A DNA stretch of 64,000 bases, from NCBI GenBank assembly GCA_024742415.1, contig JANSYN010000002.1, forward strand, positions 1 through 64,000, in the 5' to 3' direction. This DNA is from Gammaproteobacteria bacterium (GTDB taxonomy: Bacteria; Pseudomonadota; Gammaproteobacteria; Pseudomonadales; Halieaceae). Positions 1-64,000 of the stretch are shown here, one piece after another; within the stretch, counting starts at the first letter, position 1, and each line of letters begins with the position of its first letter. The notes under the pieces are model-generated. The model saw nothing but the letters and a program-made list of their open reading frames with translations, did not search any database and was not told the DNA's origin. A program made the translations under genes and the position numbers.

Positions 1-122
1 AAACCCCCGCCCTACTCTTTTTTTGAGCACGGTGACGTTGGGACCATAATATGTCGGGGGGGGATTTTGTTGCCCGCCACTACTCAACAAGCTACTTGCA
101 GCGGAGCCAGCCCGTCAAACCC

Positions 123-677
123 TCACCGGCCACAAAACACCAACTCAAGACTCGCACCCAACTCCCCATACAACACCGCATTCTGCTCAAAGACCGTTCC
201 CAGCGCTTGCGCCATTTCATAGCTGAGCCCCATCACAAAATGACTGGGCTCTTCCCACTCGCCAGACTGCCCTCTACCCACGGCTGGATACACCGTCTTG
301 CCCATCTCTGCCAGTACCTGACGCAACAGCACATCCTTCCGCTGGTTCGCCTCGTCTGACACGGGTTCTGAAAGGGGATTGTAGGCCGAAATGATCGACC
401 AGGACTGCTCACCCTCTTGTTCCAACAACGCAGATAAAGCAACCGGCAACTCTTGCTCGATTTTTAGGGTGATGTCGTGCTCGCCCTGTCGAATAATATA
501 GTCGGTCTCTCGATAAGCCTTGAGCAGCTGGGGTGAAATCGATCGCATGCCGCTCACAACTTCATTCGGGTCTCTGCCCATCGACTGCGCTCTCATTCCC
601 ATTAGTGCCTCAACGCCGAGTTGTTCCATGACTTCTGGTGATGGGCCGCGTCTTTCGTTGTCGTCGGAGTCTGGCAT
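123..677 (-). CDS. DUF3293 domain protein
   Basis: A 184-residue cytoplasmic protein with no signal peptide or membrane segment. The middle and C-terminal parts carry the layout typical of DUF3293 proteins: a TDYIIR start near residue 58, an ISAYNP motif at 96-101 followed by conserved Asn and Leu positions, WEEPS at 141-145 and FEQNAVLYG at 163-171. The family is widespread in proteobacteria, about 130-150 residues long, and has no known function. The first ~50 residues, rich in charged residues, are extra compared with the core domain and may be partly untranslated. It lies 41 bp downstream of another minus-strand gene, so the two could be co-transcribed. Confidence 0.82.
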   Translation of the reverse strand: MPDSDDNERRGPSPEVMEQLGVEALMGMRAQSMGRDPNEVVSGMRSISPQLLKAYRETDYIIRQGEHDITLKIEQELPVALSALLEQEGEQSWSIISAYNPLSEPVSDEANQRKDVLLRQVLAEMGKTVYPAVGRGQSGEWEEPSHFVMGLSYEMAQALGTVFEQNAVLYGELGASLELVFCGR

Positions 678-718
678 TGTAGTGTCCTCGTTGGTTGTAG
701 AATAACGTCGGGTTCAGT

Positions 719-1138
719 CTATCCAAGATGATGCTCGCACCATTGAACCGGCGAAGCGTTACGCGCAAGACCCGCCGAGAAGTGCAGATTCAGCCAGTTT
801 GCATCCAGCTCAAACAGCAGAACCATTCGGTCAGTGTTTAGCACCTTCCCCAGCAGGTAATTTTCATCACGCTGGATGGTCTGAATCAGGTAGCTCTTGT
901 CCTGCACGCCAGCAGGATAGGCAGCGTGAAAGAAGTTCATCTGTAACCGGCGCCCCCCTTGGGTCTTTACTGCCTCAATGCGTATCGGCGAACAGGCCCT
1001 GACAGCCTTGCCAAACTCAGTGCCAATCAGCTCCATGGCATACCAATGGTTTCTCTCGAGAGTGAATCTCATTTGCTCATTGGCCAACGCACACGGGCGG
1101 TTTTGCAGGAATACAGAAGGTACCGCCGGAGAATCCAC
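719..1138 (-). CDS. Hypothetical protein, 139 aa
   Basis: I do not recognise this protein. It is a soluble 139-residue product without a signal peptide; it contains a run of aromatic and hydrophobic residues near the C-terminus (around residues 105-120) and ends in CEHHLG. An internal Met (residue 23) before RFTLERNHWY could be the true start. The reading frame is open across its length, it sits between two convincing minus-strand genes with short spacers, and there is no better frame on the other strand, which is why I keep it. Confidence 0.55.
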   Translation of the reverse strand: MDSPAVPSVFLQNRPCALANEQMRFTLERNHWYAMELIGTEFGKAVRACSPIRIEAVKTQGGRRLQMNFFHAAYPAGVQDKSYLIQTIQRDENYLLGKVLNTDRMVLLFELDANWLNLHFSAGLARNASPVQWCEHHLG

Positions 1139-1206
1139 GCGTCACCAGTGTATGGATGCACACGTCGCTTTTTCGCGCCGGTGCTATCTGCGATGGGAGG
1201 CAGCGA

Positions 1207-1929
1207 TTAGTGCGCCGGAATTTTCCGTCGCAGTAACATCAATCCAAGTATGAGCAGCGAAAAAGTACCCGACGAAGCAACGGTGCCTGAAATGGGCTCC
1301 CCTGTATTCAGACGGATGTTGTCGATGTGCCAGAAGTTAAAAAAGTCTCTTGAGTAGATAGAGAGGCTAGCCAGATTGCTCCAATCGGCCCCAAAGCTGA
1401 GAGGTTCAAAATCCTCACCGGGCCCCGCACCATCCAATACGCCATCAAGCTCAATCATTGTGGATATCTCGTTCCCGGAAACCGTTGTTCCCTCGAAGGT
1501 AATGTTACGAAGTAAGCCGCCTGTGACTTCTATGAACGTCTCAGCCGCATCGAGGCTCTTCAAGGAAAATGACAGGCCGTCAACTGATTCCATAGTCACG
1601 GTATTCAGATAAGAGACGCCAAAGACGCCAACTCTGGCAAAGCTTAACCCGCCCAGGTAGGTACTTCCCGAATGCGGGTACAAATCGGATGGGGGTGGAC
1701 CAACAGAATAGTCGTTTGAAAGTGCCAGCCCGGAACTTTCAAAAGCGGTCCCGGCCAGGCTGGTCGAAAACCTGAAACCACCGGATTCAAACATTATCCC
1801 TGGGCTTACCGTTGTTCCCGTGGCCACCGCAACGTCTTCAAAGTCAATCAGAATTGGCGTAGCGGACGCGCCCGCTACTACACCAAGACCGGTGAACAAG
1901 GTAACGAGTGTGCGCTTGAGTAGATTCAT
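1207..1929 (-). CDS. Exported protein with PEP-CTERM-like C-terminal sorting tail
   Basis: The 240-residue product begins with a basic n-region and a hydrophobic segment ending in GASA-TP, a good Sec signal peptide with cleavage near residue 23. The mature part starts ILIDFED and contains WHIDNIRL near the end, both common in PEP-CTERM secreted beta-sandwich proteins. The C-terminus has a hydrophobic stretch at about 221-233 followed by LLRRK, the arrangement of a PEP-CTERM anchor, but the canonical Pro-Glu-Pro is replaced by a sequence around EPISGTVASSG. It may therefore be a divergent sorting signal read by an exosortase elsewhere in the genome; none is in this window. Likely surface or exopolysaccharide-associated. 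Confidence 0.72.
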   Translation of the reverse strand: MNLLKRTLVTLFTGLGVVAGASATPILIDFEDVAVATGTTVSPGIMFESGGFRFSTSLAGTAFESSGLALSNDYSVGPPPSDLYPHSGSTYLGGLSFARVGVFGVSYLNTVTMESVDGLSFSLKSLDAAETFIEVTGGLLRNITFEGTTVSGNEISTMIELDGVLDGAGPGEDFEPLSFGADWSNLASLSIYSRDFFNFWHIDNIRLNTGEPISGTVASSGTFSLLILGLMLLRRKIPAH

Positions 1930-2192
1930 TGGTCCGTTCCTTTGGTAGCAGCGAGGTTACGTTCTGTGCTGCCTGATTATGTCTTCTCACAACTATAGTA
2001 CAGATGTAGTCCAAGCCCACGATCAGCTTGAATTCGCTGGGGCCAGCGAGTCCTGTGAGGGCACGCAGCAGGCCAGGTAGGTATGACAACGCGCATGACG
2101 TTCTCGCTGGAGGGTTGATCACCTGTAGTCGTCGCGCCGAAAGTTGCACGGTCGAGGTCAATCACAGCAACCCCAGCAATTGTCTTGACACG

Positions 2193-3248
2193 ATGCCAAA
2201 CCTATTTGATATTCAACGACAGCTCCCCTGCACACCTCGCCTTATGACCGACTACCTCGTTCGCGCATCTTCGCTCAGTGGCATTCGATCTGCCATCGTG
2301 AGCCTGGGTGCAGACCCGGATGAGCTAAACCTTCTGACCCAGCTGGAGGCAGCCGCACTGGACGAGGAGTCCTGGATTTCATACAGCAGCTTTCTCACCC
2401 TGTTGCAGGAATCTGCCCAGTTGACCGACTGCCCCCATTTTGGGCTTTCGTTATCACAGCATCAGGACATCAGCATTCTGGGTACGTTGGGTTACATCAT
2501 GCAGCAGGCACCGAACCTGCGAACAGCGCTGCTTGAACTGGCCAAGTACTTTGCTTACCACAACCAGGGCGCGAAAATTTCGCTGACGGTAGAGAAAGGC
2601 ATTGCGTTGTGGCGCTTTGATTGTGAGCTGGAAGGCATTCTTCCTGTCACACAACAAGTCGACCTGGTAGCGGGCCTGGCGCTGGATGTCATGAGGCTTC
2701 TGTGGACGCCAAAATGGTCGCCGGACGTGGTCTACTTTCCCCACGCGACGCCGGTCGACATTAAGCCTTACCAGAAACGATTCGACTGCCCCTTGCAGTT
2801 CGACTGGGAATCTCTGACAGTCGCTTTCGATGCCGCGATTCTCGATCAGGCCATTCTCGATGCGAACCCGCAATTGCACAGTGTTTTCGAGAAGTACTTA
2901 CGCAATATTGCAGCGAGCTTCAGCGACGACTATTGCGGTCAAATCAAGCACATCATCAAACATGCGTTGAGTACCGGGGACATCTCGATAGAACGTGTTG
3001 CCGGTTTACTCGGTGTCAACAAGCGCACGCTGCAGCGGCAGTTGGCGCGTCACAACACCAGCTACAAGGATCTGCTGGAGGAGGTTCGCTTTAACGCGGC
3101 CAGACGCTACCTGCTTGAATCAAACGGTTCACTGACCAATCTGGCAGACATGCTTGGATACTCAGAACTGAGTGTCTTCTCGAGTGCGTTCCGGCGTGAT
3201 CATGGTGTCTCGCCGAGGCAATGGCGTCAGCAGCATCTGGCGCATTAA
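2193..3248 (+). CDS. AraC-family transcriptional regulator (arabinose-binding-like N-domain)
   Basis: A 351-residue DNA-binding regulator. The N-terminal ~200 residues match the Arabinose_bd-like ligand domain of the OruR/ArgR-type AraC subgroup (motifs LGTLGYIMQQAPNLR and FDCPLQFDW), and the last ~95 residues form the double helix-turn-helix with RVAGLLGVNKRTLQRQL and a second HTH ending in GVSPRQWR. Regulators of this subgroup often control catabolic operons for lipids, steroids or aromatic compounds. The frame is open further upstream, but the region before 2193 is low in coding character; ATG at 2193 or at 2244 (before TDYLVRASS) are the likely starts, neither with a strong ribosome site. 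Its stop codon overlaps the stop of the convergent catabolic gene, so it probably regulates the adjacent TonB-receptor operon. Confidence 0.85.
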   Translation: MPNLFDIQRQLPCTPRLMTDYLVRASSLSGIRSAIVSLGADPDELNLLTQLEAAALDEESWISYSSFLTLLQESAQLTDCPHFGLSLSQHQDISILGTLGYIMQQAPNLRTALLELAKYFAYHNQGAKISLTVEKGIALWRFDCELEGILPVTQQVDLVAGLALDVMRLLWTPKWSPDVVYFPHATPVDIKPYQKRFDCPLQFDWESLTVAFDAAILDQAILDANPQLHSVFEKYLRNIAASFSDDYCGQIKHIIKHALSTGDISIERVAGLLGVNKRTLQRQLARHNTSYKDLLEEVRFNAARRYLLESNGSLTNLADMLGYSELSVFSSAFRRDHGVSPRQWRQQHLAH

Positions 3249-4636
3249 GACTCCAGCTGTACTTTGAGCTTGTGCAACGCCTGCCGGAAAACCCGGCCGA
3301 GCACAAAGGCGATGATTCTTCCCGTGAAGGGAATCCATGACTCAAACCGGATGACCCAGCGCACCCGGGTAATGCCCTGTTCGCTCCACACGAACACATC
3401 CCCCTGGTGCTGCTTGAACGGCGCACCGCTCAGTAGCTTATAGGTGTAATGTGAGCATTCGGCGCCTTCAACCCAGCTTGTCACCTCTTCCAATATGCGC
3501 ATGCCAGGTGCCGACAGTTCCCTGATACAGCCCGTTCCATTGTCGTTTTCAATGCCTGGCCGCAGCACCAGGCCTGTAAAGATAGACCAGCGACCCAGTC
3601 CGGCGTGATCGGTTAAACACTCCCAGACTCTTGATGCCGGGGCATTGATGTCAGCCTCAATTTCTACATAAGGTACGCTGGGACTAAAGCCAGACACCGA
3701 CCACAGCGCCTTGCGCGCATACAGCATTTCAGTGCTGAACCCCTGCTTGTCGTTCAGGTACATCACGCGGAAGACGCCTGCGTCCAGCACTTCACCATTG
3801 GGCTCCATTCCATGGCGAACGGCCTGGCTGAAATCTCTATCGTAGCGACTGCGATCACGGTAACCCAGCGCAATGTTCATGATTCCCTGATCCGAAAGCG
3901 AGTACCCTTCAGGCCAATAGCTGGTTGCGGGCTGTTCGTACTTGACCAGTTCCAGCAGAAAATTGGAAGCGCGCACCAGAAGGCGCTCCGCCTTTGCCCC
4001 GGCCAGGCCCCAGTGGGCTTCATCCTCGTCTGTGTGCAGGGAGTAACCGTCTACCACTTCAAAACCCAGCGCATCCACATACGTCCGGCGGGCCTGTTGC
4101 AGGTCGGGAACAGAAGCTCGCATGCTGCGCACAACTGCGGGTATTTCGGGCCGCCGGGAACTGTGCTTGCCACCGTCAAGATCATCGACAGGGTCGCGCT
4201 CATAGATCTCGATCCAGTTGCTCTCTGGGTCCCGTACGTAGGCTCGGCGCTCGCCCTTCTCTCCTGCGAGGCTGATGCAGTGCTCGCCACTGAAAGCCGC
4301 TACGTTTCGCAAGACCTGGTCGAGATCTCGTACGGCAACGCCCATCATGTTGTAACCGATGTCGCAGGGTCGCCACGCCAGCGGTTTCGGGCGCGACTGC
4401 GGGCGCCAAAACTGAAAGAACTCAAGCTGAAAGTAGTCCTGCTGGTCGATCAGCCAGCTACATTTTTCCCAGGCACCTGGAATACCCTGCACTCTACTGG
4501 TAGATGGCGGAAAGAAGACCATCTTGCTCGACATCACAAACCCGAAAACCTGGGCATACCAGTTGCGCAAAGCAGGGCCACTCAGAGTAGAGAAGGCAAC
4601 CTGGCAAACATGCCGCTGGGGGTCCGTTATGTGCAT
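3245..4636 (-). CDS. VOC-VOC-SRPBCC three-domain fusion protein
   Basis: A 463-residue cytoplasmic protein that appears to join three domains. Residues ~8-145 and ~165-305 are two vicinal-oxygen-chelate (glyoxalase/dioxygenase) modules; each shows the expected VOC pattern, for example ESNWIEIYER closing the first. Residues ~320-460 form an SRPBCC/polyketide cyclase-like domain (EIEADINAPASRVWECLTD and the FTGRIIAFVLGRVFRQAL helix at the end). The frame is open to 4717, but that would overlap the upstream dehydrogenase; ATG at 4636 leaves a 20-bp spacer. It is the last gene of the series starting with the TonB receptor. A role in opening, isomerising or hydrating a ring substrate is plausible from the fold mix; the actual substrate cannot be read from the sequence. 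Confidence 0.8.
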   Translation of the reverse strand: MHITDPQRHVCQVAFSTLSGPALRNWYAQVFGFVMSSKMVFFPPSTSRVQGIPGAWEKCSWLIDQQDYFQLEFFQFWRPQSRPKPLAWRPCDIGYNMMGVAVRDLDQVLRNVAAFSGEHCISLAGEKGERRAYVRDPESNWIEIYERDPVDDLDGGKHSSRRPEIPAVVRSMRASVPDLQQARRTYVDALGFEVVDGYSLHTDEDEAHWGLAGAKAERLLVRASNFLLELVKYEQPATSYWPEGYSLSDQGIMNIALGYRDRSRYDRDFSQAVRHGMEPNGEVLDAGVFRVMYLNDKQGFSTEMLYARKALWSVSGFSPSVPYVEIEADINAPASRVWECLTDHAGLGRWSIFTGLVLRPGIENDNGTGCIRELSAPGMRILEEVTSWVEGAECSHYTYKLLSGAPFKQHQGDVFVWSEQGITRVRWVIRFESWIPFTGRIIAFVLGRVFRQALHKLKVQLES

Positions 4637-4656
4637 TTTTGATACCCGTGGCAGCG

Positions 4657-5463
4657 TCAGCCGAACTTCCAGTGCAACAGCCGTGCAGAGCACCAGGCAA
4701 ATACACCGGGAAAGCAACGCGCCAGCGATGTCATGAGACTCGCACGAAATCCCGGCACAATAGTGCGTTGTCCGCGGCTCAAACCACGCTCTATCTTCGC
4801 AGCGACGACATTGGGCTCCATCGTGCCGACCAGGTCTTTCAGGAAACGTGTTTGCGGCAGCACAGAGCGCGACTCCTGCTCAATCATCGGCGTGCTGACT
4901 TCTGACGGGCAAATGACGTGAACACTGACGCCTGTTGCGAGCAGTTCCTGACTCAAGGCCTGCGCCATGCCGTTGATCGCAAACTTGGAGGCACTGTAAG
5001 CGCTGTAACCATAAATGCCAGTGCAACCGGCCATGGACGATACGAAAGCAATCTGTCCACTACCGCGCTCAATCATGGCAGGTAGCGCCGCCCTTGCGAC
5101 TTCCCGACTGGCGAACAGATTCACATTCATCACGTGATCGAACGCTGCTGCGGTTGTATCGAGAAAACTTGCGTTAGCGGCAGTACCGGCACTCAAAATA
5201 ATCAGATCGGGCACTCCGCATCGAGCAAAAATCTGCTTCAGGCTCCCGTGTAAGTTTTCGTAATCCGTGATGTCCACAGAGACACCCTCTACTTCCTGAT
5301 CCTCGGATTTTCTCAGGGCCTTGCAACTGCTCACGGCGCTGTCGAGTTTTGCAGCGTCTCTGGCGATGAGCACGACATCACATCCGCGCCGGGCGAAACG
5401 TCGGGCAAGGCCAAGGCCGATACCGCTGGAGCCGCCAGTGATGTATATCTTGCGGCGATTCAT
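4657..5463 (-). CDS. Short-chain dehydrogenase/reductase, 3-ketosphinganine-reductase-like
   Basis: A 268-residue classical SDR. The nucleotide-binding TGGSSGIG is at residues 9-16, the NAG-equivalent is SAGTAAN near 91-97, catalytic Ser is in VSSMAG near 142 and Tyr156-x3-Lys160 sits in YSASK. The overall look (VVLIARDAAKLD, NLFASREVARAALPAM, STPMIEQESR, and the hydrophobic C-terminus) is that of the KDSR-like group that reduces 3-keto long-chain bases, but related enzymes act on many lipophilic alcohols and ketones. The start overlaps the stop of the upstream SDR in an ATGA, so the two are translationally coupled. NADP preference is likely because an Arg follows the second strand (IARD). 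Confidence 0.87.
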   Translation of the reverse strand: MNRRKIYITGGSSGIGLGLARRFARRGCDVVLIARDAAKLDSAVSSCKALRKSEDQEVEGVSVDITDYENLHGSLKQIFARCGVPDLIILSAGTAANASFLDTTAAAFDHVMNVNLFASREVARAALPAMIERGSGQIAFVSSMAGCTGIYGYSAYSASKFAINGMAQALSQELLATGVSVHVICPSEVSTPMIEQESRSVLPQTRFLKDLVGTMEPNVVAAKIERGLSRGQRTIVPGFRASLMTSLARCFPGVFAWCSARLLHWKFG

Positions 5464-6311
5464 GGTGACTTTCCTCGCACCCTGGCTTCTTCGTCCTGCA
5501 TTTCACGCAGCACTGAGCGCACGATACGATCAACAACCGCGTTCATTAGAACGTCGGGCAGGTAGCGATTGCAGAAGTAGGTCACTTTGGCCTTGCCGCC
5601 TGGAATAATCACGCCTCTTCCGCGGTCGAGCCCTCGCAGGATTTCGCGAATGGCCTGGTCCAGTGAGAGGGAGCCACCAAAACGCTTCAGCGCTTTCGAG
5701 ACGGGGTGCATGTGCTTCAGTTCGTCCTCCACCATGGGCGTATCGACCTCGGGAGGGCAAATCAGGCTAATCTCAATACCTTTAGGCTTGTATTCAAGGC
5801 GCAGAACGCGCCCAAGACCCACCACTGCAAACTTGGAGGCGCTGTATGCCGCATAAGAGTAATTGGCGACAAAACCTGCCATAGAAGCGACAAGCGCCAG
5901 TCGGGCGCCGCGTTCCATGCGTGACAGCACGGCCTGGGCAAAATTGCGAGAGCCAAGCATGTTCACGCTCATCACCTGTTCAAACTGTGCGCCAGTGAGC
6001 GCTTCAAAAGGAAACGCCCGATTGATGCCAGCGCAGCTGATGGCCAGCTCGGGCTTACCCAGTGCCGCTTCTGCTTCTTCAACCGCAGCGTCAAGCTCCT
6101 CGAACCGGGTCACGTTGGCGGCATAGGCAAGCGCTTGCTGGCTATCGACCCGGCAAAGGCCACGCAACGCGGCAAGCACTTCGGCGTCTACTTGCAGGTC
6201 AAAGACAGCGACGCTGGCACCACGCGCGAGGTATTGTAACGCCAGTGCCTTGCCCAGGCCGCTCATGCCACCCGTGATAAAAACGGTGCGGGGTGTCGTG
6301 GTCTGGGGCAT
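5460..6311 (-). CDS. Short-chain dehydrogenase/reductase
   Basis: A 283-residue classical SDR with TGGMSGLG at 13-20, an acidic residue after the second strand (VFDLQ near 37-41), pointing to NAD(H), and the catalytic pair Tyr156/Lys160 in AAYSASK. It shares the CPPEVDTPMVE/CPSEVSTPMIE region and the length of the next gene, so the two are probably ancient duplicates that have split cofactor preference. Stop and next start overlap by 4 bp. It belongs to the five-gene minus-strand series headed by the TonB receptor and probably oxidises or reduces the same lipophilic substrate at another position (inference). Confidence 0.86.
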   Translation of the reverse strand: MPQTTTPRTVFITGGMSGLGKALALQYLARGASVAVFDLQVDAEVLAALRGLCRVDSQQALAYAANVTRFEELDAAVEEAEAALGKPELAISCAGINRAFPFEALTGAQFEQVMSVNMLGSRNFAQAVLSRMERGARLALVASMAGFVANYSYAAYSASKFAVVGLGRVLRLEYKPKGIEISLICPPEVDTPMVEDELKHMHPVSKALKRFGGSLSLDQAIREILRGLDRGRGVIIPGGKAKVTYFCNRYLPDVLMNAVVDRIVRSVLREMQDEEARVRGKSP

Positions 6312-6362
6312 GTTCGGTTACCTGCATTGATCGCCACTTGCGCGGCCGAGTGGTTAACTGGC

Positions 6363-6839
6363 TCACGCCGCCGGTGGAATGATCTCGACCAGGCTAAGTG
6401 CGTCTATCGCTGCGGCCTCAGACAGGCTGAGGCCTTCATAGGCCTTCAGAAAAGGCATGTCGAGTTTCACCACGGTTCCGTCTGGCAAAAAGTTATCCAG
6501 ATACCGACCATTCCTGCCGTCAAAAACAATAAAGAGTTCCGCGCCTTCGTCACTCCATGGCGTGTGGTCATTGCCCTCTTCTTCCCAGGCTACCTCGCCA
6601 GCGGTGAAACTGCCCTCATCGTATGCCCATTGGCCACTCATGGTGTAGGCGATGGCACGGCAGTGGTGAACATGGCGAGGTAGCCGACTGCCGGGCTCGA
6701 ACTTGATCTTGACGACGACGCGGTCTTTTTCTACATCGGCTTTCAACACCTTGACGTGAACACCCTCTGCACCCGGCAGGGGAATGGGCAGATAATCCTG
6801 ATCACCGTCGCGAATAATACTCATGGAATCGTTAATCAT
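6363..6839 (-). CDS. Cupin-domain protein (ChrR / dihydroxyacetophenone-dioxygenase-like)
   Basis: A 158-residue single-domain cupin. Motif 1 is visible as PGSRLPRHVHHCRAIAYTMSG with the two His expected to bind metal, and motif 2 is around GAELFIVFDG. Relatives include ChrR-type cupins and 2,4'-dihydroxyacetophenone dioxygenases, which cleave a C-C bond using Fe(II). The start at 6839 is preceded by AGGAG about nine bases upstream, so the longer open frame to 6926 is not used. It lies between the TonB receptor and the SDR pair in the same direction, which supports a catalytic role in that pathway rather than regulation. Confidence 0.82.
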   Translation of the reverse strand: MINDSMSIIRDGDQDYLPIPLPGAEGVHVKVLKADVEKDRVVVKIKFEPGSRLPRHVHHCRAIAYTMSGQWAYDEGSFTAGEVAWEEEGNDHTPWSDEGAELFIVFDGRNGRYLDNFLPDGTVVKLDMPFLKAYEGLSLSEAAAIDALSLVEIIPPAA

Positions 6840-6932
6840 TAATGATGCTCCTGAACGCTGCTGCGATTGTTGATTACTGAAGATCGGGCGTTTCTGCCTC
6901 GACCCTCGTTGTCTGGCCGCTACCAATAACCG

Positions 6933-9329
6933 TTAATAGAAATAGTAGCGGCCCTGTAGCGCGATCGACCTCGGGCGGTTGGGCACACCGAAGTAGCTGT
7001 TGCTATCTGTCAACGCTACATCGTTGCGCCAGGCGTAGGTCGTCTCGTCCGTCAGGTTCTTACCCAACACCGATATCGACCACTTGCCGCTATCTCCCGA
7101 CAGCGCGACCCGGGCGTTGTACAAGGTGGCCGAGTCGTGTTTGGTATTGGGGTCAAGGTCCAGCGCCGAGTAGTACTCGTCGCTGTAGTTCACATCGGCG
7201 CTGACCAGCAGCTCAAGCCCGTTGCTCAGCGGATACACATAGGTCGCGTTCAAGTTCGCACTCCACTCTGGCGCGAACAACAGGGTCTCACCACTCAGGT
7301 CCTGGCCGCCCGCCTCGCCAGCTGCAATATTGCTGCCGTCATCGAGCAGGCAGCCCGGGTTATTCGCAGGATCGCTCTGTTGTGGCACGGTGCAGGTGGC
7401 GCCAGTGAAATCATCGTATTGCGCATCGAGGTATCCCACTGAGCCTGCCAGGGTCAAACGCTCGGTTGCCGCCCAGCGGCCATCAACCTCAATTCCCTGA
7501 CTCACAGATTCCCCCGCGTTGCCTACCCGGAACACGTCGCCCACCAGGGAGCTCGTCTGCAAATCATCATACTCGGAGCGGAACAGGGCCACGTTTATCT
7601 CGGCCAGACCATCCAGCAGGGTCATTTTTGCGCCCAGCTCATAGGCCAACACCGTTTCTTCGGTGTATTCGAGAATAGAGGAATCAGGGCCTGCAATGAT
7701 GCCGCCGTCGGGCTCACCCGTAATGATGCTGCTGGAGGTGCGGATGGTCTCATCGGCACCGGTGTAGGCCTCGTCAAAACCGCCACTTTTGAAACCCGTG
7801 CTGACGCTGGCGTATAACATGGCGTTGTCGGTCGCATCCCACTGGGTATTCAGCGACCACGTCCACTTGTCTTTCTCCAGGTTCAATCCAGGCCAGTCAT
7901 GACTGCGCAAGTCCGAGATAATGGCACCCGATGCCGGGTTGGCGAGCACAATCAATTCGGGTGCCCCGAGCGAGGTGCCTCTGGCACCGACGTCCGCGAT
8001 GGACTGTTTATCCAGGTCCTTGCTCTCGTCGTTGTAACGCAGGCCAGCGGTCACACGCCATACGTCTGTGATGGACCAAGTCGCCTGGCCAAACACTGAC
8101 CAGGTGTCTGTCTCCTGATCAAATACCGAGGGTGTTGGGTCACCCAGCGAAATGAGTGGCGGCACGGCCAGTGGGCCAGCCAGTGCAAAATCCAGCGCGG
8201 TGTTCAGGCGCGAGATGCTCAGTTCGTTGTATTCGTAGTAACCGCCCACGATCCAGTCGATCGTTTCACCACCGGGTGATACCAGCCGCAACTCCTGGCT
8301 GTACTGGTCGAAACCCTCCTCCGTCAGGCGATGCAGCGCAGGATTGATACTGAAGTCAGAATCTGCGGTAGCGCTATAGTCATAGCCTGAGTAGGCGGTA
8401 ATCGATGTGAATGTACCCACGTCGAGATCCCAGTTAACGGTGAGCGCTGCTACCTCAGTCTCGGAATCCCGGTTGTCACTTTGGTCAAATGCGCCCTTGT
8501 CCCGGTCATCGATCACGGGAAATACGTCCTCACCGAGGAAGTTCATCGGTTGATCGGATTGGTACACCACCAGGGCCTTGCCATCTTGCTTAAAATCACC
8601 GCGTTCATATTTTGCGATGAGCTCAAGTGTATCTGTGGGCTCGAACAACAATGAGCCACGTGCATAAAGGTTTTCGCGGTCGGGCCCTTCCGCCTCAAGG
8701 AAAGTGTTATCCCACCAGCCGTCCATAGCATCGTAGCGAAGTGCAAGTCGCCCGGCGAGGTTGTCCGTCAGGCTGCCGTTGATGGTCACGTGATAAATCT
8801 GCTCGCCATGATCGGGCTCATACAGGGCGTCGACCATTGTCTCGAATTCATGCGTGGGCCTGGCAGAGGTGACATTGATCGCGCCGCCGATGGTATTGCG
8901 GCCAAACAGGGTACCCTGGGGGCCTTTGAGCACTTCAACCCGCTCCAGATCCATTGTCAGTGGCACGCCTGCAAGCTGGCCACGACCGGAGTAGATGCCG
9001 TCGATGTAAAGGCCTACAGATTGCTCAAAACCTGCGTTGGTGCCCGAGCCAACACCCCGGACAAACAGGTTGGGTTGCGCCTGGCCCGCGTTGATATTGA
9101 CGTTAGGCATGTACAGCGTCATCTCGGCAAGATCGGTGATGCCCTGGTCGTCAATCCTGTCTCCGCTCATGGCGGAGATCGCAATAGGCACATCCTGCAG
9201 GCCCTCTGCTCGCTTCTGGGCGGTTACGACCACCTCTTCCAGCATGGGTTGCGCAGATACGTGCTGTACGTGCGTGAAAGTGATGCCAAGTAGGGCGACC
9301 GCGAGCGGGCACTTATTCATCTTCTTCAT
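6933..9329 (-). CDS. TonB-dependent outer-membrane receptor
   Basis: A complete 798-residue receptor. A Sec signal peptide (MKKMNKC... to about residue 26) is followed by a TonB box/plug start (EEVVVTAQKR), the plug domain with NLFVRGVGSG, LERVEVLKGPQGTLFGRNTIGGAIN and a 22-stranded barrel ending in an aromatic residue (RYYFY), as needed for Bam assembly. This CAZyme-free subgroup, common in Sphingomonadales and Halieaceae, often sits beside genes for aromatic, steroid or terpenoid catabolism rather than siderophore genes. An AAAGGA ribosome site lies about eight bases upstream of the start. As the first gene of the series with the cupin, SDRs and VOC/SRPBCC fusion, it most likely imports the pathway substrate. 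Confidence 0.93.
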   Translation of the reverse strand: MKKMNKCPLAVALLGITFTHVQHVSAQPMLEEVVVTAQKRAEGLQDVPIAISAMSGDRIDDQGITDLAEMTLYMPNVNINAGQAQPNLFVRGVGSGTNAGFEQSVGLYIDGIYSGRGQLAGVPLTMDLERVEVLKGPQGTLFGRNTIGGAINVTSARPTHEFETMVDALYEPDHGEQIYHVTINGSLTDNLAGRLALRYDAMDGWWDNTFLEAEGPDRENLYARGSLLFEPTDTLELIAKYERGDFKQDGKALVVYQSDQPMNFLGEDVFPVIDDRDKGAFDQSDNRDSETEVAALTVNWDLDVGTFTSITAYSGYDYSATADSDFSINPALHRLTEEGFDQYSQELRLVSPGGETIDWIVGGYYEYNELSISRLNTALDFALAGPLAVPPLISLGDPTPSVFDQETDTWSVFGQATWSITDVWRVTAGLRYNDESKDLDKQSIADVGARGTSLGAPELIVLANPASGAIISDLRSHDWPGLNLEKDKWTWSLNTQWDATDNAMLYASVSTGFKSGGFDEAYTGADETIRTSSSIITGEPDGGIIAGPDSSILEYTEETVLAYELGAKMTLLDGLAEINVALFRSEYDDLQTSSLVGDVFRVGNAGESVSQGIEVDGRWAATERLTLAGSVGYLDAQYDDFTGATCTVPQQSDPANNPGCLLDDGSNIAAGEAGGQDLSGETLLFAPEWSANLNATYVYPLSNGLELLVSADVNYSDEYYSALDLDPNTKHDSATLYNARVALSGDSGKWSISVLGKNLTDETTYAWRNDVALTDSNSYFGVPNRPRSIALQGRYYFY

Positions 9330-9423
9330 GATTATTATCCTTTCTTATTGGATTGAATCTGACTCTGTACCGAATCCTCTACGAAACACGGCAGCAATAC
9401 TTGATATTTGACGACAACCCGTT

Positions 9424-9570
9424 TTATTTCGTAGTTCGTGCTTGCAGTAATCCGGCCGTGCTTGCCCACTCCTGCGTTCTGCGCATGCCTTCTTGCAGAC
9501 TCACCGCAGGGGTGTAACCCAGCAGCTGCTCTGCTTTGCGGATGGAATAGCCAGCAGTGCGCGACAGCAT
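9424..9570 (-). pseudogene. C-terminal remnant of an NAD-dependent epimerase/dehydratase
   Basis: The minus strand reads an open frame of about 48 residues ending at a TAA at 9424-9426. Its sequence fits the C-terminal tail of extended SDR epimerases: a SIRKAEQLLGYTPA stretch (the usual K-A-x-x-x-L-G-[YW]-x-P pattern), then VSLQEGMRRTQEWA, the closing helix. The same frame runs into a stop at 9604-9606, and there is no Rossmann part or start upstream, so the rest of the gene has been lost. It sits in the 377-bp divergent spacer between the TonB receptor and the DUF3604 gene and marks a past deletion or rearrangement at that junction. Confidence 0.68.
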
Positions 9571-9706
9571 ATCCACGGCGCCAGCAGATCGGCAAAGTTG
9601 TCGTCATTTATCAAATATGAGCTTCCGTTCTCGATTACGGTGAGCACCATAAGATCGCGCGCCTGCCACGCAATTGCTCAACGGGCGATAAAAGGAGATA
9701 AGAACT

Positions 9707-11674
9707 ATGAGCCAGCTAAGTCGACTTCGTATTCCATTACACCTGAGAAACGCCGGGCTGGTCGCTGCCCTCTGCTTTAGCACCAGTGCGTATGCCGCCG
9801 AACCGGGCGCGGTGGCACAGATTCCTGCGAGTAAACCCGCTCACCCCTCCGCAGCGGAGGCTGACTATCCCACGCAAGTCCTCTTTGGTGACGTGCATCT
9901 GCACACTGGCCTGTCGGCGGACGCTGGTGGGAGTGGCACGCGATTGCTGCCCTCCGATGCGTACAGATTCGCCCGTGGCGAGCAGGTGACTTCCAATAGT
10001 GCTCAACCGGTGCAGATGAACTCGCCCTATGATTTTCTGGCGGTGACTGACCATACCGATGGCATGGGCGCTATCAAGGATATTCTCGAAGGTGCGCCGC
10101 ATATCATGGCAGACCCCTACGGACGAGAACTCAACACGGCATTTAACAAGGGCGGAAAGACAGCGCGAGCTGCAACGGTCGACATGATTGCCCGATTCTC
10201 GCAGGGCAACATCAGCGCAGCACTCAACTACCAACCCGGTAATGCCGCTTATCGCGATACCTGGGAATCGATTGTGGACGCCGCTGAAGAATACAACGAC
10301 CCGGGCAACTTCACGACGCTGATCGGTTTCGAATGGACTTCTCTGGTCAAGGGTAACAACCTTCACCGCGTCGTGCTGATGCGCGACGGTGCCCTCAGGG
10401 CAAAACAGATTGAGCCTCCCACTACCATGCCACCAGTGGGCAGCCCTAACCCAAGAAGCCTATGGCGATGGATGGACGCCTGGGAGACAAAAACAGGCGG
10501 ACAGGTTCTGGCGATACCCCACAATGGCAACCTGTCCAATGGCTGGATGTTTCCATTGGTGGATAACTTCGACCAGGACAACCCGCTCGATGAAAGCTAC
10601 CTGAAAAATCGCGCGCGCTGGGAACCACTGGTCGAGGTCACCCAGATGAAGGGCGATGGCGAGGCGCATCCACTGCTGTCCCCGGAGGATAGCTTCGCTG
10701 ATTTCGAGACATGGGACATGGGCAACCTTGATATCAGCGAGGCGAAAACGGCGGCGATGTTATCCGGAGAGTACGCGCGCTCTGCCTTGCAAAGAGGGCT
10801 GTTGCTCGAAGCAATGAGTGGTATCAACCCTTACCAATTCGGCATGATCGGATCAACAGACTCACATACCTCGCTCTCGACCAGTACCGAAGATGGGTTC
10901 TTCGGGAAAATGGCTCCGAAAGAGCCTCGACCAGGGCGAGCATTTGGGCTCGAGAAAACCAATGAAGAACTCAAGATATACAGGCCCAACTGGCGCTCTT
11001 CCGCCAGTGGGCTCACAGCGGTCTGGGCGCATGCGAACACCCGCGAGGCTATTTTTGACGCAATGCAGCGCAAGGAAGTCTACGCAACTACCGGCTCCCG
11101 TATCAGTGTGCGTTTTTTCGGTGGCTTCGCTTTTACAGAGGAAGATTTGCTGGGCAAAAAACCCGCGGCCGTTGGCTACAGCAAGGGCGTGCCCATGGGC
11201 GGTGACCTGACAGGTACAGCCGACGGAGAATCACCGAGCTTTCTTGTCGCTGCAATGAAAGACCCTGAAGGAGGCAATCTGGACCGCATTCAGATCGTCA
11301 AGGGCTGGCTCGACAGCGCTGGGGTAACCCGCGAGACCGTTTACGACGTTGTGTGGAGTCAACCCGAAAGCCGGACCCGCAACAAAGCCGGCCTCATACC
11401 CCCGGTGGGCAATACCGTGGATTCGAAAACAGCATCATGGACCAATAACATCGGTAGTGTGGCGCTCTCTACCGTTTGGCACGATCCCGACTTCGACCCG
11501 AACGTCAGCGCATTTTACTACGCGCGCGTCATCGAAATTCCCACACCAAGGTGGACGACTTACGATGCGGTGCGCTTCGACCAGCCCATCCCGGAAAGCG
11601 CACCGGCAAGCGTTCAGGATCGCGCGTATACTTCTCCCATCTGGTATACGCCGCGCGCAAAATCCGCGCACTAG
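9707..11674 (+). CDS. Exported DUF3604 protein
   Basis: A 655-residue protein with a signal peptide (cleavage after STSAYA, residue 30). It carries the PHP-like metal-site motifs of DUF3604: GDVHLHT at 61-67, TDHTDGM at 114-120, IPHNGN in the middle and GSTDSHTSL further on; these His and Asp residues suggest a two- or three-metal hydrolase site. The C-terminus ends with the family tail QDRAYTSPIWY. DUF3604 proteins are of unproven function and frequent in marine gammaproteobacteria. A second copy is at 48766-50538. An AAAGGAG ribosome site lies just upstream. It diverges from the TonB operon and is followed 99 bp later by a GMC oxidoreductase. Confidence 0.87.
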   Translation: MSQLSRLRIPLHLRNAGLVAALCFSTSAYAAEPGAVAQIPASKPAHPSAAEADYPTQVLFGDVHLHTGLSADAGGSGTRLLPSDAYRFARGEQVTSNSAQPVQMNSPYDFLAVTDHTDGMGAIKDILEGAPHIMADPYGRELNTAFNKGGKTARAATVDMIARFSQGNISAALNYQPGNAAYRDTWESIVDAAEEYNDPGNFTTLIGFEWTSLVKGNNLHRVVLMRDGALRAKQIEPPTTMPPVGSPNPRSLWRWMDAWETKTGGQVLAIPHNGNLSNGWMFPLVDNFDQDNPLDESYLKNRARWEPLVEVTQMKGDGEAHPLLSPEDSFADFETWDMGNLDISEAKTAAMLSGEYARSALQRGLLLEAMSGINPYQFGMIGSTDSHTSLSTSTEDGFFGKMAPKEPRPGRAFGLEKTNEELKIYRPNWRSSASGLTAVWAHANTREAIFDAMQRKEVYATTGSRISVRFFGGFAFTEEDLLGKKPAAVGYSKGVPMGGDLTGTADGESPSFLVAAMKDPEGGNLDRIQIVKGWLDSAGVTRETVYDVVWSQPESRTRNKAGLIPPVGNTVDSKTASWTNNIGSVALSTVWHDPDFDPNVSAFYYARVIEIPTPRWTTYDAVRFDQPIPESAPASVQDRAYTSPIWYTPRAKSAH

Positions 11675-11773
11675 ACGCACTCGCTCCGGGGCGTCTGCAG
11701 TGGAGCCAGAGCGCACAAGAGACGCGTGCATTCTATAAAGCGTTTCCACAACTCAACTACACAGGCAAACGAC

Positions 11774-13303
11774 ATGAGCGTTTCACGACGTAGCTTCATC
11801 CAGCGGTCCTCTCTACTTGCCGCCAGTGTGCTATTGCCCATGGGCTGCAGCGACGGCACCGACGCGGCGCGCGCCGGTCAGCGCACTGCCATTGTGATTG
11901 GGTCTGGCTTTGCGGGCTCGGTCGCCGCGCTGCGACTAGGTCTGGCGGGCATTCCTACGATTGTGCTCGAGCGTGGCCAGCAGTGGACGGTTGCCGGGAC
12001 AGACACCTTTCCTACCACCACCAATTTTGACAGACGCGCCACCTGGTCTATCCCCTCTTCCGCATCTTCGCAGGCTGGCCAGCCGGGTTATGCCGGCTTA
12101 CTGGAAACCATTGCTGGTGCGAACGTGGCGGCGGTCTGCGGGGCCTGCGTAGGCGGCGGTTCACTGGTTTATGGCGGTGTACTCATTCAGCCTGCACAAA
12201 CAGAGTTCGAACGGGTGTTCCCGTTCCTGAGTTACGCAGAAATGGACAGCATCTACTACCGCAGGGTGCTCGATACCATCGGCGCAGCACCCATTCCTGA
12301 CGATGTGCTTGCCACACCCAACTACGCCGCGCACAGAACGTTCATCCGCGACAACAGCGCGATCGGTTACGAAGTACAACGGCCGCACACAGGCTTTGAC
12401 TGGAACATCATCCGCCAGGAGATCAATGGCGAGATACCTCCTGCTGCGAGCATTGGCGAATATGCGTTTGGATGTAACAGCAACGCCAAGCTCTCTACCG
12501 ACAAGAACTACCTGCGCGATGCAGTCGCCACCGGAAATGTGGAAATTCGCAGCCTCACCGAGGTAGAGGTGATTCGCGAGCGCAACCCACAAGGCTACTC
12601 GGTGATGTGTCGACAGCTAAGCGCAGAGGGCGAGGTGCTGGATCAGTATGAACTGGCAGCAGACTACCTGTTCATGGCAGCAGGTTCCATGAACACCACC
12701 AGGCTGCTGCTCAAAAGCCAGGCGACGGGCGAACTGAAGGGCGCCAATGATCGCGTGGGCCACGGCTGGGGTACCAATGGCGACTTACTGCTGGCGCAGA
12801 ATCACCCTGAGGTAGGCACAGGCTTTCAGGGCGGACCGGCTTGCATTGCGTCGGTGGATCGCAGCGACGCGCAACACCCGGTCACGTTCATGCACTCTCC
12901 TGTGAGCATCGCGCCCATACAGTTACAGATGTCTATGTCAGTACCCGACGTGCCGGGGCAGCTAGCCTACGACTTGCAATCAGACGCCACACTGATCAAC
13001 TGGGAGAAAGACACCAACACCCCCTCGGCCCTTGCCCGGCAAGCCAGTTTCGAGCGGCTCATCACCAGCAACGGCGGCGCGCAAACACCCTTTATTCAGG
13101 ATCAGATATGGCACCCACTGGGCGGCGCAGTCATGAATGATGCCTGTGACGAGTTGGGCCAGCTCTACGGCTACCGTAACCTGTTTGTCGTGGATGGCAG
13201 TTTGTTGCCAGGAAGCGCAGCCGGGGTTAATCCCGCTTTGACCGTCGCTGCAAACGCAGAGCGCGTCATGGAAGGGATACTTGGAGGGGTGCTCAGGCGT
13301 TAA
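11774..13303 (+). CDS. Tat-exported GMC oxidoreductase, cholesterol-oxidase-like
   Basis: A 509-residue FAD enzyme. The N-terminus has a twin-arginine signal (SRRSFIQ) and a possible lipobox ending at Cys25, so it may be a folded lipoprotein in the periplasm. The FAD-binding GSGFAGS is at 43-49. GMC features include GGGSLVYGG, the catalytic His in WHPLGGAVM, and the C-terminal DGSLLPGSAAGVNPALT, which is the arrangement of class I cholesterol oxidases. It should oxidise an alcohol to a ketone or aldehyde with O2 or another acceptor; a sterol or terpenoid alcohol is a reasonable guess but not shown. The start at 11774 is chosen because the Tat motif follows it directly. Likely co-transcribed with the DUF3604 gene. 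Confidence 0.87.
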   Translation: MSVSRRSFIQRSSLLAASVLLPMGCSDGTDAARAGQRTAIVIGSGFAGSVAALRLGLAGIPTIVLERGQQWTVAGTDTFPTTTNFDRRATWSIPSSASSQAGQPGYAGLLETIAGANVAAVCGACVGGGSLVYGGVLIQPAQTEFERVFPFLSYAEMDSIYYRRVLDTIGAAPIPDDVLATPNYAAHRTFIRDNSAIGYEVQRPHTGFDWNIIRQEINGEIPPAASIGEYAFGCNSNAKLSTDKNYLRDAVATGNVEIRSLTEVEVIRERNPQGYSVMCRQLSAEGEVLDQYELAADYLFMAAGSMNTTRLLLKSQATGELKGANDRVGHGWGTNGDLLLAQNHPEVGTGFQGGPACIASVDRSDAQHPVTFMHSPVSIAPIQLQMSMSVPDVPGQLAYDLQSDATLINWEKDTNTPSALARQASFERLITSNGGAQTPFIQDQIWHPLGGAVMNDACDELGQLYGYRNLFVVDGSLLPGSAAGVNPALTVAANAERVMEGILGGVLRR

Positions 13304-13546
13304 GTTGCGAATGTGTAGAAGCTGGGCTCTGGTTCCAGGCGACTGCCCTGCCGATATCACTCGACGCAATTATCCTCAGACTAAGGCGGCCTTTAGCCTG
13401 AACGAGAGGACAGTCAATAAGGCAGAACCCGCTAAACAGGTTTCGACTTCTTAACCGCCTCCTCCTCTCAATCGAGAGGCCTCATGTAATCGCTGCGCGC
13501 CCTCCTTCTAACCGTGCCCGGTCAAATGAATATTAGCGGGCAACAC

Positions 13547-14236
13547 CTAATTCTTGGCGACCGTTCTTCTTGCTGCCTTGGCTTTTGCTTTAGACTTGAC
13601 GTTGGATTTGGACTTGGCCTTTGCTTTGGGCTTGGCCTTTGCTTTGGGCTTGGCTTTCGGCGCCTGCTTGGGTTTGGTCGCGCGCTTGACGGCAGGCTTG
13701 CTGGTTTTGCTTGTAGCTGCCTTCTTCGCGCCGGACCGCATTTTTCTAGACAAAGCTCTGGCATTTGCCTCAGCCTTTTTCTCTGCGCTGCGTGCTTGCT
13801 TCACCAACTTGCGTTCGGCATCGTGCAACTGCTTGGCGAGTTTCTTCTCGAGGGCTAGGATTTTCTTTTTATCTTGCGCTGCTCGTGCCTTGGTCCACTT
13901 TTCGGCCTGGCTGGCAAGATGCTTCGCCCGGTCTACTTCCGCCTTGGCCGCGAGCTCTATTTTGGTTTGCAGGAGCTTCTCCTTTGCCACCAATTCACGG
14001 GCCTTCAAGCTTGCAGACTCAGAGGTCGAATCTACAAAGTCAGAAACCTGATGACCAAAGTCGCTCAATCGCTGTCGCCAAGAGGTGGCCTTGACCTTGC
14101 GCGCTGTCTTTGCAGTACTGCGCGCCGGAGTCTTGGAGCTTCTTGCGGCAGACTTTCTGGCTGCTTTTTTCTTAGCCGCAGCCCCTTTAGTTGTCGCTTT
14201 TTTGGGTGCCGCCGCCTTCTTCTTTACATTTGCCAT
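13547..14236 (-). CDS. Histone H1-like / AlgP-like lysine-alanine-rich DNA-binding protein
   Basis: A 229-residue, very basic protein with three parts: an N-terminal KKAA/ATTKG-rich arm (1-50), a helical, coiled-coil-like centre (about 55-155, rich in A, K, E, L) and a C-terminal arm of short repeats built on KAKPKAKAK. This is the composition of bacterial H1-like proteins such as AlgP and Hc1/BpH1 types, which bind DNA without strong sequence preference. ATG at 14236 has GGAGA eight bases upstream and is preferred over the open start at 14251. Codons for the C-terminal arm form imperfect DNA repeats, so length may vary between strains. The long opposite-strand frame here is a mirror of the biased composition. 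Confidence 0.85.
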   Translation of the reverse strand: MANVKKKAAAPKKATTKGAAAKKKAARKSAARSSKTPARSTAKTARKVKATSWRQRLSDFGHQVSDFVDSTSESASLKARELVAKEKLLQTKIELAAKAEVDRAKHLASQAEKWTKARAAQDKKKILALEKKLAKQLHDAERKLVKQARSAEKKAEANARALSRKMRSGAKKAATSKTSKPAVKRATKPKQAPKAKPKAKAKPKAKAKSKSNVKSKAKAKAARRTVAKN

Positions 14237-14693
14237 GATTCGCATCTCCACATTACTGTCACAACTGGACCATTAAGTATGGCCAGCACCCATACATGAA
14301 CCTAATGCCAGCTGAACCGCAACTATGCGCTACGCCTGACCGTCGTCGCGGATTGCTAACGACCGAACACTTCTTTAACTACATGCTTTCCACACACAGG
14401 GCAGCGTAGCCCAAAGCGACGCAAGAAAAGTTGATGCGGCGCAACTTAGGGAGGATTAACAAAGAAACTATGGGTGGTCGCTTAAATGACTCTGCGTAGA
14501 TCCAGCTTTTGAATTTTCTGGAGGCAGTGCTCGACCATGACACCTCCATGTCGACATGGCTCCAAGCACGCCTGTCGCAGATCGAGCAATCGCACAATAA
14601 ACTCACTAGTGGGCGTGGCAGGCCCTCAGAGCCGTTTCTCTGAGAATTCTAATCTTATCAGCCGGTTAGCCTGATAATTTCCTTCGGAGGAGC
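14237..14693. other. 457-bp spacer, no convincing gene
   Basis: The spacer between the histone-like gene and the porin gene contains no gene I would call. The plus strand from 14470 to 14643 reads a 58-codon frame with one in-frame TAG at 14497-14499 and a purine-rich GGGAGGA 18 bases before the ATG; the translated part after the stop (LLNFLEAVLDHD...) looks protein-like but I recognise nothing. It could be a decayed small gene. Confidence 0.4.
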
Positions 14694-15833
14694 TTAGAAG
14701 TAGGCTCGAACCGCAGCCCAAAGCGTCACGCCGCTCAGATCACGGTCGGGATCGCCGCTGATGTCTTCGTATTCCACGCCGGTCATGAATTTGAGGTTCT
14801 CGCCCGCTACGTAGTAGTTCAAGCCTGCGTAGATCGCCTGGTACTCGTCACCGTTTCCAGTTCCCACGCCCTCTGCCAGCGCCACGCGTCGCAGGCCTCG
14901 GCTCCCGCTGGAGCGCGGTACGCCGCTGTCGGTACTCACACCCGCGTATTGGTAGCGGAAGGCTGCTTCAAGCTTGTCATCTACAATGAAAAAGCTGGGG
15001 AGGATCACAAAGCCATAGGGGTCAGCCTTCCTGGCTTCACTAACGGTCGCGTTGGTCAGTACGCTCACATCGCCAAACTTGCGGGTGTAAGTCACTGAGC
15101 CCGCCCAGTCATAGTTGAACGGGGTTACCAGTTTGTCGGCGTTGTCGGCGTAGATGAAGTCGAGAATCAACTCGCCCTCTGCTGCAGGCAATATCGCACT
15201 TGCCTGAAAGGCCACGTCTTCGTCCCAGCCCGCCCAGCTTTCAAGGTCAACCTCGGTAGACCAGATACCGACAATGTACTCAACATCGCCCTTCTCAAGA
15301 TTGATATTCACACCCGTAGGACGACGACTGCCGAAGCGGTTGTTGATGGCGCTGCGCTCGATGGTCTTGATTTTCTTGGATGACAGATGCTCCTCTCCAC
15401 CGAACAGCAGCTTGTAGCGACCATAACCGACTGTGGCTTTATCAAAGCCCAGCACGTTTTTATGGGTGTAATCGAGGTAGAGCTCGTCCCAGCTGTCGTA
15501 GACTGCGGCGGTGCCCTTGAATCCCTGCTCATCGACATTCCAGCGCGCCAGCGCACGGAACCCGTCGAGAAACTTTATCGACATGCCGGCCCGAAGACGA
15601 CGCAGCTCTTCACGGTCGCCGTTGAAGTTCTCGCCCGCAAGGTCGCCGTCGGAGTAGTTGTACTGGTAATGCACGCGGCCGAAGATCTTGACTTCCTGCA
15701 CAAATCCATCGTCGCTGGAATACAGCTTCCCCATGTTCTTCAGGGTATCTTTCCAGTCCTGGGCCTGCGCGGTGGCAGCTCCCAGCAAGACGCTGGCCGC
15801 CAGTAGACAATTTCCAGATAGGTTGCGAGCCAT
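14694..15833 (-). CDS. Phosphate-selective porin O/P-like outer-membrane protein
   Basis: A 379-residue barrel protein. A signal peptide ends at AQAQ (about residue 24). The mature protein starts with a short helical part, then IFGRVHYQYNYSDGD, LRRLRAGMSIKFLDGFRALARWN and repeated amphipathic strands, and ends in WAAVRAYF with the terminal Phe. This is the pattern of the OprO/OprP family (Porin_O_P), 16-stranded trimeric porins often specific for phosphate or polyphosphate. AAGGAG lies seven bases before the ATG at 15833; the frame is open for 46 more codons upstream but without coding look. No pho-regulated neighbours are visible. Confidence 0.8.
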   Translation of the reverse strand: MARNLSGNCLLAASVLLGAATAQAQDWKDTLKNMGKLYSSDDGFVQEVKIFGRVHYQYNYSDGDLAGENFNGDREELRRLRAGMSIKFLDGFRALARWNVDEQGFKGTAAVYDSWDELYLDYTHKNVLGFDKATVGYGRYKLLFGGEEHLSSKKIKTIERSAINNRFGSRRPTGVNINLEKGDVEYIVGIWSTEVDLESWAGWDEDVAFQASAILPAAEGELILDFIYADNADKLVTPFNYDWAGSVTYTRKFGDVSVLTNATVSEARKADPYGFVILPSFFIVDDKLEAAFRYQYAGVSTDSGVPRSSGSRGLRRVALAEGVGTGNGDEYQAIYAGLNYYVAGENLKFMTGVEYEDISGDPDRDLSGVTLWAAVRAYF

Positions 15834-16226
15834 GCGCCACTCCTTCGCTTCGGATTGATTATTGGGGCTTTTTCGTCGCTGTTCAGCGCCTGTTCTGTTC
15901 TTATGGGCGCTGGAGGCGCGCAGGCGCAATGATACATTTTTGCCAAAAGATAACAAATTCATTATTCGCATCGTTATGGCTGAATGGTTGATGCGTTGCT
16001 AATGGATTGCTGATGGATTGTTAATGGATTACAGCGGGGTCGTGGCGGGATGATTGCCGGGTTGTCGCCAGCCGTAGGTGGCGCACAGAACGCGACTCAC
16101 TCGCCAACCGTGGCATGGGTAGAACCACGGTCGCGCCGGCTCATCAAGCCCTGCGCCATTGCAGCAACGCGACAAACTGACGTGCTAGACTAGCCCAAAA
16201 CCACTTCCAAGATAGGTGCCGAGCTC
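15834..16226. other. 393-bp spacer with short direct repeats
   Basis: This divergent spacer between the porin gene and ppnP must hold both promoters. I can point only to the 11-bp repeats at 15998-16030 and see no clear operator or RNA gene. Confidence 0.5.
15998..16030 (+). repeat. Three 11-bp direct repeats
   Basis: Three adjacent copies of an 11-bp unit: GCTAATGGATT, GCTGATGGATT and GTTAATGGATT. A further degenerate copy may precede it near 15979. It lies 165 bp upstream of the porin start. Confidence 0.8.
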
Positions 16227-16511
16227 GTGTTGACCGTAAACGAATATTTCGATGGCAAGGTAAAATCGATCGCCTTCGCAGCAACTGACCTACCTGCCAC
16301 AGTGGGCGTGATGCTGCCCGGTAACTACACCTTCAACACCAGCGAGCGAGAGTACGTGACGGTGATTGAGGGTGAGCTGCGCGTCAGGCTGCCTGGATCC
16401 GACGAATGGAAGAGCCTGGGCGCCGCTGACTCTTTTACTGTAGAGGCCGGGCAGAGCTTCGACCTGGAGATCGCCAGTGCCATGGCTTATCTGTGCAAGT
16501 ACGAAAAGTAA
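16227..16511 (+). CDS. ppnP: Pyrimidine/purine nucleoside phosphorylase PpnP
   Basis: A 94-residue protein that aligns end to end with E. coli PpnP (formerly DUF1255): NEYFDGKVKSIAF at the N-terminus, GVMLPGNYTFNTSEREYVTVIEG in the centre and YLCKY at the C-terminus. The enzyme is a small single-cupin phosphorolytic enzyme that splits many nucleosides (uridine, thymidine, adenosine, guanosine, inosine) to base and ribose-1-phosphate in nucleoside salvage. The start codon is GTG at 16227 (or the following TTG), with GATAGGTG upstream. It is a lone gene. Confidence 0.93.
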   Translation: MLTVNEYFDGKVKSIAFAATDLPATVGVMLPGNYTFNTSEREYVTVIEGELRVRLPGSDEWKSLGAADSFTVEAGQSFDLEIASAMAYLCKYEK

Positions 16512-16681
16512 TACGAGTGGCGTTGTGCTGACTTCCCGACGGGCGTGAGGCCACTGCTACCGAACCGCAACACCTACCTCGATAGCTTCCGGGCCGGGTA
16601 TACAGCTGGTTACCGAAAGCGGAGGACGCTGCGGCGTTTGCGCAGCGACAGTCGCGCTATCCACCAAGGGAATCTTCAGCC

Positions 16682-17485
16682 CTAGTCATAATAGTGCGGC
16701 GCCATCTTCAGCGTGTCCGCCAACGCCTTGTCATGCTCTATCCACAACGTCGCTCCAGTCGCAGACAGTAGCTGTTCAGTCCTGGCCATCGACTCCAGTG
16801 TTTGCTCCGCATCATGATTAAAAGTGGGAACCCTGCGCAGCCGGCGATTGGCCCGTGTATGGTATAAATCCCCGGAGAGGAGTATCGGCCCGGTATTTTT
16901 CAACATCACTAACAGCGCTTGATGCCCCGGCGTATGGCCGGGCGTAAAAATCAGTTTGACGCTGCCGTCGCCAAAGACATCGTGATCACCGTCTATCAGC
17001 GCGATGTTTGCCTCCTTCAGGCCATCGAAAAGCGTTGTGTCGACGAACTCACCTCCACCGAATGCAGCATTCCACTCCCTGGTCTGCATTAGAACGGTAC
17101 CGTCCAGAAAGAAATTAGCAGCACCGGCATGGTCAAAGTGCAAATGCGAATAGGCAGCGTAGGTGATGTCGCTCGCGCTTAGATCCATATCCGCCAATTG
17201 ATCAACGATCCATCGGGTGTACCTCATCGAACCGCCTTCAATGGTCACCGGCCCATCGCTTTCAGCTACAGCCTTGGGCAATCCGCCGTCCCACAGTAAT
17301 CGACCCTTCTCATGCTCAATGAGGTAACACGGTACGAACATTTCCTTTAGCGAGGACTCTTCTTCCGTGAGGCCAAACATCTCCAGGCTATCCAGAGACA
17401 GCACGCCACAGTCAAATACATAGAGCTTTGGTCCAGCAAACGCCTGGCTGGACATCAGCAATATCGCGAGGGCCAAGTACTTCAT
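16682..17485 (-). CDS. Exported metallo-beta-lactamase-fold hydrolase (AHL-lactonase-like)
   Basis: A 267-residue protein with a clear signal peptide (MKYLALAILLMSSQAFAG). The metal-binding HxHxDH is SHLHFDHAG at 113-121; further ligands are in FTPGHTPGHQ, LSGDLYHT and IEHD. The size and order of motifs match the AttM/AiiA-type N-acyl homoserine lactonase-like branch of the MBL superfamily, but that branch also has arylesterases and other lactonases. Export to the periplasm would suit detoxification or quorum quenching outside the cytoplasm; the substrate cannot be deduced. Confidence 0.82.
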   Translation of the reverse strand: MKYLALAILLMSSQAFAGPKLYVFDCGVLSLDSLEMFGLTEEESSLKEMFVPCYLIEHEKGRLLWDGGLPKAVAESDGPVTIEGGSMRYTRWIVDQLADMDLSASDITYAAYSHLHFDHAGAANFFLDGTVLMQTREWNAAFGGGEFVDTTLFDGLKEANIALIDGDHDVFGDGSVKLIFTPGHTPGHQALLVMLKNTGPILLSGDLYHTRANRRLRRVPTFNHDAEQTLESMARTEQLLSATGATLWIEHDKALADTLKMAPHYYD

Positions 17486-17667
17486 CTTTTTCTAACCTTG
17501 CCTGTAAAGAGCATCCAAGTATGGCACAGGTGGTGGTGTTAACCAGTCAATAAACCGCTCGCATGTGCGTAAGCCAATGGACACCTGATGTAAGGTTTAG
17601 CAGGCGGGTGAAAAAACCAGGGAGGAAAGCTAGACTATTCTTTAGCACCGTGCAGCGGAGGTCGCTC

Positions 17668-18282
17668 ATGATTGGTATCGTCACCGCTTTCTTGTCTGGC
17701 GCAGCAGGCTGGACGCTAATGGAGTATGTACTGCACCGTTTTGTGTTCCATGCATCCTCTGCCAGGGGGCCGGGTGCAAAGGAACATCGCAAGCACCACG
17801 CGCAACTCGACTACTTTGCACCATGGTGGCAAAAGGCGCTTGCGGCGCTGGGCGCTACGGCCATTGTGCTGCCTCTAATGCTACTACTGACAGGCCCGGC
17901 CCTGGGAGTCGCCGCCACCAGCGGATTTGTTGCCATGTATCTGCTGTACGAAGTGCTGCATCGCCGCGCACACACGCGCCCACCCAGGAATCGCTATGGG
18001 CACTGGCGTCGCAAGAATCACTTTGCACACCATTTTGCCGACCCACGCCTGGCACAGGGAGTCACTACGTCTTTTTGGGATTTCGTTTTCGGTACGCAGC
18101 TTCATGTTGAGCAAGTGCGCGTGCCACGCCGCCTGGCCATGCGCTGGCTGGTTGATGAACAGGGCGAGCTACTGCCTGCCTACGCTGCGGACTACGTACT
18201 GGTTGGCTCACGCAAACGCGATGCCACCACCCGCCGCGAAGACACCGCTGCTGCACTGGCCAATCAACGGCCACCGGGCTAG
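17668..18282 (+). CDS. Fatty acid hydroxylase superfamily membrane protein
   Basis: A 204-residue integral membrane protein with the eight-histidine pattern of the fatty acid hydroxylase/sterol desaturase superfamily: HRFVFH, HRKHHA, HRRAH and HFAHHF, between two hydrophobic pairs of helices (about residues 1-18 and 55-95). These di-iron enzymes hydroxylate or desaturate lipid chains, sterols or carotenoids in the membrane. ATG at 17668 is preceded by CGGAGGT; the open frame upstream is not coding. It could act on membrane or imported lipids. It faces the FKBP gene tail to tail. Confidence 0.87.
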   Translation: MIGIVTAFLSGAAGWTLMEYVLHRFVFHASSARGPGAKEHRKHHAQLDYFAPWWQKALAALGATAIVLPLMLLLTGPALGVAATSGFVAMYLLYEVLHRRAHTRPPRNRYGHWRRKNHFAHHFADPRLAQGVTTSFWDFVFGTQLHVEQVRVPRRLAMRWLVDEQGELLPAYAADYVLVGSRKRDATTRREDTAAALANQRPPG

Positions 18283-18388
18283 CGCTGGATTGGACAACCG
18301 CTTCAGCCCAGCCGGGATTACCCACCACCTGGCCGCAATGCGCTGTCTGAATTGCTTAAACAGCGCCGCACATCGAGCCAGAGCAGCA

Positions 18389-18727
18389 CTACAGTACCGC
18401 CAGCAGCTCAACCTCAAAGATCAGTGTTGTGTTACCGGGGATGGGGCCAGCACCATTGGCGCCGTAACCCAGTTCGGGGCTTACCGTCAGCCGCCACTTG
18501 TCGCCCTCTTTCATCAACTGCAAGGCCTCTGTCCAGCCCGCTATAACGCCGTTTACCGGCAGGTCGATCGGCTGGCCACGCTCAACAGAGCTATCGAATA
18601 CCCGGCCGTCTTCAAAGGTCCCGTGGTAGTGGGCAGTCACGGTGTCGGTAGGCCCGGGCGTTGCACCGTCGCCGGTGGCGAGAATTTCATATTTCAACCC
18701 TGAAGCCGTGGTTATAACATCACTCAT
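18389..18727 (-). CDS. FKBP-type peptidyl-prolyl cis-trans isomerase
   Basis: A 112-residue single-domain FKBP. The family landmarks are all present: VTAHYHGTFEDGRVFDSS, the active-site VNGVIAGWTEALQLMKEGDKW, PELGYG and LIFEVELL at the end. It lacks a signal peptide, so it should be cytoplasmic, and is the size of the minimal FKBP domain. It would help proline-limited folding steps. Lone gene, convergent with the fatty acid hydroxylase-type gene. Confidence 0.94.
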   Translation of the reverse strand: MSDVITTASGLKYEILATGDGATPGPTDTVTAHYHGTFEDGRVFDSSVERGQPIDLPVNGVIAGWTEALQLMKEGDKWRLTVSPELGYGANGAGPIPGNTTLIFEVELLAVL

Positions 18728-19124
18728 CGATCTCTCTCAAATCAGTAAAAAAATGCACCATAGCACAACAACCCCGGTTCACAGAGCAGTGACGGCACCA
18801 GCCGGGCCCCGCGCGCCGCAGCTTTGGTATTGGTACTGCTCGCGGTCTCACATGCACATCCAGCGCAAGTCGCCACCTCCCCTGGCCTGGCACTGGGTGC
18901 AGGCTTGCGCTCTACTCCCGGCGGTGACACCCTGCACTAGAACAATTGGAAGTGCGCACGGGCGCCAGTTTTTGTCAATCTGACAGCCGGCAACTCAAGC
19001 CACTGCGACCCAAGCGGTGTGCCATAGGCCGCAGAACAATGACAGCAGGAACGACAGGCAGCACCACGCGCACTGGAAAGTCACCGACAGAAAACACACG
19101 CCCACAGCAGGAGATGGAACAGCC
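18728..19124. other. 397-bp spacer; possible signal-peptide-like frame
   Basis: The spacer between divergent FKBP and SDR genes shows no solid gene. On the plus strand, 18824-18940 reads a 38-residue frame from TTG beginning LVLVLLAVSHAHPA, which looks like a signal peptide followed by a short tail. It has no good start or ribosome site and may be a decayed fragment or chance. Confidence 0.4.
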
Positions 19125-20033
19125 ATGAAAGATCGATTTACCGAAGATGACCTGAGCGATCAGAGCGGTAAAACAGTCGTCATTACCGGCGCGAATACCG
19201 GCCTGGGCTACGAAACCGCAAGGGCACTGTCGGCGCGGGGAGCGCGCGTACTGATAGCGTGTCGCTCACAACAGAAAGCCGAAGATGCCATCGCAAGCAT
19301 CCAGCAGCAAAACGGCGCTGTTGATGTGACTTATGTGCCACTGGACCTTGGCAACCTTGCATCGGTAAGACACTGCGCCGAACAGTTGCAGTCAGAAGAG
19401 AAGATCGACGTGCTCGTCAATAACGCCGGCGTTATGGTGCCACCGTACGAGCTCACAACGGATGGGTTTGAGTCACAATTCGGCGTCAACCATCTTGGGC
19501 CGTTTGCGCTGACGGGCCTGCTATTGAAAAAACTGGCGCAGACACCGTCTTCACGCGTTGTGAATACCAGTAGTATCGCGCACAACGTGGGCAAGATTCG
19601 CTTCGACGATATCAACGCCGAGCGCGGCTACAATGCCTCTGCACGCTATGGCATGAGCAAGCTGGCCAACCTGCTTTTTTCGTATGAGTTACAGCGGCGG
19701 CTGGACGCCGCAGGCCTTCCGATTCTATCGGTTGCGTGTCATCCGGGTATTGCAAGCACAGAGCTAAGCCGCTACATGCCGGGCATACTCACCAAGGGCA
19801 CCGAACTGTTGCAGCCACTGCTGAACACAGCCGCCGCGGGCGCATGGCCCACGCTCTGCGCCGCAACCGCCAATTACGTCGCCGGTGGAGAATACTATGG
19901 GCCGGCGTACCGTTTTGAAACCGCTGGCCCTGCCAAACGCGTGCGCTCCAATCGCGCCAGTCGTGACCAGGCCGTTGCAGAGCGCCTGTGGAATCTATCT
20001 ATCGAAATGACGGGCGTTGACCCGGGAATCTAG
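19125..20033 (+). CDS. Short-chain dehydrogenase, retinol-dehydrogenase-like
   Basis: A 302-residue SDR with TGANTGLG at 21-28, IACRS after the second strand (an Arg-containing NADP pattern), VLVNNAGVM, VVNTSSIAH with the catalytic Ser, and YGMSK as the Tyr-x3-Lys pair. The whole is most like the RDH11-14/WW-oxidoreductase/protochlorophyllide-reductase-like branch, which in bacteria works on many small carbonyl compounds. The start at 19125 has AGGAG upstream; longer open sequence before it has no coding look. It is a lone gene ending 10 bp before the convergent His-rich gene. Confidence 0.87.
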   Translation: MKDRFTEDDLSDQSGKTVVITGANTGLGYETARALSARGARVLIACRSQQKAEDAIASIQQQNGAVDVTYVPLDLGNLASVRHCAEQLQSEEKIDVLVNNAGVMVPPYELTTDGFESQFGVNHLGPFALTGLLLKKLAQTPSSRVVNTSSIAHNVGKIRFDDINAERGYNASARYGMSKLANLLFSYELQRRLDAAGLPILSVACHPGIASTELSRYMPGILTKGTELLQPLLNTAAAGAWPTLCAATANYVAGGEYYGPAYRFETAGPAKRVRSNRASRDQAVAERLWNLSIEMTGVDPGI

Positions 20034-20043
20034 CCCTTGCGCG

Positions 20044-20397
20044 CTAGGATGTCGGGGCGGCCGCCTCATCGTCTTCATGGTGGTGATGATCGCCGGTATC
20101 GTCGCCCTCACCCTGGTGATGATGTTCATGTTCCGAACTGTGCCCATCATCGCCGTGATGATGTTCATGCTCAGAGCTGTGCCCGTCATCGCCGTGGTGA
20201 TGCTCATGCTCTGACTTGTGGCCATCGTCACCATGATGATGCTCGTGCTCATTGGCGTGTCCATCGGCTCCGTGATGGTGCTCGTGGTCATTGGCATGGG
20301 GTTCGTGGGACGCATCAGACGCTGCCGCCAATGGTGCGCCAAGCACTGCGGCAATAACACAGGCGGGCGCAAGGGCACGGTTTAACACACTTTTCAT
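20044..20397 (-). CDS. Exported histidine-rich metal-binding protein
   Basis: A 117-residue protein with a signal peptide (MKSVLNRALA... AAAS, about 28 residues) and a mature part made almost entirely of His, Asp, Glu and Gly. Residues 35-98 are five copies of a 13-residue unit of the form EHEHHHGDDGHxS, and the end has another HHHH cluster. Such proteins bind divalent metal (Zn, Ni, Cu, Co) in the periplasm as buffer or donor. The ATG at 20397 has GAGGAAG upstream. There is no zinc or nickel transporter next to it; the nearest metal-linked genes are the HupE/UreJ pair 19 kb away. Confidence 0.8.
   Translation of the reverse strand: MKSVLNRALAPACVIAAVLGAPLAAASDASHEPHANDHEHHHGADGHANEHEHHHGDDGHKSEHEHHHGDDGHSSEHEHHHGDDGHSSEHEHHHQGEGDDTGDHHHHEDDEAAAPTS
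20104..20295 (-). repeat. Coding tandem repeat, 39-bp unit, five copies
   Basis: The His-rich domain is encoded by five copies of a 39-bp unit, the central three nearly identical at DNA level. Copy number may vary by slippage or recombination while keeping frame. Confidence 0.85.
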
Positions 20398-20871
20398 TGT
20401 AGGCTTCCTCGACAGGTTTAAGGATGACAGCACCGGCTGTCACGGAGTGACGGCGCAAAAATTAGCACGGACAAGGGGCTGTCAACAAGCGGTTGCGATG
20501 CTATCAAGCAGGGGATTGGACATTCAGAGCCTGCGCAGTTCTACACAACTGCTACAGCTAATTCGACGGCCGCAACCGCAAGCATTAGCCCGCAGTTACC
20601 GCTGCCAGCAAAGCCTGTTCCATCGCTTGGGCCGCGCAAAAGTCACTCAACGCGGTTGCAAGGTTGCCATGACTGCGCTCATCGCATTCGTGTTCGTCTC
20701 ATACACTTCGGCACTGGCTGATGCGGCTGGCGTCAGATTACTTTACAAGTACAGGCGCGAAGAAAAGCCGTCTGCCTATAAATCAATGAGTTGGCGCTTT
20801 GGGCCGTTTTTTGCATGTTTACTCACAAGGAGCCCCTCCAGACTAATGAATGTAACCAGGATCCTCATATT
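20398..20871. other. 474-bp spacer, no convincing gene
   Basis: Divergent spacer between the His-rich gene and the RTX/TSP3 gene. I see frames only by chance and no RNA gene or clear operator. Confidence 0.45.
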
Positions 20872-22011
20872 ATGATAAGAAATCTCGCCCTGAGCAGCCT
20901 TGCTGCCCTGTCGTTGTTGTCTCCAAATGCTTCCTTTGCACAAGGCCCGGGAACGGACATTGTGAGTTTCCTCGGCGTAATTGAGAACACCTCGATAAGT
21001 GTCGTGAGTCCTTCTGGGATTCCCGTCATGAGGACAGGAACTTTCAGGGTCAATACTGGCACCTATGATGGTATGGGTGGCTTCGATATCATGACAATGT
21101 CAAACGACAACGACTATCTGCCCACCGGAGCGTCTCAGAATATCGAGCAGTATATAGCCGGGGACGGCGCTGACATTATTGATATGTCGGATCAGCCAAT
21201 CGCTGTACAAATTTTACTGGGAGCAAGTGACGATACAGGCTTTGGCGGCACCCAATCCGATACGATCTTCGGTGCAGGCGGAGATGACTTTATTGATGGT
21301 GGACCAGGCGATGACCTGATTGGCGGTAATGCTGACAATGACACCTTGGTCGGTGGCACGGGCAACGACACTTACGATTACAGTTCCCCTTCGCCGGGAT
21401 CAGATATCATTCGAGACAGCGGCACAAGCACTGACATTGACACAATAGAGTTTGGTCCCGATTTTGTCATCACAGACATTTCGTGGGTTGTGCAGGCTAA
21501 CGACCTTATCATTAGCCTCATCCCTGATGGCTCGATCACTGTAGAAGGGCAGTTTGAGGCCAGTGCCGCCAACACCGTTGAAAGACTGTTGCTGAGCGAC
21601 GGCACGGAAATTGATATCACCGGGGTAAACGATAGTGACGCTGATGGTGTGATCGACGCTGTCGACAACTGCCCCCTGATTCCCAACGCAGACCAGATAA
21701 ACACCGACGGTGCCGACGATGGCGGCGACGCCTGCGATCGCGATGATGACGATGATATGATCTGCGATGACGGCCTTGCAGTAGAGGGCGTCTGTATAGT
21801 CGGCCCTACCGGCAGCGATAACTGCCGACTGGTTTCAAACAACGATCAGTTGGACTCCAACGAAGATGGCGTCGGTGATGCCTGCGACGCGGACAACGAC
21901 GGCATACCGGACGATGTGGACAACTGCCCACTCATTCCAAACTCTGACCAGCAGGATACTGACACTAATGGCAGAGGCGATGCATGTGAGGGACTTCCGC
22001 CCGGGTGCTAG
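20872..22011 (+). CDS. Exported protein with RTX-like and thrombospondin type 3 repeats
   Basis: A 379-residue secreted protein. After a signal peptide (cleavage near NASFAQ) comes a beta-rich region, then calcium-binding nonapeptide-type repeats ([35 protein letters not shown]), a linker, and a C-terminal block of thrombospondin type 3-like calcium loops ([42 protein letters not shown]). Both repeat types fold on binding Ca2+ outside the cell. There is no catalytic domain that I can recognise. It likely acts at the cell surface or in the matrix. ATG at 20872 has AGGA ten bases before. It heads a run of exported proteins on the same strand. Confidence 0.85.
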
Positions 22012-22175
22012 AACTGCACAACGAGAACACAGCGACTGAACATCAACTTCACATGCTGCAACTCGTGCAGTGAGGGCACCTAAACACCGAGGCACCCTGC
22101 TGCACGCTGTCGGGTAACTAAAAAACCTGAATGTGCCAGCAGCGATGTACGTTCTCAGACTCAAAGGCAATCTTG

Positions 22176-23231
22176 ATGACTGGAAGAACCATCAATAGCA
22201 CGCTGTCCTTATTGGTACTGCTAGCGCTACTGTTAGCCCCAGCCGAAGCAGCATTGGCTGGCGAGCTAAAAGTTTGCAACCGCGGCGATGTAACCCTGGA
22301 ATATGCCAAGATTCATCGATACCAAGACTCCCTGATACTCAGTTCCATGACACCAGTTCTGGCGGGAAGTTGCTCGGTACTGGTACGCAGTCTTGTTCCG
22401 GCAACGTTCGCTTTCTTTGTCAGAGATATTGAGCGTGGGGTGGTCTACAACCCAGTTTATGAAGCTCCCGGTGACGTCGAGAGTGATTCAGAATCTGTTA
22501 TCAAGAGCTTCTGTCTGCCGGCTCCTACTGGAAATATCGAGGTTGAGCTACCCGAGCAAGAAGCCCGAGAAAGCTATATTGACAACTGCCCAGAGGGCTG
22601 GGTGAGGATAAAAAGCTCATTTACGGTCTTGCATATGGGCAGCGGACAAAACTACACACTTGAGGCCAATCCAATCGGCGAAGATTTCGATGGTCGTGCC
22701 GCAGCTTTTTCGATGCGCGTGCCAGGTCAACAAACCTTTACGCTTTCAGCACCGCTAATCAGCATGCAGTATTTCCGTGGACTGAAATCGCAGAGGGAAC
22801 TAACAGTCTCGTCAAACGGTAGGCAGTTCGACATGGAAGCCATCCTGGCAAGCTTCCAGTTCAGAAACCGCCAGGATTTCAGTAGCATAGAAAAAATGCA
22901 ATCGGGGATAAGATTCCTTGAACCTTACTACTTCAGTGACGACAACGGCCAGATTTTTTGTGCAGGCATCGACTCAAGTACCGGGACCTTCGAGGTTTTA
23001 CCCTATAGTGAAGATTCAGAACTAACCGCGTTGTTTGAAAGCTGGGCGAGAGCGAATGACGCTCAAGAGCGGCTGCCCTTCAAGCAATGGAGTTTTCTTA
23101 AATCAGAGTATAGAGACAGTTGTTTTCGTTTGTACTTGGCACTTCGTTCAGAAGTGAGCTATAACAGCTACAGATCCTACACGGCTCGCGTTGGACGGGC
23201 GTCCGCTTTCACACCGGCCTTGAACCACTAA
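22176..23231 (+). CDS. Unknown exported protein, 351 aa (possible N-terminal DUF1036-like)
   Basis: I do not recognise the full protein. It has a long signal peptide (LSLLVLLALLLAPAEAALA). The mature N-terminus begins ELKVCNRGDVTLEYAKI and holds spaced Cys and Gly residues reminiscent of DUF1036 proteins (a Cys-Asn start, then a Cys near SCSVLVRS), but this is a weak likeness. The rest is beta-rich with some Cys that may form disulfides (FCLPAP, NCPEGW, FCAGID, SCFRLY). ATG at 22176 directly precedes the signal. It lies 164 bp after the RTX/TSP3 gene and 200 bp before another orphan exported protein. Confidence 0.7.
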   Translation: MTGRTINSTLSLLVLLALLLAPAEAALAGELKVCNRGDVTLEYAKIHRYQDSLILSSMTPVLAGSCSVLVRSLVPATFAFFVRDIERGVVYNPVYEAPGDVESDSESVIKSFCLPAPTGNIEVELPEQEARESYIDNCPEGWVRIKSSFTVLHMGSGQNYTLEANPIGEDFDGRAAAFSMRVPGQQTFTLSAPLISMQYFRGLKSQRELTVSSNGRQFDMEAILASFQFRNRQDFSSIEKMQSGIRFLEPYYFSDDNGQIFCAGIDSSTGTFEVLPYSEDSELTALFESWARANDAQERLPFKQWSFLKSEYRDSCFRLYLALRSEVSYNSYRSYTARVGRASAFTPALNH

Positions 23232-23431
23232 TACCGCTAAGGCGGCCAGGCCGCAGAACACCCAAGTAACTTTGTGTGGACATGGCCTTATCATAGCAAC
23301 GTCATGTAATTTCACTTTCTCGTGTGTACATTGATTGCATAGCGCCACAGCACTTTAAACATCGGATAGACCATACAATTACTACGGCGCCTGGTGGAAT
23401 GCTCACCAGCCTAAACAAACTTGGTGAAGAC

Positions 23432-25354
23432 ATGAGCGCGAGATATAAAATCAAGATCGCCGTCGCACTATTGGTGACACTTTTGACCAATAGCAGCTAC
23501 GCCATAGATTCTTCAATCGAGAACCATGGTGAGAACCAGCCCGAGCAGGATGCTGACGCGCTGCTTGGCAGCCATCTCTGGCCATACCGGGGTTTCGATG
23601 GCAACTTACTCGTGGCAGCTAGTGATAGGCAGCCGGACGCCCCGGTACGGGGCATGCAGACTCAACGGACAATCGACCACGCCCCACAGAGAACACCTCA
23701 ACCGCTGCCCTCTGGCAATAGGAACATCGTGTTGTCCCAGAATGACAATGGACTGTTGCATCGCGGTACCTATAAGTCAGAGAAATCCATGTACTTCGAA
23801 CGGGCGGCCCGCTATCAGAGACGCGCCATACAGAGTGACCGAAGTGAGCGCGTTCAGAATTTGCTCGGTCTCTGGGGAGTGGAACTGGAAGAAGTAAAAC
23901 TGAAAATTTACGACGGTGTAAGGCAAACACCGTTCGAAAATCCATCTTCCAGAAACCAACATGGATTCAATGCATCATTAGCACGAGGTACGTACGCTCC
24001 GGATGGATCTGAAAACATTGACGTCTTTCTTCTTCGTATCAGAAGCTTGCGGCCAGGCGGACTGTTTGAGCGACTTGGCGCGCAGGAGGGTGACTACCTT
24101 CAGACTATCTACGATGGGCCAACCTCCTCTACTCGCAACCAAAGCCTTACCGGGTATCGGTCATTGGAACGGTTGATTGTCGAAATGGTGCGCTGGAAAG
24201 AAGAGAACGCCAGGGCTTTCAACTATACGGTAATCATTTCTCGGTTAGGCTACCGGGCGCAAGACCTCTGGATCGAAACAGGCCTTACCGTACCTCAGAT
24301 TGAGGGCCTGGGCGTCAAGCCCGTAGTGCGAAAGCAAGAAGTCAGGTACGTAAATATCAACCCAAGAGACAGTCTCGCAAACACAGTTCAGATCACGTAC
24401 TCCGGTGGTTACTCCGGTGTTCTGACAAAAAGCATGACCGAGGGGAGCTTTGCTCGCTACCTTTTCTGGCTGTATGGAGACAATGATCCACTACAAGAGC
24501 GGCTGCATCGACTTGCTCTTCCGGCTGCAGCAGAAGCCTTCAGTGATATCTGCAGGCAAGCACTAGATGAGCCCATCAGTTATACGCCCGTAAGGCGAAA
24601 CTTCGTAGGAGAAGAAGGCGCCGGTATCCCGGGCGGCGTAGTCACTCGTTACTACGAAGAAGTGAAAGGCAAAACTATCTGGTTAGAGCGAACACAACTA
24701 GACGCGTATCAGGGTCAGCTCTCGACCATTTTTGCCGTCGTGTTGGAGGCAGCACAAGAGGCAATGGTACAATCTCAGGAGCTGGTGCCCTACTATTACA
24801 GTGCTTTCGAGAAAGTTGGACTAACTACCAATGAGTTCAGGCAGTTTTTCCAGACTAATGGTTGCCGCCCTGTCGGTAAAGCCTTCATGTCGAATTTCAC
24901 GGATTTCATTAAGGGGAAGACTCAGAAGATTGAGGCCGGCATGTACCCTGGCAAGATAACGGTTTTTGCAGAAGCCGAAGAACATCTTTACGCGTATGTT
25001 CCTGAAGGAGTGTGGCCAAAAGACTATAAACTGTTGCCGGGCACGAAGACCTACAGCATCGAGATTCTCGGACAGGCAGGCACTATCGGCCGACTTAGGC
25101 GAATGGCCGTTGGAACCACAAAAATTTACGCGGTCTCAAACCCCAAAGTTGAAAGAAACAAACCGGGGATGGCTGAAGCCATGGGAGACGCGCTTCTTAC
25201 CCACTCAAAAGGAATGGAGTGCTCGTACCACGGCAGACCTGATCGATGGTTCTGGAAAGAGGTCAGCCCTAAATTGCCCGAGTCTTCATTCAAGCTGCTC
25301 TCGGCCGCTCTGGAACCTATGAGGGATAGCTGCCCGCTAAACTATACGGATTAG
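23432..25354 (+). CDS. Unknown exported protein, 640 aa
   Basis: I do not recognise this protein. It has a signal peptide (KIKIAVALLVTLLTNSSYA). The mature part has no catalytic motif I can name; it contains a region LRPGGLFERLGAQEGDYLQTI, which resembles a PDZ-like turn (around residues 200-225), and a second half rich in Tyr, Arg and Lys with FxxNGCRP and ECSYHGRPDRW near the end. It has few Cys (three or four in the C-terminal third). Open along its whole length, with a Gly/Glu-rich ribosome site (GGTGAAG) before 23432. It follows an exported orphan on the same strand and is convergent with a lipoprotein gene. Confidence 0.72.
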   Translation: MSARYKIKIAVALLVTLLTNSSYAIDSSIENHGENQPEQDADALLGSHLWPYRGFDGNLLVAASDRQPDAPVRGMQTQRTIDHAPQRTPQPLPSGNRNIVLSQNDNGLLHRGTYKSEKSMYFERAARYQRRAIQSDRSERVQNLLGLWGVELEEVKLKIYDGVRQTPFENPSSRNQHGFNASLARGTYAPDGSENIDVFLLRIRSLRPGGLFERLGAQEGDYLQTIYDGPTSSTRNQSLTGYRSLERLIVEMVRWKEENARAFNYTVIISRLGYRAQDLWIETGLTVPQIEGLGVKPVVRKQEVRYVNINPRDSLANTVQITYSGGYSGVLTKSMTEGSFARYLFWLYGDNDPLQERLHRLALPAAAEAFSDICRQALDEPISYTPVRRNFVGEEGAGIPGGVVTRYYEEVKGKTIWLERTQLDAYQGQLSTIFAVVLEAAQEAMVQSQELVPYYYSAFEKVGLTTNEFRQFFQTNGCRPVGKAFMSNFTDFIKGKTQKIEAGMYPGKITVFAEAEEHLYAYVPEGVWPKDYKLLPGTKTYSIEILGQAGTIGRLRRMAVGTTKIYAVSNPKVERNKPGMAEAMGDALLTHSKGMECSYHGRPDRWFWKEVSPKLPESSFKLLSAALEPMRDSCPLNYTD

Positions 25355-25468
25355 ACGTTCCCGCCCCTGGGGCTCCTCGGGCGCGGCAGCAACATGATTC
25401 GATTGGCTATACAGTGGTTCATCGCCGTGAAGCTCCAGTCCCGGCCACAGCTGCAAACGCGGCAAGAC

Positions 25469-26584
25469 CTAGTCGCAAGCATCACCCACGCCATCGCCGT
25501 TACCGTCTGCTTGTGCAGGATTGACCGCAGCCGGGCAGTTATCTTCGCTATCAGCGACACCGTCTTCATCTGAATCGATCACGTCGAAGGTGTAAAAGCC
25601 AAGATAGCGCAGTGGCTCATCTATGACAGTGCCAACGCCATCTCGCAAACGCTGTTCATAGAAATCAAAACGACCATGCAGCAAGGCAGCGCTGGCGCCC
25701 TGAGGCAGGTTATCAGATGCCGTGACAAAACCACGCGGCGATACAGCAGACGCTATCTGTGTGGGCGCCAGCAAAACTGCCAAAGGCGTCTGCAAGCTAT
25801 CGTCTACCTGAAAACCCATAAAAGAATGCGGTCCAGACCCAAAGAATCCCGGCTCCGGGGAATCAAACCAGCCAAAACCCCTTCCCGCATCGAACGAAAC
25901 CTGGGGAGAATCAAATCGCAGCGGTTGCCCCGCTGAGTCAAACAGTAGGCCGAAATCTGTTTGTGGGTAATTAAACGAGCCGCGCCAAAAATCGGCGACT
26001 GCGACATCGGCACCGAAACTGAAATCGTACACGCCGTCATTGCCGGGCACGCTGCACTCGATACGTCGAAAAGCTGTTGCCATCACGCTAAAAAATGCGT
26101 TTGGTGTAACGGCTCCACTCGATGGTTCGATCTCAACATTGCAGGTTGCTGTGTAAGTATAATCCGTAAAAAAATCAGCCACGCCGTCGTCTACGGTGGT
26201 CTCCTTGTACAAGTGAACCTCATACTGGAACGAACCCGAGCCCTGCTCGGAAAACACCGCTCTTAATGGCGGCACTGTCTCTCCCCAGGACTGCACGACC
26301 AAACCTGTCGGGATACTAAAGCTGCAAGCATTGCCTGCTTGCTCTTCACAGTAATTTTCCCAGCGCTCGAACTGCCAGCCAGGACGAGGCTGCGCATAGT
26401 ACGTCTCATCGTACAGTCCAATCACATAGTTCTGTGTGCAATTCGGTGCCGAGGCCTGAAACTGCTCCAACAAGCAGTCCCTGCTTCCGCTGGCGGACAA
26501 AATATCCCCCTCCCCATCTACCTCTAATGGATGTGAGCACGCTACCAGTAAAGCCAATGGGGCGAAGGCGACAAGATGCTTCAT
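25469..26584 (-). CDS. Lipoprotein with C-terminal thrombospondin type 3 repeat
   Basis: A 371-residue lipoprotein. The signal peptide ends in a lipobox LLVAC at residue ~16. The following region is beta-rich with disulfide-capable Cys (CLLEQF, NCTQNY, YCEEQ, ACSFS), then a long middle with aromatic FGWF and GFFGSG motifs. The last ~35 residues (DSDEDGVADSEDNCPAAVNPAQADGN...) form a thrombospondin type 3-like calcium loop, like that in the RTX protein 4 kb away, suggesting shared calcium-dependent surface assembly. AGGGA lies eight bases before the ATG. No enzyme motif. Confidence 0.8.
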   Translation of the reverse strand: MKHLVAFAPLALLVACSHPLEVDGEGDILSASGSRDCLLEQFQASAPNCTQNYVIGLYDETYYAQPRPGWQFERWENYCEEQAGNACSFSIPTGLVVQSWGETVPPLRAVFSEQGSGSFQYEVHLYKETTVDDGVADFFTDYTYTATCNVEIEPSSGAVTPNAFFSVMATAFRRIECSVPGNDGVYDFSFGADVAVADFWRGSFNYPQTDFGLLFDSAGQPLRFDSPQVSFDAGRGFGWFDSPEPGFFGSGPHSFMGFQVDDSLQTPLAVLLAPTQIASAVSPRGFVTASDNLPQGASAALLHGRFDFYEQRLRDGVGTVIDEPLRYLGFYTFDVIDSDEDGVADSEDNCPAAVNPAQADGNGDGVGDACD

Positions 26585-26983
26585 AAACATATCCCTGTGT
26601 ATGCAACAGTAGTCTATCAACTGCACCCAGCAACGCACTCTTTTTCGCAAGGGTGTTCAGTTCGGCGGGGCGATTAGTTGGGTTCGAATCGAAAGCCAGA
26701 CCTGCTTGAGACTACTCCACAGTCAGCATTTTTTACAACACCATCACTGCGACCACCGCGATGCGCCCTCAACATGCTGATATCCCAGTGGTAGTTATCC
26801 CTTGGTATGCTAATTGCTTCAATCTGGACGGTCTGCGTTTTCGGCCAACGTGTTTTTGGTAAGTATCGAGTGGAACAGTGGCGACATCCGGGCGAGTCAG
26901 CCTATAACGCTCCTGAACTACCTTCCAAAGCACACGCCTACACCGCCAACTCTGAAAAACATAAAAAATAAAAGGAATGTTCT
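26585..26983. other. 399-bp divergent spacer
   Basis: Spacer between two lipoprotein genes transcribed away from each other; promoters must lie here but I see no distinctive -10/-35 pair, RNA gene or repeat. Confidence 0.45.
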
Positions 26984-29158
26984 ATGCGCTCACGCTGGTT
27001 AGTTGGAATCATCATTCTGGCAATGGTTGCCCTCTCTGGATGCCGGGTGGTTGCACGGGTAAACATACCCAGCGGCGAACCCTTCCCCTCGACACCTGGC
27101 GATGCCGCCGCTTCTTCACCTTCGCTATCCGATACGGGCACGGTGGCCGCTTACAGCTCGTTGTCTGCCACGCTTGTGGCGGGCGATGTTAATAACGTTG
27201 CAGATGTGTTTGTGCGCAGCGGCACAACCACCTATCGCGTTAGCGTTGGCCCTGGTGATGTTGGTGGCAACGGCGCCAGCACCGATCCGCAGGTGTCTGG
27301 TGATGGGTCAGTGGTAGCGTTTGTTTCAGAAGCCAACAACCTCGTGGCTGGCGATACCAACGGCGTTGCCGATGTCTTTGTGGCAGACCTGGTCACAGGT
27401 ATTGTCAGCAGAGTAAGCCTTGGCAGCGGTGCAGCGCAGGCCAATGGCGCCAGCAGTGAACCTGCGGTGTCTGCTGATGGCCGTTACGTTGTGTTCACCT
27501 CGCAAGCCACAAACCTGGTAGCCGGCGACACTAATGGGGTCAGTGACGTTTTTGTCCATGACCGCGTTGCGGGAACCACCACACGCGCTTCTGTCACTGG
27601 CGGTGGCGCGCAGGCCAATGGCGCAAGCCGAGCGGGAGCGATCAGCCCGTCGGGCAATTGGGTCGCGTTTGAATCTGACGCCACGAATCTGGTTGGCGGC
27701 GATACCAACAACAGAACCGATGTGTTCGCTGCCCTGCGAGCCGGCGGCACGATAGTGCGCATGAGCACGCCGGATGCCCTGACCCGGCCTTTCCAGCAAT
27801 CCAATGGTGACAGCACTGACCCGCAAATTACCGATGAGCTGAACAACTTCATCGGCAGTGGCGAGCCGTTGGTGGTGTATACCTCTACCGCTACCAATCT
27901 GGCAGGCAACGACAACAACGGCGGCGGCACTGACGTATTTGCCAGCACGCGCCTGTTTGGCACCATCGCCTCCACAACCCGCCTGAGTGCTTCCGCCCTG
28001 CCCTCGCACAGCCCGACGGTTGCCGTCATTGAGGGCGGACCGGGTCATGTCATGGCATTTGTCACCGGCGATGACGTCGTGTCTACGCTGCGCTCATCGC
28101 CGATAGACCCGAGCGGCCTCAACCCGCAGACGGTTTCGGCAACGGCCACGGGCGTGGTGGCCAACGGTGTCAGCGCGGACCCAGGCCTCAGCGGCGACGG
28201 CCGCTTCATCACCTTCTTCACGACCGCAGGTAACCTCAATAATCCTTCGTTGGATACCACCGCGGGCGATGTGGTGGTTGCGCGCGCGCGTGGCGTTGTC
28301 ATCGACTCCATCGAAGACCCGTTCATCGGCATCGGCGAGACGCGCCAGTTCACAGTCACGGGCTCGGGCTTTGATACGGGCGCAGCAGCTTTCTTCGACG
28401 GCGGCATCACCGCCAGCTCGGTGACGGTGGTCTCCAGCACTGAACTGGTAATCGTTGCCACTGCCACACCAGGACAAGCCGCCAGTGGCTTTCGGGACCT
28501 GATCATTACCGTGCCCGGCGTCGATGGCACAAGCGTCGCCATGGCCGGTACGGTATGTAACGACTGCATCGAGATCGCCTCAGTTGTCGACCAGGGCGGC
28601 CCTGTCGATATCGAGATCCTGTCAGGCAGCATTCAGATCGAGAGCCTGACCCTGCCACTGCCTTCCTGTCCGTTAGGATTCTGCCCGGCCCTGCCGGCTA
28701 CTGTGGGTTTTGACGGCACGCTGGGTTTTGGGGCTGAATCCGTTGAAATCGATGGCATCGAGGTGCCTGTTGAGCTGATCCCCGGCATCCCAACCACCGT
28801 GGAGCTGGTGCCAGTGTTTGACGCACCTGCCGGCACGGTGATCCCCGCCACGGGCGCAATGGAGCTGTCGTTTGGCTTTGGCATCCAGGTGCGCTCACCA
28901 CTGCTGCCCTCCGGCTGCGGAATTGGCCCGGTTGGCGCCTCCCTGTCTACGGCCAATGCCGGTGGCGCTGCCTATGACCAGAACACGGGCCTGGCAACGC
29001 TCGCCGGCAGCTTTACCGAAGAGCTGGCGATTACTGGTTGCGGGCTGTTTACAGGGTTGCTGAACGGACTGCTCAACCTGCCGTCACCGATCGCGCAGAA
29101 CTCGCTACAGTTCGGCATAAGGTTTGACCCGGTGCTCACTGGCACCGTGGTGCCCTGA
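26984..29158 (+). CDS. Lipoprotein with TolB-like beta-propeller and IPT domain
   Basis: A 724-residue outer-membrane-type lipoprotein: signal with lipobox ALSGC at residue 20. Residues ~45-420 are repeats of the TolB/PD40 type, each with a blade of the form VSxDGxxVAFxSxAxNLVAGDTNGxxDVFV, at least four clear copies; the repeats near 27320-27740 are also close at DNA level. Residues ~430-520 form an IPT/TIG-like immunoglobulin domain (FTVTGSGFDTGAAAFFDGG). The C-terminal 200 residues are a separate beta-rich module. Such lipoproteins bind proteins or glycans at the surface. No active site is visible; a scaffold or adhesin role is an inference. Confidence 0.83.
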   Translation: MRSRWLVGIIILAMVALSGCRVVARVNIPSGEPFPSTPGDAAASSPSLSDTGTVAAYSSLSATLVAGDVNNVADVFVRSGTTTYRVSVGPGDVGGNGASTDPQVSGDGSVVAFVSEANNLVAGDTNGVADVFVADLVTGIVSRVSLGSGAAQANGASSEPAVSADGRYVVFTSQATNLVAGDTNGVSDVFVHDRVAGTTTRASVTGGGAQANGASRAGAISPSGNWVAFESDATNLVGGDTNNRTDVFAALRAGGTIVRMSTPDALTRPFQQSNGDSTDPQITDELNNFIGSGEPLVVYTSTATNLAGNDNNGGGTDVFASTRLFGTIASTTRLSASALPSHSPTVAVIEGGPGHVMAFVTGDDVVSTLRSSPIDPSGLNPQTVSATATGVVANGVSADPGLSGDGRFITFFTTAGNLNNPSLDTTAGDVVVARARGVVIDSIEDPFIGIGETRQFTVTGSGFDTGAAAFFDGGITASSVTVVSSTELVIVATATPGQAASGFRDLIITVPGVDGTSVAMAGTVCNDCIEIASVVDQGGPVDIEILSGSIQIESLTLPLPSCPLGFCPALPATVGFDGTLGFGAESVEIDGIEVPVELIPGIPTTVELVPVFDAPAGTVIPATGAMELSFGFGIQVRSPLLPSGCGIGPVGASLSTANAGGAAYDQNTGLATLAGSFTEELAITGCGLFTGLLNGLLNLPSPIAQNSLQFGIRFDPVLTGTVVP

Positions 29159-29174
29159 CCGGTTCCCGGCTTTG

Positions 29175-29210
29175 CTCACCGAGTGTGTGCAGTGCAGCAC
29201 ACTCGGTGAG
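29175..29210. terminator. 13-bp-stem hairpin between convergent genes
   Basis: A perfect 13-bp inverted repeat (29175-29187 with 29198-29210; core CACCGAGTGTG) with a 10-base loop, placed 17 bp after the propeller lipoprotein stop. There is no T-run after it, so it may be a bidirectional or Rho-assisted terminator. Confidence 0.55.
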
Positions 29211-29346
29211 GGTCAGCATGCTGTTCGTAGCGATGTACGGAGATCGGCCGCAACCTCGTGCGCTCGAAGCACCCAACTGAAACGTACAGCGGCCACGCCT
29301 GTGCGCTATGGCAGGCAGTAGCGCTGGCCGTGACTCAAACAGTCAC

Positions 29347-31095
29347 TTAGCGCGTATTACCAAATGCAAACCACCGCCTTTTACAGGCCTTTTTCAGAAA
29401 TGTCTCCAATGCTGGCGTGACCGCCTCGACGGAGAAGTCATCTTCCATAATGCGCTGTGCGCTTTGCGCCATGCTGGCGTAGCGCTCGGCATCCTCCCTT
29501 GCGACGCGATAGCTTTGCTCGAAGGCATCCACAATGGAACGCCAGTTCACTTCATACATCAAAGCGCGGTAGCAACGGCGTGCGTCGTTGGGCCAGAAGG
29601 TTGGCTTGGTATTCGATTCAATAATGAAGCTGTTGTCGCCCGAAATATAGTCGCGCATTGCGGTATGGTCAGGCGCAATGCCGGGAATGCCATGGGCCAT
29701 GTACTCCATCAAGGGTAGACACTGGCCCTCACAATACGAGGTGTTAACTACAAAGTCTGTTGCGTCAATCAGCCTGCTGTATTGCTCATTGTCCAAAAAG
29801 CCCTGAATGGCAATGACCCTGCATTTAAACGGCGCCAGTTGGGAAAACCGCTGAAGCAAAACACCCAGGAAGGTAGAAATGTCGTTGTGCGTCATTTTCA
29901 GAATCAACGTGGCATCGGGGGTATCTTTAAATGCCCAGCAAAATGCGGACACCATATCCTCCCAGTTCTTGCGCCCATCGGCAGGGTTTAACACAGAGGT
30001 GTAAACAACGCCGGTGCCCTTTATCACGCTAACGGGAGGCAACTCGAGCTGTTCGCTGGCACCGGAGCGCTGCGATTCAGACTGCGCCTCCCCGGGACGA
30101 TTAATTCCCATGGACTTAACGCCAACCCCGAGCGTGCGATGGTCACGCGCTCCGGTAGTGTGGGTGCTGGCCAAACCAGAGAACTGCACCGAATCGGCAG
30201 GCTCACTCAACTGGAAATGCAAAGTGAAAGTTTGCAGCTGCGAACCCAGCGTAATCTGCTGTTTCTGGTCGCCCAGAACTATGTCGATCTCCCGGTCGAC
30301 ATTACTGCCGTGGCCCAGCATTTGTATCGACAACTCCACATCGCCGCTGACTGCGGCAGGCAGAATGATCAGCGGAGATGAGTTGCGCGACCAGGCACCC
30401 CACTCTTCAGCCGCGTAAAAGCCCACCATTAGTTGCGTCGCGTCGAGGTTTTCCTTGCGAAACTCGTAGTAAATCGGACGGGAATCCCAAGTCTCCATCG
30501 AGCCGGCTGCACCTGAATCATCGCGTATTGGCACCACCCGGTCATAGCTGATCTCGAACCTGTCGCTGTCTATCACCTTACCATTGACCTGCAGTTCGAA
30601 GGGACCACAGTCAGCCGCATGCGTGCGGCTACTCGCGGTGCCCGACTGCGTGCAGACCGGAGCGGGCACTGTAGCAATCGAATAGCGGCGCGAAACGCAG
30701 CGCCGTATAACGTCTTCCGCGTAGGACGACAGCGTCAGCGCGTGCCTTGCCCTCGTTAACGCAAGCACCCAGTTTGACTGCTCGTTGCCGTCCCAGGATT
30801 CGTTGGGAATCGTGCTGAACTCCCACGCAAAGACACACACAGTGGGGCAACGCAGACCCGTTGTTGTTTCATCCGGGGGAGTGAACGACAGAAAGACGCA
30901 GGGCTGTTTCTCTTTACGGTACTTGCTGTAAAGCGTATCGACTTCTTCGGCCGGATTGTGCACCGGGACGACGGTGCCAATCTTCTGCAAGGCAGGCAGG
31001 TACTTCTTCCAGATGAAATAGTAGCTGTACTCAGGCTTACCGATGTCTTTCTCGATCGTTTGCTCGGTGGTTCTTGAATAAGTGATGATAATCAT
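29347..31095 (-). CDS. Glycosyltransferase (GT4-like) with inserted beta-sandwich domain
   Basis: A 582-residue cytoplasmic protein. N-terminal ~150 residues form the first Rossmann-like half (SYYFIWKKYLPAL, FLSFTPP, CPTVCVFAWEFS). Residues ~160-335 are an inserted beta-rich domain with GFYAAEEWGAWSR, NVDREIDIVLGD and DHRTLGVG, similar in pattern to the small DUF7024-type domain of other glycan enzymes. From ~370 the second GT-B half follows: VVYTSVLNPADGRKNW, then EGQCLPLMEYM, which contains the retaining GT4 E-x7-E pattern, and GIAPDHTAM. It should transfer a sugar from a nucleotide sugar to a cell-surface glycan. The stop and the start of its upstream paralogue overlap: ATGA at 31092-31095. 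Confidence 0.84.
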   Translation of the reverse strand: MIIITYSRTTEQTIEKDIGKPEYSYYFIWKKYLPALQKIGTVVPVHNPAEEVDTLYSKYRKEKQPCVFLSFTPPDETTTGLRCPTVCVFAWEFSTIPNESWDGNEQSNWVLALTRARHALTLSSYAEDVIRRCVSRRYSIATVPAPVCTQSGTASSRTHAADCGPFELQVNGKVIDSDRFEISYDRVVPIRDDSGAAGSMETWDSRPIYYEFRKENLDATQLMVGFYAAEEWGAWSRNSSPLIILPAAVSGDVELSIQMLGHGSNVDREIDIVLGDQKQQITLGSQLQTFTLHFQLSEPADSVQFSGLASTHTTGARDHRTLGVGVKSMGINRPGEAQSESQRSGASEQLELPPVSVIKGTGVVYTSVLNPADGRKNWEDMVSAFCWAFKDTPDATLILKMTHNDISTFLGVLLQRFSQLAPFKCRVIAIQGFLDNEQYSRLIDATDFVVNTSYCEGQCLPLMEYMAHGIPGIAPDHTAMRDYISGDNSFIIESNTKPTFWPNDARRCYRALMYEVNWRSIVDAFEQSYRVAREDAERYASMAQSAQRIMEDDFSVEAVTPALETFLKKACKRRWFAFGNTR

Positions 31096-32861
31096 TGCTG
31101 TTGCTCTGCATCAGAGCTGGCTTGCAGCTTGTCGCTGTGTGTTCCGGCGTCGGCTATGCCGTCGAGGACGCGCCCGAGCCGTGGCGCCAGCTCCCCAATC
31201 GAGCAAAACTTGCGCAGGCTTTCTATTGCAGCGTCGCTCATGGCGCTATACCTGCGTGGATCGCTTTTGGCAACGGCATAGCTTTCCCTGTAGGCGTTGG
31301 CGATCGACTCCCAACTCACTCGGTACCATAAGGTTTGCAGAATCTGTCGCGGGTCATGCGGCCACCATGTGGGTTCTACGTCTGAATCAACCACGAAAGC
31401 ATTGTCGGTGGTGATATAATCCTTCATGGCGGTATTGTCGGGGCTGATCGCGGGCTTGCCCGCTGACATAAATTCCATCAGTGGAAGGCACTGCCCTTCG
31501 CACTTGGAGGTATTGACCACATAGCTGGTTGCGCGCAGCATTTTTTCAAAATCAGCGTCATCAAGAAAGCCATGCACAACCACGATACGACATTTGAACG
31601 GGGCGAGATTGGCAAACAGGTTGAACACATCGTCCAGGTAAGCCGGCAGGTTGTTGAACGTGATTTTCAGAATGAGTGTGGCGTCTGCTTTATCACCCAG
31701 CGCACAGCAGAAGGCCGTTACAATGCTCTCCCAGTCTTTGCGTCCATCGGTGGGATTGAACACAGAGGTGTACACCACCCCGTCAAGCGGTATCTGCGCT
31801 GGCGCACGCGCTGCGGTGTTTCGGGTGGGCGCTGGCGAGGATTCGCTGTCCTGGTGCGCCTCGGCACGACGCACCTGCAGCGACTTCAGGCCAATACCGA
31901 GAGTGCGTGCATCCTGCGAGTTTTTCGGTGGCGTCAGGTCAATGTTGCCGAAGCTCAGGCAATTGGTAGGTTTTTTCAGGTCGAAATAGACTTCCACCAC
32001 CCCGCCACTGTGCGGCACGTTGATTGTTGTCGCCAGATCACCCAGGGCTATCGTGATGTCGCGATCAACATTATTGCCATACGCCTGAATATCGAGCGCA
32101 ACAGTGATCTCACCATCAACACTGCAGGGCAGCATCAACCAGGGAGTGCGTGTTCTGGACCACATCCCCCAGGATTCTGGCGCATAAAACCCTGAATGAA
32201 ACAGTTCGCTACCGCCATGGAAAGCATAATCGAGTGTCTCGCCCGCCCAGGGTTCACTGGCAAAGCTGAGGTCCTTGCCTGCGAGCGCAGCGATGTTCGG
32301 CGTTACCGCTTCGGTGCTGATATGAAAGTCAGCGCTGTCGATTAGGGTAGCTGACAGAGACAACGTCACATTTTTTTGCAGCGGTGTTTTGCGGTCTTCC
32401 CTGACTTGCGCGACGCCATCCCAGACGGGAGCGGGAATGGGCTCAATAATCAGTTCCTCGCCCGTGGCCGCCTTCACTGTATTGAGGGAATAGCTGGAGT
32501 GAGTGATGGCTCGACCCAGTTGATTGAGAACAAAGCCCCAGTCGTCACGCTCGTCATCTGCCCAGACTTGATTGGGGATATTGCTGTACTCCCAGGCAAA
32601 CACGGGAATCGTGGGGCAGGCCATGTTCAAGGGCGTTTTGTGTGGCGGCGTGAAGGAAAGAAAAACAGCGCTCTCACCAGCGGCGCTTAACTGCGCGTAG
32701 AGTTTGTCCACGTCTTCAAGATTGTCGGTCACCAGCACTTCGCCAAACTGTTGCAGCAGGGGTAAAAAATCCTGCAAGACAAAGAAGTAGCTGTAATCGT
32801 TCTGCCCCAGATTACTGGCAATGTTGCTCTTGTTGATTCCAGAGAAGGTAATGAATTTCAT
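31092..32861 (-). CDS. Glycosyltransferase (GT4-like) with inserted beta-sandwich domain, paralogue
   Basis: A 589-residue paralogue of the following gene with the same three-part layout: N-half (DYSYFFVLQDFLPLLQQFG, FLSFTPPHK, FAWEYSNIPNQVW), inserted domain (GFYAPESWGMWSR, NVDRDITIALGD, DARTLGIG) and C-half (VVYTSVFNPTDGRKDWE, CEGQCLPLMEFM with E-x7-E, AISPDNTAMKDYI). A four-base overlap couples its translation to the second copy. The pair likely adds two related sugars, or forms a heteromer, in the assembly of a surface polysaccharide; no sugar-nucleotide synthesis, flippase or polymerase gene is nearby, so other loci must complete the pathway. Confidence 0.84.
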   Translation of the reverse strand: MKFITFSGINKSNIASNLGQNDYSYFFVLQDFLPLLQQFGEVLVTDNLEDVDKLYAQLSAAGESAVFLSFTPPHKTPLNMACPTIPVFAWEYSNIPNQVWADDERDDWGFVLNQLGRAITHSSYSLNTVKAATGEELIIEPIPAPVWDGVAQVREDRKTPLQKNVTLSLSATLIDSADFHISTEAVTPNIAALAGKDLSFASEPWAGETLDYAFHGGSELFHSGFYAPESWGMWSRTRTPWLMLPCSVDGEITVALDIQAYGNNVDRDITIALGDLATTINVPHSGGVVEVYFDLKKPTNCLSFGNIDLTPPKNSQDARTLGIGLKSLQVRRAEAHQDSESSPAPTRNTAARAPAQIPLDGVVYTSVFNPTDGRKDWESIVTAFCCALGDKADATLILKITFNNLPAYLDDVFNLFANLAPFKCRIVVVHGFLDDADFEKMLRATSYVVNTSKCEGQCLPLMEFMSAGKPAISPDNTAMKDYITTDNAFVVDSDVEPTWWPHDPRQILQTLWYRVSWESIANAYRESYAVAKSDPRRYSAMSDAAIESLRKFCSIGELAPRLGRVLDGIADAGTHSDKLQASSDAEQQQ

Positions 32862-33181
32862 TAAGAACTCGGTCTCGCTGCTCCGCTCACCGACCTGGCA
32901 TCAAGCGTGTGATACGCCGGTAAATTACTGGTTTTATTATAAAATATTGGGAATATCGACCGCTGGCATTCTGCGTCATCACTTGCATTGGGTCAAGATG
33001 AAGCGCTCGATCCGGCCGTGCGCATGCGCAAAACAAGACCTGGAGCACATTAGGCGCATAGCGAGCGTTAGCAAGCCGCTAGCAAATATGCTGCCGGCTG
33101 CCGGGCCTGGCGCTCATTCGGCCGGTATCGCAGCGGCCACTCGCGGGCCGGCTGTGCGCCCGGCCTGAGCCAAGGTCAATG
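32862..33181. other. 320-bp spacer with a GC-rich hairpin
   Basis: No gene. A GC-rich inverted repeat, GGCCGG (33146-33151) with CCGGCC (33160-33165), lies just after the GMC stop on the minus strand and could act as its terminator; it lacks a T-run. Confidence 0.4.
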
Positions 33182-34672
33182 CTAGCTGCCCGTGCGCGCG
33201 TGACGCGCCCCAAGAAACTCAGCCTGACGCAGGGCCAATGCAACAATGGTCAGCGTAGGGTGTTGCCAGCCTCCAGTGGGAAAGAGAGAACTGCCACCCA
33301 CAAAAAGATTCTCCAGCGCGTGCACCCGGCCATTCATGTCGGTAACGCCATGCTTTGGGTCAACCGACATGCGCGTGCCGCCCATCTGGTGACCACCGCC
33401 CACAGTGTACGGCGGCTTTCTCAGATCGCCTATCTGCAGCCGCGCCCTGCCCCCCTGGGCAACAGCCAGTGACAATAACTCGGCGCTCTTTGCGGCACTG
33501 TTAATGTCCTGCTCGGTGACATTCCAGTCCATTGCAGGCTTTGGTACACCCAAGACATCCCTGCTGCTGGACAGCAAAATGCGACTGTGCGGATTGGGCG
33601 CCTGCTCCCAGTTGACCAGCAGTGCCTTGCGCAGACGTGAAGGCGATTCGCTATGGCCGCCCTGTGGCGCACCTGTCAAACTGAGCATTGCGCGTTCGTG
33701 CGCCAGGGGCTGTTTCAAGTTGTCGTTGATGCATAATGCATAGAAACCCTGCAGTTTGTACTCTCGCCGCGCACGCGGTGTGTTGGCCCAGCCAACAGGA
33801 ATGCGGGTGGCAAGGACTTCTTCTGCAGAAGGCCCCGCAGCCGGATCCAGGGGCAGTATGCGCCCCAGCCCGTTGGCAGCGTGATCCATATAAAAACGCC
33901 CGACCAGATCGTGCTCGTTACCCAGCCCGGCGGGGTGTACCGCATTGGAAGCCAGTAGCAGCCGCGCATTTTCAATCGCGCCCGTGCACAGCACATAATC
34001 GCGCGCACGAAACTGCAGCGAGCCTTTTTGCAGTGTGCGCCCTTCAAGGTACTCGATATGATCGCCTGACGTGGCGCTGTGAATCTCTGCAACTGTGGTA
34101 TTGAGCAGGCAAGTTATCAGTGGGTTCTTCTTGATGTCTTCGAGCCGCCACTGCCCCATACGTAATCGGCCCGTAGGCGCCCTGTGAGCGACCCTGGGCT
34201 CCAGATTGTCAACGAACTCACCCAGCAAAGTGGGATGCCCGGCGACACCCAGCGCAGCCAGATCGTAGGGGCGATCAACCTCGGGCAAGTTCAACAGGCG
34301 CGCGGCAGCCTCATAGTAGGGTTGCAGATCATCGCGTGAGATCGGCCAGCCGCTATTGGGGACCCAGGGTTTCTCCTCAAATTCAAACGCGTCGAAGGGG
34401 CGACACAGCCCGCCCCAGTGGTTGGTTGTGCCGCCAAAAAAGCGTTCTCGCGTGCCGGTCACGAGCCTTTCGGGTGTATCGCCCATGCGCTCAACGTCAA
34501 GCAGTTCATGGGACTCCCACTGGAATTTTACGCCGCCACTTTCAAGCAGTAGCACGCTGACACCGCGAGACGCGAGGTCCATCGCCAGGGTGAGGCCCGC
34601 CGCACCTGCGCCCACCACACACACTTCCGCCTCGAAGGTTTTGCCATGATTAGCCACGCCATTGAGCAACAT
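33182..34672 (-). CDS. GMC-type FAD oxidoreductase (glucose-methanol-choline family)
   Basis: A 496-residue cytoplasmic FAD enzyme without signal peptide. The FAD site is VVGAGAAGL at about 19-27; other landmarks are FGGTTNHWGGLC, CTGAIENARLLL, GGGHQMGGTRM with the catalytic His, and the C-terminal ENLFVGGSSLFPTGGWQHPTLTIVALALR. This is the branch related to pyranose-2-oxidase-like and sugar/cyclitol dehydrogenases that oxidise hydroxyls in carbohydrates or similar. A sugar hydroxyl as substrate fits its place downstream of the glycosyltransferase pair, but it is 320 bp away. The start directly follows a TAG of a small upstream frame (TAGATG). Confidence 0.86.
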   Translation of the reverse strand: MLLNGVANHGKTFEAEVCVVGAGAAGLTLAMDLASRGVSVLLLESGGVKFQWESHELLDVERMGDTPERLVTGTRERFFGGTTNHWGGLCRPFDAFEFEEKPWVPNSGWPISRDDLQPYYEAAARLLNLPEVDRPYDLAALGVAGHPTLLGEFVDNLEPRVAHRAPTGRLRMGQWRLEDIKKNPLITCLLNTTVAEIHSATSGDHIEYLEGRTLQKGSLQFRARDYVLCTGAIENARLLLASNAVHPAGLGNEHDLVGRFYMDHAANGLGRILPLDPAAGPSAEEVLATRIPVGWANTPRARREYKLQGFYALCINDNLKQPLAHERAMLSLTGAPQGGHSESPSRLRKALLVNWEQAPNPHSRILLSSSRDVLGVPKPAMDWNVTEQDINSAAKSAELLSLAVAQGGRARLQIGDLRKPPYTVGGGHQMGGTRMSVDPKHGVTDMNGRVHALENLFVGGSSLFPTGGWQHPTLTIVALALRQAEFLGARHARTGS

Positions 34673-34933
34673 CTAATGCACTGCCTGTGTAAAACTGCAA
34701 CCGCACGGTTGCATCGTATTGTCCTGCAACCGTGCTATCGGCGCCGTGCCTGCAACAACAACCTCGTCGAAGTCACTATCACTCACGTTGACGTTGCAGG
34801 TAGCACCCGCCTGGCAATTGATGCGTTCAGACACGGTGGGGACAAGGCCAATGGTCGGCACGTCAAATTTTATCCTGCAGGCACCGAGTCCCTGCACTTT
34901 CAGTGGTATCAGTGCGCGGCCATACCGTTTCAT
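34673..34933 (-). CDS. Possible small cysteine-containing protein
   Basis: An 86-residue frame with ATG at 34933 (MKRYGRALIPLKVQ), ending with TAG immediately before the GMC start. The frame stays open further upstream to 35080. The product has four or five Cys (GACRIKF, INCQAGATCNV, QPCGC) and no signal peptide. I do not recognise it. The exact TAG-ATG junction suggests translational coupling, which supports it being real, but the evidence is thin. Confidence 0.38.
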   Translation of the reverse strand: MKRYGRALIPLKVQGLGACRIKFDVPTIGLVPTVSERINCQAGATCNVNVSDSDFDEVVVAGTAPIARLQDNTMQPCGCSFTQAVH

Positions 34934-35420
34934 TGCTCTACTTACCTTCCACTGACCATCTGCTGGATAATTACTCTGGTTTCGACTCGAGTCCACAAAA
35001 TTGCATCGGCACGATAGCTCGCTGGCACCCCACTGCTCATTGGCGATAAGGCGCTTTCGCCTGGGCTCGCTGAGCGTCATCTAAAACCGATGGCGAGCGC
35101 ACAAGATTAGATCACCTGCCCATGGATTGAAACCCTGGAGCGGCAGAACGGGATGTAGCTGCCGTACGATTGCATCGTCTGGTGCACTGAAAAGGTGGCC
35201 GCTATCACGCACTGATCAATAGATCGACTCGCAGCCCTGAAAATGGCAGGCTTTGCGCAGCGGGATCCTTCCAGGAACTGGCCACTGTCAGGCCTATGCC
35301 GATATGGTTGGGTCTGCTGCAGCCAAGGCAGACAAGCGGGGGGGGTCTTCAAGGCGGTTCTTGCAGGCATTGATGCAAAGTGGTGAAAAAACCGCGTCGC
35401 AAAGGAACGGTATAGGGTAG
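34934..35420. other. 487-bp divergent spacer
   Basis: Between the possible small gene and the Na/Pi cotransporter. Nothing recognised apart from the open frame upstream of 34933; promoters for both directions are expected. Confidence 0.4.
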
Positions 35421-37088
35421 ATGGAAGCATTCGCATTATTCGGTTCAGTGCTGGGAGGTCTGGGGCTCTTCCTGCTGGCCATTGGCATGATGACCGATGG
35501 TCTGAAACTTGCCGCCGGGCCTTCTTTGCGAAAGGTTCTCTCACAATGGAGCCGAACACCGCTCAGAGGTATATTCTCCGGCTTCCTGATGACGGCGATT
35601 GTTCAATCTTCCAGTGCCGTCACGGTTGCCTCTTTAGGCTTTGTGAATGCCGGCCTGATGAACATGCGCCAGGCGCTGGGCGTTGTCTACGGGGCAAACA
35701 TCGGCACAACCGTTACCAGCTGGCTGGTTGCGCTGATCGGTTTCAAAGTGAACATTCACGCCGTTGCGCTCCCGATGATTGGTATCGGCATGGCGCTCAA
35801 GCTGGTTAAGCAACAGGGCAAGCTCGCCGCAACGGGTTGGGCAATGGTCGGCTTTGGCCTGTTCTTCGTTGGCGTGGATTTGCTTGGCACAGCGTTTGAG
35901 GGGCTGGTGCAGACGTTCGACATAGCCAATTTCTCGGCCGAGGGCGCCTCAGGTGTTGTCGCCTTCCTGCTGATCGGTGTGGTCATGACTATTCTGACGC
36001 AGTCATCCAGTGCTGCGATAGCGCTTACAATTACAGCGGCGTCTTCTGGCATCGTGGGCACTTATGCCGCAGCGGCGATGGTTGTGGGTGCGAACGTGGG
36101 CACGACGTCTACGGCGGTGCTTGCGTCCATTGGCGCTACTTCCAATGCGAAACGTGTAGCAGCAGCCCAGGTCATCTTTAACGTCTCAACAGCAGTGGTT
36201 GCCCTGATGATTCTGCCGGTGCTGTTCTATGTCATTGAATGGCTTGCCGACGCTTTGTCGATGGAAACCAATCCCGCGCTTTTCGTTGCGCTGTTTCACA
36301 CAGTATTCAACATTCTGGGCGTGCTATTGATCTATCCGCTGAATGATCGCCTGGCACGTTTTCTGGACAAGCGATTTCTTACCTGGGACGAACAAGAATC
36401 CAACCCCCGGTTTCTTGACCAGAACGTGGCACAAACGCCTGACCTGGCCGTCAATGCCCTGGTGCTCGAAGTGCAGGCAATAGCGGACCGGGTAATCGAC
36501 CTGTACGACGCCGGCTTAGCAGCCAATCCGCCCGAAAAACTCGTGTTTGCAAAAGACGCCAACGTCATCAAGTCGCTCTCTTCAGCGGTGTCAAAGTTTA
36601 TTGTTACCGTTGAAAGCTCTGCATTATCCGAGGACACAACAGACCACCTTGCCACGCTGATGCGCGTTGACCAGTACCTTCTGGCGTGCGCTTTCTCTGT
36701 AGAGAAAATAGTGCGCCAGATGGAAACCAGAGAGACAATGCCCGTTGCAAACCTCGAAACAGGGACCATCAGCTACATTCATAAGATTTTTGCGTTTATG
36801 CGAGACAGTCGGGGCGGCAAGTATGCAACAGAAGGCGAACTGAATGGGCAGCTAGTCGTATTCACAGAAGAGCATGAGCGATTGAAAACACAGCTTATTC
36901 TCGAGGCTACCCGCGCGCGCATTGCCGTTGCACAGATGTCAGAAACTATCGACTGCCTGGCTGAGGCCCTACACCTTGTACAGCAATGGTATAAGGCACT
37001 GATTCGAATTCAGTCTTTGCAGGCTGAGCTGACTCTGCAAGACGACACCGATCTTGCAGCAGCGATAAATAGCGACGATGCTATCTGA
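35421..37088 (+). CDS. Na/Pi cotransporter family protein with PhoU-like C-domain
   Basis: A 555-residue protein of the NptA/PNaS type. The membrane part (about residues 1-315) has the two inverted repeats, each with the family's QSSSA signature: at 62-66 (IVQSSSAVTVASLG) and 194-198 (LTQSSSAAIALTI). After ~330, a soluble helical PhoU-like domain follows (IADRVIDLYDAG and FSVEKIVRQMETRE). Such proteins import phosphate with Na+ or act in phosphate sensing. It is the first gene of a tight three-gene set with the beta-CASP hydrolase (18-bp spacer) and the LOG protein, so it is not an isolated transporter. Confidence 0.92.
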   Translation: MEAFALFGSVLGGLGLFLLAIGMMTDGLKLAAGPSLRKVLSQWSRTPLRGIFSGFLMTAIVQSSSAVTVASLGFVNAGLMNMRQALGVVYGANIGTTVTSWLVALIGFKVNIHAVALPMIGIGMALKLVKQQGKLAATGWAMVGFGLFFVGVDLLGTAFEGLVQTFDIANFSAEGASGVVAFLLIGVVMTILTQSSSAAIALTITAASSGIVGTYAAAAMVVGANVGTTSTAVLASIGATSNAKRVAAAQVIFNVSTAVVALMILPVLFYVIEWLADALSMETNPALFVALFHTVFNILGVLLIYPLNDRLARFLDKRFLTWDEQESNPRFLDQNVAQTPDLAVNALVLEVQAIADRVIDLYDAGLAANPPEKLVFAKDANVIKSLSSAVSKFIVTVESSALSEDTTDHLATLMRVDQYLLACAFSVEKIVRQMETRETMPVANLETGTISYIHKIFAFMRDSRGGKYATEGELNGQLVVFTEEHERLKTQLILEATRARIAVAQMSETIDCLAEALHLVQQWYKALIRIQSLQAELTLQDDTDLAAAINSDDAI

Positions 37089-37106
37089 AACCACTGGGAG
37101 CAACCA

Positions 37107-38525
37107 ATGGCAACACTGACATTCCACGGTGCAATCGAAGGCGTCACTGGCTCGATGTACTTGCTCAGCACGCAAAAGAGCCATGTTCTACTCGACTGCG
37201 GTTTGTTCCAGGGCCGCCGAGCGGAAGAAGAGGCGAACAGCAAGCCGCTGCCGTTTGACCCCTCATCGATAGATGCTGTGATCCTGTCACACGCCCACCT
37301 TGACCACTCAGGCAGGTTGCCGCTGTTGGTCGCTGCCGGTTTTAGTGGGGCCATTTACATGACCAACCCCACCTCTGAGTTGATTGAGATACTGCTCAAG
37401 GATGCCGCATCACTGCAGCAGCGCGACGCCGAATGGGAGAACAAACGCAGGCGAAGAGCGGGCAAGGATGACATCGAACCTCTGTATTCGCTTGAGGATG
37501 TCGAACAAGCACTGACCTTTTGCGAGGGAGTGAGTTATCACCAACGCACGACGGTCGCGGATGGCGTCGATGTGCGCTTTGTCGACGCCGGCCATATTCT
37601 GGGGTCAGCAATCGTTGAAGTCTTCGTGGACGAAGAAGGCCGAGAAAAGAAACTCGTGTTCTCTGGTGACCTGGGCAACTCACAGGCAGCACTGTTGAAT
37701 GACCCGGAGTCTGTTGCAGATGCAGATGTTCTGCTTCTGGAATCCACCTACGGCGACCGCAACCACCGTTCGATGGAGGCAACCCTGCTGGAGTTTGAGG
37801 AGGTCATCGAAGAAGCGTCCAAAAATGGTGGCAACATTCTCATCCCGTCATTTGCAGTAGGTCGTACGCAGGAAATTATTTTCAGGCTCGGCGAGCTTTA
37901 CCAGAAAGGCAAGCTCAGGCATCAAGCGGTCTACCTGGATAGCCCCATGGCGATTGCCGTCACTGAGATTTATCACCGTTACCAGCACGTGTACAACCCC
38001 GAGGACAAACAGGCCATTGAACGCCACGGCAAGCAGAGCGCCAACCCTCAAAAGAGTCTGCATACCTTCCTGCCGGTGTTGCGTTACTCCTCGTCAACCG
38101 AGGAGTCCATGGCGTTGAACAAACTCGAGCGCGGCGCCATCATTATTGCGGGCAGCGGCATGTGCAATGGCGGCCGGATTAGGCATCACTTGAAGCACAA
38201 TCTCTGGCGGCGGCAGTCGCACGTTGTTTTCGTTGGCTTTCAGGCGCACGGCACGCCCGGCCGCTCACTGGTCGATGGTGCAAAGACCTACAAGATCGGC
38301 GGGGACGAAATCTCGGTGCGAGCGCAGATACATACATTGGGCGGATTTTCTGCTCACGCGGGCCAGACTCAGCTGCTGGACTGGCTCTCTCACTTCAATC
38401 AGCCCAAACCCAGGCTTTATCTGGTGCACGGTGAAGAAGACGCGAAACAGGCTTTGCAACGGGCTGCCGAACTACAAGGTTGGCGCTCGCACATTCCCGA
38501 ACTGGGTCACGTCATAGAATTTTAA
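37107..38525 (+). CDS. Beta-CASP metallo-beta-lactamase RNase-like protein
   Basis: A 472-residue metallo-beta-lactamase/beta-CASP protein of the bacterial RNA-specificity (YsiK/CPSF73-like) branch. The metal site is SHAHLDHSG at 61-69, followed by GHILGSA, SGDLGNS and STYGDR. The beta-CASP part has SFAVGRTQE and GSGMCNGGRIRHHL, and the C-terminal lactamase part has GGFSAHAGQ and a VHGEE end. Relatives are endo/exonucleases acting on RNA. It sits between a phosphate transporter and the LOG-family gene with short spacers. An GGGAGCAACC ribosome-type site precedes the ATG. Expected cytoplasmic, two Zn ions. Confidence 0.92.
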   Translation: MATLTFHGAIEGVTGSMYLLSTQKSHVLLDCGLFQGRRAEEEANSKPLPFDPSSIDAVILSHAHLDHSGRLPLLVAAGFSGAIYMTNPTSELIEILLKDAASLQQRDAEWENKRRRRAGKDDIEPLYSLEDVEQALTFCEGVSYHQRTTVADGVDVRFVDAGHILGSAIVEVFVDEEGREKKLVFSGDLGNSQAALLNDPESVADADVLLLESTYGDRNHRSMEATLLEFEEVIEEASKNGGNILIPSFAVGRTQEIIFRLGELYQKGKLRHQAVYLDSPMAIAVTEIYHRYQHVYNPEDKQAIERHGKQSANPQKSLHTFLPVLRYSSSTEESMALNKLERGAIIIAGSGMCNGGRIRHHLKHNLWRRQSHVVFVGFQAHGTPGRSLVDGAKTYKIGGDEISVRAQIHTLGGFSAHAGQTQLLDWLSHFNQPKPRLYLVHGEEDAKQALQRAAELQGWRSHIPELGHVIEF

Positions 38526-38540
38526 ACGGCGGAAACGGCA

Positions 38541-39425
38541 ATGAACAAGTGGGATGGAAAAAAATCGGTTTTTCCTACGGCGGCCGAAGATGCCGAGTTC
38601 GCCAGAAAATGCGCAGGCGTGGACAGCCCATCCTATCGATTGGCCTATACCGACGAAGAGTTTCTGCTCAGGGACGAACTCAGGTCTTTTCGCCTGCAGC
38701 TTGAGTGGCTCAAGCCAGACATTATTCTGGCTGAAAATGAAATCGAATCCACCGTGGTGATTTTTGGAGGTGGCAGATTTCCCGCGTCAGAAGAAGCCCA
38801 CAAAAACCTTGACGGCGCCAGCGAGCGACTGGCAAGTGATGCCGCCTCAGAAGCGCTTCAACAGAAGAAGACTGCCGCTGAAAATGTTGTTGGCAACAGC
38901 CGCTTCTATGACGAGGCGAGGTTGCTGTCCAGAAAAATAACGCAAGTGTCATTGCAAACAGACGGCCGCGACTATGTGATCGTCACCGGCGGTGGGCCGG
39001 GAATTATGGAGGCAGCGAACCGTGGCGCCTCAGACGTTGGCGGAAAGAGCATCGGCTTGAATATCGTTCTGCCCTTTGAGCAAAAACCCAATGCCTACAT
39101 TACGCCTGAACTGTGCTTTCAGTTCCATTACTTTGCAATACGGAAAATGCACTTTCTGAAAAGGGCCAAGGGGCTTGTGGCTTTTCCCGGCGGATTCGGC
39201 ACATTGGATGAGCTCTTTGAAACGCTCACCTTGATCCAGACGAAGAAAATTAATTCTGTTCCCGTGATTCTTGTGGGCAAAGAGTACTGGAACAACCTGA
39301 TTAACTTCGAGTTTCTAGTGGAACAGGGCGCTATTGAACCCGAGGATCTCGATATCTTTCAGTTTGTCGATACCGCCGATGCCGCGTATGACATCCTGAT
39401 GCACTATTGGGACATTCCGGAATAA
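38541..39425 (+). CDS. LOG-family protein (nucleoside 5'-monophosphate phosphoribohydrolase-like)
   Basis: A 294-residue LOG-family (TIGR00730-type) protein. The family motifs GGGPGIMEAANRG at 150-162 and PGGFGTLDE at 216-224 are intact. In plants and many bacteria, these enzymes split cytokinin-like nucleotides; in bacteria they also cut AMP and related nucleotides. Compared with the ~190-residue core, it has an extra N-terminal part of about 70 residues (including FLLRDELRSFRLQLEWLKPD). Together with the beta-CASP nuclease and phosphate transporter, it suggests a nucleotide/RNA turnover and phosphate salvage unit. Confidence 0.9.
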   Translation: MNKWDGKKSVFPTAAEDAEFARKCAGVDSPSYRLAYTDEEFLLRDELRSFRLQLEWLKPDIILAENEIESTVVIFGGGRFPASEEAHKNLDGASERLASDAASEALQQKKTAAENVVGNSRFYDEARLLSRKITQVSLQTDGRDYVIVTGGGPGIMEAANRGASDVGGKSIGLNIVLPFEQKPNAYITPELCFQFHYFAIRKMHFLKRAKGLVAFPGGFGTLDELFETLTLIQTKKINSVPVILVGKEYWNNLINFEFLVEQGAIEPEDLDIFQFVDTADAAYDILMHYWDIPE

Positions 39426-39447
39426 GCAGACCTGAGCGGTGTTGGAT

Positions 39448-39510
39448 GTGCGGTGTGCGGTGTGCGGTGTGCGGTGTGCGGTGTGCGGTGTGCGGTGTGC
39501 GGTGTGCGGT
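39448..39510 (+). repeat. Nine perfect copies of a 7-bp repeat
   Basis: Nine perfect tandem copies of GTGCGGT (63 bp), lying 22 bp after the LOG stop and 112 bp before the HupE-type start. No coding frame needs it. Confidence 0.97.
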
Positions 39511-39622
39511 GTTAACTAGTGTGCTGCGCTGACTCCAACACAGCTTTAGTTCCACCGCGCCCGTAAAGGCGTTTATACTCTGGCTCACATTTTCCCATGT
39601 CAAACACGCTGGAAGGGCTGCC

Positions 39623-40207
39623 ATGAGCGCACGAATCACTGCATTTTCCGCATTACTGCTGTTGTTTTCTACCGGGGCATTCGCCCATGAAAGCACCGGG
39701 CTGGCGGGCGGCTTTGCCAGTGGCTTCATGCACCCCCTGCTGGGCTGGGATCACGTTGCCGCGATGGTCGCTGTTGGTCTTTGGGGCGCGGTACTTGGCA
39801 AGCCCGCGATCTGGTTGTTGCCCGTCGTCTTTCCCCTGGTTATGGCCTTTGGCGGCGCTCTGGGTGTTATCGGCGTCGCCCTGCCCGGCGTTGAGATCGG
39901 CATTGCGCTGTCGGCGCTGGTACTTGGCTGCATGGTGCTGTTCGCGGCGCGCCCACCCATCTGGTTTGCGGCCCTGGTCGTCGCTATCTTCGCCATATTC
40001 CACGGTCATGCCCATGGCACGGAGCTGCCGCATGCTACCAGCCCGCTCGCCTACAGCCTGGGTTTTGTCATCGCCACTGGCATGCTGCACCTGGGCGGCA
40101 TCCTGATCAGCTTGCTCAGCCATTGGCCTGCCGGTCGCGCCGTAGTGCGCGCCGGTGGCGCCGTGATTGCGCTGGCGGGCGCCGTATTTCTGCTGCGCGC
40201 GCTCTGA
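39623..40207 (+). CDS. hupE: HupE/UreJ-family membrane protein
   Basis: A 194-residue protein with a signal peptide-like first segment ending GAFAH and about six further membrane helices. It has the HupE/UreJ signatures: HPLLGWDHVAAMVAVG, FHGHAHG and YSLGFVIATGMLHLGG. HupE proteins act as nickel permeases for hydrogenase and urease. There is no urease or hydrogenase gene in the window, so the metal user must be elsewhere. The stop is directly followed by the GTG start of a second family member. Confidence 0.9.
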   Translation: MSARITAFSALLLLFSTGAFAHESTGLAGGFASGFMHPLLGWDHVAAMVAVGLWGAVLGKPAIWLLPVVFPLVMAFGGALGVIGVALPGVEIGIALSALVLGCMVLFAARPPIWFAALVVAIFAIFHGHAHGTELPHATSPLAYSLGFVIATGMLHLGGILISLLSHWPAGRAVVRAGGAVIALAGAVFLLRAL

Positions 40208-40804
40208 GTGCAGCCGCGCTGGTACTTCGCGGCAACGCTGGCCGCTCTTCCCGGCAGCGCGCTTGCGCACAGCCCCATGCCGGGCATCGGCGAATTTTAT
40301 GGGGGCATGCTGCACCCGGTACTCGTGCTCTCGCATCTGCTGGCGCTACTGGTGTTTGCCTTGCTCGTCGGTCAGCGCGGCGTGCGGGCCATGCAGCTCA
40401 CATATCCGCCCTTCATGCTCGCCCTGTGCATCGGCCTGTTTATCGCCGGGTTTGAACGCCAGCCCGCACTCCCCAATGAAACACTATTGCTGACACTGGC
40501 CATGCTGCTTGGGCTACTGGTTGCCGCCCAGCGCCCACCACCCGAGGGCCTGTTGAGCATACTGGGCGCAGCACTTGCCCTGCTGGTAGGCATGGACTCT
40601 GGCGTACCAGACCTGCCCAGGCGCGAGACTTTTGCAGCCCTGCTCGGTTGCTGGTTAGGCGCCACACTGCTGTTGGTCATGTTCGCCGGCGTCACGGAAA
40701 TGGCCCAGCGGAACTGGCAGCGCATCGCGGTTCGGGTGGCAGGCTCCTGGACAACGGCCAGCGCGGTGCTGGTGCTCGCGCTCGCTTTGCGACCCGTTGC
40801 CTGA
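40208..40804 (+). CDS. Second HupE/UreJ-type membrane protein
   Basis: A 198-residue protein starting at a GTG that abuts the stop of the first HupE-type gene (TGA-GTG). It carries a signal-like N-terminus (ALPGSALAH) and a run of ~5 membrane helices; GIGEFYGGMLHPVLVLSHLLAL matches the HupE_UreJ_2-type motif, in which the HP and following His sit in the first helix. It is the usual partner of HupE-like proteins and likely forms one nickel or cobalt uptake unit with the preceding gene. Confidence 0.83.
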   Translation: MQPRWYFAATLAALPGSALAHSPMPGIGEFYGGMLHPVLVLSHLLALLVFALLVGQRGVRAMQLTYPPFMLALCIGLFIAGFERQPALPNETLLLTLAMLLGLLVAAQRPPPEGLLSILGAALALLVGMDSGVPDLPRRETFAALLGCWLGATLLLVMFAGVTEMAQRNWQRIAVRVAGSWTTASAVLVLALALRPVA

Positions 40805-40913
40805 GTAACCGCAGCCGAATAGCGACTGGCAGCTAACAGCGGGCCTGAATGCCGGATACAGCGCAAAAATCACTAACCGAAGCGTCGAGTGCTGGCTATC
40901 CAGCCAACACTGA

Positions 40914-40948
40914 GGCTTATGGCTTATGGCTTATGGCTTATGGCTTAT
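40914..40948 (+). repeat. Five perfect copies of a 7-bp repeat
   Basis: Five tandem copies of GGCTTAT, just after the second HupE-type gene and before the stop of the minus-strand small membrane gene. Confidence 0.95.
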
Positions 40949-40957
40949 GGACAAGCA

Positions 40958-41125
40958 TCAACTGCGTTTGTCGCCCCCGGATGAAACAAACACGACGATG
41001 TACCCCAGGCTGCCAACAATAAACACCAGGGGCACCCAGTCGCCGGTGCGCAGATACATCCAGCCGCTGAAGACCAACATGGCTGTGGCGGCGATCAAAG
41101 CGAGTGTGCGTGCTGTCGTTGACAT
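40958..41125 (-). CDS. Small two-helix membrane protein, 55 aa
   Basis: A 55-residue protein from ATG at 41125: two hydrophobic segments (TLALIAATAMLVFSGWMYL and VPLVFIVGSLGYIVVFVSSG) joined by a short RTGDW turn, ending in basic/acidic GGDKRS. I do not recognise a family. The frame is open to 41167, but the MSTT start fits the small membrane form better. No strong ribosome site. Confidence 0.6.
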   Translation of the reverse strand: MSTTARTLALIAATAMLVFSGWMYLRTGDWVPLVFIVGSLGYIVVFVSSGGDKRS

Positions 41126-41281
41126 GATTGGAAACGTTCTGTGAGATGAATGGCGGGCGTTCTGCATTGTCTTTGACTACACCGGTAAATGCCAGGTTTG
41201 TTCATGGTGCGCATTGCGTTTGATGGGGCTTTGGAGCTAGTCTGATCGTCCGTTGCCTATCGCAAACACAAGGAGAAACTG

Positions 41282-41674
41282 GTGCTCAATCACGTCATGA
41301 TTGGTTCAAACGATATCGAAAGAACAAAGCAATTCTACAATGCGGTGCTGGGCGTTCTGGGCGCCGGCGAGCCCTTTGAGCATGTCAACGACACCGGCCA
41401 GATGCGGCTGTTTTACATGCACGACGGGTCGACATTTTGCATTACCGAGCCCATCAACGGTCAACCTGTGACGGTCGCAAACGGCTCTACCATCGGGTTC
41501 CTGTGCAATTCGCCTGAGCAGATCAAGGAGTTTCACGACGTGGCCATCGCCAACGGCGGCGTTAGCGTGGAAGACCCCCCGGGTGCGCGCAACACCACCA
41601 TGGGCGCAGTACACCTGTGCTACTTCCTGGATCCGGATGGCCACAAGATTTGTGGGTTTCATCGCGCGCAGTAG
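41282..41674 (+). CDS. VOC-family (glyoxalase-like) protein
   Basis: A 130-residue single vicinal-oxygen-chelate domain: LNHVMIGSNDIERTKQFYNAVLG at the start, with His and the GxGEP turn, and FLDPDGHKICGFH at the end. Members include glyoxalase I, fosfomycin-resistance enzymes and extradiol dioxygenase-like proteins; at this length most are lyase-like with unknown substrates. GTG start at 41282 with AAGGAG upstream. Lone gene. Confidence 0.87.
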   Translation: MLNHVMIGSNDIERTKQFYNAVLGVLGAGEPFEHVNDTGQMRLFYMHDGSTFCITEPINGQPVTVANGSTIGFLCNSPEQIKEFHDVAIANGGVSVEDPPGARNTTMGAVHLCYFLDPDGHKICGFHRAQ

Positions 41675-42072
41675 TCCAGAGAGGGGCTCAGCCGACGGTG
41701 GCCGTGGCACAAAGCAAACGCTAATAAACATGGCTAGCAACGATTGCTTCAGTTTCAGCATAGTTGCGCTGCGCCCACCGGCAGGCTGCTTATTGCCGCC
41801 CTAACTCATGTGGCAAACGCTCGGTGCCTGCAATGGTGCCTGCAATGTTGGTGCTTGCAACGATACCGGCTTAGGCGAATCCAGCCTGAAACGCACAATG
41901 CATCCGCGGAACCTGCAGCGTTCAGCTAACGCTGTCAGGCTAGCAAGCAGGGCCACATAAGCCAAAACGGCGGCACCGCCCGATAACCGGCGCGAACCAA
42001 ACGCACCCCTTGAAGCCAACTCGCTTCTGCGCTCTAATCTTTGCTCATCCCGCACCCGCACGTGAGACGACA
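41675..42072. other. 398-bp spacer
   Basis: No gene accepted. It holds the short GC-rich repeats at 41823-41861; the minus-strand frame over this area looks random. Confidence 0.45.
41823..41861 (+). repeat. 12-bp direct repeats, about three copies
   Basis: Two perfect copies of GGTGCCTGCAAT (41823-41846) and a third, GGTGCTTGCAAC, three bases later (41850-41861). Confidence 0.8.
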
Positions 42073-43284
42073 ATGAAAAAAAACCCTGTTGAGCAGCGCT
42101 CTACACTTGATCTATCGTCCTTTTCTCTCAACCGCCGGCAAACTCTGCGTTACGGTATCGCCACGCTTGGTCTGGCCGTCGGCTCACCTTTGTTGAGCGG
42201 ATGTAGCGATGGTAGCGATACCCGATCGCGCATTCTGCAGGCACCGGATGAGAACGGTGTAGCGCTACCCATGGGTTACACCTCGCGCATCGTGGCGCGC
42301 TCGTCCCAGCCGGTGGCCGGCACCTCATTTGTGTGGCACAACGCGCCGGACGGCGGTGCCTGCTTTGACGCGGGAGACGGTGGCTGGATCTACGTCTCCA
42401 ACAGTGAGCAGTTTATCGAGGGCGGCGGCGGTGTGAGCGCCATCCGCTTTGATGCCAACGGCACCATTGTGAATGCCTACAATATTCTTTCTGACACCAC
42501 AGCCAACTGCGCAGGCGGCAAGACGCCCTGGAACACCTGGCTCAGTTGTGAAGAAAAGTTCATCGGCGATGGCCTTGGCCTGGTCTATGAGTGCGACCCG
42601 TTTGGTGTGAATCCCGCCGTTGCGCGGCCGGCCATGGGCGCTTTCGCGCACGAGGCGGTTGCCGTGGACGATGTTATGCAAACGCTCTACCTGACCGAAG
42701 ACCGGCCCGACGGCAAGCTGTATCGCTTCACGCCCACGAACTATCCCGATTTGAGCAGTGGGTTGCTCGAGGTCGCACAGGTGATTGGTGACCCAACAAC
42801 CGGCGCGTCGCTCACGTGGCACACCGTGCCCGACCCTTCAGGACTGTCCGGCGACACGCGCTACCAGGTGCCTGAAAGCTCTGACTTCAACGGCGGCGAG
42901 GGCATCGCTTTCGGAGACGGGATCATCTACTTCGCCACCAAGGGCGATAATCGCATCTGGCGCTTTGACACCATCGGCAATGTACTGGACATACTCTACG
43001 ACGATGACGGTTTTACCGATCCCGTGCTGACTGGCGTTGACAACATCACCATCGCCCCTTCCGGCGAGATCTACGTTGCCGAAGACGGCGGCAACATGCA
43101 GTTGGTCGCCCTGACACAAAGCGGCGAGCCCTTCCCGATTGCGCAGGTGGTGGGCCAGGAAGACTCTGAGATAACCGGCCCGGCCGTGTACGGCAACCGC
43201 CTGTACTTCAGTTCGCAAAGAGGAACCGGGCCGTTCTCAGGTGAAGATGGCATTACCTACGAGATCACCGGCTTTTTTGGCTAA
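42073..43284 (+). CDS. Tat-exported DUF839 / PhoX-like protein
   Basis: A 403-residue protein with a twin-arginine signal (LNRRQTLRYG) and a lipobox-like LLSGC, so it is probably exported folded. It has the PhoX/DUF839 core: HNAPDGGACF, TTANCAGGKTPWNTWLSCEE, FAHEAVAVDD, YLTED, RFTP and VDNITIAPSGEIYVAEDGG. PhoX is a Ca2+/Fe-dependent alkaline phosphatase with a beta-propeller fold; DUF839 members without demonstrated phosphatase activity exist too. Key acidic and Cys positions (CEE, ED) are kept. A paralogue is at 59459-60976. ATG at 42073 directly precedes the basic signal region. Confidence 0.87.
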   Translation: MKKNPVEQRSTLDLSSFSLNRRQTLRYGIATLGLAVGSPLLSGCSDGSDTRSRILQAPDENGVALPMGYTSRIVARSSQPVAGTSFVWHNAPDGGACFDAGDGGWIYVSNSEQFIEGGGGVSAIRFDANGTIVNAYNILSDTTANCAGGKTPWNTWLSCEEKFIGDGLGLVYECDPFGVNPAVARPAMGAFAHEAVAVDDVMQTLYLTEDRPDGKLYRFTPTNYPDLSSGLLEVAQVIGDPTTGASLTWHTVPDPSGLSGDTRYQVPESSDFNGGEGIAFGDGIIYFATKGDNRIWRFDTIGNVLDILYDDDGFTDPVLTGVDNITIAPSGEIYVAEDGGNMQLVALTQSGEPFPIAQVVGQEDSEITGPAVYGNRLYFSSQRGTGPFSGEDGITYEITGFFG

Positions 43285-43347
43285 CAGGGCAGCGGCTGCC
43301 AGCCAACCGTTTACTACCACGTTGTTAACGCCAAGTGGTACCGCTAC

Positions 43348-43425
43348 GTGTTACGACAACGTGTTACGACAACGTGTTACGACAACGTGTTACGACGACG
43401 TGTTAAGACAACGCGTTACGGCGCC
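43348..43425 (+). repeat. Six copies of a 13-bp repeat upstream of a globin gene
   Basis: Three perfect tandem copies of GTGTTACGACAAC (43348-43386), then a near-perfect fourth and fifth copy and a degenerate sixth. It ends 31 bp before the globin start. Confidence 0.95.
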
Positions 43426-43456
43426 GCGCTGTTGGCTCCTGCATTGAGGACGCGCT

Positions 43457-43891
43457 ATGCAAACACCAGCTTCCTATGGCGAAGGTGATGCTACCTTCCT
43501 TGCGGCCGGCGGCGAGGCGGGTATTTTCGAGCTGGTAAACCGCTTCTTCGACATCATGCGTGATGACCCTCAGTATCGCGAAATCTGGGATATGCACCCG
43601 GATGACGCGGTTGACAAGGACGTCTCGCGCGACAAACTGGCGCGCTTTCTTTGCGCATGGACGGGCGGCCCGCGCCTGTATCGCGAGAAGTACGGGCCGA
43701 TCAGTATTCCACAGGCACATGCACACCTGGCCATTGACGCGCGCCTGCGTGACGGCTGGTTAAGCTGCATGCGGGCGGCGCTGGATTCATGTGGCTACCC
43801 TGAGGATTTCAAGGCCTACCTGACGCGCGAGCTTGCGGTGCCGGCCGAGCGCGTTCGTCAAGCCTGTGAGAAAAACTTGCACGCGTCCTGA
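43457..43891 (+). CDS. Group II truncated hemoglobin
   Basis: A 144-residue trHb2-type globin. It shows the shortened 2-on-2 pattern: FFDIMRDDPQYREIWDMHPDD, FLCAWTGGPRLYREKYG, a likely proximal His at residue 90 (QAHAHLAID), and the group II Trp at 101 (DGWLSCM). Such proteins bind O2, NO or peroxide and serve in oxygen or nitrosative stress handling. GAGGA lies seven to ten bases upstream. It stands between a DUF839 gene and an SDR; the region directly before it is a 13-bp repeat. Confidence 0.92.
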   Translation: MQTPASYGEGDATFLAAGGEAGIFELVNRFFDIMRDDPQYREIWDMHPDDAVDKDVSRDKLARFLCAWTGGPRLYREKYGPISIPQAHAHLAIDARLRDGWLSCMRAALDSCGYPEDFKAYLTRELAVPAERVRQACEKNLHAS

Positions 43892-43932
43892 CAGCCCGCG
43901 ACCAGATTGGTGCAGCACCGGGGGCGCCGCTG

Positions 43933-44739
43933 TTACGTCATCGTTTGTTGCGCGAACTTGCCAAAGCTGTTGTACAGGGTGTTGGGTAGCCATCGAATCA
44001 GCCGCGACAGCATCTGGGCGTCTCTGCCTACAATAATCTGGCGCTTGTTTTTCTTTACGCCCTTGACCAATGCGCTGGCCACTTGCTCCGGCGATGAGGA
44101 CCCATGCTTCTCGAACATTTCCGGAATCATGTTGCCGCCTGACGAGGCGTGCCAGTCGCCGTTGTTGACCAGGTTTGTCGCCACGGAACCGGGAACCAAC
44201 ACCGACACCCCAATACCCTGATGGGCCACCTCAGACCGCAGGCTGTTGGAGAACGCAACGACCGCCGCCTTGGTCATGCAGTAGGGCCCCACAAAGGGCA
44301 GGTGCGCCAGCCCGAACAACGATGCCGTGGTAACGATGTGGCCAGACCCACGCGCCAGCATATGCGGCAGAAAGAAGTGGACGCCATGGAACGGTCCATG
44401 CACGTTGACGTTGGTAATGCTGTGCCATTGTTCGAGGCTGCAGTCCTGCACGGCACCGCCCGCCATGAAGCCTGCGTTGTTGATCAGCACGTCCACGCCG
44501 CCGTTCCAATCGATGGCTTCTTTGGCAAACGCCTGGTAACGCTCCGGGTCAGACACATCCAGCTGGAACGCCGCCGCCTTGACGCCTTTGGCTCGCACTT
44601 CCTGCTCGACATCAGCGGCGGCATTGATATCCGCCAGAATGATGTTGGCGCCTTCGGCGGCAAACGCGAGGGCGGCCGAGCGCCCTATGCCGCTGGCAGC
44701 GCCAGTAATAACAACGTTTTTACCTGAGAGTATTTTCAT
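43933..44739 (-). CDS. Short-chain dehydrogenase/reductase
   Basis: A 268-residue classical SDR: TGAASGIG at 12-19, LADIN after the second strand (NAD(H)-type acidic residue), VLINNAGFMAGG, TTASLFGLAHLP as the Ser region and YCMTKAAV as Tyr-x3-Lys. The C-terminal extension (KKNKRQIIVGRDAQMLSRLIRWLPNT) has a membrane-leaning hydrophobic part, as in steroid and lipid-acting SDRs. It follows the DUF7064/7065 gene by 27 bp on the same strand. I infer a lipophilic ketone/alcohol substrate. Confidence 0.87.
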   Translation of the reverse strand: MKILSGKNVVITGAASGIGRSAALAFAAEGANIILADINAAADVEQEVRAKGVKAAAFQLDVSDPERYQAFAKEAIDWNGGVDVLINNAGFMAGGAVQDCSLEQWHSITNVNVHGPFHGVHFFLPHMLARGSGHIVTTASLFGLAHLPFVGPYCMTKAAVVAFSNSLRSEVAHQGIGVSVLVPGSVATNLVNNGDWHASSGGNMIPEMFEKHGSSSPEQVASALVKGVKKNKRQIIVGRDAQMLSRLIRWLPNTLYNSFGKFAQQTMT

Positions 44740-44766
44740 GCTGTAAAGCCACCGTCACTGCAGGTA

Positions 44767-45786
44767 TCAGGCATCTGGAGCGGCCTGTGTTTCCCTGTTG
44801 CATTCAAGCCAGCCGATGCTTTGGCTGCCATCGCTAAAAGTGCAGCGGATTAATGACCGTCGGTATTCGCTGCGGTGGGGCGTTGCAAACGTGTGCGTAA
44901 TATCAATCTCCGTGCCGGAAATCGTTTCGATCGTTCCCTCAACTTTGCGCCCGCTGTCACACAACAGGTTGAAGCTGCCGCTGACCGCCGCTGTTGGATC
45001 ATCAGCATTGAATTCAAGCGCCAGCTCGGCCTCTGCCAGATGCTCCATCGCCTCACCATGGCCATGGTAGTAGCCCATGCTGATCAGCGGCCAACCGGGT
45101 ATCTCAACCTGTGTTGCCAACAGGCTGAACGCCGGATTGTTGATCACCAGGAAGCGCCACCCCATGTCCCATGGTCGCGGGCCCCAGGAATGGTCGCGTT
45201 CGCCGCGCACGTCCAGAGCGGTGGTGTCGCCGTCGATGACCATGTGTCCCTGCGCAACATGAGGCTGCTCGTAACGATCGGTGCTGAAGTTGGCGGCGCT
45301 GTGGCTGTCTACGGAGCCGCTGCCGCGTGAATAGGGAGGCCCTATCGCTGTTACACCCAGTTCCAGAGCAACGGGCAGGATCATGCCCTGTCGCGGTCCG
45401 CACAATACGCGAGCAAACCCGCTCACGTGCAGTTGCCCGCTGCGCAGAGGCTGCTGCGGCTGGTATTGGAACTCAAGCCCCCAGCCCTGATAAGCAAACG
45501 CTGGCTCTGTGTTGGCACCTTCACTGCCCAGCTGCAGTGCCGCAAACGGCAGCCGATATTCTTCTATCACCAACCACTCGCTGCCGTTGTAGAGGTACAA
45601 CCAGAAAAGCACGCGCTCCTGCACGGGATGCCAACCGATGCGGCAGTGCCCGGCGACGCCGCCATCGGCGTCATACCAATCAAAAAAATACGATTCGTTC
45701 CAGTCCGCGTGATCGCTGCTGAACGGATGAGGAAACTCATCCCCTGGCTGTATCCCAAACTCTGTCACATCAAACCCTGTACTCAT
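44767..45786 (-). CDS. DUF7064/DUF7065-type lipocalin-like protein
   Basis: A 339-residue soluble protein. It contains VRGERDHSWGPRPWDMGWRF, the strong signature of the DUF7065-type half of this family (a conserved Arg-Asp-His-Ser-Trp-Gly motif near a beta-barrel, related to CrtC carotenoid hydratase and AttH-like folds). The N-terminal half has many aromatic residues (WNESYFFDWYDADGG). These proteins are frequent beside SDRs, acyl-CoA and steroid/terpenoid genes in Halieaceae, Zhongshania and Mycobacterium-like genomes; the function is unknown. The start at 45786 is chosen since the long upstream frame overlaps the SGNH hydrolase gene and looks random. Confidence 0.82.
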   Translation of the reverse strand: MSTGFDVTEFGIQPGDEFPHPFSSDHADWNESYFFDWYDADGGVAGHCRIGWHPVQERVLFWLYLYNGSEWLVIEEYRLPFAALQLGSEGANTEPAFAYQGWGLEFQYQPQQPLRSGQLHVSGFARVLCGPRQGMILPVALELGVTAIGPPYSRGSGSVDSHSAANFSTDRYEQPHVAQGHMVIDGDTTALDVRGERDHSWGPRPWDMGWRFLVINNPAFSLLATQVEIPGWPLISMGYYHGHGEAMEHLAEAELALEFNADDPTAAVSGSFNLLCDSGRKVEGTIETISGTEIDITHTFATPHRSEYRRSLIRCTFSDGSQSIGWLECNRETQAAPDA

Positions 45787-46024
45787 CGGCGCCGCTACCG
45801 TTGTGTGCTTTCGGTTACTCTGCAAGACGCCACAGTGTACCCAACCCGTTCCCACCGGCAATGCAAATAGCGTGCATCGCAGCGCTAGCGACACAAAAAG
45901 CAGGCATTGCACAAATTGGCGAACTGATACCTGTCCCACCCCGGGGCTCAATCGGCCAAACTTGCCGACAATGACCGACGCAGGTACGCTCTGGCGTTCG
46001 AGCATGCCGCGCACGGACACACTA

Positions 46025-46696
46025 ATGATAAAAATCTGGGCGATACGCCTGTCGGTAGCCTTCAACGTGCTGGTGATTGCCGCAGCGCTGAGCCTCTGGC
46101 TGAATCCTTCAACGCTGCTCGCGGGCTTCCTGCAAGGCATGTACGACCGCAAGGTCAGCTTCTTCGAGGTTTTTCCCGTCGAGCGTGGCGACACCGTCTT
46201 TCTTGGGGACAGCATCACCGAAGGCGGCCAGTGGAGCGAAATGTTTCCTACACTACCGGTGAAGAACAGGGGTATTGGGGGCGACACTACCACCGGCGTG
46301 ATCGCGCGCCTGCAGCAAATCACCGGGGCCAGTCCTGCTGCGTTGTTTATCAAGATTGGTACAAATGATCTGACACACGGGCCCGATGACGTCGCCACCA
46401 GCTATCTTCAATATGAAGCGATTGTCACAACGGTGCAAAGGGAATCCCCCGATACACGCATCTACCTGCAGAGCATTTTGCCGCGTGGCGCCGACTACCG
46501 GGAGCGCGTTGAGGCGTTCAACCGCGAGATCAAGCGCATGGCGACTGCATTGAACACGACCTATATCGACCTCTATCCTCACTTTCTCGAAGCCGACGGC
46601 TCAATCGCGGATGCCTATAGTAATGACGAGCTGCATTTGAATGGCCAGGGCTACGCGCTATGGCAGAGTTTGCTGCAGCCTTACGTTGCTCCGTGA
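46025..46696 (+). CDS. SGNH/GDSL-type hydrolase, membrane-anchored
   Basis: A 223-residue protein with one N-terminal hydrophobic segment (SVAFNVLVIAAALSLWL) that should anchor it. The SGNH blocks are in order: FLGDSIT with nucleophile Ser63, NRGIGGD (block II Gly), GTND at 112-115 (block III), and NDELHLNGQGY with Asp200/His203 (block V). Such enzymes are esterases or lipases for acylated sugars, phospholipids or glycans; the relatives are often acetyl hydrolases or lysophospholipase-like. The frame upstream of 46025 has poor coding look, so I choose ATG there. Confidence 0.88.
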   Translation: MIKIWAIRLSVAFNVLVIAAALSLWLNPSTLLAGFLQGMYDRKVSFFEVFPVERGDTVFLGDSITEGGQWSEMFPTLPVKNRGIGGDTTTGVIARLQQITGASPAALFIKIGTNDLTHGPDDVATSYLQYEAIVTTVQRESPDTRIYLQSILPRGADYRERVEAFNREIKRMATALNTTYIDLYPHFLEADGSIADAYSNDELHLNGQGYALWQSLLQPYVAP

Positions 46697-47090
46697 TTTG
46701 CCGCCTCAGGCGTTAGTTTCCAAAGTGTGAAGCAGGCAACGCTACAGCTGACAAAAATCTTGCCTTGGTCTTGTCGGTAAGGTAGAACTAGCCTGAATGT
46801 GCGTTGCTAATACTTACTATCAATTGCGTGCTGGCACTGGCGAGGATTTGATCCACCCCGTCTCTCACTCAACACCGAGGCGGCGGGCTAAGGTCGCCGA
46901 GGCTCACCACTCACGCAGTTTGAATGACCAGTACTGAAGTACGCGATAGACGCACAATAATAATTTATGGCGTCGCCGCAGGCGCACAGCCCGGCAGACG
47001 CGCACCAGATGCCTGGGGCAATCGTGCGCAAGACACTATCCGGGCGTTCAGATATCAAGAGACTAACCACTCAGTATCCGGGATTTTTCA
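46697..47090. other. 394-bp spacer
   Basis: Contains no gene I can support; several chance frames on both strands. A promoter for the arylsulfotransferase-like gene is expected near its end. Confidence 0.45.
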
Positions 47091-48452
47091 ATGAACAAGA
47101 TGCAGAAACTGGCGCTGTCCTACGTGGTCATACTGTGTATTTTTTTATACGGCTATGGCGTCGGTCGATTTCAGCTGCCTCCGTATGCGCAGCTCGAGCC
47201 CCTGGTGCAGGATTTCCAGGCGTTTGCCAAGGGTGATGCTACCGAAAAGAAAACCTCGGTTCTGGAGAAGCTAAAAAACGACCTGGGTATTTCACCTGAA
47301 CGCTGGATACATCCCTATCCCCCCGCCGCCGTAGAAGGTGCAGCCGCGGCAGACTACCCCGCATTCACGCGACGCGCCGAACCACCCTACGTGTTTATCG
47401 ACCCCAACTATGCAACCGGCTACCGCGTGGTTGCCGGCGTCATGAATCTGCCGGAGCACCTGTGGGGTGCCTTGCTTGTGGACGCCTCAGGCGCCGTCAT
47501 ACATGACTGGAAGCTCACAACACTGCACCTGAAAGACGAAGTGGAGGGCCATGTTGAGGCCATGTACGGCACGCATGTTTTTCCCGACGGCTCCATTATT
47601 TTTAACATGCAGGAATACAGCGGCGGGCTGGTGAAGGTCGACGCCTGCAGCAACGTTGTATGGAACCTCAAGGGCCAGTTCCATCACGCTGTGCAACCCG
47701 ACGAACACGGCTATTTCTGGACGTTCCAGGGCAGCCAGCTGGCCTTTGACCAGAATCTTGCCAGGATCAGCGTAGAGACCGGCGAAATTGAGCGCGTCAT
47801 CGATATGCGCGACGTGCGCGCCGCCAATCCGGATTTACACATCTGGCACCTGCAGGACGATTCGTTTAAAGACGTCAAAAAAATGAAAGAAAGCGGCAAC
47901 ATGACGCACGGCAATGCCGTGTCGCCACTACCCTCTTACCTGGTAGACAAGTTCCCGGGGTTCTCTGCCGACGACCTGGCGATCAGTTATGCGACGACAA
48001 ATCTTGTTTTTGTGCTCGACCCCAACACCCTGGAAGTCAAATGGTGGCGTATTGGCATGTGGGGATTCCAGCATGATCCCGATTGGGAGCCCGATGGCAG
48101 GCTCGTCATTTACAGCAACAACCGCAGGGCGGGGCCTGATGCCTTTTCGTCCATCGTCGCGATACGGCCGTCCAATCACGAGGCGGAGGTGATTTATCGG
48201 GGCGATGCCGTGGGTTTCGACAGCGACACCAATGGACGACATCAACTGACCAATCTGGGAACACGCATGATTACCAGCTCCCGACAAGGCTGGGCGTTTG
48301 AGGTTGATGAGAATGACGAGATCGTTTTCTCATTCGTCAACAACGTCGACATCGAAAAAAGACGCGCCATGTTCCTTTCATCGGCCTGGCATTTCGATGA
48401 AGACTATTTTGAAGACGCGTTTTGGGAGCGGTGCGAACAGTCACCGCAGTAG
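47091..48452 (+). CDS. Arylsulfotransferase-family (ASST-like) membrane-anchored beta-propeller
   Basis: A 453-residue protein with one N-terminal membrane anchor (ALSYVVILCIFLYGYGVG) and a periplasmic beta-propeller. It has ASST-like motifs: HWKxTT-type strand (IHDWKLTTLHL), HVFPDGSIIF, WNLKGQFHHAVQPDEHGYFW with the catalytic-type His, and WHLQDD. Arylsulfate sulfotransferases move sulfate between phenols in the periplasm, but many family members of this subgroup have unproven activity. The putative His positions in HHAVQPDEHG fit the catalytic zone. Lone gene. Confidence 0.78.
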   Translation: MNKMQKLALSYVVILCIFLYGYGVGRFQLPPYAQLEPLVQDFQAFAKGDATEKKTSVLEKLKNDLGISPERWIHPYPPAAVEGAAAADYPAFTRRAEPPYVFIDPNYATGYRVVAGVMNLPEHLWGALLVDASGAVIHDWKLTTLHLKDEVEGHVEAMYGTHVFPDGSIIFNMQEYSGGLVKVDACSNVVWNLKGQFHHAVQPDEHGYFWTFQGSQLAFDQNLARISVETGEIERVIDMRDVRAANPDLHIWHLQDDSFKDVKKMKESGNMTHGNAVSPLPSYLVDKFPGFSADDLAISYATTNLVFVLDPNTLEVKWWRIGMWGFQHDPDWEPDGRLVIYSNNRRAGPDAFSSIVAIRPSNHEAEVIYRGDAVGFDSDTNGRHQLTNLGTRMITSSRQGWAFEVDENDEIVFSFVNNVDIEKRRAMFLSSAWHFDEDYFEDAFWERCEQSPQ

Positions 48453-48472
48453 GTCGGCAAGGCTGACCCGGC

Positions 48473-48528
48473 AGCCCAGTAGTGCAGTAGCCCAGTAGCC
48501 CAGTAGCCCAGTAGCCCAGTAGAAGAGT
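48473..48528 (+). repeat. Seven 8-bp direct repeats between convergent genes
   Basis: Unit AGCCCAGT: one perfect copy, one degenerate, four perfect copies in a row (48489-48520) and a degenerate last one. It sits in the 313-bp spacer between the arylsulfotransferase-like and DUF3604 genes, which holds no other feature I can name. Confidence 0.93.
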
Positions 48529-48765
48529 AAACGGCGGAGTTACCGTTGCGGCAGTCATCCAGACGGGGCGAGCCAGTCCAAATGCAGGCCGCTCTTGGTA
48601 AAAGCAGAGCAACAGGAAAGCCCCCACTGATGCTCGCGCAACGCAGCGGCGCACGAGTTCGCAACATCACCACCCAGGAGCCAGGAGAAAGGCGACACTC
48701 TGCCAGGAGAGCGCCTCAGCTCATCCATACGCAGGCCCCTCGGGGTGGCGGGAAGCGTTTGGCCT

Positions 48766-50538
48766 TCAGCAGCCCGGCGGAGGTTTGTCGTACCAGATAG
48801 GGCTCGTCCAGGATCGCTCTTGCACCGTCTTGGGGAAATCCTCATCACAACACGCTGCATATTCCGGAGGCACCGAACCCGGGTCGGCGCAGTTGATTGG
48901 CACCGTGGCCTCGACGCACTGACGCTGCTGCCAGCGACAGCTAGGGTTTTCAACAACACGCGCGTAATAGTAGGCGTTTTCGTCGAGTTCGAAGTTGGGG
49001 TCCTGCCACACCTGGCAGAGACTCGAGAAGCCCGTGCCCGTGGTGGCACAGGTGTTGAGGTCTACGCCGGCTCCATTGAAAGGGTCGCCCGCCACGTCAA
49101 ACACTTGCTCGTGCTTGTCACCGTTGGTGTCGATCCAGCCCTTGATGATCTGGATGCGCTGCAGGTCGTTGCCAGGGTGAGCCAGCGTTCCGGCATCCTT
49201 CATGGCAGACACAAAAAACTGCGGTGTGGTCTCCCCTTGCAGCGCAAAGGGCAAGATGGACCCCATAGGCACGCCGTTGGCATAGCCGATATCCACCGCG
49301 TTGGGCAGCGCGCACATGTCGCTGGGAAGATCCCAGCCGGCAAAAAAGCGTACCACGTGGCGCGGCCCGCTGGTCGCATAGGTTTCACGACGTTGCATGG
49401 CGTCAAACAGTGCTGCACGGCTGTTCTGTTCCGCCCAGATCACGGCCAAACCGCCGGGGTTCATTTCTATCCAGTCGGTCACCCCCTCACCCTCTGGCGG
49501 CGGCGGGTCTACGAACAGGCCCGGATAGGCGGCGGATTCTTCCACCAGGCCCGGTGTGCCCAAATGTGTATCGGTACCACCGACCATGCCAAGGCGCAGC
49601 GGATTAGCATTCACCTGTTCTTTCAGGCTCAGGCCCTCGGTCAAGGCCCAGCGGATTGTGCTCTCTTCTTTGGGCTGTGTGGCTCCGGTCCAGGGTGCTA
49701 ACAGGTGTCCGAAAGGCACCAGTTCCATCGTGCACAGTTCGTCATTGGCAGAAAACAGGCACTCGGATTGACCCTTGTGCTGTATCACTTCGATTAAGGG
49801 TTCGAACCGCGCGCGACGCTGCGCGTAATTCTGGTCGTAGGGGGCACCGCCGGGCCTGAAGGCTTCGAACATAAGCCCTTGGCTGAAATTGGAGTTGTGG
49901 GGGATGGTCAGTACGTCGCAATAGTTGTTGCCATCCACAAGGTCAATACACTCCCCTTGCAGGGAATCCCAGAGGATTTCGGGAAACTTCACCACCTGCG
50001 CACTGACCGCAGACGCCGGCACGACACTATTGCGGAACAGGACATTGCGGTGCAGGTTGAGGCCCTCGATCTGCCCGAACTCGTTCAGGAGTATGGGCGA
50101 GCGCGTCCATTCATAGCCTACAAACGTCGTAAACTCACAGTCGGTGGACCTGTCGTAGTGCAAGGCGGCTGCGGCCTGCACGGCCTGCCAGCCCGCGGCG
50201 TCGATGTCCTCGGCGTGGTCCGAAACCATGGCAAAATCGAGCGGGCGATCTATTTGCGCCGAGCGCAGCGGGTCACCCATCTGGTCAAAGGGATGCAGGC
50301 CGATCAACTGGCCCTTGGCAAATTCATACGCCTGCGCGGGCGTGGTTGTGGTTCCGAAACCAGAGGCATCCAGCGACAGGGTGGTATGAACGTGCAGATC
50401 ACCGAAATAGGGATTTCTTAACACGTTGAATTCATTGCAATTATTGGCCGTTCCATCGCCATCATCCAGCGCCTGGACGGGGCCCGTAACGCCCACAGCG
50501 CAGGCCACGAGCAATGCATTAATAATACGAGTTTTCAC
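48766..50538 (-). CDS. Exported DUF3604 protein, second copy
   Basis: A 590-residue protein with a signal peptide (NALLVACAVGVTGPVQA). It has GDLHVHT at 46-52, a second motif at VSDHAEDIDAAG, IPHNSN in the middle, GGTDTHLG, and ends VQERSWTSPIWYDKPPPGC, matching the tail of the first copy at 9707-11674. It has more Cys than copy one (several near the C-terminus: CEATVPINC, ACCDED), probably paired in disulfides. It diverges from the small c-type cytochrome gene, and may be unlinked to it. Confidence 0.87.
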   Translation of the reverse strand: MKTRIINALLVACAVGVTGPVQALDDGDGTANNCNEFNVLRNPYFGDLHVHTTLSLDASGFGTTTTPAQAYEFAKGQLIGLHPFDQMGDPLRSAQIDRPLDFAMVSDHAEDIDAAGWQAVQAAAALHYDRSTDCEFTTFVGYEWTRSPILLNEFGQIEGLNLHRNVLFRNSVVPASAVSAQVVKFPEILWDSLQGECIDLVDGNNYCDVLTIPHNSNFSQGLMFEAFRPGGAPYDQNYAQRRARFEPLIEVIQHKGQSECLFSANDELCTMELVPFGHLLAPWTGATQPKEESTIRWALTEGLSLKEQVNANPLRLGMVGGTDTHLGTPGLVEESAAYPGLFVDPPPPEGEGVTDWIEMNPGGLAVIWAEQNSRAALFDAMQRRETYATSGPRHVVRFFAGWDLPSDMCALPNAVDIGYANGVPMGSILPFALQGETTPQFFVSAMKDAGTLAHPGNDLQRIQIIKGWIDTNGDKHEQVFDVAGDPFNGAGVDLNTCATTGTGFSSLCQVWQDPNFELDENAYYYARVVENPSCRWQQRQCVEATVPINCADPGSVPPEYAACCDEDFPKTVQERSWTSPIWYDKPPPGC

Positions 50539-51048
50539 TGGCGATCATCCCTGAAAGAGCGAGGCCGGTGCGGGTGCGCGCACGACCACACTTGAGTTAA
50601 GCACACATTTTGATCAGCCGGAATACTCTGTGATCTGAAAAGCTTGCCAATCTGCGGACCAGTTAAAACATTGAGCGCGATTGAAGCCGATCAGGCACAG
50701 AACGGCGCACTTCCGCGAATGTCAATCGCAAAACGCGCTTGCAGCAGGGCTCAACCGCGCAAGGCCTTTCGCCTGTTGCAGCTATGATCGATGGGGTAAT
50801 CCGAGCCTGAGCTGAATAAAGGCGTTTACGCAACCCGATGGCGCTGTGCCAAGTAGTGATAATGTCGTGCAATGCCAGCTACTTCAGGAAGCCTTCGTGG
50901 CGATTCAAACAGCAGCCAGGGCAAATCAATGCTCACGGTGGCTGTTACCCAATCGTCATTGCCCGCAGTGGCTGCGGCCCATTTCGCGCGCACCGGGTTT
51001 GCCGCTGTATTATAGTAGGCACGTCTGCCACCCAACTGGAGAGAAAGT
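50539..51048. other. 510-bp divergent spacer
   Basis: Promoter region for the second DUF3604 gene and the monoheme cytochrome. TATTAT at 51008-51013 could be a -10 element 36 bp before the cytochrome start, without a clear -35. No complete FNR-type site was found here. Confidence 0.4.
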
Positions 51049-51300
51049 ATGAAACCCTTTGTACTGACGATGGCGCTTACCGCCGCCATCACCCTGGCAG
51101 GTGCCGCCCGGGCTAACGACGACAACCTCTGCCTGGATTGCCATGAACCCACCGAAGACTGGCAGGGCATGAGTGCGCAAGAGATTCTGGAACAGGCGAT
51201 GGATGGCAGCATCAAGCGCCATGCAGACAACCAGGAATTCACTCAAGAGCAACTCGAGGCGCTGATCGCAGAAATGCTGGACCCGCCAGCACCTGAATGA
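51049..51300 (+). CDS. Small exported monoheme c-type cytochrome-like protein
   Basis: An 83-residue protein with a Sec signal peptide (MKPFVLTMALTAAITLAGAARA) and a single heme-c site CLDCH at 28-32, placed just after the cleavage site. The rest is acidic, with EILEQAMDGSIKRHADNQEFTQEQLEALIAEMLDP, a helical tail that could give the axial sixth ligand (His) for the heme. GGAGAG lies about seven bases before the ATG. It lies tail to tail with the MtrC-type gene, 155 bp away, so it may be an electron shuttle for the same system. The open frame on the opposite strand is a shadow. Confidence 0.85.
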   Translation: MKPFVLTMALTAAITLAGAARANDDNLCLDCHEPTEDWQGMSAQEILEQAMDGSIKRHADNQEFTQEQLEALIAEMLDPPAPE

Positions 51301-51455
51301 GCCCGCTGCCACGGCCGCGCTTGTAAGGCGGGGCACAAGCACCGTGCCGGTGCCAAATCAGCCTGGCCTGTCATTTGCCAGCAGAAACCTCCCGGCGGCG
51401 CCCACGCCGACCGCGGTGCCATCACCACCTGTGAGCGCGTCTCATAAGGCGCGAG

Positions 51456-53717
51456 TCAGCGCGGATTATGCACCGCAGACACATCCGACACCCGCCCCGA
51501 ACCGTGGCACACCGAACACTCCTCAACGACCTCGCCGCTGTCGATGCTAGCCTGGCGGGTGGCAAAGTTGCCGCCGTTGGATGTCATGTGTGCTATCGCC
51601 TCATCACCGTCGTGGCAGCTTGAGCATACCGCCGCCACCGGCGTCACGACCACATCATCAGCCGGGTCTGCCCGGTCTGCGCCGGTATCAATGGTTGTGC
51701 CCAGCACCCCGTCCGCCAGCGGCAGGGTGAAGCCGTCACTGGTGTGACAGGCGGTGCAATTGGACAGGTCGCCCGGATAGTGCACGGCGTCTTCATCGTA
51801 GCGGTAGGTAGTGAAACCGCGGAAGCCAACCACCTCCAGCGGGTTCTCACGCATCGCTGAGGCGTGTATCGCGTGCACCATGGTTTTGAAATCGATGGAC
51901 TCTTCGTCCTTGCCATCCGTGGGTGGATTCATCGCCACTTCACGCACCCGCTTGTCGGTGTTACGCGGGTTGTGGCAGGTTGCACAGCCGGTGATATCGT
52001 CAGTGCGATTATCGCCATGCAGCGAAAGCGTACTGTGGCAGGCAAGGCAGCTGCGCAGCTCCACGGACTCACGCCTGGCCACCGCACCACCATCTGGCTC
52101 GTCGATCGAGAAGAACGCGTGAACGTTTTTCAACGGGATGTTTTCTGTTTCACCGTCGCCATCAACATCCATCACCGGATGGCCTTCGATGGTAATCGCA
52201 CCGCTGCCGCTCGCGGCAACCCCCGGTGCGCGACTGCCATCAGGAATTGCCAGTGGCATGGTGACAGAATAGGAGCCATCGCCATTGTCGACCGAACCGA
52301 GAACGGCATCCGTCTGGTAGTTGCTGGCGTTGTCCTGCTCGTTGCCTGTGTTGGTAAAGTCGCGGGTGGCCCAGGCCATACCAATGCGCACACCAAAGGG
52401 TTCAAACGCCGGGTTGTTCTTGATGGCGTAGTCCTCGCCGGTGAGCGGGTTACTGATCTTGAAGGTGACGACGGGGTTCTCCCCCGGCAAGGTATTGCTC
52501 ACATCGAGTATCTGCGCAGCATAGGCCTGACTTGCCTCGCGCACGAGGTTGCGGTGGCTGTCAGCGATACTGCCGGCAAACCCGCCTTCAGAATGGCAAC
52601 TGGCACAGGCCGTTGCCTCGTACCTGTCGATATGCCCGAACGCGTCATCGTGACAACTGCCGCAGGCAGCCGGCGAGGCCACTTGAGCCCAGTTGTCACC
52701 CTGCGACGTCAACACCAGGTCATCGCGGCCGGCTCCAGTGGCCGTACCGGCATGACAGTTCACGCAGTTACGAATGTCCTGCGGGTAATGCAGCCCGGAG
52801 TAATCATGCTTGCTGTCGCGAAACCCCCAGATCGCATACTCACCGCCGTCCACCACGCTGGGCAGTGCTGCGCCACGGTGCAGCTTGTGGATCATCACTT
52901 TCATGTCTACGGAGTTGCCACTGTTGGCATCCGTCGAACCGGCGTTGTGGCATGCCACGCAGTACTGCATTTCCCGGCGATTACCGCCGTGAATGGCCAG
53001 CGGGTCATGGCAGTTGTTGCAATTGGCGGTGGCGGCAATATCCATGGTAAAGATACCCGCGGTGGCACCGGTTGCGGGCACCCAGTCAAAGAATGGGTTG
53101 GCGGTAGTGGCCGCATTGCCATCGAACTGAATGGCCACGCGGTGGGTTTGGGTGGGCTCATAACCCAGGTCCAGGCCCTCGCTCTGCGCCTGCTCAAGCA
53201 TCTCCTGCGGCAGAGCATCCAGGCGCGTCGCAAATTGATAGGTGTAAGTGCCATCCTGGTGATTGGTCAACTCACCCTCGCGCTCGGACGTGGCCTGCAG
53301 TTTGTCCTCGGTGCCCGGCCCCACGCTACCTGCGGTTTCAATGCGATTGACGTAGGATTGCCAGGTTCCTGTCAGATTGCCCAGCGGGCTGGCCTGGAGT
53401 TTGGCAATCACAAAGCGCAGATTCCCGATAGCAAGGTCAGTGATCGCAATGCCGTCGCCATCGGTCAACTGGAAGTGCACAGTGGGCTGGTTGTCGGCGT
53501 TCAGCGTCACCTCGGTAATCGTCGCCAGCAGCGTTTGCGCCTCGGCGTAGGGCGTAGGATTGGGGTTGGGAATTACCGGTGGTGGCGGCGCAACCGGGCC
53601 CGTTGGCGGAGGCCCCGGTTCAACGCCCGCGGCGCGGTCACCTCCACCTCCGCCGCCACAGGCGACCATCAGGACGAGCAGGCCCGCCACTATCGCATTC
53701 CAGATTAACTTACCCAT
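51456..53717 (-). CDS. mtrC: OmcA/MtrC-family decaheme c-type cytochrome, surface lipoprotein
   Basis: A 753-residue lipoprotein (lipobox LMVAC, Cys20, followed by a Gly run and a Pro-rich linker). It has exactly ten CxxCH heme sites, in order CNNCH, CVACH, CVNCH, CGSCH, CASCH, CLACH, CATCH, CTACH, CSSCH and CSVCH, in two pentaheme halves, each with an HxNR-type loop (IHGGNRREMQYC; LHGDNRTDDIT) and a beta-rich domain before it (TIGR03507-type architecture, OmcA/MtrC). These proteins sit outside the cell and pass electrons to minerals, metals or an electrode, or take them up. CAGGAG precedes the ATG. It follows the MtrB-type gene by 32 bp and ends the A-B-C unit. The long opposite-strand frame is a GC-driven shadow. 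Confidence 0.93.
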   Translation of the reverse strand: MGKLIWNAIVAGLLVLMVACGGGGGGDRAAGVEPGPPPTGPVAPPPPVIPNPNPTPYAEAQTLLATITEVTLNADNQPTVHFQLTDGDGIAITDLAIGNLRFVIAKLQASPLGNLTGTWQSYVNRIETAGSVGPGTEDKLQATSEREGELTNHQDGTYTYQFATRLDALPQEMLEQAQSEGLDLGYEPTQTHRVAIQFDGNAATTANPFFDWVPATGATAGIFTMDIAATANCNNCHDPLAIHGGNRREMQYCVACHNAGSTDANSGNSVDMKVMIHKLHRGAALPSVVDGGEYAIWGFRDSKHDYSGLHYPQDIRNCVNCHAGTATGAGRDDLVLTSQGDNWAQVASPAACGSCHDDAFGHIDRYEATACASCHSEGGFAGSIADSHRNLVREASQAYAAQILDVSNTLPGENPVVTFKISNPLTGEDYAIKNNPAFEPFGVRIGMAWATRDFTNTGNEQDNASNYQTDAVLGSVDNGDGSYSVTMPLAIPDGSRAPGVAASGSGAITIEGHPVMDVDGDGETENIPLKNVHAFFSIDEPDGGAVARRESVELRSCLACHSTLSLHGDNRTDDITGCATCHNPRNTDKRVREVAMNPPTDGKDEESIDFKTMVHAIHASAMRENPLEVVGFRGFTTYRYDEDAVHYPGDLSNCTACHTSDGFTLPLADGVLGTTIDTGADRADPADDVVVTPVAAVCSSCHDGDEAIAHMTSNGGNFATRQASIDSGEVVEECSVCHGSGRVSDVSAVHNPR

Positions 53718-53749
53718 GGTTGTTCTCCTGCCCCCGGGGCCTCTTGCTG

Positions 53750-56032
53750 CTATTGCCAGCGGTAGATCACCGAAGCGCCTATGTGGTGTATCTGCTCGTC
53801 GGGGTTACTCGCCCCGAAGGTCAGAACGTTGTCTATGGTATTGGGGAGCACACCATCCAGCGCCCAGTCATTGCTGGTGAAATCGTAGTACTGGTATTCC
53901 AGCCGCAGTGTGAAGTCGTCATGCATCTGCCAGGTGCCGTTAACGCTGACATGATGCAACCGGGTATCAACTGCCGGCAGGTCTGCGGGCGTCACATCGG
54001 GTGCACCGTAGCTTTTGAAGTTCTGTTCGCCCTGTGTATCTGCGAAGCGGTAGTCCGCTGCAATGACGATGTCTTCGGCAAGCCGCCACTGCACATTTGC
54101 GCCCACGCTGAGCGTGTCATCGATGCTGTTGAGGTACCAATCCCTATCCGGGTCGCTGGCCTGGGGCAGCGGTGGGAATACTTCAAAGGCGTTCTTTTCC
54201 TGTCCGCCGCGAAAGGCGCGCCCCAGCTGCTGCGATTCGAAATAATCCATACCGCCATACAGCGACGCAGAGACTGTGTCGCTGGGCGTATAATTGACGC
54301 TCAGGTGATAACGCTGCCAGCGCGAATCTGTCAGCCCCAGCGTGGTTTTATCGTAATCATCCTTGCGCGCCAGTGCGTTGAAATGCAGGTTCCAGTTGTT
54401 ATTGAGCAGCCAGTTCACATCCAGCTTGCCCTGTGTTTGCACCCGGTTCGCCAGATGAAACTGGCTCAGTTCAGGGTGATTGCTATAGCGCTGGTTGTCG
54501 GGTGTGGCATTGATGAGGTTCACGTCCAGCAACGCGTAGTAGCGCTGATCCCAAACGTAGGTGCTCGCGGCACGATCGCCATACAGTAGCTCAACGCGCG
54601 CGGTCAGCGCGTCCATCGGCTGCACGCGGTAGGTGAGCGTCACGCGGTCTTCCTCGGTTTCTTCCACCGCGGCGTTCTCTCTTTCGATTTTCTCAAACGC
54701 ATAATCCAGGCTCAGGCGACGACGCCCGGGCAATCGGAGCGTGGCGTCAAGACCCATCGTTTGTGACAGGTAGTCATGCGCGGTGTTGTATACGGTTAGC
54801 GCCTGGCGCGGCTGGGTGCTGCCGTCGCCGCGGATGTAACGATAGCCGTCGCGCGGATTGTCGTAATCCCGTTCCGTTGCCTTGTAGTAGGCCTCCACAT
54901 CCAGTTTTTGCAGCGGACGCAGCCACAACGTACTGTTGAGCGTGGCAATAGCGACCTCACCATCGAAACTGTCGCGCGGCAGCGGCTGCGTTACGGTCGC
55001 GGCAGGGTTGATGCTGTAATCGAGGAAATCCTGGTCCTGGCTGGCCAGTGCGTAGCTGCCGTCGAACTGCAGGCGGGCGCTGGGGTTAAACACGTACAGG
55101 CCCGTCAGGCGGGTACGCACCTGGCTGTTATCGGGCGCCAGGCTCATGCCCCCGGCGGCGGTACTGCGTGAGCGGTAGGGGTTCTCCCAGCGCAGCAGTT
55201 CCTGCTGGTTATCGAAGTCCGAGTAGTTCACACGGCCTTCCAGGCTGAGCTTACCGTTGCCGTAGAGCAGGCCCAGATCCAGTTCGGTTGTGCGGTAGTC
55301 CACTGGGGCTGGCAGGAAGGCCGCATCCCCCGTGGAGGCGTCAGAGTAAATAGCACCGCTGATGTCCGCCGTGCCTTGTTTATCTTCGTAAGACAGGCCA
55401 CCTTCAAGGCGCCAGTTCTCGTTCAGCTTCGCCTGAAGTGATGCAGACAGCGTATCTCTGGCCAGTTCCCGATCAAACGACCGCAGTGCGTCATTCAATG
55501 ATGTAAAACCCCCGGTTATAGACGCAGCGTTCCAGTCATCGGGCAGGGTCAGGTGATTGTCCGTACCGCCGAACGGGGTGCGGCCGCTGTTGTTGCGCAC
55601 TTGCAACTGCGAGTCAAAGCCCAGCTGCAGGCGCAGCTTGTCAGCAATACCCCAGCTGATTTCGCCTTCCCGGGTCTCCAGGCCAAGGTCTGACATTGAC
55701 ACGCGCCACTGACTGTCACTGTTGCTGAAGTCCTGCCAGCGCAGGTTGCCGATCAACGCCGGGCCACGCTCATGCAGGCCGTTGTACTGGCCGAACATGA
55801 AGCTGTTCTGCTCCACGTACTGCAGGCCGAGCTCCATCACACCGGCGTCGCCGCCGGACACCCGCCTGCCCGGATCAAACAGCGTGCCGGTTGCGGGGAT
55901 AATCGGCCGATAGACTTTCTCAACAGAGGATTCCTCCGCCAGCTCTGCTGCCTGCGGGCTGGCCGCAGCGCACAGCACTAGCAGCGTGCCGATGATCGGC
56001 ACAGGAAGTGCTTCCAGGCGTCGGCGCGTCAT
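53750..56032 (-). CDS. mtrB: MtrB/PioB-family decaheme-associated outer-membrane barrel
   Basis: A 760-residue outer-membrane protein: signal peptide (PIIGTLLVLCAAASPQAA), short N-terminal part with GMxELGLQYVEQNSFMFGQYNGL, and about 26-28 amphipathic strands ending in IYRWQ. The pattern (GETREGEISWGIADKLRLQLGFD; GPDYxxTELDLGLLYGNGKLSL and others) is that of the MtrB/PioB family, which holds MtrA inside its pore and links it to the surface cytochrome. No N-terminal CxxC as in Shewanella MtrB is visible. The ATG at 56032 overlaps the stop of the upstream decaheme gene (ATGA), so A and B are translationally coupled. Confidence 0.9.
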   Translation of the reverse strand: MTRRRLEALPVPIIGTLLVLCAAASPQAAELAEESSVEKVYRPIIPATGTLFDPGRRVSGGDAGVMELGLQYVEQNSFMFGQYNGLHERGPALIGNLRWQDFSNSDSQWRVSMSDLGLETREGEISWGIADKLRLQLGFDSQLQVRNNSGRTPFGGTDNHLTLPDDWNAASITGGFTSLNDALRSFDRELARDTLSASLQAKLNENWRLEGGLSYEDKQGTADISGAIYSDASTGDAAFLPAPVDYRTTELDLGLLYGNGKLSLEGRVNYSDFDNQQELLRWENPYRSRSTAAGGMSLAPDNSQVRTRLTGLYVFNPSARLQFDGSYALASQDQDFLDYSINPAATVTQPLPRDSFDGEVAIATLNSTLWLRPLQKLDVEAYYKATERDYDNPRDGYRYIRGDGSTQPRQALTVYNTAHDYLSQTMGLDATLRLPGRRRLSLDYAFEKIERENAAVEETEEDRVTLTYRVQPMDALTARVELLYGDRAASTYVWDQRYYALLDVNLINATPDNQRYSNHPELSQFHLANRVQTQGKLDVNWLLNNNWNLHFNALARKDDYDKTTLGLTDSRWQRYHLSVNYTPSDTVSASLYGGMDYFESQQLGRAFRGGQEKNAFEVFPPLPQASDPDRDWYLNSIDDTLSVGANVQWRLAEDIVIAADYRFADTQGEQNFKSYGAPDVTPADLPAVDTRLHHVSVNGTWQMHDDFTLRLEYQYYDFTSNDWALDGVLPNTIDNVLTFGASNPDEQIHHIGASVIYRWQ

Positions 56033-56916
56033 CGTGTCAGCCTCGCACCGGAGGGGTGATTGGAGCCATGCACCTGGCTGTGGCAGTTGAGGCAGTTCTT
56101 GCCCAGCAGGTTGCGATTGCTGTTGCCGCCGGGCAAGCCCTGCGCGCCGTAGGGCACCGAGGGGTGGAAAGCTGCCGAGTGGCACTGCTGGCACAGGGCG
56201 GGCCCGCGCACGGTGAGCAGGCGATCGTTGACCGAGCCATGGGGCCTGTGGCAGGTGGAACAGTCCTCCGTGACCGGCTCGTGCTCCCACAGCAGGGGGC
56301 CGCGTTTCTCTTCATGACAGCTATAGCAGTTGTCGTTCAGGGTGACCTGGTGCAGGTCGGCCTCGGTAGTGGTGCCGTGGGGATTGTGGCAGTCAACGCA
56401 GGCGGTCTTGCCCTCGGCGATGGGGTGGCGAGATGGCAGCCGGATCTGCGCTTTCTGTTGAATATGGCAGGCCAGGCATTGGTCATTCGACAACTGCGGG
56501 TCGAGCGCCGGATCCCTGCGTTCATGCGAACTGTGGCAGTCTGCACACACGATGTTTTCCTGCTCATGTGCACTGCCCAGCCACAGCATCTTGCCTGCGG
56601 TCTTGTCGTGGCAGGCCAGGCAACTAGCATTTTGCAGCGCGGGATCAGACAGCCACTTCGGGCCAAAGCTGATATCCGGCGGGTTTTTACGACCGCGCCG
56701 ATCATGCGCTTCACTGGCACCGTGGCAGCTTGTACAGACAGCGGCGCCGCCGCCATTGAGATTGGCGTGGGCGCCCTGGAACACTTCGCTAATGTGGGGT
56801 TCGTCGTCAATAGCATGACAATCCAGGCAGCCGGGGCCGTCCTGGGCCGTTGCCAAAGAGTTGACGAACACTGTGCAGCCAAGAAGCACTGCTAACTGGA
56901 CGACGGTTTTTAGCAT
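56029..56916 (-). CDS. mtrA: DmsE/MtrA-family periplasmic decaheme c-type cytochrome
   Basis: A 295-residue periplasmic cytochrome with a signal peptide (TVVQLAVLLGCTVFVNSLATA) and ten CxxCH sites: CLDCH, CTSCH, CLACH, CADCH, CLACH, CVDCH, CYSCH, CSTCH, CQQCH and CLNCH. Spacing, size and motifs (HPIAEGKTACVDCHNPHG; HEPVTEDCSTCHRPHG) fit the MtrA/DmsE/PioA/MtoA group. It should receive electrons from the inner-membrane tetraheme protein and pass them through the MtrB pore. The frame is open to 57045, but ATG at 56916 gives the correct signal peptide. The promoter region contains an FNR-type site. It could work outward (reduction of metal, DMSO) or inward (Fe(II) oxidation); the sequence does not tell. 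Confidence 0.93.
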   Translation of the reverse strand: MLKTVVQLAVLLGCTVFVNSLATAQDGPGCLDCHAIDDEPHISEVFQGAHANLNGGGAAVCTSCHGASEAHDRRGRKNPPDISFGPKWLSDPALQNASCLACHDKTAGKMLWLGSAHEQENIVCADCHSSHERRDPALDPQLSNDQCLACHIQQKAQIRLPSRHPIAEGKTACVDCHNPHGTTTEADLHQVTLNDNCYSCHEEKRGPLLWEHEPVTEDCSTCHRPHGSVNDRLLTVRGPALCQQCHSAAFHPSVPYGAQGLPGGNSNRNLLGKNCLNCHSQVHGSNHPSGARLTR

Positions 56917-57340
56917 AATTTTTGCGTGCTGTTGGGCAATACCCGTGCCTGTCTGAAGGCGTCGATCCTGCCATCTGAGCCGCCTCGCGCCGGACGTCCA
57001 GCGCCAAACCACTGCCCGGGTTCTGCCTGGGCGTTTCGGGATCACCCTCCCACCTGATGCACTACCTCTATCTGGCAGTATGCAATGTGCCCTGCACGCT
57101 CGCGTTGACGCAGATCAACAGCGCGTCATTACACCAGCGCAACCAGGGCCTGGGGCCGCATAGCGCTACAAACCCACCGCGCATTGATCTAGCTCATTCT
57201 CGAGGACGCGCCCTCAGGCTAAGCTTGGAGATGGATGCAGTGGCAAGACCGCCACTGGCGCATTGCCCACACCGGGACTGGCACTCAGTCACGGTGCCCG
57301 GCGCGGATTAGGGAATGGGAAACGACCTGGAAGTGACACC
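56917..57340. other. 424-bp divergent regulatory spacer
   Basis: Separates the MtrA-type and NapC-type genes, which are transcribed away from each other. It contains the FNR-type palindrome at 57105-57118 and a half-match (TTGAT) at 57184-57188. No other gene or RNA is seen. Confidence 0.6.
57105..57118. promoter_or_regulatory. FNR/ANR-type operator candidate
   Basis: TTGAC-GCAG-ATCAA matches the FNR/ANR consensus TTGAT-N4-ATCAA at nine of ten positions. Its centre is about 195 bp before the MtrA-type start and about 230 bp before the NapC-type start, so either gene or both could be switched on when oxygen is low, with a leader of about 150-190 bases. Distances to a transcription start are unknown. 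Confidence 0.6.
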
Positions 57341-57961
57341 GTGAAACTGTTGCGCAATCGTTTTTTTGTCGCCGTGCTTGCCCTGGCAGGCATAGGGATC
57401 GGCGTTGCCGCGAGCTGGGCGGTGATGGATACCATGATCCACGCCACGGGTGACGAGGAGTTCTGTGGCATGTGCCACTCGCTGGCTCCCATGAGCGCCT
57501 CCTACCTGGAAGACCTGCACGGCGGCAACAACGCGGCGGGTTGGCGCGCCACCTGCTCGCAATGCCATATCCCCCAGGGCAACGCGGTGCACTACCTGTT
57601 AGTGAAGGGCTACCACGGCGTGGTCGATCCGGCCATGGAGCTGCTCAAGGACCCACACGACATTGACTGGCACAGCAACCGCGAGCGTCGGCAGGAGTTC
57701 GTTTACGACTCCGGTTGCCTGAGCTGCCACCGTTACCTGCAGGAGCAGACCACCGACAACCGCAGGGCCATGCGCTCACACAAGCGCTACTTCAGTGATC
57801 CAGACGACTACAGCTGTGTTGAGTGTCATGAGAACGTCGGGCACCACCGGCTGGAGTATCACCTGGAAAGCATGGGGTGGAAGAAGCCTGCCACCGAGGC
57901 GGCTGCAGCGCAGGACGACTCCGCGAGCAAACTCCTTGCCAGCGATGCACCAGGTGGGTAA
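57341..57961 (+). CDS. NapC/NirT-family tetraheme quinol dehydrogenase (CymA-like)
   Basis: A 206-residue inner-membrane cytochrome: one N-terminal helix (FFVAVLALAGIGIGVAASWAVM, residues 9-30), then a periplasmic domain with four heme-c sites, CGMCH (42-46), CSQCH (72-76), CLSCH (126-130) and CVECH (159-163). This is the NapC/NirT/CymA type that oxidises membrane quinol and passes electrons to periplasmic cytochromes; it has the extra non-heme His and Lys/Glu residues around HYLLVKGYHG expected for quinol binding. The GTG start at 57341 has GGAAG upstream. It is the natural electron donor of the divergent decaheme system. Confidence 0.93.
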   Translation: MKLLRNRFFVAVLALAGIGIGVAASWAVMDTMIHATGDEEFCGMCHSLAPMSASYLEDLHGGNNAAGWRATCSQCHIPQGNAVHYLLVKGYHGVVDPAMELLKDPHDIDWHSNRERRQEFVYDSGCLSCHRYLQEQTTDNRRAMRSHKRYFSDPDDYSCVECHENVGHHRLEYHLESMGWKKPATEAAAAQDDSASKLLASDAPGG

Positions 57962-58014
57962 CGTTGCCTGCTACGCGCAGTTAACACTAGTAGCACGCGC
58001 AACATAAAAACCAA

Positions 58015-58083
58015 GGTCTTGAAAACTGAGGTCTTGAAAACTGAGTTCTTGAAAACAAGGGTCTTGAATAAAAAGGTCTTGCG
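58015..58083 (+). repeat. 15-bp direct repeats that run into the PhyH ribosome site
   Basis: About five copies of a 15-bp unit with core GGTCTTGAAAACTGA: two perfect copies (58015-58044), two diverged, and the start of a fifth (58075-58083) that ends three bases before the PhyH ATG at 58086. The AAGG part of each unit is Shine-Dalgarno-like. Confidence 0.9.
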
Positions 58084-58085
58084 CT

Positions 58086-59000
58086 ATGCCCGCATCCGAT
58101 CACCGACTCACCACGCATGAAATGGCACAGTTTGTTGCCGATGGCTTTTTGCGTTTTGACGCCCTGGTGCCCGCCGACATCAATCAGCGCGTTATCGAAG
58201 AGCTGCGGCTGCTGGAAGCAAAAAAAATCAACCTGATCGTCGGCCTGCCCCCCGGCGACGACGGGCCACCCCAGCCGGCCAGCCTGACGCCGCTGTCACA
58301 GTGCTATCCCCAACCGTCGGTGCTCGGCACAATGCTTAACCTGCCGCAGGTGCAGGGCATTATCGTCTCGCTGGTTGGGCCCGACCCGCTGTTTGATCAT
58401 GACTTTGTGCATCGCTTGCCCGCTGGCAGTGAGTACCAACAGCACCTGCACGTTGACGCCGTGATCGACAGCCCCGACCCAACCTTTGATATCCAGCTCT
58501 TTTACTTTCCGCAGGATGTTGCCCCCGACGGCGGCGGTACCCGCTTCGTACCGGCCACCCATTTGCGTCGCACCCGCGCCGAGGGTGTGGGCCGCTACCA
58601 GCACATACTCGGTGAACAGCAGTACAGCGGCGAGGCCGGAACCGTAATGGTGTTTCATCACGGCCTGTGGCACGCGGGTCAGCCGAATCCCGGCGATGTG
58701 GACCGCTGGATGTACAAGGTCCGGCTCAATCCGCGCGTCGCCCAGGTGGGCCACTGGAACATGGACGACTTTGACCACATGCACAATGATGCCAGTGACC
58801 ATACCTTCGCGCAGATGCGCCATGACAGCGTTGCCCAGATTCTACGTACGCTGCAACCGTGGCAGAAAGGCCATGAGGGGCGCTACGAACAGATGCAACG
58901 CGCGCGCCTGTGGCGCTATCTCAGTGGCGATGCGACCTTTGACGTTGACTACTACCATACCCGGATAGAGCAACGCGGCCGCCTCGAGGGCCAGCACTGA
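58086..59000 (+). CDS. Phytanoyl-CoA dioxygenase (PhyH) family protein
   Basis: A 304-residue Fe(II)/2-oxoglutarate-type oxygenase of the PhyH family: QQHLHVDAVID holds the His-x-Asp metal ligands (His122, Asp124), followed by GGGTRFVPATHL and HHGLWHAGQPN with the distal His (residue 196) and the NPG Arg zone for 2-oxoglutarate (DRWMYKVRL). The family hydroxylates branched fatty acids, antibiotic scaffolds, ectoine and others; the particular substrate is not clear. It has no strong classical Shine-Dalgarno other than AAAGG in the flanking repeat. The stop overlaps the start of the next gene (TGATG). Confidence 0.88.
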   Translation: MPASDHRLTTHEMAQFVADGFLRFDALVPADINQRVIEELRLLEAKKINLIVGLPPGDDGPPQPASLTPLSQCYPQPSVLGTMLNLPQVQGIIVSLVGPDPLFDHDFVHRLPAGSEYQQHLHVDAVIDSPDPTFDIQLFYFPQDVAPDGGGTRFVPATHLRRTRAEGVGRYQHILGEQQYSGEAGTVMVFHHGLWHAGQPNPGDVDRWMYKVRLNPRVAQVGHWNMDDFDHMHNDASDHTFAQMRHDSVAQILRTLQPWQKGHEGRYEQMQRARLWRYLSGDATFDVDYYHTRIEQRGRLEGQH

Positions 59001-59275
59001 TGCCCGTCAGACAGCAAATCCTTTACCTGTGGCTGGCTGAGGGCGCACTCGATACCGAGACCATCGCCTGGGCATTTCATGATGGTACGCAGGGCAAGGG
59101 GCCGCCATTGCCAGACACCCAACCGCCCTACGCCACCGGGCTGGCCGCGCTGGAACAGGGCTGGTGCCTGATCCAATCCCCGGCGCCCTACGCGCTGCAT
59201 CCTGGCACGGAGCATGAGGTGTCCTACCTGGCCAATGAGTTTGTCTTTGAGCAACGCATAGACACTAATGATTAG
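59000..59275 (+). CDS. Hypothetical protein, 91 aa, coupled to PhyH
   Basis: A 91-residue soluble protein starting at the last base of the PhyH stop codon (TGATG at 58998-59002). It has no signal peptide, an acidic N-terminus and a hydrophobic LGAxLEQGWCLIQSP-like centre (residues ~48-60). I do not recognise a family. The overlapping stop/start makes it a likely translational partner of PhyH, for example a small accessory or regulatory subunit. Confidence 0.62.
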   Translation: MPVRQQILYLWLAEGALDTETIAWAFHDGTQGKGPPLPDTQPPYATGLAALEQGWCLIQSPAPYALHPGTEHEVSYLANEFVFEQRIDTND

Positions 59276-59458
59276 CAGCGCCCACCGGGCGCTGGAGTGT
59301 TCCATACAGGCTCGCCCTTCTCTACCAGCGGCGCAGTCAATCCCATGCGCGCGCGGGTAGGAAAAGACCGGAGTTTTTCGCCACGGTGCAAACAGGCACG
59401 TCATCCGACGGTAACACTGGGTGTCTATACTGGGTATTCCGCAAGAGGGGGGTTCACT

Positions 59459-60976
59459 ATGCGTAAAGCCAATCCTGTACCGCTGTCGCGACGCGGTTTC
59501 ATTGACGGTGCCAGCAAGTCAGCCATCGCAATTGCCCTGGCACCCATTCTGCAGGCCTGCAGCGACGGCAACGACAACCGGCTGGCCAGCAGCGGCGCAA
59601 CTTCCTACGGACCACTGAGCCCGGTACTGGACAACACCACCGGACTGCCCCTGCTGCGACTACCAGAAGGCTTTAGTTACTCATCCTTTGGCTGGACAGG
59701 CGACATGATGAGTGACGGCACGCTGACACCCGACAGGCACGATGGTATGGCAGTCGTCAGTGGCCAGGGCGGCACGTCCGGCGAGTGTGTGTTGATCCGT
59801 AATCATGAGCGCAGCGTCGTACCTCCCGGCGCACCGCTGCCGCTGATTGGCGACGGGCTCGCGCCAGTCTACGACAACCTGATTTTCCCAGGCGTGCTGG
59901 CTGGCCTTGGCGGAGGCACCACGGCGCTGCGTATGCGCGGCGGACAACTGATTGCCGACAACGCAACCCTGGCCGGCACCATTGCCAACTGCGCCGGTGG
60001 AGCCACCCCCTGGGGAAGCTGGCTAACCTGTGAGGAGACCATCACACTGGGCAGCCTTATTGGCGCACAGGACCATGGCTTCGTATTTGAAGTACCCGAT
60101 CCGGCGCTGGGCGCAGCGTCGGCGATTCCAATCGCGGACATGGGTCTGATGGCGCACGAGGCGGTGGCGGTAGATCCGCGTGATTCCCGTGTTTACCTCA
60201 CAGAAGACAACTCACCCCTTTCAGGCTTCTATCGCTTTACACCCAACGACACCCGCCAGCGCATTGGCAGTTTGGAACAGGGCGGCACCCTTGAGATGTT
60301 AGCTATTGCAGGCCAGCCGGGTGTCGACCTCGCATTAGCCCTGCAGGGCGATGTTTTCGCCGTGCAATGGGTGCCGGTACCCAATCCAACCCAGGGCCCG
60401 GAGGAACTGGTCTCCCCTGCCGATGGTTTCCCGCCGATTCAGGGCGAGGGTCGATCAGGTCCGTTTCTGCAGGGGCAGGCAAATGGTGGCGCCAGTTTCC
60501 GGCGCGGTGAGGGCTGCTGGTATGCTGACGGCGTCGTATACTTTGTTGACACCGCCGGCGGCGCTGCAGGCAAGGGCGCGGTGTGGGCCTATGTGCCGGA
60601 CGACGGCACGCTCACGGCACTCTTTGTTTCACCGGATGCGACCACTGCCGATAACCCCGACAACATCACCGTAAGCCCGCAAGGCGCACTGCTGGTGTGT
60701 GAAGATGGCGGCGGGATCAGCCAGGACAATACCCTGGTGACAGGCACACGCATGCTGGGCATTGCCGCAGACGGCAGTTCGTTCATTTTTGCTGAAAACA
60801 ACATGCTGCTGGATTCCCCGCTACCTGACCGACCACTTATCCTTCCTGCTGATTATCGCGGCAGTGAATGGGCAGGGGCCTGCTTTGACCCGGCCGGCGA
60901 ATTCCTCTTCGTGAACATCCAGACACCGGGCGTTACCTTTGCCATCACCGGGCCCTGGCGCAACGGGCCCTTCTAG
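59459..60976 (+). CDS. Tat-exported DUF839 / PhoX-like protein, second copy
   Basis: A 505-residue protein with a twin-arginine signal (LSRRGFIDG) and LQACSDG lipobox-type site. It carries the PhoX/DUF839 motifs seen in the first copy: NCAGGATPWGSWLTCEE, MAHEAVAVD, VYLTEDNS, RFTP, and NITVSPQGALLVCEDGGG near the end. It is about 100 residues longer than the copy at 42073, and this is nearer to true PhoX length. Secreted calcium/iron phosphatase or related enzyme. A GGGGG ribosome-like run lies 10 bases before the ATG at 59459. Confidence 0.87.
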   Translation: MRKANPVPLSRRGFIDGASKSAIAIALAPILQACSDGNDNRLASSGATSYGPLSPVLDNTTGLPLLRLPEGFSYSSFGWTGDMMSDGTLTPDRHDGMAVVSGQGGTSGECVLIRNHERSVVPPGAPLPLIGDGLAPVYDNLIFPGVLAGLGGGTTALRMRGGQLIADNATLAGTIANCAGGATPWGSWLTCEETITLGSLIGAQDHGFVFEVPDPALGAASAIPIADMGLMAHEAVAVDPRDSRVYLTEDNSPLSGFYRFTPNDTRQRIGSLEQGGTLEMLAIAGQPGVDLALALQGDVFAVQWVPVPNPTQGPEELVSPADGFPPIQGEGRSGPFLQGQANGGASFRRGEGCWYADGVVYFVDTAGGAAGKGAVWAYVPDDGTLTALFVSPDATTADNPDNITVSPQGALLVCEDGGGISQDNTLVTGTRMLGIAADGSSFIFAENNMLLDSPLPDRPLILPADYRGSEWAGACFDPAGEFLFVNIQTPGVTFAITGPWRNGPF

Positions 60977-61049
60977 ATTCACCGAGTAGGACGTCGGGCG
61001 GCGTACTAAAACGAACGCCTTGCAAAAATGGAGTCATTCAGCTGGCCGT

Positions 61050-62324
61050 TTAATCCGCCCTTTGAGGACGGTAGCGCTGCGCCGCCAGCCAGAACAATAC
61101 ACTGCCAGCCACCACGCCCAACATGCTCAAGGCCAGGGCGTAGCGCAGGCCGTAGATGCCGTAGCTGTCCTGCAGCATGTCGCTGGCAAAGCCCACCACC
61201 AGCGGGCCCAAACCCAGGCCCACCAGGTTGAATGCGAACAGGAACAGCGCCGAGGCCTGCGTTCGCAGGTGATCCGGCGCCGCAAACTGGATCGCTGCGT
61301 AGGTCGGCCCGATCCACAACGAGGCGAGGATACCGCCGAGCAACATGAAGATAATTGCGACTGGCACCTTGATTCCCGCAATCTGCCAGAACTGGCTTTC
61401 TGGCCACATCACGAAGGCCAGCATCATCGGCGCCGAGGCCAGGGCGCCCAATGCCGGCAACCATAGCTGCCAGCGATGATCGCGCTGCACCAGTTTATCG
61501 CACAGTACACCGCCGGCGACGGCACCAATAATACCGCCGACCGTACCAACACCACCCAGCAACAGGCCCGCCTCCACCAGGCTCAACTCGTGAATGCGGA
61601 TCAGCAGGCTTGGCGACCAGGCGCCAAGCCCGTAGCCGGACAAGCCGGTCAATGCACCTGCCATGGCAATCAGTACGAAGGCCGGTAAACGCAGCAAGGT
61701 GCTTATGTCCTGGCGAAAATTACCCGCTGGCAAGGCACCCACACGGGGCGGCTCCTTCATCGTGAGCGCCAACAACAGCCCCACCGCAATACCCGGCAGG
61801 CCGAACACCACAAACGCCATGCGCCAGCCATACGCCTCGGCGATTACCGCGCCGCCCAGCATGCCGATCAGCACGCCAAAGTGCGTTCCCGTAGCGTGCA
61901 GGCTCAAGGCGGTAGAACGCTGCTCGGGCGGAAAATACGACGCAATCAGGGAGTGCGAGGGCGGCGTGCCACCGGCTTCACCCACCCCTACGCCTATGCG
62001 CAACAAGGCGAGCTGAGTGAACGTACTGGCCGCAGCACACAGCGCGGTCATGCCACTCCATAGCGTGATCGAGATGGCAATGACGTTGCGGCGCGACCAG
62101 CGATCAGCCAAACGTGCCACAGGAATGCCGAGCGTCGCGTAGAAAAGTGCAAAGGCAAACCCGGTGAGAAAACCCATGGCGGTATCACTGGCGCCGAATT
62201 CTTCCTTGATCGGTTCCAACAGGATGGTCATCAACTGGCGGTCGACGTAGTTCAGAATGTACGTCAAAAACAGGATGAACAGCACATAGTTGCGATAACG
62301 CGGGGTGGATCGAACGCTGGTCAC
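61050..62324 (-). CDS. MFS transporter
   Basis: A 424-residue major facilitator with twelve predicted helices. GTG start at 62324 with AAAGGAAA eight bases before; the open frame beyond has no coding look. The N-half has LNYVDRQLM and ADRWSRRN, and the first half ends in a cytoplasmic loop (PPRVGALPAGNF); the second half has GGVLCDKL, the G-x3-D-R/K-like signature. It is most like the ACS/sugar-phosphate-glucarate or the spinster-type MFS group (SPNS) with VGxGVGExGGTPPSHSLIASYF. The substrate could be an organic anion or a lipid; no further hint. Confidence 0.88.
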   Translation of the reverse strand: MTSVRSTPRYRNYVLFILFLTYILNYVDRQLMTILLEPIKEEFGASDTAMGFLTGFAFALFYATLGIPVARLADRWSRRNVIAISITLWSGMTALCAAASTFTQLALLRIGVGVGEAGGTPPSHSLIASYFPPEQRSTALSLHATGTHFGVLIGMLGGAVIAEAYGWRMAFVVFGLPGIAVGLLLALTMKEPPRVGALPAGNFRQDISTLLRLPAFVLIAMAGALTGLSGYGLGAWSPSLLIRIHELSLVEAGLLLGGVGTVGGIIGAVAGGVLCDKLVQRDHRWQLWLPALGALASAPMMLAFVMWPESQFWQIAGIKVPVAIIFMLLGGILASLWIGPTYAAIQFAAPDHLRTQASALFLFAFNLVGLGLGPLVVGFASDMLQDSYGIYGLRYALALSMLGVVAGSVLFWLAAQRYRPQRAD

Positions 62325-62434
62325 GTGTGCTTTCCTTTTATTTTTTGAGCTGGCGATTCTAATACAGCAGCACACCCAGTAAACCACGGGCAGGCGGTAA
62401 AGCACCCGCGGTTTAATTCGGCACTGCCGCAGGA

Positions 62435-64000
62435 TCAGGGGATGGCAATCTCCGCGGGCGCGCCTGGCCCAAGGGGCAGTCCCAGGAACAGCCACAGCAT
62501 GATCAGCGCCGTACCGACGCCAAGCATCCACAGTGAATAGGGAATCATCATGGCGGTGAGGCTGCCCAGGCCAAAATCCTTCTGCCAGCGCTGGGCAAAG
62601 ACCAGCACCAGGGGAAAGTACACCATGAGCGGCGTAATAATATTGGTGGCGCTGTCGCCCACCCGATAGGCCGCCGTCGCGCCATCCGGGCTCACGCCCA
62701 ACAGCATCAGCATGGGCACCAGTACCGGTGCCAGCAGTGCCCACTTGGCCGAGGCCGAGCCAACAAAGAGATTGAGCGCCGCCGAGAAGAGGACGATCAG
62801 GCCCAGTACGACAGGCAGTGGCAAACTGCTTGCGCGAATCGCGTCGGCACCGTGCACCGCGGTAATCAGGCCCAGGTTCGACCAGCCAAACATGGCGACA
62901 AAATGCGCCGCAAAGAAAGCCAACACCAGGTAGTAGCCCATATCCTTCATGGCATCGGACATCATGTCGACCAGGTCCTGGCTGCTCCTGATGGTGCCCG
63001 CCGCACGACCGTAGCTCCATCCGGCGAGCAGGAAGAGCACCAGGAAGGCCCCCACAAGGGATTTGAAAAACGGCGAAGCAACACTGTACCAGGCGGCGTC
63101 TTGCATCCCGGGGCCGTCATCCAGCAGCGGCGTACCCGGCCCGAACACCATGAGCGCCCAGGCGAAGGCCACCGCGAGTATTGCCCAACCGGCGTGTCGC
63201 AGGCCCTGGCGCTGCGCCGCAGTCAGTGCTGTATCAGTATTCTGGTAGGTGTCTACATCGGCCTGGTTGGCGGCACGCCAGGGGCCAATCCGCGGCTCGA
63301 TGATTTTGTCGGTGACGAACCAGATCACCGGCAGGTACACCAGCAACAGGGCAATGATGAACCACCAGTTGCCGGCGATGTTCATTGACCAGCCGGCCTC
63401 TATACCACCGGCGACATAAGCCGCTTCCGTGATACCAAAGAGCAAGGCGTCGAGCTGCCCTGGCGCAAAGTTCGCGGAAAACCCCCCCGATACCCCGGCA
63501 AAGCCGACGGCAATGCCCAGCAGCGGATTGCGCCCGGCCGCGGCAAAGATAATGGCAGCCAGGGGAATCACGACAACGTAGCCGGCGTCTGCGGCATGGT
63601 TGGACAGCATTGCAATCAACGCAACAAAGGGCGTGAGCAGGTGTGTGGGAGCGTTACCCAATGCTGCGCGGATGGCGCTGGAAAACAACCCGGAGCGCTC
63701 GGCAACCCCGGCGCCAAGCATGACCACCAACACATAGCCCAGCGGGTGGAAGTGTGTGAATGTCTGTGGCATCTCTACCCACAGGCGCTGTATATTGCCT
63801 GCGCTGAGCAAACTCACCGCATGCTCGACGCGCGGGTTGCCGGCGGCGTCCAACTGCGTAGGGTGCACCGCGGACAGGTCAAAGACATCGCACAGCACCG
63901 AGACCGCGATCAGCCCCAGCGTCAGGTAGAAAAAGATAAACACCGGGTCAGGCAGCCGGTTGCCCGTGCGTTCAATCCAGCCCAAAAATCGGTTGGACGC
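62435..64000 (-). CDS. AbgT-family transporter, 5' end beyond the window
   Basis: At least 521 residues, open to the window edge; the frame reads ASNRFLGWIERTGNRLPDPVFIFFY at its start, so only a few N-terminal residues are missing. It has the AbgT pattern: HPLGYVLVVMLGAGVAERSGLFS, SNHAADAGYVVVIPLAA, GVSGGFSANFAPGQLDALLFG, FAAHFVAMFGWSNLG and NLFVGSASAKWALLAPVLVPM. AbgT proteins bring in p-aminobenzoyl-glutamate or export sulfonamide-type drugs using Na+ or proton. It lies behind the MFS gene in the same direction with a 110-bp spacer. Confidence 0.9.
   Translation of the reverse strand, partial: ASNRFLGWIERTGNRLPDPVFIFFYLTLGLIAVSVLCDVFDLSAVHPTQLDAAGNPRVEHAVSLLSAGNIQRLWVEMPQTFTHFHPLGYVLVVMLGAGVAERSGLFSSAIRAALGNAPTHLLTPFVALIAMLSNHAADAGYVVVIPLAAIIFAAAGRNPLLGIAVGFAGVSGGFSANFAPGQLDALLFGITEAAYVAGGIEAGWSMNIAGNWWFIIALLLVYLPVIWFVTDKIIEPRIGPWRAANQADVDTYQNTDTALTAAQRQGLRHAGWAILAVAFAWALMVFGPGTPLLDDGPGMQDAAWYSVASPFFKSLVGAFLVLFLLAGWSYGRAAGTIRSSQDLVDMMSDAMKDMGYYLVLAFFAAHFVAMFGWSNLGLITAVHGADAIRASSLPLPVVLGLIVLFSAALNLFVGSASAKWALLAPVLVPMLMLLGVSPDGATAAYRVGDSATNIITPLMVYFPLVLVFAQRWQKDFGLGSLTAMMIPYSLWMLGVGTALIMLWLFLGLPLGPGAPAEIAIP

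Follow-up and report, generated by a model that had tools for sequence, protein, structure and literature searches.

The conduit of Shewanella combines MtrCAB with CymA, a quinol dehydrogenase of the NapC/NirT family whose cofactor is menaquinone. As far as the excerpted text of the respective reports goes, ferric iron is no longer reduced after a C42A change in MtrB (PMC12175506), a CX8C cysteine pair is required for the aerobic growth of S. oneidensis (PMC4486940), and CRP acts as the activator of omcA and mtrC (PMC4417206). In the family Halieaceae, an MtrCAB "Group 6" was described by Baker et al. in 2022 (PMC8805035), and the available part of that paper states that hemH adjoins mtrC in all but two of the Halieaceae members it covers. 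A third related system is the Mto pathway of Sideroxydans ES-1, which includes ImoA; ubiquinone and no menaquinone genes are reported for this strain in the accessible text, and an inward flow of electrons was proposed (PMC13390432).

Gene content and family assignment

Within the window (i.e., the whole 64,000-nt stretch that was analysed), checking of the open reading frames located five genes where the sequence-only reading had placed them (51049-57961). Genes mtrA, mtrB, and mtrC are intact and form one operon, the NapC/NirT tetraheme gene is divergent, and the monoheme gene lies nearby:

51049..51300, + strand: monoheme periplasmic c-type cytochrome (83 aa, signal peptide, CLDCH; "mono" of Baker et al.)
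51456..53717, - strand: mtrC, surface decaheme lipoprotein (TIGR03507, PF22113; lipobox Cys20, 10 CXXCH)
53750..56032, - strand: mtrB, outer-membrane beta-barrel sheath (TIGR03509, PF11854; without N-terminal CXXC)
56029..56916, - strand: mtrA, periplasmic/barrel-embedded decaheme cytochrome (TIGR03508, PDB 6r2q_A, tree)
57105..57118, no strand assigned: FNR-type palindrome TTGACGCAGATCAA between mtrA and the tetraheme gene
57184..57197, no strand assigned: second, weaker FNR-like site TTGATCTAGCTCAT (2 mismatches)
57341..57961, + strand: NapC/NirT-family tetraheme inner-membrane cytochrome, presumed quinol dehydrogenase (PF03264, 4 CXXCH)

The most likely start of mtrA is ATG 56916, which is followed by a signal peptide, and not GTG 57045 of the frame, while mtrB, whose start is ATG 56032, overlaps with the stop of mtrA. 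For the tetraheme gene, GTG 57341 is most likely the start, and not TTG 57263; the corresponding frames of loci L015, L017, and L023 begin at the point equivalent to GTG 57341. The window contains 29 copies of the DNA pattern encoding CXXCH, where 7.45 (sd 2.56) would be expected (none of 100 shuffles reached 29), and 25 of these copies fall in 51130-57829. The CXXCH motifs agree with the previously claimed heme counts, i.e., 10 in MtrA, 10 in MtrC, four in the NapC-type protein, and one in the monoheme protein.

The profile searches proposed together with the sequence-only reading confirmed the MtrA, MtrB, and MtrC families, as all three proteins exceed the NCBIfam cut-offs: MtrA scored 269 bits with TIGR03508 (cut-off 192), MtrB 322 bits with TIGR03509 (cut-off 240; also 371 bits with PF11854), and MtrC 483 bits with TIGR03507 (cut-off 209; also 192 bits with PF22113). 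Among PDB chains, MtrA matched 6r2q_A (246 bits), which we take to be MtrA of Shewanella baltica although its deposited label differs, MtrB matched 6r2q_B (91 bits), and MtrC matched MtrF 3pmq (136 bits) and OmcA 4lmh (123 bits). The three genes are adjacent, MtrA and MtrC carry ten CXXCH each, and MtrC is a lipoprotein with the lipobox-like LMVAC. The block is an intact MtrCAB-type conduit between the inner membrane and the cell exterior, for which electron transfer across the outer membrane is predicted from the protein sequences.

The tetraheme protein scored 100 bits with PF03264 (cut-off 24), and the only other PF03264 match in the genome is mtrA itself. None of the NCBIfam models of the NapC/NirT class reached its cut-off on this protein, the best being NrfH (65 vs. 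134). Of the "NapC/CymA type" assigned earlier, the NapC part stands on PF03264 and the four hemes, but "CymA type" is loose, considering that no NCBIfam class model was passed and no menaquinone route was detected. Homologs with 60-73% identity are present near mtrA in six further loci (L014-L017, L023, and L030). The monoheme protein has no Pfam or NCBIfam match, its best PDB sequence match has an E of 0.68, and its AlphaFold model is of low confidence (mean pLDDT 68.5; best Foldseek E 7.5). The matches to it across the loci come from the same eight loci whose Halieaceae sequences, the window's included, were aligned, and in this alignment CxxCH and H58 are invariant.

Plasmid carriage was considered and rejected, as none of 72,556 plasmid records matched MtrB. 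The neighboring DUF3604 gene has 31 matches in its own genome and is of no use as an empty-site probe.

Comparison with the conduits of Halieaceae and Shewanella

Named relatives assign the host to the Halieaceae. Such a system had been regarded as unexpected here, which did not hold: Group 6 is published for Halieaceae (PMC8805035, in the part available), and of 140 Halieaceae genomes, 33 were found to have MtrC. In the MtrA tree, to which the sequences of Baker et al. themselves do not belong, the Halieaceae MtrCAB loci constitute one clade (20 rows, support 100/100), and the window's MtrA clusters with them, outside the Shewanella/Ferrimonas branch, which contains MtrA as well as MtrC-less, DmsE-like loci. 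The A-B-C order, the single core MtrC, the tetraheme and monoheme neighbors, and the Halieaceae hosts are all shared with Group 6 as the accessible text of the paper presents it, and therefore the locus belongs to a kind that is already known. The accessory tetraheme and monoheme genes of that group are present, and either of the two tetraheme types distinguished in this work may be the c-cytgroup6 of Baker et al. Compared with the same description, however, the window's cluster is reduced and sited elsewhere, with no nonaheme, octaheme, or MenA-like gene alongside and no ferrochelatase gene adjoining mtrC. No HemH homolog was found in the window. Of the 17 Halieaceae loci in which mtrA is present and the sequence extends for 3.4 kb or more past mtrC, nine have HemH, and L020 has it as well.

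With Shewanella MtrCAB and CymA the cluster shares the same three families, the 10 + 10 hemes, the barrel, and a NapC/NirT quinol dehydrogenase. It differs in that the tetraheme gene adjoins mtrA and the menaquinone route was not found, and an FNR-type box is present here, whereas CRP is the reported regulator of omcA and mtrC (PMC4417206, as excerpted). Further differences concern cysteines. The N-terminal CXXC of MtrB, present in 28 of the 31 loci outside the family with an MtrC match above 100 bits, is absent from the window's MtrB and from all 23 Halieaceae frames (L020 and L029 are without the N-terminus). Past the first heme, the window's MtrC has no cysteine beyond those of the CXXCH motifs, and the CX8-15C pair in domain III of the surface cytochrome, characteristic of the Shewanella type, is missing. 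The same was observed across the family: none of the 21 Halieaceae core MtrC frames contains any non-heme cysteine beyond the first heme, as compared with two in every one of the 21 Shewanella frames (at most 15 residues apart in 12 of them). The extra cysteines are also absent from other MtrC loci, i.e., L056, L057, L059, and L066.

A conserved FNR-type box upstream of mtrA

The box TTGACGCAGATCAA differs from TTGATNNNNATCAA by one mismatch. Of 20 Halieaceae loci, 11, including that of the window, have an FNR-type box in the 350 bp preceding mtrA (five boxes are perfect), and the remaining nine have none in this region; among the MtrA loci from outside the family, only 1 of 73 has it. It should be stressed that the 11 loci represent about five clades and are therefore not independent, and that in two of them (L031 and L032) the box falls inside the nonaheme gene that precedes mtrA, at its 3' end. 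As a control, 110 palindromes of similar composition, the tested one included, were searched for and occurred on average in 0.24 loci; the runner-up, TTGAC (5 loci), is a near-identical pattern with overlapping sites. The remainder of the same sequences contains 10 further FNR-type boxes in 398,631 bp. The site in the window is weak by itself (three sites in the window vs. 1.19 expected), and the second one, TTGATCTAGCTCAT, may be a chance occurrence. The FNR protein of this genome scored 288 bits (cut-off 228) and has an N-terminal cysteine cluster. The box and its neighbors suggest induction of the conduit when oxygen is scarce.

Proposed role and rival explanations

In this genome UbiA is above its cut-off (346 bits), whereas for menaquinone MenD remained below the cut-off and PF02621 (MqnA/D) gave no match. 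Photoferrotrophy and autotrophic uptake were rejected, as neither RuBisCO nor a photosynthetic reaction centre had a match in the genome; this also makes it less likely that electrons are taken up to fix CO2. Among the MtrB-positive relatives, a reaction centre is present in G024 only and RuBisCO-like matches in G012 only, the best of them (82 bits) being over the cut-off and far below the 470 bits of G049.

We consider it fairly probable that the locus encodes an outward conduit of the Halieaceae type, which is fed with ubiquinol through a tetraheme quinol dehydrogenase of its own and is induced when oxygen becomes limiting. When oxygen falls, binding of FNR to the box in the intergenic region of mtrA and the tetraheme gene would switch the cluster on. 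The tetraheme protein would then draw electrons from ubiquinol and pass them to MtrA within the MtrB barrel, perhaps with the monoheme protein as an intermediate, and MtrC would hand them to an oxidised extracellular acceptor. Because only the ubiquinone route was found, this acceptor would be of fairly high potential (e.g., Mn(IV), complexed Fe(III), humic quinones, or peroxide). Judging by the potentials, ubiquinol-driven outward flow to low-potential iron oxides is expected to yield little energy. The missing CXXC of MtrB speaks against this reading in view of the C42A effect on ferric iron reduction in Shewanella (PMC12175506, excerpted text), and so does the inward operation proposed for the related system of ES-1, also without menaquinone genes according to the available text (PMC13390432).

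That ES-1 system resembles the window's cluster in its MtrAB-type core, CymA-like tetraheme protein, small cytochromes, and ubiquinone without menaquinone genes, as far as the accessible text describes it (PMC13390432). MtrC could take up electrons donated by Fe(II), by Mn(II), or by another cell, with the tetraheme protein reducing ubiquinone and oxygen being respired by a heterotroph, which we regard as unlikely. The presence of the ubiquinone route alone, as reported for ES-1, fits such a flow, and the cluster-bearing Halieaceae member L034 has a MAG name suggestive of a biocathode. However, the FNR-type boxes point to expression under oxygen scarcity, the genome is devoid of RuBisCO and reaction centre matches, and MtrC is present here but has no match in the Sideroxydans locus (L098, a MAG and not ES-1, with a distant MtrA branch) and in many other MtoA-like loci.

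A quinone-linked variant was also considered. In 12 of 18 Halieaceae loci, the window's not among them, the 2.5 kb preceding mtrA encode a MenA/UBIAD1-like prenyltransferase; these proteins are 70-84% identical to the L015 copy, and none of the nine tested genomes of these 12 loci has MenD over the cut-off. The UbiA model used on the genome is not among the NCBIfam models matched by the MenA-like proteins, and the second UbiA-family match in the genome has no real likeness to them; judging by its SURF1- and SCO-like neighboring frames, we take it to be heme O synthase. It is conceivable, if rather doubtful, that the Halieaceae conduit is tied to its own quinone, the MenA-like enzyme prenylating a scavenged naphthoquinone (such as DHNA) to give a low-potential quinone for oxygen shortage, and that the window's cluster is a derived form that lost this gene.

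The conduit might also protect the cell at oxic-anoxic edges, discharging surplus electrons to peroxide or other oxidants outside the cell with no support of growth. The lack of non-heme cysteines in the Halieaceae MtrC frames, as opposed to the Shewanella ones, is in line with this: since the CX8C pair needed for aerobic growth in S. oneidensis (PMC4486940, as excerpted) is absent here, the surface oxygen chemistry should differ. Nevertheless, we find such a sink improbable, as the cysteines are missing also from the four other MtrC loci listed above and respiration is equally compatible with FNR-type control. Finally, a DmsEF-like module for extracellular DMSO respiration, to which only the DmsE name carried by TIGR03508 points, was rejected as hardly credible, because MtrC is present, MtrA stands apart from the MtrC-less Shewanella rows in the tree and not, as the sequence-only reading had set against itself, in a DMSO-reductase branch with DmsAB nearby, and no DmsA was found beside the locus or in the genome, where none of the five molybdopterin oxidoreductases reaches the DmsA, NapA, or TorA cut-off.

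In the literature consulted, we found no account of the FNR-type box, the missing cysteines, the quinone, RuBisCO, and photosystem findings, or the MenA-like neighbor. The missing cysteines and the apparent absence of the menaquinone route allow testing whether features with strong phenotypes in Shewanella matter in other hosts. If the quinone-linked variant were true, the conduit would make use of a low-potential quinone supply when oxygen is short. The conserved FNR-type box would offer, for one coastal marine family, a direct and testable answer as to when the conduit is used, namely under oxygen limitation.

An MtrCAB cluster of Group 6 in Halieaceae

The Mtr-type electron conduit with its quinol dehydrogenase, claimed by the sequence-only reading, was recovered in all of its five genes, each of which is an intact reading frame:

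51049-51300, + strand, monoheme gene
51456-53717, - strand, mtrC (TIGR03507, 483 bits; cut-off 209)
53750-56032, - strand, mtrB (TIGR03509, 322 bits; cut-off 240)
56029-56916, - strand, mtrA (TIGR03508, 269 bits; cut-off 192)
57341-57961, + strand, tetraheme gene encoding a NapC/NirT-family inner-membrane cytochrome (PF03264, 100 bits; cut-off 24)

The four profiles which that reading had proposed as a check thus all scored above their cut-offs, and the heme pattern occurs 29 times in the window versus 7.45 expected, far beyond chance. As mtrA and mtrB overlap by 4 bases and mtrB is separated from mtrC by 32 bases, mtrA, mtrB and mtrC look like a single operon, with the tetraheme gene divergent from mtrA. 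Among solved structures, MtrA and MtrB matched chains A (246 bits) and B (91 bits) of 6r2q, MtrC matched MtrF 3pmq (136 bits) and the tetraheme protein NrfH 2j7a (28 bits). It is virtually certain that the locus encodes an MtrCAB conduit.

The neighboring DUF3604 protein (48766-50538) has 31 matches in the same genome and, with between 19 and 63 matches in each of 18 genomes, its family is large throughout the genus. The genome also encodes five molybdopterin oxidoreductases of ~700-750 aa (L110-L114; L numbers denote sequences fetched for comparison, mostly mtr loci of other genomes), for which no listed NCBIfam model reaches its cut-off.

In MtrCAB Group 6 as described by Baker et al. (2022, PMC8805035), most hosts are Halieaceae and mtrC lies downstream of mtrAB; the accessory cytochromes are inner-membrane tetraheme, periplasmic monoheme, nonaheme MtrA-like and octaheme proteins, and hemH adjoins the Halieaceae clusters, two excepted. 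The same parts were seen in the family loci compared here, eight of which (counting that of the window) contain the monoheme gene, and the window cluster is one further member of this group. Within the open-licence literature, nothing was found on Halieaceae and multiheme cytochromes, nor, besides the Baker paper, on Haliea and biocathodes, and, in the main text of a paper from 2023 on the genomes of Halieaceae isolates (PMC10100682), a term search returned neither "Mtr" nor "extracellular electron".

Distribution and probable relocation of the cluster

The genome carrying the window is 4.14 Mb in size and 99.65% complete. MtrB was detected in 16 of the 57 genomes searched (this one included), all 16 from one family, and in none of the 21 genomes from other families of the order. 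MtrC was present in 33/140 genomes of this family, representing 12 of 28 genera, and in 8 of 18 genomes of the same genus. Among the best 80 of 365 MtrA matches, from which the genome of the window may be missing, the closest named records were Halieaceae bacteria and Haliea sp. (L030-L035), which were also placed within the family clade of the MtrA tree. In length and identity, the MtrC frames of two of the family genomes searched (G073 and G076) correspond to those of L035 and L034, so the family is most probably Halieaceae. One of them, L034, is a family cluster in the MAG Biocath_Gamma_022 (Haliea sp.), whose name suggests a biocathode origin.

In the MtrA tree (94 rows from 97 sequences, L018, L020, and L029 being left out as they hold no MtrA; no PioA among the rows), the window protein fell into a 20-row clade with 100/100 support, composed entirely of family members or records named Halieaceae/Haliea. 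The adjacent branch was L036, a gammaproteobacterial MAG, while 17 Shewanella and Ferrimonas rows, with and without MtrC, created a separate clade, and the Sideroxydans row was located in a third part, which we take to be MtoA-like. A MAG titled Bordetella parapertussis (L068) also bears an MtrAB-type locus, in which MtrC found no match; such genes make the title look doubtful.

The concatenated tree, which has 19 loci after five from the family with missing or short parts were left out, splits the genus into three places, and a single clade for its seven rows was rejected (AU p 2.45e-59, tested after the MtrA tree was seen). In the nearest relative, L014, whose MtrA, MtrB, and MtrC are 73-84% identical to those of the window, the cluster is flanked by genes for P450, acetoacetate decarboxylase, and gamma-glutamyltranspeptidase, which replace the DUF3604, arylsulfotransferase, PhyH, and PhoX neighbors of the window cluster. 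The cluster was likely transferred or relocated inside the family; the alternative is that the genus, as coded, is polyphyletic.

Cysteine motifs and companion genes of the family loci

Compared with the Shewanella model, the family conduit differs at two sites with phenotypes in Shewanella. The CXXC motif of MtrB, whose C42 is required for ferric iron reduction in S. oneidensis (Wee et al., according to PMC12175506), was found in none of the 23 family frames (L020 and L029 are without the N-terminus; L028 and L029 are pieces of one genome), versus 28 of 31 non-family loci with an MtrC match above 100 bits (exceptions: L036, L077, and L086) and 35/72 of all other loci with an MtrB match. Likewise, the 21 family core MtrC frames have no non-heme cysteine past the first heme, whereas 21/21 Shewanella frames have two; Edwards et al. 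(2015, PMC4486940) called CX8-15C highly conserved and found the CX8C of MtrC to be required for aerobic growth. Neither absence is confined to the family; the frames of L056, L057, L059, and L066, among others, are also without the latter cysteines. A second, distant MtrC-like decaheme gene adjoins the core cluster of L021 (4183-6459), and its product, unlike the core MtrC, has a CX10C pair.

Two further genes accompany the clusters of relatives:

L015:5296-6288, MenA/UBIAD1-like prenyltransferase (homologues in L016, L017, L019, L021-L023, L027, L028, L030, L031, and L033)
L015:3111-4505, L016:4705-6357, L017:5166-6479, and L030 about 2568-3905, octaheme cytochrome adjoining a window-type tetraheme gene

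Of the 18 family loci whose sequence extends 2.8 kb or more upstream of mtrA, 12 have the UbiA-superfamily prenyltransferase within 2.5 kb of that gene; it is absent there from the window, L014, L025, L026, L034, and L035. Its copies share 83% mean column identity and carry two aspartate-rich motifs. A scan of three copies gave "prenyltransferase" (NF004617) and DHNA polyprenyltransferases as the top NCBIfam models, at 80-92 bits, all far below the cut-offs of 239-277; the MqnP model was matched by one scanned copy only (E 0.48), and the sole solved relative is UBIAD1. MenD did not exceed its cut-off in any of nine genomes with the prenyltransferase (L030, L031, and L033 were outside this test). 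The terms prenyl, UbiA, and DHNA do not occur in the main text of Baker et al. (PMC8805035). Lactiplantibacillus plantarum, which is unable to make quinones, reportedly uses exogenous ones for electron export (PMC10746273). We consider the prenyltransferase a lead, i.e., a companion gene in relatives and not a result concerning the window. The octaheme protein contained PF13447 in both copies scanned, and that of L015 matched hydrazine dehydrogenase at 70 bits, far under the cut-off; its gene was not seen in the window, L014, and L023, although the tetraheme gene is kept there.

FNR-type box, quinone pool and proposed working

The palindrome TTGAC-N4-ATCAA (57105-57118), which lies upstream of both genes at a distance of 189 bp from mtrA and 223 bp from the tetraheme start, has one mismatch to the FNR consensus, TTGAT-N4-ATCAA. 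The whole window contains three sites of this kind versus 1.19 expected, and, taken alone, this one is a weak candidate. In the same intergenic region, a second FNR-like site has two mismatches (57184-57197).

Within the family, 11 of 20 regions (up to 350 bp upstream of mtrA) have a site that departs from the consensus by no more than one mismatch, five of them perfect, versus a mean of 0.24 regions for a set of 110 palindromes of comparable composition that includes the tested one; the runner-up, TTGAC, of nearly the same pattern, reached five regions and all the remaining ones at most one. The rest of these family sequences held 10 sites in 398,631 bp. Amongst non-family MtrA loci, an upstream site was present in 1/73, with 71 sites in 1,023,280 bp elsewhere. 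The Poisson value of 8e-17 takes no account of kinship and is not to be read literally, and the 11 box-bearing loci represent some five clades. The site of L031 and L032 falls within a nonaheme gene, at the 3' end of this gene, which precedes mtrA, and no site is present in nine loci (L015, L016, L019, L025, L026, L027, L033, L034, and L035). Across the family, the signal for a putative FNR-type site upstream of mtrA is strong. Three Crp/Fnr-family proteins of the genome exceeded the cut-off, and one of them (L137), which has an N-terminal cysteine cluster, matched Fnr at 288 bits (cut-off 228). The omcA and mtrC genes of S. oneidensis require CRP (PMC4417206).

MenD exceeded its cut-off in only one of 57 genomes, from another family and without MtrB. 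In the genome carrying the window, its best match was 60 bits (cut-off 244), MqnA/D (PF02621) gave no match, UbiA reached 346 bits, and PF03264 gave two matches, mtrA and the tetraheme gene beside it; ubiquinone is therefore the most likely donor pool. The potential of ubiquinone is about +0.1 V and that of menaquinone about -0.08 V, thus outward flow would require a fairly oxidising acceptor. Ubiquinone was likewise reported as the pool of Sideroxydans ES-1 (PMC13390432).

What the DNA itself shows is the conduit's components, the box, a gene for the regulator and no detected menaquinone genes; every dynamic step built on them is inferred. When oxygen drops, FNR would become active and bind between mtrA and the tetraheme gene; the tetraheme protein would oxidise ubiquinol, and electrons would pass through the periplasm to MtrA inside MtrB and leave via MtrC. 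We somewhat favor this working, in which the conduit would serve outward, ubiquinol-fed electron flow at low oxygen.
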